From positions 1 to 45,029 of the forward strand of contig JAOUOR010000007.1 of NCBI GenBank assembly GCA_029880245.1: a stretch of 45,029 bases of DNA. Reading direction: 5' to 3'. This document shows, piece after piece, positions 1 to 45,029 of the stretch; position 1 is the stretch's first letter; each line of letters starts with the position of its first letter. The translations under genes were made by a program, and so were the position numbers. Below the pieces are notes generated by a model. It had not been told where the DNA came from and did not search any database. It saw nothing but the letters and a program-made list of their open reading frames with translations. This stretch comes from Alphaproteobacteria bacterium (GTDB taxonomy: Bacteria > Pseudomonadota > Alphaproteobacteria > Micavibrionales > Micavibrionaceae).

Positions 1-113
1 GCGCTAAAATTGAAAATATGCCAGATCCCAAAAACCCTAAAAGCTCTGTTCTTGCTGCAAAAAGTATAATTGCAACGCTAAAGGATTTTAACAGTGCCCT
101 CATTGTGGCATAA
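1..113 (+). CDS. C-terminal fragment of an unknown protein
   Basis: An open frame enters from the left edge (reading from base 3) and ends at TAA 111-113, giving about 36 residues ending in IATLKDFNSALIVA. It is followed by a stem-loop with a T-tract at 173-198, which fits the end of a transcription unit. No motif is long enough to assign a family. It could also be a chance open frame, because only 37 codons are visible. Confidence 0.45.
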   Translation, partial: AKIENMPDPKNPKSSVLAAKSIIATLKDFNSALIVA

Positions 114-126
114 ACATATGCGTCAC

Positions 127-163
127 TCCCGCGATGAGCGAAGCGAATATGAACGGCGGGAGT
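127..163. repeat. Palindromic intergenic repeat with CTCCCGC/GCGGGAG arms
   Basis: The 7-bp arms CTCCCGC and GCGGGAG enclose 23 bases. The arms are flanked by GTCA and GTCA-like bases, as in the GTCATCCC-type repeats elsewhere in this window. It is probably a degenerate member of the same class of small palindromic repeats. Confidence 0.5.
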
Positions 164-172
164 CAATAAGGT

Positions 173-198
173 CAGCGAATGATGTTCGCTGTCTTTTT
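173..198 (+). terminator. Rho-independent terminator after the left-edge gene
   Basis: Perfect 7-bp arms CAGCGAA (173-179) and TTCGCTG (185-191) with a 5-nt loop are followed by TCTTTTT. A second hairpin, GCCTGTC/GACAGGC at 218-234 with a 3-nt loop, lies just downstream but has no T-tract. Confidence 0.6.
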
Positions 199-269
199 CT
201 GGATACCCGTTGTTTAAGCCTGTCTCTGACAGGCCACGCGTATGACGATAATGAAAGTTAGGATAGACT

Positions 270-902
270 ATGATACCAGCCAAAAAATTCTATATGATCC
301 GCCACGGTGAAACTAACGCTAATGTCAAGCGTGTCATGGCTGGCTCCATAGATTCTCCTTTAACAGAAAATGGCCGCAATCAAGCCAGAGCCATTCAGGG
401 GATTGTCAAAAATCTTGAAATAAAGCCTGCTGCTATTTTTCACAGCCATTTATCCCGCGCACGCGATACTGCCCAAATCATAAATGAGGCTCTGAATATT
501 CCTATCTATGAGAACAAGCTATTGGCGGAATTTCATGCCGGTGACTGGGAAGGCGCTCCTTATGAAGAATGTCAATCGCTTCTGACAGGCTGGAAAAATC
601 CACCGAATGGAGAAACTTCGGATGAATTCTGTTCCCGTATCAGACAGGCTAAAAAAGAAATTCTTGATGCCCATGACGAGCCGGTTATGATTGTATCTCA
701 TGGAGGGGTTTTTCGAGGATTTGGAAAAATATACGGGCTTAATGTTCCGGGGAAATTTCCGAATTGTCATTTACATGAATTCGATCCTCATCACGAGAAC
801 AAACGCTTTCCCTGGAAAGTTTACCGTTATGGTCATGCGCCGGATGAATTCAGAATAGAGACAGATATCTTTCATTCATCCGAGGACTGGATTGAAGAAT
901 AA
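270..902 (+). CDS. Histidine phosphatase family protein (phosphoglycerate mutase-like)
   Basis: This is a 210-residue cytosolic protein of the histidine phosphatase superfamily, branch 1. The catalytic RHGE motif follows the first strand (MIRHGETNAN, about residues 9-18). SRARDTAQI near residue 62 supplies the usual phosphate-binding arginine region, GDWEG near residue 91 carries the acidic residue region, and the second catalytic histidine is in VSHGGVFRGF near residue 145. Family members dephosphorylate small phospho-compounds, including sugar phosphates and cobalamin or nucleotide precursors. The substrate cannot be read from sequence. The ATG follows a GTTAGGATA ribosome-binding region. 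Its 3' end overlaps the convergent folP by 31 bp, so the two transcripts are antisense at their ends. Confidence 0.85.
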   Translation: MIPAKKFYMIRHGETNANVKRVMAGSIDSPLTENGRNQARAIQGIVKNLEIKPAAIFHSHLSRARDTAQIINEALNIPIYENKLLAEFHAGDWEGAPYEECQSLLTGWKNPPNGETSDEFCSRIRQAKKEILDAHDEPVMIVSHGGVFRGFGKIYGLNVPGKFPNCHLHEFDPHHENKRFPWKVYRYGHAPDEFRIETDIFHSSEDWIEE

Positions 903-1702
903 ATTCTCAGGGCCTGCGCGGTTTCTTCCACATCATGCACCCGCAAAATATCGGCGCCCTTTTCCGAAGCATAAAGTGCAGAAGCTATTGATCCGCCAAG
1001 GCGTTTATCCACTGGCGCATTTTCACTTATTTTTGCGATAAAGCTTTTACGGGAAGCACCAATCAGTAACGGATAGCCCAGAGATTTAAACTGATCGATA
1101 TGTTTTAGAATAAGCAGATTATGATGCACCGTTTTCCCAAACCCTATGCCCGGATCAAGAATAATATTTTCTTTTTTTACGTCGTGACTGATACAAAACT
1201 CTACTCTTTCTTTAAAGAAATTTGTGATTTCTTGAATTACGTCCTCATAAACAGGCTTATCTTGCATATCCTCAGGCGTGCCTTTCATATGCATCAAACA
1301 AACAGGCACATCAGCCTCAGTAGCCAGTTTTATCGACTCCGGATCGTGTTGAAGAGCGCTTACATCATTGATCATGCTGGCGCCCGCATCCAAAGCAGCC
1401 CTCATAGTTGCTGAATTTCTTGTATCAATCGAGATTACAGCTTCGGGAAATTTCTTTATGATGGCCGTAATGACCGGCACAACCCGGCTTATTTCATCTT
1501 CGGGTGTAACGACATCCGCGTATGGCCTTGTGGATTCCCCTCCTATATCAAGGATAGTAGCGCCCTGACTTAAAAAACCCCCTGCTCTTTCCACAGCCTT
1601 TTCAACAGAGTTATGATGACCGCCATCGGAAAAACTATCCGGCGTAATATTCAAAATACCCATAATGACAGGCTTATTTTGTAGTAAATCCTTTAGGCGC
1701 AT
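872..1702 (-). CDS. folP: Dihydropteroate synthase
   Basis: FolP condenses p-aminobenzoate with 6-hydroxymethyl-7,8-dihydropterin pyrophosphate to give dihydropteroate in folate synthesis. The 276-residue length is typical of the TIM-barrel family. Visible signatures are GILNITPDSFSDGG (near residue 15), DIGGESTRP (near 53), SIDTRNSATM (near 94), INDVSAL (near 112), DPGIGFGKT (near 182) and GASRKSFI (near 214), ending with the LRVHDV pterin/phosphate-site strand. It is downstream of folK and overlaps it by 10 bp, so the two are probably translationally coupled. Nothing unusual is seen in the active-site motifs. Confidence 0.97.
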   Translation of the reverse strand: MRLKDLLQNKPVIMGILNITPDSFSDGGHHNSVEKAVERAGGFLSQGATILDIGGESTRPYADVVTPEDEISRVVPVITAIIKKFPEAVISIDTRNSATMRAALDAGASMINDVSALQHDPESIKLATEADVPVCLMHMKGTPEDMQDKPVYEDVIQEITNFFKERVEFCISHDVKKENIILDPGIGFGKTVHHNLLILKHIDQFKSLGYPLLIGASRKSFIAKISENAPVDKRLGGSIASALYASEKGADILRVHDVEETAQALRIYSSIQSSDE

Positions 1703-2187
1703 AGCTTTTCACAACGCTCAATTTGTTGAGACGGCATACGATCGATCATATCTGAAACACTTTGCCCTGTTACAGGGTGTACCCAATCCGGTGCAATTTC
1801 CTGCAAGGGGTACAAGACAAAGGCACGATCATGGAATCTAGGATGCGGTAATATAGGATCCTCACCTGATATCCTGTCATCATAAGCTATAATATCAAGA
1901 TCAAGTGTTCTGGCTGCGTTTATTTCATGTCTCATACGCCCAAAACTCAGTTCGATCTCATGCAGTTTTTTGAGCAGCTGGGAAGGTGTATAGATCGTAC
2001 TAACACTACATACTGCATTTCTATACCAAGGTTGATCTGATGCCGGCACAGGCGCGGATTTCCATATGGAAGATACAGATATGATTTTGATACCATTTTC
2101 TTCAAAATGCTTTAGGCATAAACGAAGTGTTTCCTCCGGAGAATGTCCTTTAAAATCCAGATTTGCACCAAGTCCTATAATAATCAT
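1693..2187 (-). CDS. folK: 2-amino-4-hydroxy-6-hydroxymethyldihydropteridine pyrophosphokinase
   Basis: FolK transfers pyrophosphate from ATP to 6-hydroxymethyl-7,8-dihydropterin, making the substrate of the adjacent FolP. The 164-residue protein has the N-terminal strand IIGLGANL, the RTLDLDIIAYDD block with the Mg-binding aspartates (near residue 95) and the family signature LPHPRFHDRAFVLYPL (near 112). It is the first gene of the folK-folP pair and starts 15 bases downstream of the MepK-like gene, also on the minus strand, so all three could be cotranscribed. Confidence 0.95.
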   Translation of the reverse strand: MIIIGLGANLDFKGHSPEETLRLCLKHFEENGIKIISVSSIWKSAPVPASDQPWYRNAVCSVSTIYTPSQLLKKLHEIELSFGRMRHEINAARTLDLDIIAYDDRISGEDPILPHPRFHDRAFVLYPLQEIAPDWVHPVTGQSVSDMIDRMPSQQIERCEKLCA

Positions 2188-2202
2188 TTTGGGAAATGTT
2201 TT

Positions 2203-2814
2203 TTATGATGTCCAGTTACGCGGTTTACCGGTATCAATATGCACAAAATTACTGCGTGGATAGTAACCAACACCACCAGCTCTAAGACTTTGCGCCGTAT
2301 TACGCAGTTTTTTTGTACTCATACCAGGTAGCCGAATATCAAGAGCCTGCCCATACATATGGAAAGAATTAGAAGCCACACCATTTGTATTACGTCTTAG
2401 CATTGCATTAGTCTTAGGGCTACGGTAGCCGGAAAGGATATGGAAAGGCACTTTGGCTCTCATTTTTTGATGTAAGACCGTGATAATATCCAGAATATGC
2501 GGGTCCATAGGAAATACTTCATCTGTTCTAAAATCACGGAGAACATAATTAATACGCTCAAAAGCATCCGGTAAATATTTATCACCAACACGATACACAC
2601 CAGAAAAACTCTCATCCGTATGGGCGTTACGAAAAGATGTTTTCCATGCCCCTTTATTTTTAGCAGCCTGAGCAGAAGTGGGCATAAGCAACGGCGTAGC
2701 CATAGAAACAATGCCAACCATACCGTATTTCAATAGATTACGTCTTTGTATTAGAAGTGACTCGTCTGTATTATCCGTTGAAAAGAAAGAATTGGACATC
2801 AGTTTATGCAACAT
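2203..2814 (-). CDS. MepK/YcbK-like murein endopeptidase (DUF882, M15 family), Tat-type signal
   Basis: This 203-residue protein belongs to the DUF882/YcbK group of M15 zinc peptidases. E. coli MepK cleaves meso-DAP-meso-DAP (3-3) crosslinks in peptidoglycan. The N-terminus has a twin-arginine motif (RRNLLKYG, near residue 25) followed by a hydrophobic stretch and AQA|AK, suggesting Tat export. Zinc ligands are seen in SFHMYGQALDIRL (His and Asp, near residue 150) and NFVHID (near 190), with the family LSGYRSPKTN block near 124. The ATG at 2814 has AGAGG about seven bases upstream. The gene directly upstream on the same strand encodes an LdtD-like transpeptidase, which makes the crosslinks this family cuts. 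Confidence 0.85.
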   Translation of the reverse strand: MLHKLMSNSFFSTDNTDESLLIQRRNLLKYGMVGIVSMATPLLMPTSAQAAKNKGAWKTSFRNAHTDESFSGVYRVGDKYLPDAFERINYVLRDFRTDEVFPMDPHILDIITVLHQKMRAKVPFHILSGYRSPKTNAMLRRNTNGVASNSFHMYGQALDIRLPGMSTKKLRNTAQSLRAGGVGYYPRSNFVHIDTGKPRNWTS

Positions 2815-2941
2815 TACAACCTCTGTTCTCAGGTGCTTAAAAATCCATGCATATTCACTTACACAGTGAAATTTTACAAATAATAAAATATAATTATCTA
2901 CAGGAATCCCTGCAGTGAGTAAAGTGACAAAAAATTCACAG

Positions 2942-2964
2942 AAAAAACAAAAGAGCGCCCGCTC
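2942..2964 (-). terminator. Terminator immediately after the L,D-transpeptidase gene
   Basis: On the minus strand a GAGCG-GG-CGCTC hairpin (2953-2964), starting two bases beyond the stop codon, is followed by TTTTGTTTTTTC. It separates the transpeptidase gene from the MepK-like gene 150 bp downstream, so the latter may have its own promoter or depend on read-through. The loop is very short, so the hairpin may open at its apex. Confidence 0.6.
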
Positions 2965-2965
2965 C

Positions 2966-4627
2966 TTATAATTTATTCACACTTTTCTCAGCTATAATTT
3001 CATTATGATGTAAATTTGAAAATCCGTCAAGCTTTTCGAGGAGTTGCCACAGTTTCTTATCATGATCGTATATATCCATGCCATAAATAATTTGATTCTT
3101 ATCCCCAAGCCATACGGTGTTGTACAAAAGAAATACGGGAATAGTGTCCTGAATAAACTTATCTGTGGCTTCTCCGGCCTTCAAAATATCAATCATATCT
3201 TCGCTTCGCCAGCCCTTGTTTTGTTTCATAATAAAATCTGCAACTTTTTCAGGATACATCATACGAATACAGCCTGAGGATTGCGCCCTATTCGAACGGG
3301 AGAATAATCCGGGATGGTTCGTGTCATGAAGGTATATATTATATTCATTCGGCATAAGAACTCTAATACGGCCCAATGGATTATGGTCGCCGGAAGTCTG
3401 TACCATCGTATAGTTTCCAAGTTCTTCCGGACTTAAATTTGACCAGTCAACGCTGGAAGGGTCAATTGTAATATCTCCGTCCTCGGACTTTTGAAAAATC
3501 TCCATACCTTTATCCACTAGATAGGAATTATTCTCGACCAGTTCCGGAACAATATCTTCCTTCTTGATAGTCGAAGGGACAGTCCATTTGGGGTTAAAGC
3601 GCACGCCATTGATCTGAGCGACAAAAGACTCTGTAGGTCGATCTTTGCGCCCAATAATCACAGGCATTTCGTGAATAACTCTCCCATTTTCAATAGCCCA
3701 GAGCATGGCTGAAGGTAAATTAACCACGATAAAACTCTTGGGCTTTTTCTCTTCGATCCATCTTAAACGCTCGAGATTTACAATGATTTGCCTGATATTT
3801 TCGCCACGAATTTTATTCAAAGCAGATTCTGTCCGTTTTCCAATTATACCGTCAGATCTTAAACCATTGCCTTTTTGAAAATTCTTTACGGCCTCAACAA
3901 GCTTTGGGTCATAGGTTAATTTCTCGTCTTCTGGCATAGGTGGTAAGTTAAAATGTGACCGCAAAATTGGGATAGCATCGTCTTCGCGTCCGGGGTGAAG
4001 AATTTTATCAAAATAAATTGGTCTGATATCCTTATTTCCGGCTTTTTCATATAGCCGTACAAGTTCAGTCTTGAGTGTTTGATAGGTGCGCCCCTGCGGC
4101 TCGGATTCCAACAAGAATTCAGCAATATTTTTATAGTGCTCTTTTAAATCCAGCAAAGCCTCATCCACAGAAATTCTCTGCTTCCAATCACCTTGGCGAA
4201 GATTCATATCTTCAAGACTTATACGCATTCCACTAATATCGCGGCGATACCTGATATAGGCATCCGTTATAAGCATTTCAAGGATCTGCGTATGATTTCC
4301 CTTGGCTCTTGATGTCATGTCCTCGGAACCTATAAGATCAATAATTTCGTCAATATGGTAATTCTTCGGGTTTAAACCATTCATCCACGATTGCTGCAAT
4401 ACGGTCATTAAATCCTGAGCTTCACTGTTAAGCTTTTTTCTTTTGACCCAAAGCGGTTCACCATCGCGCTCGGCTAAAAAGGCGCTTATCGCCTCTTCAT
4501 CAGATAAACTAACCTGTAGGTCCTGAAGGTCATGGGCCATAGCCTGCGAGCACTGGAGAAAAAATATTCCCAGACACAAAAACCAGATTAATAAAGCCCG
4601 ATTATTATTCACAAGTTTTCCCCGCAT
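2966..4627 (-). CDS. YcbB/LdtD-type L,D-transpeptidase
   Basis: This 553-residue exported protein forms 3-3 crosslinks in peptidoglycan, judging by family. A signal-type segment (ALLIWFLCLGIFFLQC, near residues 11-26) is followed by a scaffold domain, a peptidoglycan-binding repeat (VEAVKNFQKGNGLRSDGIIG, near 250) and a YkuD catalytic domain starting near residue 300. The catalytic block contains YLHDTNHPGLFSRSNRAQSS followed by GCIRM, with the nucleophilic cysteine in SSGCIR. A cysteine in the signal segment (LQCSQ) could hint at lipidation, but the lipobox is poor. The gene is divergent from hisS and upstream of the MepK-like gene, the same order as ycbB-ycbK in E. coli. Confidence 0.92.
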   Translation of the reverse strand: MRGKLVNNNRALLIWFLCLGIFFLQCSQAMAHDLQDLQVSLSDEEAISAFLAERDGEPLWVKRKKLNSEAQDLMTVLQQSWMNGLNPKNYHIDEIIDLIGSEDMTSRAKGNHTQILEMLITDAYIRYRRDISGMRISLEDMNLRQGDWKQRISVDEALLDLKEHYKNIAEFLLESEPQGRTYQTLKTELVRLYEKAGNKDIRPIYFDKILHPGREDDAIPILRSHFNLPPMPEDEKLTYDPKLVEAVKNFQKGNGLRSDGIIGKRTESALNKIRGENIRQIIVNLERLRWIEEKKPKSFIVVNLPSAMLWAIENGRVIHEMPVIIGRKDRPTESFVAQINGVRFNPKWTVPSTIKKEDIVPELVENNSYLVDKGMEIFQKSEDGDITIDPSSVDWSNLSPEELGNYTMVQTSGDHNPLGRIRVLMPNEYNIYLHDTNHPGLFSRSNRAQSSGCIRMMYPEKVADFIMKQNKGWRSEDMIDILKAGEATDKFIQDTIPVFLLYNTVWLGDKNQIIYGMDIYDHDKKLWQLLEKLDGFSNLHHNEIIAEKSVNKL

Positions 4628-4788
4628 AAATCATGCAAAACAACACATTAAAAAAAGCTCCACACAGAATAGATTAAAGGCAATCAGAAAGTCTTTGTAT
4701 ATAAACGAAATTATAACATTAAAACAGCCCTTCCTTAAAATAATTTCAACACTTGTATTTCACGCCGTAATCCCCTAACAATTCTTCA
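4628..4788. promoter_or_regulatory. Divergent intergenic region between the L,D-transpeptidase gene and hisS
   Basis: These 161 A+T-rich bases separate two divergent genes and must hold both sets of start signals. I could not single out a convincing -35/-10 pair, nor a strong ribosome-binding site before the hisS ATG at 4789. Confidence 0.35.
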
Positions 4789-6180
4789 ATGAACAAGAAT
4801 GATAAGAAAAAAATCTATAAGCCAAAGCAAATCAGCGGCTTTCCGGAATGGTTGCCGGAAATCCGGCGTACGGAATTACTGTGGTTTGATCACATCCGCA
4901 CAACATTTGAAAGCTATGGTTTTTGTCCGATTGAAACCCCCAGCGTGGAAGAGCTTGATGCAATCAATGCCAAGGGCGGCGATGGAGAGGCGGATGTTGA
5001 TAAAGAGGTTTATGTATTAGAGCGGTTGCACAAGGAAGACGGTGATAAAGAAGCACGCCTTGCGCTACATTTTGACCAGACTGTTCCCCTTGCCCGTTAT
5101 ACGGCCCAGCATTTCAATGATCTGGTTTTTCCGTTTAAGCGTTATCAGATGCAGCGTGTCTGGCGCGGTGAACGTCCGCAGGCAGGCCGTTTCCGTGAAT
5201 TTTATCAGTGTGATATTGACGTGATTAATGTCGACACCCTGCCCTTGCACTTTGATGCGGAAATGCCTGCTATCATCTGGGAAATTCTAAGCTCCCTCCC
5301 CGGCATGGAAAATGAGAAGATTCAGATACGGATTTCAAATCGGAAGATTTTGATGGGGTTGCTTCAGGCTTGCGGCGTTTCAGATGTCCAAAAATATACA
5401 TCGCTAATTGATAAATTGGAAAAAATAGGAAATGAAGAAGTAGAAATAGGATTAAAACTTAACTTAAGACTAGATGAACTTCATGAAGACTTCGCTAATC
5501 TTTTTTTAGATCTGGCGGAAATAAAGACTGCAAAAGGACTTTCTGGATTGCTTCGTGATTTCATCACTCGCAATGACGTCATTGCGAGGAGCGTCAGTGA
5601 CGAAGCAATCCAGATAATGCAAGAAGGCATAGAGGAACTCGCCTTCGTACTCGATCAACTCTCCCACCTACCAGAAGGGTCTGTTGTGGCTGATCTTTCC
5701 ATCGTGCGCGGGCTTGATTACTATACAGGCACAGTCTATGAGACAGTCTTCACAGATGATCCTGCTTACGGCTCGATCTGCTCCGGCGGGCGGTATGATG
5801 ATCTGGCAAGTAATTACATCAACAAAAAGCTCCCTGGTGTTGGTATATCCATCGGCTTTTCAAGACTCTTTGACCGTATCCGCTCACAGGGAAAATTACC
5901 TAAGCTTGGCATTTCACCCGCAGATATTCTAATCTGCCTGCCGGAGGATGAAGCACGCGGCACGATGATGGAAACAGCCCAAACCTTACGCAAGAATGGT
6001 TATAAGGTCGAGACCTTCCATAGCGCCTCAAAAATCAAAAGACAACTTGCATATGCCGAGAAAAAAGGGATACCTTATGTATGGTTTCCGCCCTTTAGCG
6101 GCAATCCCGACCATGAAGTTAAAAACATGCTGGATGGTACGCAAAGCAAGGCCGATCCACAAAACTGGAAAGACAATTGA
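4789..6180 (+). CDS. hisS: Histidyl-tRNA synthetase with an in-frame palindromic insertion
   Basis: This class II synthetase charges tRNA-His and has 463 residues. Motif 2 is in VWRGERPQAGRFREFYQCD, preceded by FPFKRYQMQR. The histidine-binding signature VRGLDYYTG is near residue 306, followed by CSGGRYDDL and the motif 3-like GVGISIGFSRLF. The wording of motif 2 and CSGGRYDDL resembles the actinobacterial-type HisRS more than the E. coli type; this is from memory of the families. Bases 5543-5613 are a long palindrome that adds about 24 residues including NDVIARSVSDEAIQ without breaking the frame. The next gene starts within the hisS stop codon (TGATG), suggesting coupling. Confidence 0.95.
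   Translation: MNKNDKKKIYKPKQISGFPEWLPEIRRTELLWFDHIRTTFESYGFCPIETPSVEELDAINAKGGDGEADVDKEVYVLERLHKEDGDKEARLALHFDQTVPLARYTAQHFNDLVFPFKRYQMQRVWRGERPQAGRFREFYQCDIDVINVDTLPLHFDAEMPAIIWEILSSLPGMENEKIQIRISNRKILMGLLQACGVSDVQKYTSLIDKLEKIGNEEVEIGLKLNLRLDELHEDFANLFLDLAEIKTAKGLSGLLRDFITRNDVIARSVSDEAIQIMQEGIEELAFVLDQLSHLPEGSVVADLSIVRGLDYYTGTVYETVFTDDPAYGSICSGGRYDDLASNYINKKLPGVGISIGFSRLFDRIRSQGKLPKLGISPADILICLPEDEARGTMMETAQTLRKNGYKVETFHSASKIKRQLAYAEKKGIPYVWFPPFSGNPDHEVKNMLDGTQSKADPQNWKDN
5543..5613. repeat. 71-bp palindromic element inside hisS
   Basis: The outer arms are a perfect 14-bp inverted repeat (CTGGATTGCTTCGT at 5543-5556 and its complement at 5600-5613). The centre is a perfect 22-bp palindrome (CTCGCAATGAC and its complement). 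The right half has the widespread ATTGCGAGGAGCG...GACGAAGCAATCC wording of bacterial intergenic repeats. It is translated as roughly residues 252-275 of HisS, like the protein-coding palindromic elements (RPE) of Rickettsia. Confidence 0.9.
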
Positions 6181-6806
6181 TGCGATATAATTTTTGCAAA
6201 CTCCTTTCGGCCCTAGCCTTATTTGTCCTTATTTCCAATCAGGCTCTTGCACAGGAAGAAACAAAAAAGCAATCCTATCAAGCCGCCCCTTACTGTCAAT
6301 TTACAATTTCTTTTCCGGAGGCTCCTGAAATCAGGCGCGTTTGCGAGGAAGGAGATCAATCCATGTGTTATGATTTGATTTCCTTTATCAAGGTTTTTGA
6401 TATGGCCTCTACGGTGCGGGTTGATATCATCTGCAATCCATCCAATGAAAAGCTCTATAATCACTTAACCACAGATGAAATGCGTAGAACTGTGCGTGAA
6501 ATGTCAAAGGAAAGTGTTGTCGAGGCTTTTGAAATCAACGCCCGCGAAGAAGAAGAATACAGACAAGCGGCCTTGGTTGGCAAGGGACGGGCCGGTATGG
6601 AAGACACAATCCTTCTGGCGCAGCTTTGGTCGGGCAAGACATCTCTTATGTCCGTCGAGGCAGAACTTTCAGGGATACAAATGGATGAAGCCGACCAGCT
6701 TTTTGCAAGTATCTTACGGAGCATAAGTTTTATAGGCGACCTTGAAGCTCAGTCTAAAGAAGAAACACCTGCGACAGTGGAAGAAGAAACACCTGCTGCA
6801 AAATGA
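6180..6806 (+). CDS. Secreted protein of unknown function
   Basis: I do not recognise the family. The ATG at 6180 overlaps the hisS stop; a TTG one codon earlier is an alternative. The 208-residue product has a clear Sec signal peptide (LLSALALFVLISNQALA, cleavage before QEE), then a region with several cysteines (PYCQF, RRVCEEGDQSMCYD, DIICNP) that could form disulfides in the periplasm. A helical Glu/Arg-rich stretch (near residues 100-130) and a Thr/Pro/Glu-rich tail follow, the tail repeating EETPA. Its coupling to hisS is probably positional. The last 58 bp overlap the convergent sufE. Confidence 0.75.
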   Translation: MRYNFCKLLSALALFVLISNQALAQEETKKQSYQAAPYCQFTISFPEAPEIRRVCEEGDQSMCYDLISFIKVFDMASTVRVDIICNPSNEKLYNHLTTDEMRRTVREMSKESVVEAFEINAREEEEYRQAALVGKGRAGMEDTILLAQLWSGKTSLMSVEAELSGIQMDEADQLFASILRSISFIGDLEAQSKEETPATVEEETPAAK

Positions 6807-7195
6807 TTAATCCTTTCAACCATGGCAAAAAATCCGTTTCGTCTATTCGGACTTAGATGCTGATCCAGGCCGATTTCCTTAAAGTAAGATTTTATATCAA
6901 GCGCAATAATATCTTCGGGCTTTTTATCCTGATAGGCGGCTAAAAGCACGGCAATCAATCCGCGTACAATATGCGCATCACTATCTGCGGCAATATGCAC
7001 ACAGCCTTCTTCGTCTACACTCAAAACCATCCAGACCTGCGATGTACAACCACGCACAAGATATTCATCCGTCTTGAAGGATTCGTCCATATGCGGCAAG
7101 TTACGGCCAAGATCAATCAAATAGCGATAACGCTCTTCCCAATCACTGAAGAGTGCGAAATTTTCGGTTAATTCCTGGATAGATGTGCTTTGCAT
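6749..7195 (-). CDS. sufE: SufE-family sulfur acceptor
   Basis: SufE accepts persulfide sulfur from the cysteine desulfurase SufS and passes it to the SufBCD scaffold for Fe-S cluster assembly in the cytosol. The 148-residue product shows the family N-terminus, the LPHMDES block and the active cysteine Cys50 in VRGCTSQVW. It stands alone: no suf operon genes are visible here, so it probably serves a suf locus elsewhere. Its 3' end overlaps the convergent secreted-protein gene by 58 bp. Confidence 0.93.
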   Translation of the reverse strand: MQSTSIQELTENFALFSDWEERYRYLIDLGRNLPHMDESFKTDEYLVRGCTSQVWMVLSVDEEGCVHIAADSDAHIVRGLIAVLLAAYQDKKPEDIIALDIKSYFKEIGLDQHLSPNRRNGFFAMVERINHFAAGVSSSTVAGVSSLD

Positions 7196-7382
7196 TTCTA
7201 CTCTTTCGCTTTTATTTTGCCCTGTATATTTTAATACGCAGATATCTTCAAGACTAAGCTTATATCTATATTGTTGTAGAAATAATTGTAAAAAAGAAAA
7301 TTACTTAAGATAAGGGCTTGCGTCGTAGTGTCGTGCTTGGCAGATTAGACAAGGTGATTCATAAAATAAAGAAAGACCAAAC

Positions 7383-8720
7383 ATGAGCAAATCATCCGGT
7401 TCGAGCGAATCTAAAAACACACTTTATTGCTCTTTCTGCGGCAAGAGTCAGCACGAAGTTCGCAAACTTATTGCGGGGCCTAATGTGTTCATCTGCAATG
7501 AATGTGTAGAGCTTTGTATGGATATTATCCGTGAAGAGGATAAAACCCAGCTTGTCCGTACTGGCGACGGTGTCCCCACACCTAGTGAAATCAAAAAGGT
7601 TCTGGATGATTATGTTATTGGGCAGGAGGATGCCAAGCGGGTCCTGTCCGTAGCGGTTCATAATCACTATAAAAGGCTTGAACATTCCGAGGAAAGCGGC
7701 GATGTAGAAATTGCCAAGTCCAATATCCTGCTGGTTGGCCCGACGGGATGTGGTAAGACATTACTGGCCCAAACGCTTGCACGGATTCTGGATGTGCCCT
7801 TTACAATGGCCGATGCTACGACTTTGACCGAAGCCGGTTATGTTGGTGAAGATGTCGAAAATATTGTTCTTAAATTATTACAAGCTTCCGATTATAATGT
7901 GGAGCGCGCACAAAAAGGTATCGTCTATATTGATGAGATCGACAAGATATCACGTAAATCAGATAATCCTTCTATAACACGCGATGTTTCCGGTGAAGGT
8001 GTTCAGCAAGCGCTTCTTAAACTAATGGAGGGTACAATAGCCGCCGTTCCCCCTCAGGGAGGCCGCAAACACCCACAACAAGAATTCTTGCAAGTGGATA
8101 CGTCTGACATTCTTTTTATTTGCGGCGGAGCATTTGCCGGATTGGAAAAAGTCATTGCGGCGCGCGGAAAAGGAACGGCGATTGGTTTTGGTGCAGATGT
8201 TCGTGCGTCTGATGACCGAACTGCCGGAGAAATTTTTAAGGACCTTCTTCCCGAAGACCTGCACAAATATGGCCTTATCCCGGAATTTATTGGGCGCCTG
8301 CCTGTTATTGCCACCCTTGAAAATCTGGATGAAGCGGCTCTTGTCGAAATCCTAACAGAGCCTAAGAATGCTCTTATCAAGCAATACCAAAAACTCTTCG
8401 AGATGGAGGATACCGAACTCACCTTTACTGATGAGGCTTTGATAGAAATTGCGAAAAAGGCAGTAGAAAGAAAAACCGGAGCGCGCGGTTTGCGATCTAT
8501 CATTGAAAACTTACTTTTGGATACAATGTTTGAGATTCCCGATGAGGATCAGGTGACCGAGGTTGTTGTTGATGCCGATACGGTAAAAGACAATAAAAAG
8601 CCCGAATTCATAACATCCAAGAAGAAGAAAAAGAAATCCAGCAAGAAAAAAGATTTGAAAGAAGCGGAAGATTCTGATGACAGTCAAGATGGTGACAAAG
8701 AAGAAGATGATGCTGCTTAG
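7383..8720 (+). CDS. clpX: ATP-dependent Clp protease ATP-binding subunit ClpX
   Basis: ClpX is the AAA+ unfoldase that feeds substrates to ClpP. The 445-residue product has the N-terminal zinc-binding domain (Cys16, Cys19, Cys38, Cys41), Walker A GPTGCGKT at 119-126, the pore-loop region AGYVGED, Walker B YIDEIDK and sensor/arginine regions. It is about 20 residues longer than the usual size because of a charged tail: a lysine run ([10 protein letters not shown]) followed by an Asp/Glu-rich end. clpP is not directly upstream, where it often sits; sufE occupies that side in the opposite direction. Only six bases separate its stop from the next gene. Confidence 0.97.
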
Positions 8721-8726
8721 AGTTAG

Positions 8727-10349
8727 ATGAAAATAACTGGTCAAGATCAAGGCAATAGCCATAGGGATTTTCTTTATTCTATCCTGATATGCTTTGCGTT
8801 CCTTATTGTTTTACTTTATTGGGCTTCAATACAGTTTTTCTTCACCCTAAATGGCAATGTAACATGGCTTCTTATAGCAGCTGAACGTTTCCTAAACGGT
8901 GAAATACTGCTTAACAGCTATTATGAAACCAACCCGCCGCTTAGCTTTCTTATCTACACCCCTTTTGTCTTGATTTCCAAAATTACAGGAATAGCATCGC
9001 CTATAATTACAACAACCGTGACCTATATTCTGGTTTGTGGCTCGTTATTTTTAACTGAACGAATATTAAGATGCTTTGACTGGCTTGATGCCATAGACAG
9101 ATATGTTTTTATCGGCGCCTTTATGATTGGTATCACGTCTGTAGCCAATGTCTTTTTTGCCGATCGCGAGCATTTAATGGTCATGGCAATGATGCCGTTT
9201 CTATTATGCCAATATGCTATAAGCAAAGATATCAAGCTTCCCCGCATTGCTTTATTTATAAGCCTGTCTCTTGGAACCATTGCCTTCCTTGTTAAGCCTC
9301 ATTACGGGATTTTGCCCTTTATTATTTTGTGTTCAAGAGCTTTTCAGCAAAAAAGAATAGGCGTGATCTTTGATCAGGATTTTATGTTTCTTGCCATAGG
9401 AACGCTTTTATATTTATGCGTATTATTTTTATTTTTTAACGACTACCTGATGCTTATTCTTCCGGATGTCATCAATCTTTATATACATGGTGAAAGCTTC
9501 AAGGACACTGCCCAAGCCTTTTTCCCCTATTTTATGGCTATTTTCTCTCTTTTAATCGCCGAGAGTTTTTTGGAGGATCTAGATAAAAAGACACATAGAT
9601 TTCTACTTTTTATACATTTTTGTACATTACTATTTTGTATCCCTGCCCTTGTTCAGTTCAAAGGATATTACAATCATATTATTCCGGCTCTTGCGTTTTT
9701 ATTACCGGCCTTAAGCTTTTCCATCTGCATAAGGATGAAGCGTTTTCTTAAACCCCAAATCAGCATGAGCTTGCCAATCATAATGGTACTTATCTTAAGT
9801 TATATAGCTATTCCCCTAGATACTGATTTTCCTAAATTTACAGATATAAAAAAGCTTCCTTTAGGACTCTATATTGACAAAAACTGTCCGGATCCCTGTA
9901 CATTTTTTGTATTACATAGTGATATAGAAATTATAAACCCTACTGCCGCTTATACAAAATGGGAGCACGGCACACGATTTCCAGCCTATTGGTTCATTCC
10001 CCGTATTGACGGATCGGAATATTTACAAAGCAACGGTCACGCAACTACGTTAAGTAAGAATGAAGTCGCCAGACTGAAAGAAAAATATACAAATTTTGTT
10101 GTCGAAGATTTCGAGCACTATAAACCCTCTTTAGTTCTAATCGGGACAGATATCATTGTCGTGGATGACAAGGTATTTAGTTTTCTGGAGTTTTTTGGTT
10201 CAGATGAAAATTTTCAAAAGAGCTTTACAAATAAATATACCAAAACAGACGAATTTTCATTTGATCAAGGTCTATATTTTGGAGGAACATCTTTGGAAAA
10301 AACAGAAATTAAACATTACGACGTGTATATTCGAAATAATTTCCTATGA
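8727..10349 (+). CDS. Polytopic membrane protein, GT-C glycosyltransferase-like (paralogue 1)
   Basis: The 540-residue protein has about ten hydrophobic segments and a soluble C-terminal third. It is a paralogue of the product of 10807-12411: both share WLL..ERFL.G, then YETNPPLSFLIY after the first membrane segment, a [R/K][E/D]HL motif, and KPHY.I.P. The layout (one TM helix, an extracytoplasmic loop, many TM helices, a periplasmic domain) suits a GT-C enzyme using polyprenyl-phosphate sugars. Paralogue 2 has DTDTGW at the loop where GT-C enzymes hold catalytic acids; here it reads NGNVTW, with no acidic residue. It follows clpX by six bases and overlaps the convergent gtrA by six. Substrate unknown. 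Confidence 0.6.
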   Translation: MKITGQDQGNSHRDFLYSILICFAFLIVLLYWASIQFFFTLNGNVTWLLIAAERFLNGEILLNSYYETNPPLSFLIYTPFVLISKITGIASPIITTTVTYILVCGSLFLTERILRCFDWLDAIDRYVFIGAFMIGITSVANVFFADREHLMVMAMMPFLLCQYAISKDIKLPRIALFISLSLGTIAFLVKPHYGILPFIILCSRAFQQKRIGVIFDQDFMFLAIGTLLYLCVLFLFFNDYLMLILPDVINLYIHGESFKDTAQAFFPYFMAIFSLLIAESFLEDLDKKTHRFLLFIHFCTLLFCIPALVQFKGYYNHIIPALAFLLPALSFSICIRMKRFLKPQISMSLPIIMVLILSYIAIPLDTDFPKFTDIKKLPLGLYIDKNCPDPCTFFVLHSDIEIINPTAAYTKWEHGTRFPAYWFIPRIDGSEYLQSNGHATTLSKNEVARLKEKYTNFVVEDFEHYKPSLVLIGTDIIVVDDKVFSFLEFFGSDENFQKSFTNKYTKTDEFSFDQGLYFGGTSLEKTEIKHYDVYIRNNFL

Positions 10350-10760
10350 CTGGGCTTTTATTTTGGGTTTATTCTTAAAAACAAATATCCATGAGCCAAT
10401 ATAATTCCAGATTAGGGATACAAATATGGCGACCACTTTTGCCAATAGCGGGTGAATCCAATAGGACAAATATTTTACAACAGGCGTAGTAAGGGCCAAA
10501 CCTATTAGTCCCACTATGATGAAGGCAGAAACCTGCTTAATAAGCTGATCCCGTTTAAGGTTTTTAAATGTCCATAATGCATTGAAAATAAAGCTATTAC
10601 CGAGCGCTACAAAAAAGGCACAAATATGAGCGGCAACACCTGAAAAGCCCGCCACATAGAATAAAAATACAAAAACACCGAAATCAATAAATGTGTTAAT
10701 AAGGCCGACAACCGAAAAACGGCTAAAACTTTTATAGTGATTTTTGACGATTTCTTTCAT
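10344..10760 (-). CDS. GtrA-family membrane protein
   Basis: This 138-residue protein has four predicted membrane helices and is typical of the GtrA family (FSVVGLINTFIDFGVFVFLF at the start, later NYIGSWIFVFKN at the end). GtrA proteins are thought to flip undecaprenyl-phosphate-linked sugars across the inner membrane. It sits in a locus with a GtrB-type glycosyltransferase (12415) and two GT-C-like proteins, matching the gtrA/gtrB/gtr-type composition of phage serotype-conversion and bacterial glycosylation modules. Unlike classical operons, it lies on the opposite strand between the two large membrane genes. Confidence 0.88.
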   Translation of the reverse strand: MKEIVKNHYKSFSRFSVVGLINTFIDFGVFVFLFYVAGFSGVAAHICAFFVALGNSFIFNALWTFKNLKRDQLIKQVSAFIIVGLIGLALTTPVVKYLSYWIHPLLAKVVAIFVSLIWNYIGSWIFVFKNKPKIKAQS

Positions 10761-10806
10761 AAGTTACTGCTTAAATTCTTTTTAATCTCATTTACTAAGG
10801 GTCACA

Positions 10807-12411
10807 GTGTATAATAACACCACAGCACAATCAGAAAGTAATTTTTACACGATAAGCGCTCTTGTGATTATTTTTGTATCCACTGCACTATGGATCAATA
10901 TTTACCTTAATATACATATGGATACTGATACAGGATGGCTTTTGCAATGTCTTGAACGTTTTTTATCCGGAGGGAATTACTCAACTGATTTTTACGAAAC
11001 AAACCCACCGCTTAGCTTTCTCATTTACCTGCCAGCCTACCCTTTGTACATAACAGGGCTTGTCCATGCCAAAACAGCTATTCTACTTGTTTTTCTAAGC
11101 TACATATTTATTGCAAATATCCTGCTTTATTATTTGCTAAGACAAATCCCGCTCAATAAAATGCAGGCCATTTCTTTGGTTGCTTGTCTGGTCATCAGCC
11201 AAACATGGATGAGCGGAGTCAATTTCGGCTCCAAAGACCACTTAATTTATATTTGTCTCTTGCCCTATTGCATATACCAAGTCCTTATTCTCCAAGGTCA
11301 AACTGTCCATAAACCTACAACTACGCTTGTCTCACTTTTGGCAGGCTTGGCTCTGTGCATAAAGCCACATTATGCCATAATACCTGCGCTCTTTGCAGTA
11401 CAGAGGCTTGTTCGCAACAAGTCCCTGTATAAAACAATGCTCTCGCGTGATTTCATTATAATTGCTCTTGTAATATTCGCTTTTGCACTATTTTACGCGC
11501 TGCGATTTCCTGATTTTTTTACAATAATCCTGTCGGATTTGCGAGAGATCTACAGTAATGAAAGTCGCTTTGATATTACGAATTATCTTAGTTTTTTGAG
11601 CCTGCCCTTTATGGCGCTGCTGTGTTTTGGGTTGCTGCCTGACGATAATGAAAGCTACAACAGATTAAAGCCTGTCATATATAATCTAGCCTTACTGTCC
11701 TTTGTTCTTTTTGTTCCTTTTGCCGTGCAAGGCAAGGGATTTGAATATCAGGCCATTCCTTTTATCGGGACCGGACTTATTGTCCTGCTATTTTCACTAT
11801 TTTGTTTGCTGACATATCATATAAAACAGCCCCTTTTAGTGCTTACTCTTATTTTTTCGCTAAGCATCTCTCTTCTTACGAAATTAAATACAGGAAAAAA
11901 TAAGGATTTAATGAACTCTGAGGAATTTGTATCCCTGCCATATCATCAAAAGCTTGAAGAATATGCATGGAACAACGTTTATGCCTCTTATGAATTTCAT
12001 TCTTTGGTTCTGGCTTTGCCTTACTATACAGATTTAAAAAACGGCTCGAGATTTGGTCAACTCTGGCCTATATCAGGTCTATCTCAAAAACTTCAACAAA
12101 ACCACCTGCCAGAAAAAGAAAGACTAAAAGTCCAAGAAAAGATGCGCCATTATATCTCGATGCTCGCACAGGATATAGACCGCTACAAACCATCGGTTAT
12201 TAGTATCCCGCAATATTACGACCCTGAAAATAACGGTCCATCAAAAAAATATCTGGACTTCCTGCTTTCAAACCCTGAATTTAAAGAGAAAATGCGAAGT
12301 TATGATTTCGTTGAACGTGTAGATTTTGATAAGTCCCTTATAGTGGTTGGTATAAAAGAAGAAAAAGACAAAATTTTAAGTTTTGATTTATTCCAAAGAA
12401 GGAAAGATTAG
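10807..12411 (+). CDS. Polytopic membrane protein, GT-C glycosyltransferase-like (paralogue 2)
   Basis: The 534-residue protein starts with GTG at 10807, chosen because AAGGG lies at proper spacing and no better ATG is near. After the first TM helix an external loop carries MDTDTGWLLQCLERFL and FYETNPPLSFLIY; acidic residues here match the usual GT-C catalytic position. Further motifs shared with paralogue 1 are KDHL and KPHYAIIP. About ten TM helices precede a soluble C-terminal domain. The gtrB gene begins three bases after its stop, so this is probably the transferase that uses the GtrB-made polyprenyl sugar. The acceptor (LPS, glycan or protein) cannot be told from sequence. Confidence 0.65.
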   Translation: MYNNTTAQSESNFYTISALVIIFVSTALWINIYLNIHMDTDTGWLLQCLERFLSGGNYSTDFYETNPPLSFLIYLPAYPLYITGLVHAKTAILLVFLSYIFIANILLYYLLRQIPLNKMQAISLVACLVISQTWMSGVNFGSKDHLIYICLLPYCIYQVLILQGQTVHKPTTTLVSLLAGLALCIKPHYAIIPALFAVQRLVRNKSLYKTMLSRDFIIIALVIFAFALFYALRFPDFFTIILSDLREIYSNESRFDITNYLSFLSLPFMALLCFGLLPDDNESYNRLKPVIYNLALLSFVLFVPFAVQGKGFEYQAIPFIGTGLIVLLFSLFCLLTYHIKQPLLVLTLIFSLSISLLTKLNTGKNKDLMNSEEFVSLPYHQKLEEYAWNNVYASYEFHSLVLALPYYTDLKNGSRFGQLWPISGLSQKLQQNHLPEKERLKVQEKMRHYISMLAQDIDRYKPSVISIPQYYDPENNGPSKKYLDFLLSNPEFKEKMRSYDFVERVDFDKSLIVVGIKEEKDKILSFDLFQRRKD

Positions 12412-12414
12412 ATT

Positions 12415-13356
12415 ATGAGCAAGAAGGAAAAACTTTCTATCATTATTCCCTGTTATAACGAGCAGGAAATGATTGATCTGTGTCATAAGAGTGTTTGTGC
12501 TGTCATTGATCCGCTCACTGATTTTGACGCTGAAATTGTCTATATTAACGATGGCAGTAAAGACAACACTTATGAAAAGCTTCTTGAAATACAAAAAAAA
12601 GACAAACGCGCCATAATTATTAATCTTTCAAGAAATTTTGGCAAAGAAGCAGCTATGACGGCCGGTATTAACAATGCACAAGGCGACGCGGTTATTATTC
12701 TTGATGCTGACTTACAAGATCCACCGGATTTAATTCCTGAGCTTATAAAACTCTGGAAGGAAAATGACGCGGATGTTGTTTATGGGCAGCGCGTCAAACG
12801 CGAAGGCGAGACATGGCTTAAGAAATTAACAGCGCGCTTCTTTTACAAACTAATGAGCTATATCAGCAGCACAGAAATTCCGCTTAATACCGGTGATTTT
12901 CGTCTTATGAACCGCAGAGCTGTCGACGCCCTGAACCAGCTCAAAGAACGCCACAGATTTTTAAAAGGTATGTTCGCCTGGGTTGGCTATAAACAAATAC
13001 CTCTGGAATATAATCGTGCGCCGCGTGCTGCAGGAAATACGAAATGGAATTACTTCAAGTTGCTGGATTTTGCGCTTGAGGGCATTACAGGCTTTAGTAT
13101 CATACCGCTACGCATCGCCAGTTTTTGCGGATTTCTGATCTCTCTGTTTGCCTTTGCTTTTGGAGGATTTATTATTCTAAAAACCATATTTTTGGGCACG
13201 GACATGCCCGGTTATGCTTCCTTGATGGTTATGATTACTTTTCTAAGCGGTATACAGCTTTTATGCATAGGTATATTGGGAGAGTATATAGGACGCATTT
13301 TCGGTGAAACAAAAAACAGACCCTTGTATTTCATAGAAAATATCCACGGAAGGTAA
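12415..13356 (+). CDS. GtrB/DPM1-like glycosyltransferase family 2
   Basis: The 313-residue protein makes a polyprenyl-phosphate-linked sugar in the GtrB/dolichol-phosphate-mannose-synthase-like branch of GT2. It has SIIIPCYNEQEMI at residue 8, NDGSKDNT near 46, LDADLQDPP near 98 (the DxD-containing catalytic block), GDFRLMNRRA near 160 and R..GNTKWN near 203, then two C-terminal TM helices near residues 235 and 270 that anchor it in the inner membrane. Its ATG follows AAGGAAAG and lies three bases after the GT-C-like gene, so it is cotranscribed with it. GtrA would flip the product. Confidence 0.92.
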   Translation: MSKKEKLSIIIPCYNEQEMIDLCHKSVCAVIDPLTDFDAEIVYINDGSKDNTYEKLLEIQKKDKRAIIINLSRNFGKEAAMTAGINNAQGDAVIILDADLQDPPDLIPELIKLWKENDADVVYGQRVKREGETWLKKLTARFFYKLMSYISSTEIPLNTGDFRLMNRRAVDALNQLKERHRFLKGMFAWVGYKQIPLEYNRAPRAAGNTKWNYFKLLDFALEGITGFSIIPLRIASFCGFLISLFAFAFGGFIILKTIFLGTDMPGYASLMVMITFLSGIQLLCIGILGEYIGRIFGETKNRPLYFIENIHGR

Positions 13357-13413
13357 TAATCAGCTATTATTAATCTCTTCCAAATTGCTCCTTTAAAGGG
13401 TAACATGACGGTT

Positions 13414-13428
13414 GTAAGAGTCTCTTAC
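13414..13428. promoter_or_regulatory. 15-bp palindrome upstream of the DHH gene
   Basis: GTAAGAG-T-CTCTTAC is a perfect palindrome 50 bp before the DHH gene start. A second, A+T-rich hairpin (TAATAAT/ATTATTA) spans about 13355-13373 after gtrB. The first could be an operator. No regulator is identified, and the function is only a suggestion. Confidence 0.35.
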
Positions 13429-13477
13429 GATCTTGTCCTGTACTATAGAAATATTAAGACTAGGGAGAAATATATTC

Positions 13478-14440
13478 ATGTCAGCAGCAGCAAAATTAAT
13501 GCCCGAAAAAGGCAAGAAATATCGTCTTATTACACGAAGTGACATGGATGGTTTGGTTTGCGGCATTCTTCTGAAAGAACTGGACATCATTGATGATATT
13601 ATGTTTGCCCACCCCAAGGACATGCAAGATGGACTAATTGATTTGGGTCCGGATGATATTACAACAAACCTTCCCTATAATGAGGAAGTTTATTTGTCCT
13701 TCGATCATCACGCAAGCGAAGCCAGACGAGTTCAAGATCAACCCGATAATATGGTGATTGATATTGATGCTCCTTCGGCGGCACGGATTGTTTATGATTA
13801 TTTTGGTGGCGAAGCTGCTTTTCCAAGTGTTTCCAAAGATATGATGGATGCTGTTGATAAGGCTGATTCGGCAGATTTTACGAAGGAGGAAATACTTTCT
13901 CCCGAAGGGTGGGTTCTTCTCAGCTTTATTATGGATGCGAGAACGGGTCTTGGACGATTTCGTGATTTTAATATATCCAATTATCAACTTATGATGAAGC
14001 TTATCGACTTTTGCCGGACGCATTCAGATATTGAAGAAATCCTTGATCTTCCAGATGTTAAAGAGCGCGTCAATCTATTTTTTGAACACCAAATGAAATG
14101 CCGCGAGCAAATACAAAGATGTGGCAAAGTTCATGGCAACCTTGTCGTTTTGGACCTGAGAAAAGAAGATAATATCTGGGCAGGCAACAGATTTGTGATT
14201 TATGCACTCTTCCCTCAATGTAACATATCCATCCATATTCTTTGGGGAAAGAATAAACAAAACACGGTTTTTGCAGTTGGAAAATCTATTCTGGACCGCA
14301 GTAGCAAAACTAATGTTGATGATCTTATGTTGAAATATGGCGGAGGTGGCCATAACGCGGCAGGAACTTGTCAGATACCAAATCTAAAGGCAGAAGAAGC
14401 TTTGCTGGATTTAATCAAGACAATTACAAATGATGGCTAA
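13478..14440 (+). CDS. DHH-family phosphoesterase
   Basis: The product of about 320 residues carries the DHH superfamily layout: SDMDGLVCG near the N-terminus (first metal site), FDHHASE (the DHH motif itself) and a C-terminal DHHA1 domain ending in GGGGHNAAG. Relatives include NrnA-type oligoribonucleases, pAp phosphatases and exopolyphosphatase-like enzymes; the substrate here cannot be fixed. I chose ATG 13478 because AGGGAGA sits ten bases upstream. An in-frame ATG at 13433 would add 15 residues before the conserved start. It appears to lead a cluster with the adenylate-forming enzyme and the LdcA-like gene. Confidence 0.85.
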   Translation: MSAAAKLMPEKGKKYRLITRSDMDGLVCGILLKELDIIDDIMFAHPKDMQDGLIDLGPDDITTNLPYNEEVYLSFDHHASEARRVQDQPDNMVIDIDAPSAARIVYDYFGGEAAFPSVSKDMMDAVDKADSADFTKEEILSPEGWVLLSFIMDARTGLGRFRDFNISNYQLMMKLIDFCRTHSDIEEILDLPDVKERVNLFFEHQMKCREQIQRCGKVHGNLVVLDLRKEDNIWAGNRFVIYALFPQCNISIHILWGKNKQNTVFAVGKSILDRSSKTNVDDLMLKYGGGGHNAAGTCQIPNLKAEEALLDLIKTITNDG

Positions 14441-14473
14441 CTCCGGACAAAACATCAATAGAGCACAATAACC

Positions 14474-15868
14474 ATGTTGCGTAAGTTTTTAGGATATAAT
14501 TTAGCTTTAAAGCCTCTGAAAGAAAATAAGTTACCCCGTAAAGAAAAACTTTTAAATATTCTGGAATATTGCAATCGTAATATCCCGTTTTATAAGGGGA
14601 AGTATAGTTTTTTCCTTGAAAGCGCCTGTAACTTGCCAGAGGAAGATTTTTATTATGCTTTCAGCCATCTGCCGATAACACAAAAGAGTGATATCAAGGC
14701 AAAAAACTCGGCCTTTAAAAGTGTGACGCTCGATTATAAATACGATATTTTGAAAAACGGTAAAACACCTAGCGCCAAAGAAGTTATAAATCACGGCATC
14801 GTTAAAAGAGATTTCTTTGCCTCGATTTCAACGGGAGGTTCATCAGGTATTCCGGCTTTTCGATGGCTGGATTATGATGATGCCAATCTTTTTGCGCAGA
14901 GCTTCCTCAAATCCTTTAGGATTAATGGCTGGTCACCCGGTGAAGATTTCGTCGTATTTTATCCGCTCAAATCATATTTCACAGGACCATATGCCGATCA
15001 GTCTAAAGCCTTGAGAACTTTTTTTGGATTCACAATGGTACCTTTTGAAACCGTTAACAAAGAATCCGTTACAAAGCTTTTGGAGACTTTGAAGAATACG
15101 AAAGCAACACTTTTGGTGATTTTCCCTTGCGTCTTGCAACGGGTTGCGGAAATCATGAAAGAAGAAGGCATCGAGCCCTTAGAAAACCTTCCTTATATAA
15201 ACGTGAGCGGTGAATTTTTACTTGATTGCAGCAAGAGCTTTATACAAGAGCAATTCCCAGACAGTGATATTCAATCTACCTATGGAGCCGTTGAATTCGG
15301 TGAGATTGCGCATCAAAAAGACCTTAGAAGCTTTGATTATGATGTGTTTAACGATTATGTTTATGTTGAACAAGGTCCGGAAAATACAATACTTGTGACA
15401 TCCTACTATCAGCGTGCCTTCCCGATAATCCGCTATAGGATTGAAGATACGGGCAAAGTCGTGAACCATAAAGACGGCAGTCAGTCTATTCTCAATCTTG
15501 AAGGTAAGAACACGGATTATGTTACAGGCGCTGGCGGTTATATGTATTATGCCTCTTTCTTTAATTCTGTTATTAACGAAATAAACAAAGCTCTTAATGA
15601 CCCGATCATTCATTTTACCCTTCGTCATGATGGTGAAAAAGTCATGCAATTGAATTTTGTATTGCATCCGGATAAGCAGGATAAAAAGAAAACTGTGAAG
15701 CAAGCTGCCCAGAATGCCTTAAGCTCTGCCTTTTTAAATTTCGAGACTATTGAAATCACATTCAAAAAGCATTTCGACCACGATTATACGCGCAAATTTA
15801 AAATCATAGGAGAAGGTGACGGCCTTTCCGAAGTTGTTGGTGGATATTACCAAAGAAAGGCCTCATGA
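14474..15868 (+). CDS. PaaK/CapK-like adenylate-forming enzyme
   Basis: The 464-residue protein resembles phenylacetate-CoA ligase and CapK-type AMP-forming ligases. It has the early NIPFYKGKY segment, the P-loop-like STGGSSGIP (near residue 116), YGAVEFGE near 269, and YRIEDTGKV near 318, equivalent to the RTGD motif. Such enzymes activate a carboxylic acid as an acyl-AMP. CapK relatives are often found in polysaccharide loci, which fits the nearby glycosyltransferases, but the substrate is unknown. Three bases separate it from the LdcA-like gene, implying cotranscription. Confidence 0.8.
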   Translation: MLRKFLGYNLALKPLKENKLPRKEKLLNILEYCNRNIPFYKGKYSFFLESACNLPEEDFYYAFSHLPITQKSDIKAKNSAFKSVTLDYKYDILKNGKTPSAKEVINHGIVKRDFFASISTGGSSGIPAFRWLDYDDANLFAQSFLKSFRINGWSPGEDFVVFYPLKSYFTGPYADQSKALRTFFGFTMVPFETVNKESVTKLLETLKNTKATLLVIFPCVLQRVAEIMKEEGIEPLENLPYINVSGEFLLDCSKSFIQEQFPDSDIQSTYGAVEFGEIAHQKDLRSFDYDVFNDYVYVEQGPENTILVTSYYQRAFPIIRYRIEDTGKVVNHKDGSQSILNLEGKNTDYVTGAGGYMYYASFFNSVINEINKALNDPIIHFTLRHDGEKVMQLNFVLHPDKQDKKKTVKQAAQNALSSAFLNFETIEITFKKHFDHDYTRKFKIIGEGDGLSEVVGGYYQRKAS

Positions 15869-15871
15869 TTA

Positions 15872-16780
15872 ATGTCGGCTTCGGTTTACCCAAAAGCACT
15901 TAAAAAAGGTGATACCATCGGTATATTTTCTCCATCCAGCTATGTTCTGGAAGAGGAAATACAAAAATCAAAAGCTTTTATAGAAAAAAAAGGCTTTAAC
16001 GTTTTCATACATCCGCAAACCTATGAGCGGCATAATCAATCGGCTGGCACGCATCTTCAAAAGGCACTCGCTCTTCAAGGTCTATGGCAAAGAAATGATA
16101 TCCATGCCATATGGGCAGCTGGTGGCGGTAACCGTGCTCTGCACTTAATCGATATGATTAATTTCAAGAAAATGAAGGAAAAGCCAAAACTCCTGATCGG
16201 CTTTAGCGATGTCACCGCTTTACTTAATGCTGTTTATGCTCATACCTCTATAACGACCCTTCACGGTCCGGTCTTTAAGAATCTGCACAAACAGGATAAA
16301 ACCAAGGAGCTATTTGAATTGCTCGAGGGTAAAACAGCCACAATACCTTTCAAGAAGAAAAATATTCTTAAACCCGGAAAAGCCAATGGTCATTTAATAG
16401 GTGGCAATTTAAGTGTATTCCAGTATTTACCCCAGACCTTGACAGAAAAATTCTGGAAAGACGGCATTTTATTTCTGGAAGATTGTAACGAAGAGCTCAG
16501 CCGTCTTGACCGGATGTTTTTGCATCTCAGGCGCCTTAGTGTTTTAAAGGAAATTAAGGGGCTGTTGATTGGTCAGTTCACAGATGTTCCTGAAACCGGT
16601 ACACCTTTTGGCTTTACACTCAGCGATATTATCATGGAGCATACTGAAGGGTTAGATATACCTATTATCATGGATATGCCTTTCGGGCATGGAAACGAGC
16701 TATATCCTTTGCCTATAGGTTCCAAAGTCAGTCTTGATACAAGCAAGGCAAGTATAAAAGTCAAAGCCACAGTTAAATAG
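15872..16780 (+). CDS. LdcA/MccF-type carboxypeptidase (peptidase family S66)
   Basis: The 302-residue cytosolic protein belongs to family S66, which includes L,D-carboxypeptidase A (removes the terminal D-Ala from recycled murein tetrapeptide) and microcin C immunity peptidases. Seen are GDTIGIFSPSS at the N-terminus, the nucleophile serine in IGFSDVTALLNA (near residue 112), GGNLSVFQ, the glutamate block FLEDCNEELSRLDRM (near 207), and the histidine in MPFGHGNE (near 274). The murein role is the more common one and fits the LdtD/MepK genes elsewhere in the window. MccF-like detoxification cannot be excluded. Confidence 0.88.
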   Translation: MSASVYPKALKKGDTIGIFSPSSYVLEEEIQKSKAFIEKKGFNVFIHPQTYERHNQSAGTHLQKALALQGLWQRNDIHAIWAAGGGNRALHLIDMINFKKMKEKPKLLIGFSDVTALLNAVYAHTSITTLHGPVFKNLHKQDKTKELFELLEGKTATIPFKKKNILKPGKANGHLIGGNLSVFQYLPQTLTEKFWKDGILFLEDCNEELSRLDRMFLHLRRLSVLKEIKGLLIGQFTDVPETGTPFGFTLSDIIMEHTEGLDIPIIMDMPFGHGNELYPLPIGSKVSLDTSKASIKVKATVK

Positions 16781-17165
16781 CTTTTGAGTATGATTTTTGA
16801 TCTAAGGGATGGTTACTCCCCCAAAATTCCTTACACGACAAAATCTTGCCGCCAGAAACCATACATAGCTCCATCATACACTCGGCAACAAACTTCTTGT
16901 CCTTCATAATCTCACAGGCGATGTAAACAAGCCCTTCCCTTCTTCCCCATGCAAAATCAATGGCCTTATATTTAACGCCAGCATAATTTTCTACACGGCT
17001 CAGGAACAATTTGCGTAATTGATCATGCCCGTGAATTCTATGAAAAGGGTCTTGAAATGACACATCAACCGAAAAAAAATCAATAAAAATATCAAGAGAA
17101 CGCAAATTCACCGCCTCTAGAGTTGATAGAAAGTCTTCTAAAATCGGCTGGGAAGAGAGCTGCAT
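16773..17165 (-). CDS. NTF2/SnoaL-like small protein
   Basis: The product of about 130 residues has the pattern of NTF2-like/SnoaL folds: an N-terminal helix with FLSTLEAVNLRSLDIFIDFF, then DVSFQDPFHRIHGHDQLRKL, then beta strands ending in CKEFWGS. Such proteins are small binding domains or isomerases, and no specific activity is predicted. I chose ATG 17165 because GAGAAAAGAGAAA lies directly upstream; an ATG at 17249 would add 28 residues that do not look like part of the domain. It is convergent with the LdcA-like gene, overlapping by eight bases. Confidence 0.7.
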   Translation of the reverse strand: MQLSSQPILEDFLSTLEAVNLRSLDIFIDFFSVDVSFQDPFHRIHGHDQLRKLFLSRVENYAGVKYKAIDFAWGRREGLVYIACEIMKDKKFVAECMMELCMVSGGKILSCKEFWGSNHPLDQKSYSKAI

Positions 17166-17275
17166 TTTCTCTTTTCTCTTGATGTAACTAGCTGTTATAA
17201 GTGGATAAAATTGCACAAAAGAGCGGTAAAAGTGAATACGTATGTTCAAAAAAAATCACTTTTATACATATTATG

Positions 17276-17304
17276 TTGAAAAATACTGTTTTTTTTGGTA
17301 TGGT
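17276..17304 (+). promoter_or_regulatory. Sigma-70-type promoter of carD
   Basis: TTGAAA (17276-17281), a 17-bp spacer, and TATGGT (17299-17304) form a good housekeeping-type promoter. The implied leader is about 110 nt before the carD ATG. It includes GGGGAGCGCAGGTGTCCC followed by TTAATTTTTT near 17350-17377, which could be a weak hairpin in the leader. Confidence 0.6.
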
Positions 17305-17424
17305 CCTAACCTAAATCGTGTTCGGAGAGGTTGCTAAGTAATTACATGGGGAGCGCAGGTGTCCCTTAATTTTTTGCACTTTTCATGAAACAGAGTCATT
17401 AAACAACGTATAAGGTGAAAAAAT

Positions 17425-17979
17425 ATGGCTAATAATGATAATTATGATTTTAAAGCTGGTGATGATGTTGTGTACCCAATGCACGGAGTTGGTTATATAG
17501 AAGGCATTGAGACACAGGAGATTGCAGGTATTGAGGTAAAGCTTTATGTCATCAATTTCGAGCGTGACCGTATGCGCCTGAAAATTCCTGTTGGCAAAGC
17601 TGCTGTGACGGGTTTGCGCAAATTAAGCTCCAATGAGCGTCTGGACGATGCTTTGGCAACATTGAAAGGTCGATCACGTATCCGCCGTACAATGTGGAGC
17701 CGCCGTGCTCAGGAATATGAAACAAAGATCAACTCAGGAGATCCGGTATCTATCGCCGAGGTACTCAGAGACTTGAAACGCAGCAATGATGATACAGAAC
17801 AATCATATAGCGAGCGTCAAATCTACCAGTCAGCGCTTGAGCGTTTGGCTCGTGAAGTTGCTGCTGTAGACAACACCACAGAATTGAAAGCTGTTGAGAA
17901 ACTTGAGAGCCTTATGGGGAAAACAACCCCTGCGGCCAAAGAAGATGGCAATAGTGACGGCGTTAAAAAGGCCGCTTAA
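17425..17979 (+). CDS. carD: CarD family transcriptional regulator
   Basis: The 184-residue protein has an N-terminal CarD/TRCF RNA-polymerase-interaction domain (FKAGDDVVYPMHGVGYIEGI, then FERDRMRLKIPV) and a helical C-terminal DNA-binding region (MWSRRAQEYETKI, ERLAREVAAV). CarD/CdnL proteins bind the RNA polymerase beta subunit and stabilise open promoter complexes, often at rRNA and housekeeping promoters. The gene has its own promoter and a strong terminator, so it is probably monocistronic. The tail after residue 165 is lower in complexity. Confidence 0.95.
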   Translation: MANNDNYDFKAGDDVVYPMHGVGYIEGIETQEIAGIEVKLYVINFERDRMRLKIPVGKAAVTGLRKLSSNERLDDALATLKGRSRIRRTMWSRRAQEYETKINSGDPVSIAEVLRDLKRSNDDTEQSYSERQIYQSALERLAREVAAVDNTTELKAVEKLESLMGKTTPAAKEDGNSDGVKKAA

Positions 17980-18006
17980 AGCATAAAAAAATATGGATAA
18001 TCTTGT

Positions 18007-18045
18007 AAAAAGAGGCAGTTTCCTGAAATTGCCTCTTTTTCTTAT
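18007..18045 (+). terminator. Strong terminator after carD
   Basis: A long hairpin with arms AAAAGAGGCA and TGCCTCTTTT (extended by TTT/AAA around a CCTG loop) is followed by a T-rich run. It isolates carD from the pseudo-phosphatase gene downstream. Confidence 0.88.
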
Positions 18046-18103
18046 GGCATAATGAAAGTCAGTAAATTTTTATCCTTTTAGCAATTACACCTGCTTTATT
18101 CCA

Positions 18104-18925
18104 GTGACATGTCATAAACCAAAAGATTATCGTTTTGTGCCTATGGGTACACCAAATCGTATCTGGTGTATTTCGGCGGTGCATGGTGATATTGAGAAGC
18201 TTGCTTTTCTGCATAATCAGCTTTCTCCGCATGTCGAAAATGGAGACCGCATTATTTACCACGGTAACTATATCGGCTATGGCCCCTCAGCTGCAGATAC
18301 GCTGGATGAGCTTTTAAGGTTTCGGCGCGCAGTTCTGGCGAATACTCCGGGCATGCTGGCTTCGGATATTATCTATTTGCGCGGCGCTCAGGAAGAAATG
18401 TGGCAAAAGCTCATGCAACTGCAATTCGCCCCAAATCCGACCGAAGTCCTCATCTGGATGTTAGGGAATGGCATATCCAACACACTTTACAGTTACGGCA
18501 TTGACCCGCATGATGGAATCGAGGCGTGCCGTCAAGGCATGGTCAGTATTGCCCAGTGGACGGGCAATATCAAAAATGCCGTAAAGTCACGCGCAGGTCA
18601 CGATATTTTCATGACCCAGCTTTTCCGCGCCGCCTATTCTGAAAGACAAGGGACCAGCATGCTTTTTGTCAATGCAGGGCTGGATACAAGGATAGGACTG
18701 GAGGATCAAGGTGATAATTTCTGGTGGGCCCATAAGGAATTCGAGTGCATCCACAGCCCCTATCTCTTTTTTAAATCCGTCACCAGAGGCTATGACCCAA
18801 ATCATAAAGGCTTAAACTTTACGCGCGTTGCCAATACCATAGATGGTGGCTGCGGCTTTGGCGGCAGTCTGGTCTGTGCTTGTTTTGATGAGGATTCCGA
18901 AATTCTTGATGTGCTGGAATGCTAA
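18104..18925 (+). CDS. Calcineurin-fold pseudo-phosphatase (degenerate metallophosphoesterase)
   Basis: The 273-residue protein aligns by eye along its whole length with PP2A/calcineurin-like metallophosphoesterases, but the metal ligands are replaced. The first motif, normally DxHGD, reads AVHGD (residues 25-29). GDxxDRG reads GNYIGYG (54-60). GNHE reads GAQE (94-97). The usual FVHAG reads FVNAG. The VHGHTP position reads TRGYDP. The fold-defining surroundings (YLRG, RIGLEDQ, GGCGFGG) are intact, so this looks like a maintained non-catalytic member and not random decay. The start is GTG 18104, with ATG 18143 as the alternative nearer the domain. It follows the carD terminator. Function unknown; a binding or regulatory role is an inference. 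Confidence 0.7.
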   Translation: MTCHKPKDYRFVPMGTPNRIWCISAVHGDIEKLAFLHNQLSPHVENGDRIIYHGNYIGYGPSAADTLDELLRFRRAVLANTPGMLASDIIYLRGAQEEMWQKLMQLQFAPNPTEVLIWMLGNGISNTLYSYGIDPHDGIEACRQGMVSIAQWTGNIKNAVKSRAGHDIFMTQLFRAAYSERQGTSMLFVNAGLDTRIGLEDQGDNFWWAHKEFECIHSPYLFFKSVTRGYDPNHKGLNFTRVANTIDGGCGFGGSLVCACFDEDSEILDVLEC

Positions 18926-19414
18926 GTTTTCTTTAGTTCGTTTGCTTTTTTCAAAAAATAAAAACGTAAGTTATTGTTTTTCAATGATATCCCTTTAGTT
19001 TGTTTGTTAAAGGGCTTCTCGGATTTGTACAGTTCGTTTTCGCGTTTTAAAAAATTCCCGCCCATGTCTTTAATAGTTTGTTCCGGCGTTTTCATTTTTG
19101 CTTTTTTTTGGTTTATTATGTTTTTTCAATAGGTTAACGAAAACCACCCTTAGTAACTTTTCGTCATTACACGGCGTGTCATGACGTTTGGGTTCGGGTG
19201 GGGTTTGCTGTGTGGATGACATAAACATGCAGGCATAATAGGATAATATTCCTGTTTTGTCAAGATTCTGTTGTCATCCCCGCGAAAGCGGGGATCTGGT
19301 GGATAAGAAAAAGAGATCCCTGCTTACGCAGGGATGACAGTCTTTTTTTACCACGAAGACACAAATGAACGCGAATATTCTTTCGGTCGTCATCGCCTGA
19401 ATGTAGGAGACATT
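18926..19414. other. 489-bp gene-free stretch with hairpins and a repeat
   Basis: No convincing gene is seen. The first 200 bases are T-rich on this strand and include a 7-bp hairpin (CCCTTTA/TAAAGGG, 18991-19014). CGTCAT...ATGACG arms lie around 19163-19187. The right part holds a GTCATCCC-type palindromic repeat (19273-19339) and a CCACGAAGACACAAA-type tail. Confidence 0.7.
19273..19339. repeat. Paired GTCATCCC palindromic repeat, copy 1
   Basis: The left hairpin GTCATCCCCGCGAAAGCGGG with ATCT and the right hairpin AGATCCCTGCTTACGCAGGG with ATGAC are head-to-head. The outer ends GTCAT/ATGAC are inverted. The same architecture recurs at 20235 and 36372. It is followed by a T-run and ACCACGAAGACACAAATGAA (19350 on). 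Confidence 0.85.
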
Positions 19415-20116
19415 CTAAGCAAATCCAAGATGGGGTATTTCAGCGATAGAACGCGGCTTAACCCGATCTTTAAGTTCTGGAAATATTTTTTCAATTTTAT
19501 CAATAGTTTCCTTGGCAACTTTTCCATCACGCTCATCTAATATCTTCAATGCTTCTATGACAACTTTTATTCCATGCGTAAGCCGTCCATCTTCTGCAAT
19601 ATAGCCAATCTCTCTAGTGTCCTCATCTTCCATACGATCTTTAAATATCCTCAAGACAGCCAGAGCATATTTTCCTTCATGAGAATACGCAATATAGCCA
19701 AGTTGATGAGTAGCAACTATACTCTTACGATCTTTTAAGATATCCACGGCATCCAGAGCATATTCTCCAACATCATCAACCAGAATTTTTGTGCCTATAT
19801 CATCTAAAGCATATTTTTTTCCATGAGAACATCCAATATTGCCGATCCATTCAGTAGACACATCGTCCTGACGCTTGGCTAATATCTTCAGCGCCTCCAC
19901 GGCAAAACCTCTTCCATATTGAAGCCCAATAAGGCCGATTATCTTGCTAGCCTCTTCGTCCTCAATCCCTTGTAACTCACCCAGCGCTTCCCAAGCAGAA
20001 TCTGCGTTTTCCCGGACTTTTTCCAAAAGTGCTTCCCAAGCGTAAAATTTAGCGTCATCACTTTTAGCATTAAGTGCTCTTTTCAAAATAGACTTGATAT
20101 TAATAGATTTTCCCAT
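19415..20116 (-). CDS. Internally repeated helical protein of unknown function
   Basis: The product of about 233 residues is made of repeats of roughly 35-40 residues: EALKILAKRQDDVSTEWIGN, then AVDILKDRKSIVATHQLGYI, then AVLRIFKDRMEDEDTREIGY, then EALKILDERDGKVAKETIDK. The pattern (helix with A..IL..R, acidic turn, helix with IG.I) suggests a HEAT-like solenoid, probably a protein-binding scaffold. I chose ATG 20116 because GAAGGCG lies about eight bases upstream. It has no signal peptide. Its 3' end and its upstream region are both embedded in repeat sequence, so it may be a lineage-specific or acquired gene. I do not recognise a named family. Confidence 0.65.
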   Translation of the reverse strand: MGKSINIKSILKRALNAKSDDAKFYAWEALLEKVRENADSAWEALGELQGIEDEEASKIIGLIGLQYGRGFAVEALKILAKRQDDVSTEWIGNIGCSHGKKYALDDIGTKILVDDVGEYALDAVDILKDRKSIVATHQLGYIAYSHEGKYALAVLRIFKDRMEDEDTREIGYIAEDGRLTHGIKVVIEALKILDERDGKVAKETIDKIEKIFPELKDRVKPRSIAEIPHLGFA

Positions 20117-20234
20117 AAGCTTCGCCTTCCTATACACGCCCTATGTAATTACAAATTTTCCAATGTTTAATCACACATATCGCCTTATGTCAAACATTCT
20201 GTCCACCTCCGTCTCCTCCGTAGCTCTGCCCCTC

Positions 20235-20300
20235 GTCATCCCCGCGAAAGCGGGAATCTGGTGGGTAAGGAAAAGAAATCCCTGCTTACGCAGGGATGAC
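20235..20300. repeat. Paired GTCATCCC palindromic repeat, copy 2
   Basis: This copy is nearly identical to copy 1 at 19273: GTCATCCCCGCGAAAGCGGG with AATCT on the left and AAATCCCTGCTTACGCAGGG with ATGAC on the right, in the same orientation. It is followed by a T-run and ACCGCAGATGAACACAGATA (20310 on), a variant of the copy 1 tail. Confidence 0.85.
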
Positions 20301-20348
20301 AATTATTTTACCGCAGATGAACACAGATAGACGCAAATAACCCTTATC

Positions 20349-20390
20349 GTCATTCCCTGAATCCATGCTAAGTGGATTCTAAGGGAATCC
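20349..20390. repeat. GTCATTCCCTGAATCC palindromic repeat, copy 1
   Basis: GTCATTCCCTGAATCCATGC is followed by TAAGTGGATTCTAAGGGAAT and CC, forming an imperfect hairpin. A T-run and ACCACGAAGACACAAAGA (20401 on) follow. A near copy starts at 20584. Confidence 0.8.
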
Positions 20391-20450
20391 AGTTTTTTTT
20401 ACCACGAAGACACAAAGATCACTAAGTTTCACGAAAGATTTTTTGCTTTT

Positions 20451-20532
20451 GTCATTCCGACTAAGCGGAGCGCATGGAGGAATCTGTATTGGCTGATAGG
20501 ATATAAGATTTCTCGACTTCGCTCGAAATGAC
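20451..20532. repeat. GTCATTCCG...GAAATGAC palindromic repeat
   Basis: The ends GTCATTCCGACTAAGCGGAG (20451) and CTCGACTTCGCTCGAAATGA with C (to 20532) are inverted relatives. The intervening bases include GGAGGAATCT and AGATTTCTCG arms. The element is bounded by T-runs, and the ACCACGAATGGACACAAATG tail starts at 20544. Confidence 0.75.
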
Positions 20533-20583
20533 GAGCTTTTCTTACCACGAATGGACACAAATGAACGCGAATACACACTTATC

Positions 20584-20682
20584 GTCATTCCCTGAATCCA
20601 CGTTAAGTGGATTCTAAGGGAATCTATTAATTTTATAGATCGCCCTAGAATCTGCTGAACGCAGATTCAGGCGATGACGATA
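20584..20682. repeat. GTCATTCCCTGAATCC repeat, copy 2, joined to a second hairpin
   Basis: The copy of the 20349 element (GTCATTCCCTGAATCCACGT...AAGGGAATC) is followed by an AGAATCTGC-TGAAC-GCAGATTCA hairpin and GGCGATGAC. The whole unit starts with GTCAT and ends with ATGAC, so it may be one composite element. Confidence 0.75.
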
Positions 20683-20694
20683 CAAAGATAGGCC

Positions 20695-22158
20695 TTATTC
20701 CATAATGATCTTATACAACGCGCCGGATTGAACATTTTCAGCAGGGGCAAGCCCGTTCAGAACACGGAACCTGTCTTGTGCATATTCTTTTACAGCCATT
20801 TTGGAGGCTAAAGATGAGACGCTGTCGCCGGAACCGGCTCTGACCAGTTTTATTTTATAGGGTTTCAGGCTTTGCTTCTCAGGAGCGCTTAAGCGTCTGA
20901 AACTATATGTTGTCCTTTTTAGGTCCTCAAGTAAATCTCCGGAGAGGTTTTTAGGCATTGCCACTTGAAAACGCACAAAATCCTGCGGCGACCATTGAAT
21001 GGCTATAAGCTGGATACTTACTTCCTGCCCGTTAATTTGGCCAAGCACAGAGCCGGAAGCCGCGCGCATACCATTTATAGTAATAGCCTCTATATTATGG
21101 ACATCCCTATTCTTCATCCAGACATCGCGCATATAAAGAGACGGAGAAACGCCCTTCTCATTTTTGGACATATCAAAAATAATCACAACATCCTTTCGCG
21201 GCCCCACAGAAACAACTTGTTCAGGCTGATTAATCAACCGAAACCCCTGAGGTACAGAAAACGTAAAGCCCATATCAGGATGATAAAAATTATTGCCCTT
21301 GGCAAAGCCTTGATGAGGACTATCGCCATAAACCATGCCTTGAATTTTATTTAAAAAGCCCTCGCGATTAATAACACCTTGCTGTGGGTATGCACTATTT
21401 TCCTGCATCGTTGCTGTAATGCGCTGGGCTGTGACCGGGTGAGTGGATAAATAGCTCGCGGCGGGGTCACCGCCTTTTCCATCGATTTTGTTTTCTAGCG
21501 CCGTATCCGCATCCAGATTTTTAAGAAACCCCGTCATACCATAAGGATGAAAGCCTGCCCTGCTGAGGTATCGAATACCGAGACTATCAGATTGGCTTTC
21601 CTGCCCTCTGGAATAGGATTTTAAATAGAGTTCAGCCCCCAGTCCAAAAACCTGTTCATCAACTCCAATTGCCGCAGATAAAATTGATGCCCCCAACCCT
21701 GTTACGACACCACGGGAATATCGCTCGGCAGAATGGCGTGCCGTGATATGACCGGCTTCATGCGCCAGAACTGCTGCCATCTCGGCTTCGTTATTGGCCA
21801 GAGCTAAAAGCCCGCGCGACATATAAATATACCCCCCCGGCAAAGCAAACGCATTAACAACAGGGCTATCAACAACAAAGAATTTATACTGAACGTCTTT
21901 ACGCTCGGTATGAGCAACGACTTTTTGTCCGACCTGAGAGACATAGGATTGCAGGGCCGGATCATTATAAAGACCGAATTGTTTAATGACTTTTTGATGT
22001 TCCTGCGCGCCGATTTGGTTTTCCTGCGTCGGGGACATCAATGCTGTAAATTGTTTCTGTCCGGTTGCCGGATTAGTTGTACATGATGCCAGAAATGGTA
22101 TAGTGACTATCAACAGGAACTTTAAACGGAATTGTTTTATCATAAGTCGCTTCTTCAT
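20695..22158 (-). CDS. Lipoprotein M48-family metalloprotease with C-terminal LysM-like region
   Basis: The product of about 487 residues starts with a lipoprotein signal ending FLASC|TT, so it is anchored in the envelope. The zinc site HEAGH (HExxH, near residue 134) and the downstream glutamate in QESQSDSLG give the M48 active site. THPVTAQRI near residue 240 is a family hallmark. After a middle domain, the C-terminus has SGDSVSSLASKMAVKEYAQD, resembling a LysM glycan-binding repeat. Relatives such as BepA handle outer-membrane protein quality control. ATG 22164 (AGAGG upstream) and ATG 22158 are both possible starts. Its 5' end touches the divergent SNase-like gene, with overlapping start regions. 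Confidence 0.88.
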   Translation of the reverse strand: MKKRLMIKQFRLKFLLIVTIPFLASCTTNPATGQKQFTALMSPTQENQIGAQEHQKVIKQFGLYNDPALQSYVSQVGQKVVAHTERKDVQYKFFVVDSPVVNAFALPGGYIYMSRGLLALANNEAEMAAVLAHEAGHITARHSAERYSRGVVTGLGASILSAAIGVDEQVFGLGAELYLKSYSRGQESQSDSLGIRYLSRAGFHPYGMTGFLKNLDADTALENKIDGKGGDPAASYLSTHPVTAQRITATMQENSAYPQQGVINREGFLNKIQGMVYGDSPHQGFAKGNNFYHPDMGFTFSVPQGFRLINQPEQVVSVGPRKDVVIIFDMSKNEKGVSPSLYMRDVWMKNRDVHNIEAITINGMRAASGSVLGQINGQEVSIQLIAIQWSPQDFVRFQVAMPKNLSGDLLEDLKRTTYSFRRLSAPEKQSLKPYKIKLVRAGSGDSVSSLASKMAVKEYAQDRFRVLNGLAPAENVQSGALYKIIME

Positions 22159-23056
22159 GATCATCTCAGCCTCTAAAAACAGGGTTATCTTAGCTTTTTT
22201 AAAGTATATTGCCAGTGTTTTTATCGTTACATTCTGTGTTAGCTCCTTTCCATTGTCTAATGTATATGCGCAGGAAGAAAGGACGATAAGCCCGCCTGAC
22301 TTCTCTTCTCTATTCGAGGATAAAGGCGGAATTGTTGCACGTGTTGTTGACCCTTTGACCTTGCAGATGAAAGATGGCCGTATTTTAAATCTGGCAGGTA
22401 TGGATTTTCCGGATCTGGATTATCACCAGCCCGGACCTCTTTCCGTACTTGCCGTCAAGATTATGAGAGACATGCTGGAGAATACACAGGTCAAGATATA
22501 CCAGAACAACAATAATGAAGAATCCCGCCTTAACAGAATGGGACATTCTATATCCCACGTTGTCGTCCATAAGAACAGTCTGTGGGTTCAGGCTGTTTTG
22601 CTTCGCCTTGGGCTGGCGCGCGTCAGGACGACAGCCGATAATTATGATCTTGCTACGGAAATGTATGTTCATGAAGATTTCGCACGTTCGGAAAAATCAG
22701 GTCTGTGGAAAATCAGGGCCTATGACGTTCATGAGCCGGATAATGCCCATCTCTTCACAGATAATTTTGGTATTGTCGAAGGCACAGTTAAAAATGTCAG
22801 TATAAGGCAAGGACAAACCTTTATTAATTTTGGCGATAACTGGAAAAAAGATTTTACCCTCAGCATCTTGCGATCAAAACGCAAAGATTTTATGAAAGCA
22901 GGACTTGACCCCAGAGACTGGGGAGGTAAAAAAATTCGTGTACGTGGCTGGCTCAGAGATTATAATGGCCCGTATATTGAAATTGACCACCCCGAAGCAC
23001 TAGAGTTTCTTGACGTCAAGCAGGATAGTAAAACTGAAGAGAATACAAAAAAATAA
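22157..23056 (+). CDS. Secreted SNase (thermonuclease)-like protein
   Basis: The product of about 299 residues has a signal-type N-terminus (FIVTFCVSSFPLSNVYA) and an SNase-like OB-fold region. GGIVARVVDPLTLQMKDGR and LNLAGMDFPDLD correspond to the opening strands and the GID.P motif, and SRLNRMGHSISHVVV to the RY.R.L..V strand. Family catalytic residues (Arg, Glu, Arg) are not clearly all present, so nuclease activity is uncertain. A C-terminal second part (residues about 205-290) looks like another OB-type domain. ATG 22157 was chosen over 22103 because it gives a proper signal peptide. The neighbouring divergent M48 gene start overlaps it. Confidence 0.7.
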   Translation: MIISASKNRVILAFLKYIASVFIVTFCVSSFPLSNVYAQEERTISPPDFSSLFEDKGGIVARVVDPLTLQMKDGRILNLAGMDFPDLDYHQPGPLSVLAVKIMRDMLENTQVKIYQNNNNEESRLNRMGHSISHVVVHKNSLWVQAVLLRLGLARVRTTADNYDLATEMYVHEDFARSEKSGLWKIRAYDVHEPDNAHLFTDNFGIVEGTVKNVSIRQGQTFINFGDNWKKDFTLSILRSKRKDFMKAGLDPRDWGGKKIRVRGWLRDYNGPYIEIDHPEALEFLDVKQDSKTEENTKK

Positions 23057-23072
23057 TGAGCAGGAACAATAC

Positions 23073-24101
23073 GTGAAGAGGGAAAACAAGACAGCAGAAC
23101 CCGCAGAAAATCAAAAGGAGCCATCCGAGGCACCCCTTTACGTGAAGCGCAAACCCTTGCTTTCACTTTTTCCGCCCACATCGCCCTACTCCAACGGTTA
23201 CCTTGCTGTAGATAAAATTCATAATCTTTACTGGGAGCAAAGCGGCAATCCTGATGGTGTGCCCATATTATTACTGCATGGCGGACCAGGGGCTGGTGCT
23301 TCACCTCTTCATCGGCGTTTTTTTGATCCGGATTTTTTTCGTATCATTATTTTTGATCAACGAGGCGCCGGTCGTTCAACCCCTATAGGCAGTCTGGAAA
23401 ACAACACTACAGAGCATTTGATTGAAGATATAGAGACTTTACGCAAACAGCTCCGGATTAAAAAATGGCATATTTTCGGAGGATCTTGGGGCAGCACGCT
23501 TGCTCTGGCCTATGCCAGTAAATATAAGCAACATTGTCTTAGCCTGATACTTCGCGCTATTTTCCTGTGTGAGCAAGAGGAAATTGACTGGTTTCTCTAT
23601 GGCATGAAGAACATTTTTCCCGAAGCATGGGAACAATTTTCTTCCATTGCCCCTGAAAATCAGAAAGATGACCTCCTCTCTTTCTATTACAATGTCCTGA
23701 CCAATGATAATGATCCGGAAAAGCAAATGGATGCTGCTGTGCGCTGGAACTTGTATGAGGGTGCTTGCTCGTCTCTGATCCCCAATTACGACACCATCAC
23801 GACCGATGAGCAAAAGCATCATGCACTGGCCTTCGCTAGAATCGAGGCGCATTATTTTAAAACGCAGGTGTTTTCAAAAGAAAAAAGCTTGCTTAATGCA
23901 ATAGAAAACTTGCGTTTTATTCCAACAACCATTATTCAGGGGCGCTATGATATTATATGTCCAATCAGGACAGCCCATAAACTTCATGCACTCTGGCCCG
24001 AGGCGGATTATGTGGTGGTTCCCGATGGTGGACATTCGGCTTTGGACGCACCGATACGATCACGGCTCATCGAAGCGACTGAGAGTCTAAAAACTATGTA
24101 A
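23073..24101 (+). CDS. pip: Proline iminopeptidase
   Basis: This alpha/beta hydrolase of family S33 releases N-terminal proline from peptides. Typical features are the LHGGPGAG oxyanion motif, DQRGAGRS, the nucleophile elbow GGSWGS, the catalytic aspartate in QGRYDIICP, and the histidine in GGHSA near the C-terminus. I placed the start at GTG 23073, with GAGCAGGA about eight bases upstream. The longest frame begins at 23010 inside the upstream gene, and the conserved domain only begins near 23160 (LFPPTSPYSNGYL). Spacing from the SNase-like gene is 16 bases and to pgk 13 bases, so they may be cotranscribed. Confidence 0.9.
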   Translation: MKRENKTAEPAENQKEPSEAPLYVKRKPLLSLFPPTSPYSNGYLAVDKIHNLYWEQSGNPDGVPILLLHGGPGAGASPLHRRFFDPDFFRIIIFDQRGAGRSTPIGSLENNTTEHLIEDIETLRKQLRIKKWHIFGGSWGSTLALAYASKYKQHCLSLILRAIFLCEQEEIDWFLYGMKNIFPEAWEQFSSIAPENQKDDLLSFYYNVLTNDNDPEKQMDAAVRWNLYEGACSSLIPNYDTITTDEQKHHALAFARIEAHYFKTQVFSKEKSLLNAIENLRFIPTTIIQGRYDIICPIRTAHKLHALWPEADYVVVPDGGHSALDAPIRSRLIEATESLKTM

Positions 24102-24114
24102 GGATGAGTAAAAA

Positions 24115-25344
24115 ATGTCACTGGTAAATGCGCAAAAGGAATTGCCTATGTCCGAAGGTTTTGTCTCGTTAAAAGATTTCGACGTAACAAACAAAAAAGT
24201 TTTAGTACGAGCTGATTTAAATGTCCCCAGACAAAATGGCGTTGTTACAGACACATCAAGAATTGACCGTCTGAAACCTACAATTGATTACCTGATATCT
24301 AAGGGCGCAAAAATTCTAATCCTTTCACATTTTGGCAGGCCAGAGGGAGAGCAAAATGCCGAAATGTCTTTGGCTTTTTTAGTTCCCGTTCTTGAAAAGC
24401 AGTGGGGAGCGCCTGTTTCCTTCTCACCGGATTGTATCGGCGATCATGCAAGAGATATGGCTAAAATACTTCAAAAGGGTCATGTTCTGCTGCTTGAGAA
24501 CATACGCTTTTATAAGGGTGAGAAAGACAATGATCCGGAATTTGCAAAGGAACTGGCTTCTTTAGGTGATCTCTATGTAAATGATGCTTTTTCTGTATCT
24601 CACCGTGCCCATGCCTCTACAGCAGGCATTACAGAATTTCTGCCCAGTGCGGCCGGATTGCTTATGGAAGAAGAGCTAAATGCCCTGAATATAGCACTTG
24701 AAAAGCCACAAAAGCCGGTTTTGGCCGTTGCTGGAGGATCAAAAATATCAAGTAAACTCAATGTATTAAATAATTTAGTTGAGAAAGTAGATTATCTTGT
24801 GCTTGGTGGCGGTATGGCAAACACTTTTCTTTACGCAAATGGCGTGGAAATGGGTAAATCCCTTTGTGAGAAGGGTATGAAGGAAGAAGCTAAAGCCGTC
24901 ATGGAAAAGGCCAAAGCCAATAATTGTGAAATTATCTTGCCCAGAGATGTTGTTGTTGTTACTCACCTCAAAGAAAATGCCGAACACCAGACTGTTAATG
25001 TTCATAACATTCCCGAAGATCATATGGCGATTGATATTGGTCCCGAGACAATTTCCTATATCGAGGAAAAGATTAAAACCTGCAAGACTATTGTCTGGAA
25101 TGGTCCTATGGGCGTGTTCGAAATCAAGCCATTCGATCATGGTACAAACGAGATTTCGGCTTGCGCAGCCAAATTGACCAAAGCCGGACAAATAGTTTCA
25201 GTAGCGGGTGGCGGAGATACTGTTTCTGCTTTGGAAAATGCCGGTATAGCCAAGGATTTTAGCTATATTTCTACGGCTGGCGGGGCGTTTCTTGAATGGC
25301 TGGAAGGTAAGGTTCTACCGGGTGTAGATGCTTTAAAGCAATAA
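24115..25344 (+). CDS. pgk: Phosphoglycerate kinase
   Basis: Pgk transfers phosphate from 1,3-bisphosphoglycerate to ADP in glycolysis. The 409-residue protein shows VLVRADLNVP near the start, SHFGRPEG, ENIRFYKGEK, NDAFSVSHRAHAST, the nucleotide-site GGSKISSKL, WNGPMGVFE and the C-terminal GGGDT. ATG 24115 has AAGGATGAG upstream. A second ATG at 24148, also after AAAGGA, would give a normal-length protein lacking the first 11 residues. Glycolytic partners (gap, fba) are not in the window. The gene is convergent with the DUF2336 gene, 11 bases away. Confidence 0.97.
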   Translation: MSLVNAQKELPMSEGFVSLKDFDVTNKKVLVRADLNVPRQNGVVTDTSRIDRLKPTIDYLISKGAKILILSHFGRPEGEQNAEMSLAFLVPVLEKQWGAPVSFSPDCIGDHARDMAKILQKGHVLLLENIRFYKGEKDNDPEFAKELASLGDLYVNDAFSVSHRAHASTAGITEFLPSAAGLLMEEELNALNIALEKPQKPVLAVAGGSKISSKLNVLNNLVEKVDYLVLGGGMANTFLYANGVEMGKSLCEKGMKEEAKAVMEKAKANNCEIILPRDVVVVTHLKENAEHQTVNVHNIPEDHMAIDIGPETISYIEEKIKTCKTIVWNGPMGVFEIKPFDHGTNEISACAAKLTKAGQIVSVAGGGDTVSALENAGIAKDFSYISTAGGAFLEWLEGKVLPGVDALKQ

Positions 25345-25355
25345 TTTGATAATGA

Positions 25356-26489
25356 TTATGCGTTGATATATGGCTTTATTGCTGCTTTAGCCTCATCATC
25401 AGGAATATTATCGTAGCTTTCAGATGCGTTGTTGATTAACTTGACATCATAAAATGCATCATCCTTGGTATCAACAGACCGAAGCAATATATAGAGAGAA
25501 ATGAAGTCATTTCTACTAATCCCCATACCCTTACAAATAATGGCCAGATTTTCTCCAGATTTCTGGTCAATCGCATTCAGGACAACATTGACATCAAGAT
25601 TATTATAAACAGAAAACTGCGCTACAAAATTCCTGACCTGACCTCTTTGGAGGTTCTCAATAAAACGTGCTTGATTAAGATAGCCTTGCTGATGGTGATA
25701 TCGCGCCGCCATAATTAACTCCTCGGATGGCATATATTCATGTCCCAAGCTAAGGTCAAGTTCACCAAGTAAATTGATGACAGCCGTATCCACAGCATCT
25801 TCCAGAATTGGTACGAAGTCAATCTCAACATCTGCGCCCAGTCTTTGCTTCACTTGCTCGCCAACATGTTTGTATAGATAGGCTACAACATCTCTTGGTA
25901 ATTCCGGCCTCATCAAAAGTGGTTGTGAAAGCTCTTCCGAGCCTGATGCCAATTTTGAAAGCGCAACAGCCGCATATTGAGTCAGCTCAATATTTTGATT
26001 TTTTGCTAAAGCCAGCGCCGTATTAAAATCTCCCGTATCGGAAAGCGTATTAATTATCTCCTCACCCAGAGCCTTGCGACGGGCGATTGCTTCCCAATAT
26101 TCAGGCGTTTTGGATTTAATAATATATAAAAGGTCATAATCGCCTAAGACTGTACTTTGCGTAAGGACAGGTCTTGCGATGTCAATCTCATCATTTGATA
26201 TTTTCAATATAAGACGCAAAGGAACATTTTCCAAAACAGATAGCTGCTCGGATAAGGCCATGCGGATATCCTTCTCTGCCTGATTAAGCAACTCAATGAG
26301 AATATCGGCGATAAGTTCGCTTTCATTGGCTGTAACGTCAAGCTCCAGAACTTGCCCGACAGCCTTCATTAGCTCCTGCTTGGCCGCAGGATCAGTTTTG
26401 CCGCGCTCTTTATAAAATTCATGAGCAGCTCTTAAACCCGAAAATACAGGCACAGCATTCTCGATATTTTTAAATCTTCTTAAATCCAT
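25356..26489 (-). CDS. DUF2336 domain protein
   Basis: The product of about 377 residues matches the DUF2336 family, largely alphaproteobacterial and all-helical. The N-terminal part has ELIADILIELLNQAEKDIRM and ALSEQLSVLENVPLRLI, the repeated helical pattern, followed by WEAIARRKALGEEIINTL. The function of the family is not established. ATG 26489 was chosen over 26510 because GGGGGCGAAG sits just before it and the family begins here. It is divergent from the small protein gene at 26792, with about 300 bases between. Confidence 0.8.
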   Translation of the reverse strand: MDLRRFKNIENAVPVFSGLRAAHEFYKERGKTDPAAKQELMKAVGQVLELDVTANESELIADILIELLNQAEKDIRMALSEQLSVLENVPLRLILKISNDEIDIARPVLTQSTVLGDYDLLYIIKSKTPEYWEAIARRKALGEEIINTLSDTGDFNTALALAKNQNIELTQYAAVALSKLASGSEELSQPLLMRPELPRDVVAYLYKHVGEQVKQRLGADVEIDFVPILEDAVDTAVINLLGELDLSLGHEYMPSEELIMAARYHHQQGYLNQARFIENLQRGQVRNFVAQFSVYNNLDVNVVLNAIDQKSGENLAIICKGMGISRNDFISLYILLRSVDTKDDAFYDVKLINNASESYDNIPDDEAKAAIKPYINA

Positions 26490-26791
26490 GACTTCGCCCC
26501 CGAAAATCATCCTTATCCATTACTTTCTCTAAAACTTCCTTTAACTCAAAAAATCGGCATATCAGGAAGAACTTATAATTTTTTTATGTTTCACACAGTA
26601 TGCATCCACACGACACGCCACAATCTTTACGATAATTATATTATCAAATGGTTAATTTTTTGTTTTGAAAATTGAATTATTATAATTTTCATGTGATAAT
26701 GGTTGTGGGTATGTGTGAGTATAAAGCATTTATTAACATAATTGCGTTACTATTTAAGATGGGTTTTTGTAATTTATAGAGGGATTTAATT
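26490..26791. other. 302-bp divergent intergenic stretch, nothing clear seen
   Basis: The A+T-rich region between the DUF2336 gene and the small protein gene must contain start signals for both. AGAGGGA before ATG 26792 is a ribosome-binding site. No promoter pair, repeat or hairpin was convincing. Confidence 0.5.
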
Positions 26792-27064
26792 ATGTCAGGA
26801 CCAATTGCAGGAGTAGGCCATCAAGCATCTTCAGTGACGCAACCTGGTCAAAGTATAGCGAATGATCAGACTCGTTCTATTAGGAATGAAGATGATACGC
26901 CTAAAGATAATAAAATTCAGCCCAGAGAAGCGGCTCTCGCCTCTTCCAAGGACACAAATGATAATAAAAGCGGCGCTTTCCAGAGTAATTTGAACGATAT
27001 AAGCTTCTCATCTGGCAATGATAAGAGCTACTCCAGAGGTTCTGTGGTTGACCTTGTTGTCTAG
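26792..27064 (+). CDS. Small hydrophilic, probably disordered protein of unknown function
   Basis: The 90-residue protein contains no cysteine, is rich in Ser, Asn, Asp and Gly, and has no signal peptide or membrane segment. It ends abruptly in a hydrophobic SVVDLVV. That ending, an acidic residue followed by hydrophobic residues, recalls C-terminal type I secretion signals, but that is only a suggestion. A good ribosome-binding site (AGAGGGA) precedes the ATG and a strong terminator follows at 27097, so the gene looks real and monocistronic. I do not recognise a family. Confidence 0.65.
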   Translation: MSGPIAGVGHQASSVTQPGQSIANDQTRSIRNEDDTPKDNKIQPREAALASSKDTNDNKSGAFQSNLNDISFSSGNDKSYSRGSVVDLVV

Positions 27065-27096
27065 ATAATAGGAGCAAGAGAAATAAGAATTCAAGA

Positions 27097-27123
27097 TGGC
27101 CCGCATTAGCGGGTCATTTTTTT
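27097..27123 (+). terminator. Terminator after the small protein gene
   Basis: TGGCCCGC-ATTA-GCGGGTCA forms an 8-bp stem (one G-T pair) followed by seven T residues. Confidence 0.9.
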
Positions 27124-27133
27124 GCCCGAGCCT

Positions 27134-27162
27134 TTGAAAAACTGCCGTGACAAACCTTACAA
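27134..27162 (+). promoter_or_regulatory. Candidate promoter of tRNA-Thr
   Basis: TTGAAA (27134-27139), an 18-bp spacer and TACAAG (27158-27163) lie about 30 bases before the tRNA. The -10 is a partial match. Confidence 0.35.
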
Positions 27163-27194
27163 GATATTGTAACTTCCGGTGCATATTGATAATA

Positions 27195-27269
27195 GCTGCT
27201 GTAGCTCAGTGGTAGAGCGCACCCTTGGTAAGGGTGAGGCCGGGAGTTCAATTCTCCCCAGCAGCACCA
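27195..27269 (+). tRNA. tRNA-Thr (GGT anticodon)
   Basis: A full cloverleaf is readable: the acceptor GCTGCTG pairs with CAGCAGC, the D arm is GCTC/GAGC, and the anticodon stem CACCC/GGGTG encloses TTGGTAA with anticodon GGT at 27227-27229. The T arm is GGGAG-TTCAATT-CTCCC, and CCA is encoded. Confidence 0.96.
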
Positions 27270-27430
27270 CTCAAAAAATCTAATAATTTTATTACACTAA
27301 AGAGTTATATACCCAAAGGGATGCTTAGAGCGGTTTTCTCTATAGTGCAATGAATCATCACGTTGCATTCCTCTGGCTTATAGTGCTTAATAGCAGTCTA
27401 AAAACTAACCCTGAACAAGAAAAAAAGACT

Positions 27431-29614
27431 ATGGGAGACTGTTGTCATCATCATGAGCATAAGCCGTCAACTCCTTTACCAAAAGGCGTTGATCCCGATG
27501 ATGTCATCTATACATGCCCGATGCACCCGGAAATAAGACAAAAAGGTCCGGGCAATTGTCCTATTTGTGGTATGGCACTAGAGCCAGAGACAATTACTGG
27601 AGATGAAAAAGAAAACCCTGAACTGGTTGATATGAAAAAAAGGTTTTGGGTTGGGCTTATTCTGACATTGCCTGTTTTTACACTTGAGATGGGTGGTCAC
27701 ATATTTGATGTGCACCAATATATCGGTGCGACGTCGTCTAATTGGATGCAGCTAATTCTGGCAACACCCGTTGTATTATGGGCAGGTAAACCCTTTTTTG
27801 AGCGAGGGTGGGCTTCTATAAAAACAAAAAACCTTAATATGTTTACCCTGATTGCTATGGGCACAGGCGTGGCTTGGCTTTATAGTGTCGTGGCTACATT
27901 GTTTCCAAGTATATTTCCCGCTGAGTTTAGACAGCATGATGGTGCTGTAGCGGTATATTTTGAGGCTGCTGCGGTTATCACAGTTCTTGTTTTATTAGGT
28001 CAGGTTCTTGAGCTTAAGGCACGTGAACAGACAGGTGGGGCTATCCGCGCTTTGCTTGATCTGGCACCTAAAACAGCCAGACGAATTAAAGATAACGGAG
28101 AAGAGGAAGATGTCCCTTTAGATCACATTCATGTTGGTGATTTTTTACGTGTTCGCCCAGGCGAGAAAGTGCCGTTGGACGGGATTATTACAGAGGGCCA
28201 TAGTGCCGTAGATGAATCGATGGTAACGGGAGAGTCTATGGCAGTAAAAAAAATGCCAAATAGTAAAGTCATTGGTGGCACGATAAACCAGACAGGAAGC
28301 TTTATTATGAAAGCCGAGCGTGTTGGTAAAGATACAATGCTTTCCCAAATCGTTCATATGGTTGCGGAAGCACAGCGTAGTCGTGCCCCTATCCAAAGAC
28401 TAGCAGACATTGTTGCATCATGGTTTGTTCCTGCGGTTATCCTTGTCGCAGCACTTTCCTTTTTTGTCTGGGCGATGTACGGGCCATCACCAGCTTTCAG
28501 CTATGCTTTAATTTCTGCCGTCAGTGTCTTAATTATTGCCTGCCCATGCGCTTTGGGTCTGGCTACACCCATGTCTATTATGGTGGGTGTTGGCAAAGGT
28601 GCGCATGCAGGCGTTCTTATCAAAAATGCCGAAGCGTTAGAGCGGATGGAAAAACTGGATACGCTTGTCATTGATAAAACAGGCACTCTTACTCTGGGCA
28701 AACCAACTGTCACAAAAATTGTTTCCGCCGATGGTTTTCAGGATGATGAGCTACTAATGTTTGCAGCATCTCTTGAAAAAGGCAGCGAACACCCACTTGC
28801 ACATGCTATTGTTATGGCGGCAAAAGAAAAAGGGATTGATTTACCTGTAACTGAAAATTTTGATTCCCCTACTGGCAAAGGGGTCATTGGAAAAGTTAAG
28901 GGAAAAGAAATTGCTCTTGGTAATGTTATGCTGATGCAGGAACAGTCTATTGATGTATCAATGTTTTCAGAGCAAGCCGATGAGCTTCGCTCTGACGGAG
29001 CAACCGTAATTTTTATTGCTATAGATGGAAAACCAGCAGGTCTTTTGGCAATAGCTGATCCGATTAAAGAGACAACACCAGACGCAATTAAACAGCTTCA
29101 AAAGCTGGGTATCCGCATCGTTATGCTGACAGGTGATAACCGCCGAACTGCCGAAGCGGTTGCTAATATACTGGGCATTGAAGAAATTGAAGCAGAAATA
29201 CTTCCTGAGCAAAAAAGCAAGATTGTTAAAAAATTGCAAGATGAGGGGCGCATTGTTGCAATGGCGGGAGATGGTACAAACGACGCTCCCGCATTGGCTG
29301 CGGCAGATGTCGGAATTGCTATGGGCACGGGAACAGATGTTGCCATGGAAAGCTCGGGTGTAACGCTCCTTAAAGGCGATCTGACTGGTATTATTCGTGC
29401 GCGAAAACTCTCTGTTGCGACCATGAATAACATCCGGCAAAACCTGTTCTTTGCATTCTTTTATAATACCGCAGGGGTACCAATAGCAGCAGGTATACTC
29501 TATCCGTTTTTTGGAATTCTACTTTCACCAATTATTGCCGCCGCTGCCATGTCCTTATCGTCTGTTAGTGTTATTTCTAATGCTTTACGATTAAGACTGC
29601 TTGCCTTTGAATAA
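27431..29614 (+). CDS. copA: Copper-translocating P-type ATPase (CPx, P1B-1)
   Basis: The product of about 727 residues exports Cu(I) or Ag(I) from the cytosol. The N-terminus has a His-rich stretch (CCHHHEHK) and a heavy-metal-binding segment YTCPMHPEI...[10 protein letters not shown] in place of a classical CxxC HMA domain. Then come the actuator VTGES, the transmembrane metal site [10 protein letters not shown], the phosphorylation site DKTGTLT, the hinge [20 protein letters not shown], and later membrane residues FYN and MSLSSVSV that define the Cu(I) group. I chose ATG 27431 over 27350 because the earlier residues have no family match. No copper regulator is adjacent. The gene ends before a large hairpin terminator. 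Confidence 0.93.
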
Positions 29615-29703
29615 AATTATAAAAATTGAAGTATATGTTTTCTTGTCTTCTAAGCTATCATTTTGGAAATCCAAGCACTTTGCAAAAGGCACCTATGTAA
29701 AGC

Positions 29704-29764
29704 AAACATAGTGTAAAAGTCAGGACTTAGTCTTTCTTACCTGACGATTACACTATGTTTTTTC
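29704..29764. terminator. Bidirectional hairpin terminator between copA and the tautomerase gene
   Basis: Perfect 13-bp arms AAACATAGTGTAA (29704-29716) and TTACACTATGTTT (29748-29760) are followed by further T residues. An inner GTCAGG/CCTGAC stem extends the hairpin. It lies between two convergent genes and can serve both. Confidence 0.88.
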
Positions 29765-29772
29765 ACGGCTAT

Positions 29773-29994
29773 TTAAGCAGCAGCCTGTGCCATGGCGTGA
29801 ACACAGGAGGCCTTGAGGGTCTTTCCACCAATCCCCCAATCGCCTTGCTCGACTTCGACAATACGCACCCATGTTACGCCTCTTAAGGCCTCACCTTCAA
29901 TACTAACCATGGTATCGGTTATTTTTGAAATGATTTCCTGCTTTTGTTCGGGCGTGAAAACGTCTTTGATAACATCAATAGTAATTAACGGCAT
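29773..29994 (-). CDS. 4-oxalocrotonate tautomerase family protein
   Basis: The 73-residue protein begins MPLITIDV, so the catalytic proline is exposed after methionine removal, as in the tautomerase superfamily. [14 protein letters not shown] and an arginine in LRGVTWVRI fit the small-subunit type, which acts as a hexamer. The natural substrate is unknown. The gene is divergent from an HxlR-family regulator with inverted repeats between them, suggesting that the regulator controls it. Confidence 0.87.
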
Positions 29995-30085
29995 GATAAG
30001 TCTCCTTTAAAATTTGTGTAACCGGACCATCCGGCTTATAGGATCATCATAACGCGGGTGGCTGTTCGAAGTTAAGTTCAGCGCT

Positions 30086-30124
30086 TGTAGTAAACCACTA
30101 CAGATTTTGAACTAATGCACTACA
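30086..30124. promoter_or_regulatory. Candidate HxlR operator in the tautomerase/regulator intergenic region
   Basis: TGTAGT-AAACC-ACTACA (30086-30102) is a perfect 6-bp inverted repeat. A third ACTACA at 30119-30124 is spaced 22 bp from the second half-site, about two helical turns. A separate CCGGA-CCA-TCCGG palindrome lies nearer the tautomerase start. Confidence 0.5.
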
Positions 30125-30171
30125 GAAATACGGATTTTCGTGATATTGTCTTTTTCAAAAAGGAAACAGCA

Positions 30172-30891
30172 ATGAAATACGGTCAGTTTTGCCCCATAGC
30201 CAAAGCCGGAGAAATTCTGGGCGAGAAATGGACAATTCTCATCATACGGGAGCTTCTAATGGGCGGTCGCCGCTTTAGCGAGCTTCATCGCGGTCTTGGA
30301 GATATTTCCCCCGCCCTCCTGACAGCTCGCCTTAAATCCCTCGAAGCACAAGGTATGATCATCAAACGCCGCGTTTCCGGTGGGCGTTCCTATGAATATT
30401 ACCCCACAGAGGCCTGCGAAGCTTTGCTGCCTGTCCTCTTTGCCTTGGGAGAATGGGGGCTGGTCTGGGCCAGACATAATGTTCTCGATGCCGATATAGA
30501 TGTCGAATTGATGATGCTTTACCTGGAACGTAGTATTGATCCGACGAAGCTGATTGGAAATGAGAGCATTATCCAGTTCAAGTTCAATGATTTGAAGGAG
30601 CAAAAAAACTGGTGGCTTTTGGTGAAGGATAATAATGTCGATCTTTGCCTGACCAATCCGGGCAAGGATGTCGATATTTATTTCTCCTGTACGCTGCGCA
30701 CTATGCATGATGTCTGGATGGGGGACCGCACCTATAATGATGCCATCAAATCGGGAGATTTACTTGTACAGGGAGAGCCTGCTCTTTTGAAAAACATAAA
30801 ATCATGGCTAAAACCCAGTATATTCTTAGATTCACCGCGCATGCCGACGGAAGGATTACAGAAAGAGTTTACAGAAGAAAAAAGCGGGTAA
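30172..30891 (+). CDS. HxlR-family transcriptional regulator with C-terminal SCP2-like domain
   Basis: The product of about 239 residues has an N-terminal HxlR winged helix (CPIAKAGEILGEKWTILIIR, then LTARLKSLEAQGMI and GRSYEYYPTEACEALLPVL). After a linker comes a second domain (residues about 115-225) with ESIIQFKFNDLKEQ and DVDIYFSCTL, resembling the SCP2 sterol-carrier fold that probably senses a hydrophobic ligand. Cys8 sits where redox- or electrophile-sensing HxlR proteins have a cysteine. ATG 30172 follows AAAAAGGAAACAGCA. It is divergent from the tautomerase gene. Confidence 0.9.
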   Translation: MKYGQFCPIAKAGEILGEKWTILIIRELLMGGRRFSELHRGLGDISPALLTARLKSLEAQGMIIKRRVSGGRSYEYYPTEACEALLPVLFALGEWGLVWARHNVLDADIDVELMMLYLERSIDPTKLIGNESIIQFKFNDLKEQKNWWLLVKDNNVDLCLTNPGKDVDIYFSCTLRTMHDVWMGDRTYNDAIKSGDLLVQGEPALLKNIKSWLKPSIFLDSPRMPTEGLQKEFTEEKSG

Positions 30892-30957
30892 TTAGACCGC
30901 TTCGATAAATTCTATAGTACATTCTCAAATTTACACCCCTCTGTAACCTAGAGTGAG

Positions 30958-31034
30958 TGGCGCGAGTGACGAGACTTGAACTCGCGGCCTCCGCCGTGAC
31001 AGGGCGGCGCTCTAACCAACTGAGCTACACCCGC
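30958..31034 (-). tRNA. tRNA-Asp (GTC anticodon)
   Basis: Read on the minus strand, the acceptor GCGGGTG pairs with CACTCGC (one G-T pair), the D arm is GCTC/GAGC, and the anticodon stem CCGCC/GGCGG encloses CTGTCAC with anticodon GTC (plus-strand 30998-31000). CCA is encoded at 30958-30960. Confidence 0.96.
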
Positions 31035-31127
31035 GCATTTGAGTGAGATTTATTTATAGTCTGTAGCCCTTTCTGTCAAGTAAGACTTTCTTTAAAAAAA
31101 GCAAAATATGGGCTTGTAATGCAAATA

Positions 31128-31142
31128 ATAATGATTATCATT
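31128..31142 (+). promoter_or_regulatory. Fur-type box overlapping a promoter
   Basis: ATAATGATTATCATT is a full match to the core of the Fur/Mur-type consensus and sits within the larger inverted repeat GCAAA...TTTGC (31121-31145). It overlaps a candidate -10 (TATCAT, 31136-31141) placed 16 bases after TTGTAA, as expected for a metal-dependent repressor site 40 bp before the ATG at 31182. Confidence 0.75.
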
Positions 31143-31181
31143 TGCAAAATCGTGTAATTAACTTAAACCTACGAGGATATT

Positions 31182-31913
31182 ATGACTCACAATAAGTATT
31201 TTTTATTAACGCTGGCTTTTCTATCTTTAGCTCTACCAGCTCATGCGGGCCCCAATAAAGTTCGGTCTCCCTATGTGTCCATGGGGGAAATAGAAATAGA
31301 GAATTTTGGCATTTATGAATTTAATCAAGGAAGCAGCAAGCATGAATGGGAACATGAAGCAGAGCTTGAATACGGACTAACCGATTATTTTCAACCTGTT
31401 CTTGGTGTTGAATTCAAACGCGAAAATGATGAGTCTACCCGACTTGAGGAAATTGAATTAGGGGGTAAATTTCAGTTTACTCCCCAAGGTCAGTACTGGG
31501 TGGATAGTGGCGCTTATGTTCGCTATTTCATTCCTACGGATTCTGATGAGGCCGATAAAGTCAGCGTTGATTTTCTCTTGGCAAAACCCTTCGTAGAATA
31601 TGGTACAACACTGGTCAATATTGCCTTTGATCAAGAAGTAGGCAAGAACAGTAATAACGACCTAGAGGCTGCAATCTCCGGCTCGCATTACAAGCATATC
31701 AACACGAATACAGAGTTTGGCGTTGAGTATTATGCAGATTTCGGCAAGCTGAATGATCATAATGGCTATAGCGAGCAAAAGCACCAAATTGGTCCTGTTG
31801 TCGGATATAAGCTGGGTGACTACCATGCCGAATTTAAGCTGGGCTATTTGCAAGGCATCAGCAAAGCTGCCCCCGATAGCACGATCAAATATGAAATAGA
31901 ATTTGAATTCTAG
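31182..31913 (+). CDS. Putative outer-membrane beta-barrel protein
   Basis: The 243-residue protein has a Sec signal (LLTLAFLSLALPAHA|GPNK) and many alternating hydrophobic/polar strands (IEIENFGIYEF, VEFKRE, GSHYKHINTNTEFGVEYYAD), ending in phenylalanine (YEIEFEF), the typical last residue of bacterial outer-membrane barrels. No plug domain or TonB box is evident and it is far shorter than TonB-dependent receptors. A Fur-type box immediately upstream suggests that iron or manganese controls it. GAGGA precedes the ATG. The family is not recognised; its role may be metal entry, but this is an inference from the box. Confidence 0.75.
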   Translation: MTHNKYFLLTLAFLSLALPAHAGPNKVRSPYVSMGEIEIENFGIYEFNQGSSKHEWEHEAELEYGLTDYFQPVLGVEFKRENDESTRLEEIELGGKFQFTPQGQYWVDSGAYVRYFIPTDSDEADKVSVDFLLAKPFVEYGTTLVNIAFDQEVGKNSNNDLEAAISGSHYKHINTNTEFGVEYYADFGKLNDHNGYSEQKHQIGPVVGYKLGDYHAEFKLGYLQGISKAAPDSTIKYEIEFEF

Positions 31914-31915
31914 TA

Positions 31916-33031
31916 TTAAGCGGCTTGCTTAAAAGGCACATAATCCAGATTTAAGGACTGTGCCACTTCTTTATGCGTAACTTTGCCATGGCAAATATTC
32001 AAGCCATTGGCGAAGTTACTATTATCCTTCAGAGCCTCTTTCCAGCCCTTATTTGCAAGATCTATCGCGTAAGGCAGCACAGAATGGTTTAGCGCCAAAG
32101 CAGAAGTCAAAGCCACAGCACCGGGCATATTGGCGACGCAATAATGAACAACTCCCTCTTCCGTATAGACAGGCTCATCATGCGTTGTAGCTCGGCTGGT
32201 TTCAAAGCATCCGCCCTGATCTATGGCGATATCGACAATCACAGAGCCGTTTTTCATGGTTTTTAACATTTTACGCGTTACAAGTTTCGGGGCTGAGGCT
32301 CCGGGAATCAAAACGGCACCAATCACCACATCGGCAGCTTTCACAGCGCGCTCTATGATATCCAGATTGGAATAGATTACATTGGCGCGCCCGTGGAAAT
32401 ATTCATCCAGAAACCTCATACGCGGGTTTGAGCGCTCTAAAATCGTAACATTTGCCCCTAAACCCACAGCCATTTGCGCGGCATGGAATCCGGCGACACC
32501 GCCGCCTATAATCAAGACATCTGCCGGACGCACTCCGGGAACGCCACTTATTAAGCGGCCAAGGCCGCCCATATGTTTTTGAAGGTAGAACGCCCCGACC
32601 TGTACCGACAGTCTGCCTGCTATCTCGCTCATCGGCTCAAGTAACGGCAAACCATGACCATTGGGGCCGGTAACCGTTTCATAGGCAATCGCAACGCAGC
32701 CTGAATCTATCAGACCCTGGGTTTGTTCGGCATCGGCTGCCAGATGAAGATAGGTAAAAAGGATTTGATCCTCGCGCAGCATTTTGCATTCTTCCGGCTG
32801 CGGCTCCTTGACTTTGATTATCATATCCGCAGTATCAAAAACCGCAGCAGCATTCGGCAAAATTTTCGCACCTGCCTCTTCGTAATCCTGATCGGTGAAG
32901 TTAATTCCCTGCCCCGCTCCGGTCTCGACATAAACTTCATGCCCATGAGAATGCAGTTCTTTCACAGATGACGGGACCAGCCCAACACGATGCTCTAATG
33001 TTTTGATTTCTTTTGGAACGCCGATGCGCAT
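31916..33031 (-). CDS. ald: Alanine dehydrogenase
   Basis: Ald catalyses reversible NAD-dependent deamination of L-alanine to pyruvate and ammonia. The 371-residue length is standard. It begins MRIGVPKEIKTLEHRV. Active-site lysine is in IKVKEPQPEE, histidine in TYLHLAAD, and the NAD site is IIGGGVAGFHAAQMA. It is downstream of ispG with 72 bases between, preceded by a good ribosome-binding site (AAAGAGGGA), so cotranscription is possible. Its end is only two bases from the convergent barrel-protein gene. Confidence 0.96.
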   Translation of the reverse strand: MRIGVPKEIKTLEHRVGLVPSSVKELHSHGHEVYVETGAGQGINFTDQDYEEAGAKILPNAAAVFDTADMIIKVKEPQPEECKMLREDQILFTYLHLAADAEQTQGLIDSGCVAIAYETVTGPNGHGLPLLEPMSEIAGRLSVQVGAFYLQKHMGGLGRLISGVPGVRPADVLIIGGGVAGFHAAQMAVGLGANVTILERSNPRMRFLDEYFHGRANVIYSNLDIIERAVKAADVVIGAVLIPGASAPKLVTRKMLKTMKNGSVIVDIAIDQGGCFETSRATTHDEPVYTEEGVVHYCVANMPGAVALTSALALNHSVLPYAIDLANKGWKEALKDNSNFANGLNICHGKVTHKEVAQSLNLDYVPFKQAA

Positions 33032-33103
33032 ATTTTCCCTCTTTATTTTTGAATGAATGACAATGAGATATTAAAGAAAGAAAATTCGAATATCCAGCAA
33101 GAG

Positions 33104-34336
33104 TTATATTGCGCTGCCATATCTCTTCCGGACATAGTCTTCGACAATATCCTGAAACTCCGTTGTGATATTATCTCCGCGCAAAGTATGAGATTTCTTG
33201 CCATCAATAAAGACGGGGGCTACGGGGCTTTCACCTGTGCCGGGCAGGCTGATTCCGATATCGGCATGCTTGCTTTCCCCCGGGCCATTCACAATGCAGC
33301 CCATCACAGCAACCTTCATTTCCTTTACACCGTCATATTCTTTGGACCAGACCGGCATTTTCACCTCCAGATAACGTCTGATATCCCGTGCGAGTTCCTG
33401 AAAATATGTCGAGGTTGTACGGCCGCATCCCGGGCAGGCTGTAACTTCCGGCATAAAGGACCTGACGCCCAAAGACTGCAGGATTTCCTGACAGACGCGC
33501 ACTTCAAGGCTACGATCGCCATTTGGCTCCGGCGTTAAGGAGGCGCGGATCGTATCGCCTATGCCTTGCTGAAGCAGTATCCCCTCTCCCAAAGCCGTTG
33601 CGACGATACCTTTTGAAGACATTCCTGCTTCGGTCAATCCAAGATGCAGCGCATAATCCGAACGTTTCGCAAGCTCGGTATAAACAGCAATTAAGTCCTG
33701 AACGCGACTGACTTTGGCCGATAAAATAATCTGGTTTTTAGAAAGTCCTATATCCTCGGCTTTTTGCGCACTCATCAAAGCCGATTGCACAAGGGCTTCG
33801 CGCATGACAGAGCCCGAATCCACCGGATTTTTGCTTTTGGCATTCTCATCCATCAAGCGCATTGCTAAATTCTGGTCCAAAGAGCCCCAATTCACACCAA
33901 TGCGCACAGCCTTCTTATATTCGATGGCTTTTTTGATCATGATTTCATATTGAGCATCGCGCTTTTGTCCAAAACCCACATTCCCCGGATTTATGCGGTA
34001 TTTGTCCAGCGCTTCACACAGATCGGGGTAATCGCCGAGTAATGTATGGCCATTATAATGGAAACATCCGACCAAGGGCACATCCAGCCTTTCTTTATCC
34101 AAGCGTTCACGAAGCTTTACAACGCCCTGCGCTGCCTCTTCGTTATTTACGGTCAGGCGAATAATCTCTGAGCCGGCAAGGAAGAGCTGTTTGACCTGCT
34201 CAAAGGTTTTATCAACATCCGCCGTATCCGTATTAGTCATAGACTGGACAACCACAGGCGCATCACCGCCAATGGTTACACCGCGCACTTGCACGGGGTG
34301 TGTTTTATGCCGTTTTATTTCAGGCAGAGAAACCAT
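33104..34336 (-). CDS. ispG: 4-hydroxy-3-methylbut-2-enyl diphosphate synthase (flavodoxin)
   Basis: IspG converts 2-C-methylerythritol 2,4-cyclodiphosphate to HMBPP in the MEP isoprenoid pathway. It is a 4Fe-4S enzyme. The 410-residue product has [11 protein letters not shown] and [10 protein letters not shown] in the TIM-barrel part, and the cluster-binding cysteines in TACPGCGRT and [10 protein letters not shown] in the C-terminal reductase-like domain, the short bacterial form without the extra plant-type insert. The ATG follows TTAGGACG. No other MEP genes are in the window. Confidence 0.97.
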
Positions 34337-34469
34337 GTGGACGTCCTAATTATTCTATAAAACTAATGTCAGGACTGTACTCAAACTCTTTATATTTTAC
34401 AATCGGCATCATATTCAAATCATTTATAAATTTTGCTTTTATCATTGATGTGATTAATGTTAGCACGCT

Positions 34470-34979
34470 CTAAATGAACGGATTATACGACCATTGCAGC
34501 AAAGCCTGTCTTTGGCGCGGACGACATGACAAATTTCCGGGTTCGCAATTCGCCTTGATTTGTCCGGCGTGCCTGGAAAAGCTGCGCCAACGCTTAATCT
34601 GAATTTCATCTATCTCATGAAATCTGCGACCTTGGTAATAACGGCAATACCACTGAAACCATCCTCTGGGATCAGGCTCTATGATCCATCCCTTCTTTTT
34701 CCAAACCTGCAAGGACTGACGGCTCTTGATACCGAAATAATTTAGTTCCGGATCTGCAATATCACTAATTCTAGCTTTTTCAAACCAATTATCTGGAAAT
34801 TCTTCACGGCAATCATTCATGTATTTTCCTTCGAAAACTCCATGTTCCAGCATTTCTTTTGGCGTAAAATATGGTGTAAATCCTTCATCAAACTCCTCAC
34901 CGGCTTTAGCTATTATTTTATATTCGTAATTGCTTTGCATCCGGTCATTCACTTTAATCCATGCACCAACTTTATACAT
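34470..34979 (-). CDS. Conserved protein with a Trp/Tyr/Arg-rich block, function unknown
   Basis: The 169-residue cytosolic protein shows a striking C-terminal half: YFGIKSRQSLQVWKKKGWI, DPRGWFQWYCRYYQGRR, IDEIQIKRWRSFSRHAGQIK and CRPRQRQALLQWSYNPFI. The abundance of Trp, Tyr and Arg in an ordered pattern looks like a conserved nucleic-acid- or ligand-binding surface. I have the impression of similar sequences in fungi and marine bacteria, but cannot name a family. The N-terminal part (PYFTPKEMLEHGVFEGKYMN) looks like a small separate domain. No signal peptide. It stands alone between ispG and the divergent ExoD-family gene. Confidence 0.75.
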   Translation of the reverse strand: MYKVGAWIKVNDRMQSNYEYKIIAKAGEEFDEGFTPYFTPKEMLEHGVFEGKYMNDCREEFPDNWFEKARISDIADPELNYFGIKSRQSLQVWKKKGWIIEPDPRGWFQWYCRYYQGRRFHEIDEIQIKRWRSFSRHAGQIKANCEPGNLSCRPRQRQALLQWSYNPFI

Positions 34980-35117
34980 TTTTCAGCGCTTCCTTTTCTT
35001 TATCTTTGAACAGCAGAACTCTGGCCGCCCTTTAAATTTTACCAGACAACCAAAATTAAAAAAATTAGATTTTATTTTACTCTTACCAGAGCCATTCATT
35101 TCTGCTACTTCATATGT

Positions 35118-35735
35118 ATGAATTCGATCTCGGATATTTTCAGAAAACTGGATGAAACCTTGAGCGCTGAACGTGTTAGTGTTGATCACTTGCTTGAGGC
35201 CCTGCATGAGCGCGGTTTCGGGTTTTTATTGTTGCTCTTTGCCGCGCCGATGGCTCTGCCGATCCCTGTGCCGCCTGTTATCAATGTGATGCTGGCCAGC
35301 CCTATGATCCTTCTGACTGCGCAGCAGGCCATAGGGCGGCATACGATTTGGCTGCCCCAGTGGATGCGAAAAAAAGATATCCCGCGCGAAAAAATGAGTA
35401 AAATGATTAACGGTCTTCTTCCGTGGTTTGATCGGCTGGAAAGTATCGTCAAGCCGCGAATGAAGTTCATCACCTCAGGCGTTTTTTCACATTTAATTGG
35501 TTTTTTTGGTCTTATCATGGCTCTGGCGGTGTGCATTCCTCTTCCGTTGACGAATACAGTGCCAAGCCTTGGCATTGCCCTCATGTCAATTGGTGTTATT
35601 TCCAGAGACGGGCTTGCCGTTATTTTGGGCGCCGCGATAGGTTTAGCTTGGGTATCCATGCTGTGTTATGCCTTTGTATTTTTCGGCATGGAAGGATTTG
35701 AGCTTATCAAGGACACCATAAAGAGCTATATTTAA
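35118..35735 (+). CDS. ExoD-family membrane protein
   Basis: The 205-residue protein matches the ExoD family named for a Rhizobium exopolysaccharide mutant: SVDHLLEALHERGFGFLLLL, AAPMALPIPVPP, TIWLPQWMRKKDIPR and LTNTVPSLGIALMSIGVISRDG. About four or five membrane helices are present. The molecular role of the family is not settled; exopolysaccharide production and alkaline tolerance have been linked to it. The ATG has no clear ribosome-binding site. The DsbB-family gene starts six bases after its stop, so the two are probably cotranscribed. Confidence 0.88.
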   Translation: MNSISDIFRKLDETLSAERVSVDHLLEALHERGFGFLLLLFAAPMALPIPVPPVINVMLASPMILLTAQQAIGRHTIWLPQWMRKKDIPREKMSKMINGLLPWFDRLESIVKPRMKFITSGVFSHLIGFFGLIMALAVCIPLPLTNTVPSLGIALMSIGVISRDGLAVILGAAIGLAWVSMLCYAFVFFGMEGFELIKDTIKSYI

Positions 35736-35741
35736 AGCATT

Positions 35742-36272
35742 ATGATTTCGATTTTATCGCGCCATAAACTTATTTTAGGCTTTGCCGGACTAATATCCGC
35801 TTTGGCCTTGGCGGCAGCTTTTGGCTCGGAAATTTTTCTGGGGTTAGAGCCCTGCATTTTATGTGTTTATCAACGCTATCCCTTTGCAATAGTTATGTTT
35901 GTCTCTTTTGTGATTCTAGCGGTTTTCAGAAAATCAGATAAAGTGATCCGTATAGGACTTGTGCTTTGTGCGATTGTGATGCTGGTAAATAGTGGTATTG
36001 CAAGCTATCACACGGGGATCGAGCAGCATTGGTGGGAGATGACCGAGTCTTGCGATTTTAATATTTCCAAAGATGAAAACGAAACATGGCTGGAGAATAT
36101 TATGAGCAGACCTATGGGCAGATGTGATGAAATCCCTTGGCAAGACCCGTTTATTGGCCTGTCCATGGCCAATTATAATATCGGGTTTTGCTTCGGGTTG
36201 TTTTTGCTGTGTCTGATCAGCGCAGCCCTTAAGCCGCGGCCTCAATCAGAAACAAAACAGACATCAGAATAA
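35742..36272 (+). CDS. DsbB-family disulfide bond formation protein
   Basis: The 176-residue inner-membrane protein has four TM helices. The first periplasmic cysteine pair is in EPCILCVYQRYP (CxxC), and the second pair lies in the large loop (ESCDFN and GRCDE). This is the DsbB pattern, in which electrons pass from DsbA to quinone. A DsbA partner is not in the window. It is coupled to the ExoD-family gene. Possible substrates in the neighbourhood include the cysteine-rich secreted protein at 6180. Confidence 0.9.
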   Translation: MISILSRHKLILGFAGLISALALAAAFGSEIFLGLEPCILCVYQRYPFAIVMFVSFVILAVFRKSDKVIRIGLVLCAIVMLVNSGIASYHTGIEQHWWEMTESCDFNISKDENETWLENIMSRPMGRCDEIPWQDPFIGLSMANYNIGFCFGLFLLCLISAALKPRPQSETKQTSE

Positions 36273-36371
36273 AAGAATGGAAGAGGAAAAATCCTACAGA
36301 TTCTTTTAAACTGCGTTTTTTACTAAAATCAAATAAATCTTTTAACATTGCTATATATCCTAATATCACTT

Positions 36372-36438
36372 GTCATTCCTGCGAAAGCAGGAATCTATTA
36401 TCTTCTATCAACCAGATCCCCGCTTTTGCGGGATGACA
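36372..36438. repeat. Paired GTCATTCC palindromic repeat, copy 3
   Basis: GTCATTCCTGCGAAAGCAGG with AATCT (36372-36396) and AGATCCCCGCTTTTGCGGGA with TGAC (36413-36438) have the same head-to-head architecture as copies 1 and 2 but with diverged arms. It lies in the 251-bp gap between the convergent DsbB-family gene and hflX, where no gene is seen. Confidence 0.8.
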
Positions 36439-36523
36439 ACTATTTATTTATAGTGACAAATTCCAGCTTACAAAAAGCTACTTACACTAGTTATTTCATG
36501 AAAAGCAAGTATTTTAGCGGCTT

Positions 36524-37819
36524 TCAAGCAAATAATTTATCAAATTTTTGTTTTGTGGCCTTATCGGTGCGAACCAGAAATGAAACTTTGTCTTCCTGAT
36601 CCTCGCGGTTAAGGACTTCCATATGGTCATAAACCCATGACTGGGCTTTCCCTTTGCTTTGCGGAATCACAATTGTTTCCTCGAAATACAGTTCTGTCAT
36701 GTTCTCGGAAATTTTCTGCAAAAGCAGGTCAATCCCCTGCCCTTTAAGGGCTGATATACAGATGATATTAGAGTTTTTTCTGTTTTGCAGGCGTAAAAAT
36801 TCTGCTCTTATGTCCTCATCTTCCACAGCATCAATCTTATTATAAACTTCTATGATGCGCGGGTCTGTCTCGTACTCGATACCAAGACTTTTTAAGACGC
36901 TGACAACATCTTCGATCTGGGCTTCATAGTCGCTACTTGAAACATCAATAATATGAAGAATAACATCGCTATAGGTTATTTGCTCTAGTGTGGCCCGAAA
37001 GGCCTCGACAAGATGCGTTGGCAAATCGGAAATAAACCCGACTGTATCGGCCAGAATAATGTCATGTTTATTCGGCAAGGTGATTTTACGCAGCGTTGGG
37101 TCCAACGTAGCAAAAGGAAGATCCTCGGCAAATACACCGGCATTGGTTAAATGATTAAATAATGTCGATTTTCCTGCATTGGTATAGCCGACAAAACTAC
37201 ATACAGGAAACGGAACGCGGGAACGGTTCTTTCGCCCTAATTCTCGTGTCCTGCGAACATCTTGAAGTTCTTTTTTAATCGTTTTAATTTTCTGCCCGAT
37301 GATCCGCCTGTCCAGTTCGATCTGGCGTTCACCCGGACCACCCATAAACCCGGCGCCGCCGCGCTGACGTTCCAAGTGGGTCCATGATCGTACAAGACGG
37401 GATTTCTGATATTCCAGCGCCGCAAGATCGACTTGAAGGCGCCCTTCCTTTGTCTGGGCACGCTCGCCAAAAATCTCGAGTATCAAACCTGTGCGGTCAA
37501 TAACCTTGGTATTCCATTTTTTCTCCAGATTTCTTTGTTGAACAGGGGAAAGGCTGGCATTAACAATGACAATATCAGGGGAAAGCGTTTCAGCCCTGTC
37601 TGCTATTTCTTCCAGCTTGCCTTTTCCAAAGAAAGAGCCCGATTGGATACGGTCATAGGTAACAACATGCACTTCCAGAACATCCAGATATATGGCATGC
37701 GCGAGGCCTTCCGCCTCTTCCGTGAGATCTTTAATGGAATGTTTGCTTTTGTCATGCTTTTTAACAGGCTGAATAATGATTGCAGTATCTTTATTCTGGC
37801 CTGTAAGTTGTTCAAGCAT
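36524..37819 (-). CDS. hflX: GTPase HflX
   Basis: HflX is a ribosome-associated GTPase that rescues or splits stalled ribosomes under stress. The 431-residue product has an N-terminal HflX domain with NASLSPVQQRNLEKKWN and VIDRTGLILEIF, the glycine-rich linker RGGAGFMGGPGERQIELDRR, then the G domain: G1 GYTNAGKST, G3 DTVGFISDLP, G4 NKID. It follows hfq by 30 bases, the conserved hfq-hflX pair. Confidence 0.96.
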   Translation of the reverse strand: MLEQLTGQNKDTAIIIQPVKKHDKSKHSIKDLTEEAEGLAHAIYLDVLEVHVVTYDRIQSGSFFGKGKLEEIADRAETLSPDIVIVNASLSPVQQRNLEKKWNTKVIDRTGLILEIFGERAQTKEGRLQVDLAALEYQKSRLVRSWTHLERQRGGAGFMGGPGERQIELDRRIIGQKIKTIKKELQDVRRTRELGRKNRSRVPFPVCSFVGYTNAGKSTLFNHLTNAGVFAEDLPFATLDPTLRKITLPNKHDIILADTVGFISDLPTHLVEAFRATLEQITYSDVILHIIDVSSSDYEAQIEDVVSVLKSLGIEYETDPRIIEVYNKIDAVEDEDIRAEFLRLQNRKNSNIICISALKGQGIDLLLQKISENMTELYFEETIVIPQSKGKAQSWVYDHMEVLNREDQEDKVSFLVRTDKATKQKFDKLFA

Positions 37820-37849
37820 AGCTTTGATTATCGATTTTTTTAAAGACGC

Positions 37850-38098
37850 TTAATTGTCGTCTTCTTCTTTTTCTTCATCTTGAAGACTAAGAGGACCGCC
37901 CGGCATAATAGTCGATATGGCATGCTTATATATAAGCTGCACATGCGCGTCTCTGCGTAAAAGCACGGAGAAATTATCAAACCATGTAATAATTCCCTGT
38001 AGTTTAACGCCGTTTACAAGAAAAACTGTTACAGATGCCTTTTCCTTACGGACCTTGTTCAGAAAAACATCCTGCACGTTTTGTATTTTGTCAGCCAT
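37850..38098 (-). CDS. hfq: RNA chaperone Hfq
   Basis: Hfq is the Sm-like hexamer that anneals small RNAs to mRNAs. The 82-residue product has the Sm1 stretch [20 protein letters not shown] and the Sm2 motif YKHAIST, with a short acidic tail (EEKEEDDN) of the alphaproteobacterial type. It lies directly upstream of hflX. In its leader, 10-bp inverted repeats (ATAATCCTTT at 38102-38111 and AAAGGATTAT at 38147-38156) flank a 35-nt loop near its ribosome-binding site. Confidence 0.97.
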
Positions 38099-38152
38099 TT
38101 TATAATCCTTTTATTATTATTGTCTGATCTTTATGCCTATGGTTTTAAAGGA

Positions 38153-38809
38153 TTATGAGTCAATTTGAAACAAAATTCTTTTCAGCTCATCACAATTCTC
38201 TGCTGTGACATCTGGATGTGTTGCAATAGAAAGACTATTATGCTCAGAACCCTCTATAATTAACACGGCCTTACAGCCAAAGTTTTTAGCACATAAAATG
38301 TCGTTTTCAGTATCCCCAACAAACCAGATATCCTGCGGTGCCGTTGTTTGTAATCCTGACTCTTCAACGGCCAATCTAAGCGGTGCATCCGATGGTTTGT
38401 CATGTGCGGCATCCCCTGCTCCTACAAAAATCGTAAAATATTCCAGCCAGCCTAAATGCTCTGCCTCTTTTTTTAGAAATTCAGATTTCTTGTTACTGAC
38501 GACACCCATAGGAATATCCATTTGATCTACGGCTTCTACAAGCTCTATAGCACCTGATAATGGCTTTATTTTATGAGCATTATTCAACACATACTCGCCA
38601 AAAACAATCTTGGCATCCTCCCCCTTATCGCCATAAAGTATAGGATACAAAGTCTCTCTGGGCTTACCAAAGTATTTCTTGTACTCCCCTTCTTTCATTG
38701 GCTCAAAGCCAAGTTCCTTCATCGTATGGTTATGGGCATCATTCAGAAAAGAATAGCTATCAACCAGCGTTCCGTCCCAATCAAAAAAAATAGCTTTTGG
38801 TAGATGCAT
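38153..38809 (-). CDS. HAD-family phosphatase (phosphoglycolate phosphatase-like)
   Basis: The 218-residue protein is a HAD-superfamily hydrolase, subfamily IA. Motif I is FFDWDGTLVDS (nucleophile and acid/base Asp), motif II the serine/threonine region GVVSNKK, and motifs III and IV DKPSDAPLRL and FVGDTENDI. Such enzymes dephosphorylate phosphoglycolate or other small phosphates. The substrate is not determinable. It lies between murI and hfq, an insertion into the usual trkA-hfq neighbourhood, with 54 bases before hfq and 15 after murI. Confidence 0.9.
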   Translation of the reverse strand: MHLPKAIFFDWDGTLVDSYSFLNDAHNHTMKELGFEPMKEGEYKKYFGKPRETLYPILYGDKGEDAKIVFGEYVLNNAHKIKPLSGAIELVEAVDQMDIPMGVVSNKKSEFLKKEAEHLGWLEYFTIFVGAGDAAHDKPSDAPLRLAVEESGLQTTAPQDIWFVGDTENDILCAKNFGCKAVLIIEGSEHNSLSIATHPDVTAENCDELKRILFQIDS

Positions 38810-38824
38810 ACTTTTGTATTCTCC

Positions 38825-39655
38825 TTATTTGTATTTATTCTCTACTGTACATAATTCTGTTTTATGAATCTCTATTTTGTTCCCGTATATTTTTTCAGAG
38901 GCACTCTGATACCCCGGTGTAATGTCACTGACGAAAAATTGTATTTGCCCATCACGAGATAATCTTTCTGTAATTTCAGTATGCTTCTCAAGATAAGATT
39001 CAAGTTTGGCAGGAATGATTTCATCTTGTGATAAAATATCAACATTATGACCTAACATGGCCGAAACGCGTTCTTTCAAAAATGCATAATGCGTACAGCC
39101 AAGGATAAGGCATTCTATATTCTTCTCAAGCAGAGGCTCCAGATAATGCTCCAGAACCTTATCAATCCACTGCATTCCCTCATTTTCAATCATTGGGACA
39201 AGCAAGGGGGTATTTATCTGGTGAATTTGTATCTCCGGATTTATTTTTTGGAGTTCTTCTTCATAGACATTTGTAAGAATAGTCCGGTTTGTACCAATCA
39301 GCCCTATATTTTTGTAACCCTTTTCAATAGCACATTCCAAAGTCGGAACGACAACTCCTAAAATTCGTTTTTCCGGAAAACTGCGGATCAGATATTCCTG
39401 CTGCAATCGGCGCAAAGCACATGCGCTGACCGTGTTACAAGCTACGATCACAAGAGCGCAATCATGGACATTAAAAAGATAATCCATCGCGCGGCAACTA
39501 TAATCATAAATGGCTTCTGCTGATCTGTTACCATATGGGATATGCAGCGTATCTCCGAAATAGACCATATCAGGCTGCGTGATATGTGACCTGATTGCTT
39601 TCGCAATTATCAAGCCACCTAAACCGGAATCAAATATGCCTATAGTCATTCCCAT
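38825..39655 (-). CDS. murI: Glutamate racemase
   Basis: MurI interconverts L- and D-glutamate for peptidoglycan precursor synthesis. The 276-residue product has TIGIFDSGLGGL at the N-terminus, YFGDTLHIPYGNRS, the two catalytic cysteines in VACNTVSAC and LGCTHYAFL, as in all glutamate racemases. Two starts, ATG 39655 and ATG 39649, are six bases apart; the second gives the usual MTIGIFDSG start. The right end of the 103-bp repeat (39641-39743) overlaps this start region, so the repeat supplies the immediate upstream bases and no good ribosome-binding site is visible. Confidence 0.95.
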   Translation of the reverse strand: MGMTIGIFDSGLGGLIIAKAIRSHITQPDMVYFGDTLHIPYGNRSAEAIYDYSCRAMDYLFNVHDCALVIVACNTVSACALRRLQQEYLIRSFPEKRILGVVVPTLECAIEKGYKNIGLIGTNRTILTNVYEEELQKINPEIQIHQINTPLLVPMIENEGMQWIDKVLEHYLEPLLEKNIECLILGCTHYAFLKERVSAMLGHNVDILSQDEIIPAKLESYLEKHTEITERLSRDGQIQFFVSDITPGYQSASEKIYGNKIEIHKTELCTVENKYK

Positions 39656-39743
39656 TTATTCTCGCACATCGTTATTCGTCGCTCACGTATGTTTTATACG
39701 CTTCACTCCTCATGCCTTGTGCAAAAATAAAGCGAAACGACTA
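39641..39743. repeat. 103-bp repeat flanking trkA, copy A
   Basis: It aligns without gaps to 41233-41335 with six mismatches. The outer arms TTTATTCTCGCACA and TGTGCAAAAATAAA are inverted with two mismatches. Its left end runs into the murI start region. Confidence 0.9.
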
Positions 39744-39766
39744 GAGTTTCATAAAACTTTGCTCCG

Positions 39767-41143
39767 CTAGAGCATATTTGCACTAACAGAGAATAATTTC
39801 TCGACAATATGTGCTTTTTCACCTTGCGCCCAAACGATGGCTATATCTCCTTTTCTAATTTCCGTATTGCCATCAGGAATAATTATATTCTCACCTCGCA
39901 CGACAGCAGCAAAAGTAATTTCTCTTGGTAATTCTAGATCGGAGATTTTCTTATTAACGACGAAGGATGAATCCGAGGCTTCGGCTTCTATGGCCTCTGC
40001 AAAACCATCACGTACGTTATAAATACCACGAATTCGACCGCGCCGGACATGCTGCATGATATGAGATACCAAAGTTGCGCGCGGCGATATCATAACATCA
40101 ACGCCAAGCGGTCCTACCAGCGGATAATACGCATTATTATTGACCAGTGTCAGAACGCGTTCACATCCATATTGCTTGGCCAGAAGCGAACCCAGAATAT
40201 TACTCTCATCATCGTTCATGAGTGCAATATAAGCCTCGGATTTATCAATGGCCGCTTCCTCCAGAAGTGCTCTGTCAAGAGTATCCCCGTTCAGGATAAT
40301 TATATCTTCTAATTTTTCACTTAGGAAATTAGCGCGCTCTGTATTTTGTTCAATCACCTTAATCTGAATACCGCTTAATCTTGATTTGATTAATTTGATA
40401 AAGGAATATCCAATATTTCCGCCACCAGAAACAATGATTTTTCTTGCTTCTTTCTCCAAATGACCGAAAGCAGCCATTACGCGTCTTAAATGACGGGTAT
40501 CTACAATAATATAAGCCTCGTCTCCAACTTCCAGCATATCATCACCATCTGGAATAATATGTCTGTTCTGACGTGTGATCGACACCACTCCAAAAGACAA
40601 ATCCGGGAACAGATTTTTGAGCTGGCTGAGCTGTGTATTGATCACAGGACAATCCTCCGCACAAATTACCCCGATAAGGTATAAACGCTCATCCGCCATA
40701 CTTATTACCGATGTTGTGCCCGGCACTGAAATACGCCTGAATATATCCTCGGCGATCAAGGTTTCGGGTGAAATAATCACGTCAATCGGCATGTGGGATC
40801 GGCTAAAAAGATTTGACCAGACCGGATCTAAAAAAGATTGGTCCCTAATCCTTGCGATCTTCTTAGGAACACCAAAAAGGGAATGCGCTATCTGGCAGGA
40901 AATCATATTGGTTTCATCCGATGTTGTCACCGCAATGATCATATCTGCCTCATTGGCTCCGGCATTCTTAAGGACTTCCGGATTAGAGGGCTTCCCTGCT
41001 ATTGCATTGACGTCCATAGTGTCGTTAATCTGGGAAACAAGTTCCTCTGACGGGTCAATGACTGTTACGTCATTTTCTTCTCGGGCGAGATATGCCGCAA
41101 TGCTGGCTCCGACCTTATCTGCTCCACAAATTATAACGCGCAT
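39767..41143 (-). CDS. trkA: Trk system potassium uptake protein TrkA
   Basis: TrkA is the cytoplasmic NAD/nucleotide-binding gating subunit of Trk potassium transporters. The 458-residue product has two RCK units. The first starts RVIICGADKVGASIAAYLAR and the second ARKIIVSGGGNIGYSFIKLI near residue 230, each followed by a C-terminal regulatory subdomain. It lies downstream of ntrX in the alphaproteobacterial order. Nearly identical 103-bp repeats sit in both intergenic gaps, one against the end of trkA and one upstream of its start. The membrane subunit TrkH/G is not in the window. Confidence 0.95.
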   Translation of the reverse strand: MRVIICGADKVGASIAAYLAREENDVTVIDPSEELVSQINDTMDVNAIAGKPSNPEVLKNAGANEADMIIAVTTSDETNMISCQIAHSLFGVPKKIARIRDQSFLDPVWSNLFSRSHMPIDVIISPETLIAEDIFRRISVPGTTSVISMADERLYLIGVICAEDCPVINTQLSQLKNLFPDLSFGVVSITRQNRHIIPDGDDMLEVGDEAYIIVDTRHLRRVMAAFGHLEKEARKIIVSGGGNIGYSFIKLIKSRLSGIQIKVIEQNTERANFLSEKLEDIIILNGDTLDRALLEEAAIDKSEAYIALMNDDESNILGSLLAKQYGCERVLTLVNNNAYYPLVGPLGVDVMISPRATLVSHIMQHVRRGRIRGIYNVRDGFAEAIEAEASDSSFVVNKKISDLELPREITFAAVVRGENIIIPDGNTEIRKGDIAIVWAQGEKAHIVEKLFSVSANML

Positions 41144-41232
41144 GACAAAATAGTCCCTTTATGGGTTGTTATCATTTTCCGTTACGCAGTTTATAGAGTT
41201 TCACAAGTTTTTAAACGGAAATTTCTATTTTT

Positions 41233-41335
41233 TATAGCCATTCCCATTTATTTTTGCACAGCGTTATTCGTCGTTCACGTATGTTTTATACGCATCACTC
41301 CTCATGCCTTGTGCAAAAATAAAGCGAAACGACTA
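41233..41335. repeat. 103-bp repeat flanking trkA, copy B
   Basis: It has perfect 14-bp inverted arms (TTTATTTTTGCACA 41247-41260 and its complement 41310-41323). Read on the minus strand the middle is open and gives SFRFIFAQGMRSDAYKTYVN. It lies between ntrX and trkA. Confidence 0.9.
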
Positions 41336-41352
41336 TATATCAGAAATAGTAT

Positions 41353-42768
41353 TTAACCGGAGGCACTTTCTTTTTCAGTTGTTGCCAAGATTTCCAGTAT
41401 TTTCAGTTTCCTATGCAAAGCCGAGCGCTCCATGCCTATAAATTGCGCGGTCTTTGATATGTTGCCGTCAAATCTATTAATTTGCCTGAGCAAATAATCC
41501 CGCTCGAAATGCTCTCTGGCTTCTCTAAGTGGAAGTGTCATAAAATCAATATTCTCCTGTTTTTCAGGTATTGATATTTGCTTATTATCGTTTTCAGGAG
41601 ACATTTTCTTTGCAGCTATTTCAGACGGTAAATGGGATACGTCATAAACAGCACAATCCTTACCCTGCGTCATAATTGCTACCCATTCAAGAACATTTCG
41701 GAGCTGTCTTAGGTTTCCTGCCCAGTGATATGCTTTTAGTGCGTCCAGCGCCTTATCACTAAACCCGGCAAACTTTAAACCTGTTTCTCTTGAGAGCTGA
41801 TTACGCAAAATCTCAACAATATTTGAAAATTCTGATTTTTGATGTCTCAAACTTTCCATTTGTATATGAACCACGTTGAGACGATAAAACAAATCCTCCC
41901 GCAATTTACCATCTTCTACAGCCTTTTTGATATCACCCGAAGATGATGCCATAAACCTTATATTGGCTAGCTCTGCTCCGGCATCTGTTTGAATTGAAAA
42001 ATTATTATCCTGAAGTATTCTGGCAAATTTTCCCTGAATATCCAATGGCATATGGTCAATTTCCTCAAGCAAAACCGTACCGTTTTGTGCTTGATGGAAT
42101 AAGCCGGCATCAGACCCATGACCAAAAAGTTCAGCTTCCATACGGGCTGGATCGTCATTCTGGCAATTGTAAATGATAAACGGTTTCTTGCTTCTACTTG
42201 AATGTTCATGGATATAACGCGCAGCCAAAGATTTTCCCGTACCGATTTCACCCGATATAATTACGCGGCTATTGCTTGGCGCAACGCGCTCCAGCAAAGA
42301 TAATGTTTTTTGAGATAAAACGTTGTAATCAACTGGTGATTGATTTTCTTGTTTGCTTTTTTCACGCAGCAAGGAATTTTCCTTCTTCAAGGCTGAACTT
42401 TCCAAAGCACGGTGTATCATCAATAACAAACGGTCGGATTTAAACGGCTTTTCTATAAAATCATATGCCCCGATTTTAATTGCTGAAACGGCTGTTTCAA
42501 CATTGCCGTGACCGCTAATCATCAAAACCTCGATCAAGGGGTTTTGTTTTTTTATGTTTTTGAGAATTTCAATCCCGTCATCCTTGCTCCCCTGAAGCCA
42601 GATATCAAGGATCACCAGATCAGGGATTTTCTTTTCAATTTGTTCATAGGCACTCTTGCTCCCTGATGTTCCGCGGGTTTCATAACCTTCATCCTCAAGG
42701 ATAGAACATATGAGGTTACGGATATCATCTTCATCATCAACAACAAGAATATCTACATTATTTTTCAT
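41353..42768 (-). CDS. ntrX: NtrX response regulator lacking the GAFTGA loop
   Basis: The 471-residue protein is the response regulator of the NtrYX pair. The receiver domain has DDEDD near residue 11, the phosphorylation site Asp55 in VILDIWLQG, and the lysine in EKPFKSD. The AAA+ domain has Walker A GEIGTGKS and Walker B VLLEEIDHMP (Glu-Glu where LDE is usual). The span after ELFGHG goes straight to SDAGLFHQAQNG, so the GAFTGA motif that contacts sigma-54 is missing. The C-terminus has a Fis-type helix-turn-helix (NISKTAQFIGMERSALHRKL). It overlaps ntrY by four bases. Loss of GAFTGA suggests sigma-54-independent regulation, as reported for some alphaproteobacterial NtrX. Confidence 0.93.
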   Translation of the reverse strand: MKNNVDILVVDDEDDIRNLICSILEDEGYETRGTSGSKSAYEQIEKKIPDLVILDIWLQGSKDDGIEILKNIKKQNPLIEVLMISGHGNVETAVSAIKIGAYDFIEKPFKSDRLLLMIHRALESSALKKENSLLREKSKQENQSPVDYNVLSQKTLSLLERVAPSNSRVIISGEIGTGKSLAARYIHEHSSRSKKPFIIYNCQNDDPARMEAELFGHGSDAGLFHQAQNGTVLLEEIDHMPLDIQGKFARILQDNNFSIQTDAGAELANIRFMASSSGDIKKAVEDGKLREDLFYRLNVVHIQMESLRHQKSEFSNIVEILRNQLSRETGLKFAGFSDKALDALKAYHWAGNLRQLRNVLEWVAIMTQGKDCAVYDVSHLPSEIAAKKMSPENDNKQISIPEKQENIDFMTLPLREAREHFERDYLLRQINRFDGNISKTAQFIGMERSALHRKLKILEILATTEKESASG

Positions 42769-44996
42769 GATGCCAGTTTTTCCCCTTCTTTGATCTTGTT
42801 AAATTTTTCCAGCGGTACAGGAAAGAGCATGACTAGTGTTGCTCCTTCCGGATTTTGAAATTGTCTGTTCTCTGCCAGCCAATCAGGCACGCCGAGAACT
42901 AAAGAGCCATTACAGTCTTCCATGATTTTCTTGACGATTGCCAAGCCCAGCCCCGTCCCTTTTTGTTTGTGGGTTACATAGGGTTCGGTCAGTTTATCTC
43001 TGGGGGAATCTTCCGGAAATCCTGCACCATTATCGGATATAGACACAAAGATTTCATCCTGTCCGTGATAGCCGGTCAGAATCTCAACTCTTCCTTGCTT
43101 GCCCTTTCCCGACACGGAATGAATAGCATCCACGGCGTTTTGTAGAATATTCGTCATAGCCTGCCGGAATTGACGGGAATCTATTTCTGCACAAAGTTTC
43201 TCGGCAAAAACATCATCTGCAAACTCTAAACTGAAAATGATTTCAGGATGCGCTTGCTGCTGCAACATTAAAGACTCTTTAATCTGCTTGGGTAGATTTT
43301 CCGCCTTTAAAACAGGTTCCGGCATGCGGGCGAAGGATGAAAACTCATCCACCATGCCTCCGATATCTCCGACATGCCTGATGATTGTCTCAATACATTG
43401 ATCGAAAACCTTGCTTTCTTCTTCCTGAAAACTATCTTTGTATTTCCGGCGCAAGCGCTCGGCAGAGAGCTGTATAGGCGTAAGCGGGTTTTTAATCTCG
43501 TGGGCGATACGCCGCGCTACATCCGACCAAGCTGCCTTGCGCTGGGCTGACTGTAGCGCGGTAATATCATCAAATGTTACGATGATATTTTTATCTTCTT
43601 CATTTCCAAGCTCAATTGTGATCTGAAAGATGAATGATCTTTTTTTGCCGCCTCCTCCATGAAGCTGCACTTCTTTTCTGGTAATTTTTCCAATCCGGCG
43701 CGATGCTGATTCCATTGTCTGGGAAAGCTCAGGAATAACGTCAATTAGTTTTCGGGAGAGCAAGTCTTCCTTTCTCATGCCCAACAAAGTTAAGGCTGCA
43801 TTATTCACAAGATTAACTGTTCCCTCTTTATCAACACCTATTACGCCTGACGATACGCCCGCCAAAACAGTCTCGGTGACGCGGCGACGATAATCAAGCT
43901 GACGGTTGGCCTCGATAAGATCAGTGCGTTGTTTATGGATTTGCGATGTCATCCGGTTGAAGGATTGTGCCAGATAATCAAATTCCTCAAGTGTTTTATT
44001 TTCCGGCACCTGAAAAGTCAGATCCCCTCCCCGCACACGATCTGCTGCTATTATAAGTTCTGAGATTGGCTTAACCAATTGACGCGCCAGAATAAGACCA
44101 AACCATATCGCAGCCAATAGCAGCAAAAATCCGACGACTACAAAGAGCATAGTCACCGTAATTTGCAAACCCGAATATTGCGCTTTTAAACTCGCATAAT
44201 CATCGGATGCAAGCTGCGTTGCTGAAAGATGTGAAAGCACTTGCGGGTCCAGCATGCGCCCGACAAAAAGAAATGTATCAGGAAAATTCTCCAGCTTTAC
44301 AAGCGCACGGACCCTGTCCTGATCTTCCCCCGTCATAAGAACAACTTCACCGGTTTTGGCGCGCTGCATAATATATTCCGGCACTGCCTCATATTCCAGA
44401 GCAAAGGTCAAAGCCGATCTTGCTATCACGCGCCCGTCCTCGCGAAACACAAGAGCTTCAGAAAGATTGCGGATAAAAGATTGTGTATTGACCACCTCTT
44501 GAAACGTCTCAGGATTAAACATGAGGATATCTGATTGACGATCAAGATCACCTGCCATCGCCATCGTATCGGCCCTGATGACCTGTTTATGTTCTTCCAT
44601 ATAAGATTGAGCGACAGCCTGCGATTCATTGATTGCTGTTTGTACGCGTTCGCTAAACCATGTTTGCACTCCGTAATGAAAGAATACTACGGAAAAGACA
44701 GTCATGATAATGGTCGGCACGGCGGCAATAATACTGAAGATATATACCAGCCTTACATGAAGGTGGGAACCGGCGATACGCCTTTTTCGACCACTCCAAA
44801 GCCCTACGATACGCCGCGCAATCAATGAAACCAGTAGCAAAAGAATAATCAGATCGATGTTCAACAGCCAGATCACTACATCGGAGTTATTGAGTGTACC
44901 AGAAACATCCCTGAAGGCAGAAAATGTTGCTAATGCGCTGATCGCGGCAGCAATAACCAGAAGCACAGAAGCCTTGGTCCGCCAAGAACGCGTCAT
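42765..44996 (-). CDS. ntrY: NtrY sensor histidine kinase
   Basis: The 743-residue sensor has three N-terminal membrane helices (including VVIWLLNIDLIILLLLVSLI and YIFSIIAAVPTIIMTVFSVV), a periplasmic region from about residue 105 to 280, a fourth helix (MLFVVVGFLLLLAAIWFGLI), a HAMP domain, and a PAS domain (RVTETVLAGVSSGVIGVDKE). The histidine kinase core follows, with phospho-acceptor His499 in RIAHEIKNPLTPIQLSAERL, the N box FRQAMTNILQNAVDAI, and G boxes SDNGAGFPED and KGTGLGLAIVKKI. The neighbouring ntrX overlaps it by four bases. The gene starts 34 bases from the right edge; ntrC would normally be next upstream but is not included. Confidence 0.95.
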   Translation of the reverse strand: MTRSWRTKASVLLVIAAAISALATFSAFRDVSGTLNNSDVVIWLLNIDLIILLLLVSLIARRIVGLWSGRKRRIAGSHLHVRLVYIFSIIAAVPTIIMTVFSVVFFHYGVQTWFSERVQTAINESQAVAQSYMEEHKQVIRADTMAMAGDLDRQSDILMFNPETFQEVVNTQSFIRNLSEALVFREDGRVIARSALTFALEYEAVPEYIMQRAKTGEVVLMTGEDQDRVRALVKLENFPDTFLFVGRMLDPQVLSHLSATQLASDDYASLKAQYSGLQITVTMLFVVVGFLLLLAAIWFGLILARQLVKPISELIIAADRVRGGDLTFQVPENKTLEEFDYLAQSFNRMTSQIHKQRTDLIEANRQLDYRRRVTETVLAGVSSGVIGVDKEGTVNLVNNAALTLLGMRKEDLLSRKLIDVIPELSQTMESASRRIGKITRKEVQLHGGGGKKRSFIFQITIELGNEEDKNIIVTFDDITALQSAQRKAAWSDVARRIAHEIKNPLTPIQLSAERLRRKYKDSFQEEESKVFDQCIETIIRHVGDIGGMVDEFSSFARMPEPVLKAENLPKQIKESLMLQQQAHPEIIFSLEFADDVFAEKLCAEIDSRQFRQAMTNILQNAVDAIHSVSGKGKQGRVEILTGYHGQDEIFVSISDNGAGFPEDSPRDKLTEPYVTHKQKGTGLGLAIVKKIMEDCNGSLVLGVPDWLAENRQFQNPEGATLVMLFPVPLEKFNKIKEGEKLAS

Positions 44997-45029
44997 TATA
45001 TGCTTGAAACTTAAGCTGGAATATAGTTG

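Follow-up and report, generated by a model that had tools for sequence, protein, structure and literature searches.

The window, a stretch of 45,029 nucleotides of DNA, contains hisS, the gene for histidyl-tRNA synthetase (HisRS), at positions 4789–6180 of the plus strand. It is an uninterrupted open reading frame whose product, of 463 amino acids, matches the profile TIGR00442 with 345 bits against a cut-off of 287. Within the gene is a near-palindrome of 71 bp (5543–5613), and the codons that it supplies in the hisS frame, 252–275 (5542–5613), specify SGLLRDFITRNDVIARSVSDEAIQ. A preliminary description had reported a 71-bp palindrome with a 22-bp perfect centre, translated in frame within this essential synthetase, and coordinates and sequence bear this out; the outer arms, given there as 14 bp, are 15 bp long, that at 5542–5556 being perfectly complementary to that at 5600–5614. 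The 22-bp perfect palindrome (5567–5588) is the meeting point of two REP-like units that abut head-to-head with no spacer. The left unit (5543–5577, 35 bp) reads GTCATTGCGAG..GCAATCCAG on the minus strand and has the inner stem GTGAT/ATCAC; the right unit (5578–5613, 36 bp) lies on the plus strand (GTCATTGCGAGGAGCGTCAGTGACGAAGCAATCCAG) and shares the form GTCATTGCGAG...GCAATCCAG.

The predicted RNA fold of 5540–5616 has a free energy of −43.2 kcal/mol (z = −8.5), a value reached by none of 200 dinucleotide shuffles. When 102 hisS coding sequences were scanned for hairpins, that of the window scored 15 against a maximum of 11 in 60 codon-shuffled controls. Seven of the 102 rows exceed the control maximum (the window's own genome, listed as OWN, with G123, G096, G074, G089, G119 and G094), the G094 hairpin being native conserved sequence. 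The sensitivity of the scan within the family is four out of the six genes that carry the element; carrier G058 scored 10 and carrier G066 is outside the top 25. A match of the palindrome to the RNA family mir-2040, at 20.3 bits against a threshold of 51, is taken as chance. The palindrome sits in the stretch before the RGLDYYTG motif of HisRS, which we take to be the insertion domain. By sequence alignment the site corresponds to the stretch preceding this conserved motif in solved HisRS such as 3net; an AlphaFold2 model built with six sequences (pLDDT 41.5, pTM 0.29) was set aside.

The family sample comprises 104 genomes, which were searched with the 71-bp query, up to eight candidates being scored per genome. 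The full-length matches listed are those of the window and of G058, G123, G074, G119 and G066. All are in hisS, with identical place, frame and orientation. A search of 142 genomes of the order with 33 residues of the protein returned the identical six carriers. The core palindrome, with up to 2 mismatches, is present in seven of the 104 family genomes, six times in hisS and once, in G022 with 2 mismatches, outside it; a left-unit variant, with up to 3 mismatches, occurs in six, always in hisS. An exact 30-base pattern, which diverged copies would escape, has five matches among 84,980 species genomes, all in the hisS genes of metagenome-assembled genomes (OFTM372, PL24a_bin.34, L3_Bin_METABAT__146_1, Go_SlAct_bin_278 and HKST-UBA27). 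Four of the matching frames contain the full carrier protein (of G123, G058, G119 and G074); the fifth is truncated where its locus ends and is most similar to G066.

By the genus labels of the search the six carriers represent six genera, and non-carriers are present in every carrier genus with more than one aligned member. Native hisS forms lacking the element are seen in the order outgroups and in many of the genomes that do not carry it. G006, at 82% identity the nearest relative identified, also lacks it, in agreement with the earlier designation of the element as an insertion. The insertion is not an isolated one: six genera have this composite at the one hisS position. (hisS was found in 96 family genomes, of which 94 were aligned; G031 and G035, outside the alignment, were covered by the family and order searches for the element.)

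Single units are more widely distributed. Matches to the 71-bp query at E≤1e-4 occur in 49 of the 104 family genomes and, among the matches listed, are mostly to one half. At 21 of 24 non-hisS unit loci, one per genome, no open reading frame of more than 150 amino acids spans the unit. The idea that the palindrome is of a type normally found between genes holds for its units and is not borne out for the intact 71-bp composite, of which no intergenic example was seen among the matches listed, or among the core and left-unit pattern matches, in the 104 family genomes. The exact 11-base head has two additional occurrences in the window's genome, each on contig C1. Two single units lie near other hisS genes. 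In G022 a REP-like unit match (locus L014; G022:C17:219785-219819) is two bases past the end of the hisS match. In locus L083 the next open reading frame downstream of hisS (2102–2797, plus strand) has RHCEGATATAAIQ within its opening stretch; this appears to be a unit that is either read in a different frame or located ahead of the real start.

The CGTC-tagged REPs described by Di Nocera (2013; PMC3733652, available in part) are mostly intergenic, though some are intragenic, including in tRNA synthetases, and in two Xanthomonas recB genes they are at about the same site. Families 1–4 of that work have a CGTC (or TGTC/CCTC) tag, a stem of 8–9 bp with a loop of 4–5, AT as first stem residues and a CCA-type tail, and head-to-head dimers predominate among them. 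Both hisS units start CGTCATTGC, their tags sharing the CG at GACGTC, and ATTGC..GCAAT followed by CCA is present in 12 of the 12 units of the six copies. The hairpin departs from the published format in having a 5-bp stem, an asymmetric interior loop, an inner stem of 4–5 bp and a 3-nt loop. The head-to-head arrangement of the published dimers is that of the hisS copies, in which, unlike in those REPs, the heads overlap and the composite is found in one gene only. At the 24 non-hisS loci an exact-pattern search gave 12 tail-to-tail pairs, 10 single units, one head-to-head pair with a 38-bp gap and one locus with none. REPs moved by RAYT transposases are paired palindromic units that are non-autonomous, as is the hisS composite. 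Matches to the Y1_Tnp transposase number zero in the window's genome, which by this measure has no resident RAYT; they occur in 34 of 125 relatives, with G058 and, weakly, G074 the carriers among them in a sample that may not hold all carriers. It is the GTAG REPs that are tied to RAYTs in the account of PMC3733652.

A source for the composite was sought more widely. The left unit, allowing up to 3 mismatches, does not recur elsewhere in the 104 family genomes, and its exact sequence is absent from the viral contigs searched; phages gave no match to the element, and the five plasmid records with partial matches include none covering 80% of it. The core palindrome occurs in two viral contigs. 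That in L200 is probably a chance match, within a frame that is HNH-like by its motif. In L201, an IMG/VR contig, a related zero-spacer head-to-head dimer is in frame in the C-terminal part of an open reading frame (1833–3824, minus strand) with a Mu-transpos_C match. In the class sample of 385 genomes the core at 1 mismatch is found in two, the window's and G146. A search of that sample for the composite, with up to two candidates scored per genome, gave only looser head-to-head relatives, which lie between genes in G146 and G503, of two other families, the former with no spacer and 89% identity over 47 nt, the latter with a short spacer and 81% identity. Judging from their translations, the frames flanking the G146 copy are presumably recF-like and gyrB-like, and those flanking the G503 copy pdhA-like and eno-like.

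The six hisS copies are 0.90–0.97 identical in pairwise comparison, whereas the rest of their coding sequences, with the element columns left out, are 0.61–0.70 identical. Every pair has some other 24-codon window that reaches 0.82–0.92, so that identity of the element alone is not unique; it is the silent sites that stand out. Fourfold sites outside the element are 0.28–0.48 identical among the carriers; inside it they agree throughout in 11 pairs (7/7 to 10/10) and with one mismatch in four. Pooled pS is 0.131 in the element and 0.753 outside, and pooled pN 0.061 and 0.236. With the six copies set on the two-hairpin fold, 93.9% of cells pair, and in three pairs, two in the left inner stem and one in the right, both partners differ between copies with pairing preserved, a score matched by 9 of 500 shuffles. 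Four of the six copies have a broken pair in the right inner stem, and in the alternative single long hairpin none of 27 pairs is doubly changed. These changes, in six sequences, weakly support the units having been maintained as units, before or after insertion.

The site lies just ahead of an xxxEGIEEL stretch in a variable segment of HisRS, and the boundaries of the element agree within one codon in all six carriers. It is preceded by IK or IR and six residues in five of the six (five residues in the window), and followed after three residues by EG in five of the six (four residues in G123). From IK to EG the carriers have 32–34 residues, and the commonest native spacing is 21, found in 18 of the 102 rows; ten of these belong to a single genus, and the anchor is missing from 32 rows. 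In the comparison with relatives suggested earlier, the net gain over this commonest spacing is 11 residues in the window and 12–13 in the other five carriers. That the palindrome adds about 24 residues is right in that it spans 24 codons, and incomplete in that these occupy the place of what are often about 12 native residues, present in many relatives and absent from the carriers. The 12-residue native form is the commonest largely through one genus. A clean insertion without loss fits only a recipient with a short form, such as that of G006 or G009. No target-site duplication of common length was found among the six carriers; apparent duplications are confined to G074 (6 of 6 bp) and G123 (8 of 9 bp) and differ in length, and with a 71-bp element either would break the frame. 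The 15 nt on either side match on average at 7.1 (left) and 8.1 (right) positions among the carriers, and at 6.8 and 8.9 among 15 natives. The pair G074 and G066 is alike at 12 of 15 nt on both flanks, the native maxima being 12 and 14.

Other sequences have also come to lie within hisS. In G089, of a seventh genus, a different, tail-to-tail dimer of REP type is in frame in the same segment; it consists of CGTCATTCCGGCGAAAGCCGGAATCCA and its near inverse, a CGTC-1 format matched by eye to PMC3733652 as available. Like the G123 element it ends four residues before EG, and its start is about 10 residues more distant from VK than that of the hisS element is from IK. The hisS of G096 (locus L176) has in-frame inverted repeats, rich in C and G, that separate WEVLSGL from FQIRVSNRK, near residues 167–201 (region about 160–205), a second kind of repeat at a different site. 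These two inserts point to a permissive gene segment. A hairpin scan of 37 hisS genes from outside the family (26 class and 11 order loci) found no REP-like insert, the top scores being 12, 12 and 11; one of the 12s (L051) is near the site and its sequence looks native. (The hisS protein search of the class reached 41 of the 385 genomes at E≤1e-60.) Residues 185–278 of hisS are very variable in relatives, with patchy native forms, one of which, DELxxAL..DTSN, accounts for 11 rows distributed over several genera and another family. For that long form, descent from a decayed element was rejected, as 416 of 1000 shuffles are at least as similar to the element.

A quick hisS tree of 100 rows was made with the palindrome segment removed (G088 and G097b were dropped). 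The six carriers are isolated tips, so that six changes are needed; a single gain would require about 30 losses. SH-aLRT support is 98 for the window's genome with G006, 99 for G058 with G059 and 100 each for the G119 and G066 groups, the placements of G123 and G074 being below 95.

The best explanation, at a probability of about 0.57, is that a head-to-head REP-like pair, CGTC-tagged and resembling Rickettsia palindromic elements (RPEs), inserted into hisS on more than one occasion, each time at one particular point in a variable HisRS segment. It draws on the near-identity of the element DNA against saturated silent sites in the rest of hisS, on the isolation of the tips and the losses demanded by a single gain, on flanks that are on average no more alike than those of natives, on the failure to find the composite elsewhere in the family genomes, and on boundaries, frame and orientation that recur in six genera, with a second type of repeat in G089. 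Each carrier lineage would have received the element separately and horizontally as a small mobile hairpin, which may have taken the place of about 12 native residues. It could persist where the segment tolerates foreign sequence, while entry in other frames or at other sites would kill an essential gene; in hisS it is probably neutral or mildly tolerated, not adaptive. A more specific form of the proposal is doubtful: that a 71-bp 'homing' hairpin with no protein of its own spreads between genera, inserts only at one hisS codon boundary, is translated and replaces the native connecting segment. Against repeated entry count the want of a donor copy in the sets searched and of a duplication that would keep the frame, the lack of a transposase link, with Y1_Tnp absent from the window's genome, and the quickness of the tree with its two weaker placements. 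The likeness of the G074 and G066 flanks counts against it too, and a single origin would also account for identical boundaries and for the absence of the 12 residues.

Such an origin, one ancient insertion inherited vertically, kept nearly constant by selection on the hairpin in DNA or RNA and lost in most lineages, is unlikely. The agreement of the boundaries and the three two-sided changes speak for it, as does the fact that the most similar copies, those of G058 and G066 (0.97), fall in one supported clade of 40 rows. The many losses that it requires are at odds with strong constraint, however, and the broken pairs of the right inner stem and the lack of double changes in the single long hairpin speak against it too; the order outgroups and many non-carriers have native forms, of which the one compared is no closer to the element than shuffles are. 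Exchange of an element-bearing hisS segment between genera by homologous recombination would accommodate the patchy native form shared by 11 rows, and the G074 and G066 flanks, but the mean identity of the flanks is not raised and silent sites outside the element are saturated, which makes it more improbable still. The five named carriers are metagenome-assembled and repeats break assemblies, so chimeric contigs from assembly or binning might be suspected. That is very improbable given that in five such genomes with different isolate names, and in the window, the element is flanked on either side by a distinct, diverged hisS sequence within a single open frame. As for an ordinary native HisRS sequence that is palindromic by chance, the length of the region does vary in relatives; the notion is scarcely credible and already contradicted by a hairpin far above shuffles and by the matches in 49 of the 104 family genomes, the majority of which involve one unit and, at the loci checked, lie mostly outside long open reading frames.

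The closest case described is that of RPE-4, RPE-6 and RPE-7 in the Rickettsia japonica paper (PMC3767692, available in part), and the likeness to RPEs drawn in the preliminary description is well founded: RPE-7 is present in PheRS beta and IleRS, and orthologs have insertions at the same site. In both systems short palindromic repeats are translated in frame in conserved genes at loci shared across orthologs, and as different RPE groups can be at one locus, so two repeat types are in the hisS segment. The RPE motif ATGAC, compared by eye, is also in the hisS element, on both strands at its centre. The RPEs are in at least 18 genes of Rickettsia, whereas the hisS composite is in one gene of six genera not labelled Rickettsia; unlike them, it is near-identical in DNA and absent from nearest relatives. 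The available parts of PMC3767692 and PMC3733652 contain no account of such an element being confined to a single gene, and literature searches, which took in both texts to that extent, found no case of a palindromic insert in hisS. RPE-4/6/7 were read in PMC3767692 as probably one old insertion. Its authors favoured a common origin, did not exclude hot spots, and left unsettled the choice between one old insertion and repeated hot-spot entry; the hisS case, with its near-identical element DNA against saturated silent sites, nearest relatives that lack the element and a second repeat type in the segment, makes that question testable. It also extends the occurrence of in-frame repeat DNA in an essential enzyme gene to other alphaproteobacteria.

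Two further repeats are found in the window. At 19272–19339, between two large open reading frames, is an inverted repeat, TGTCATCCCCGCGAAAGCGGGGATCT ... AGATCCCTGCTTACGCAGGGATGACA, near the format of a CGTC-1 REP dimer. At 20580–20682, just beyond the end of a minus-strand open reading frame (20695–22164), a 51-nt inverted repeat begins TATCGTCATTCCC and has its arms 1 nt apart.
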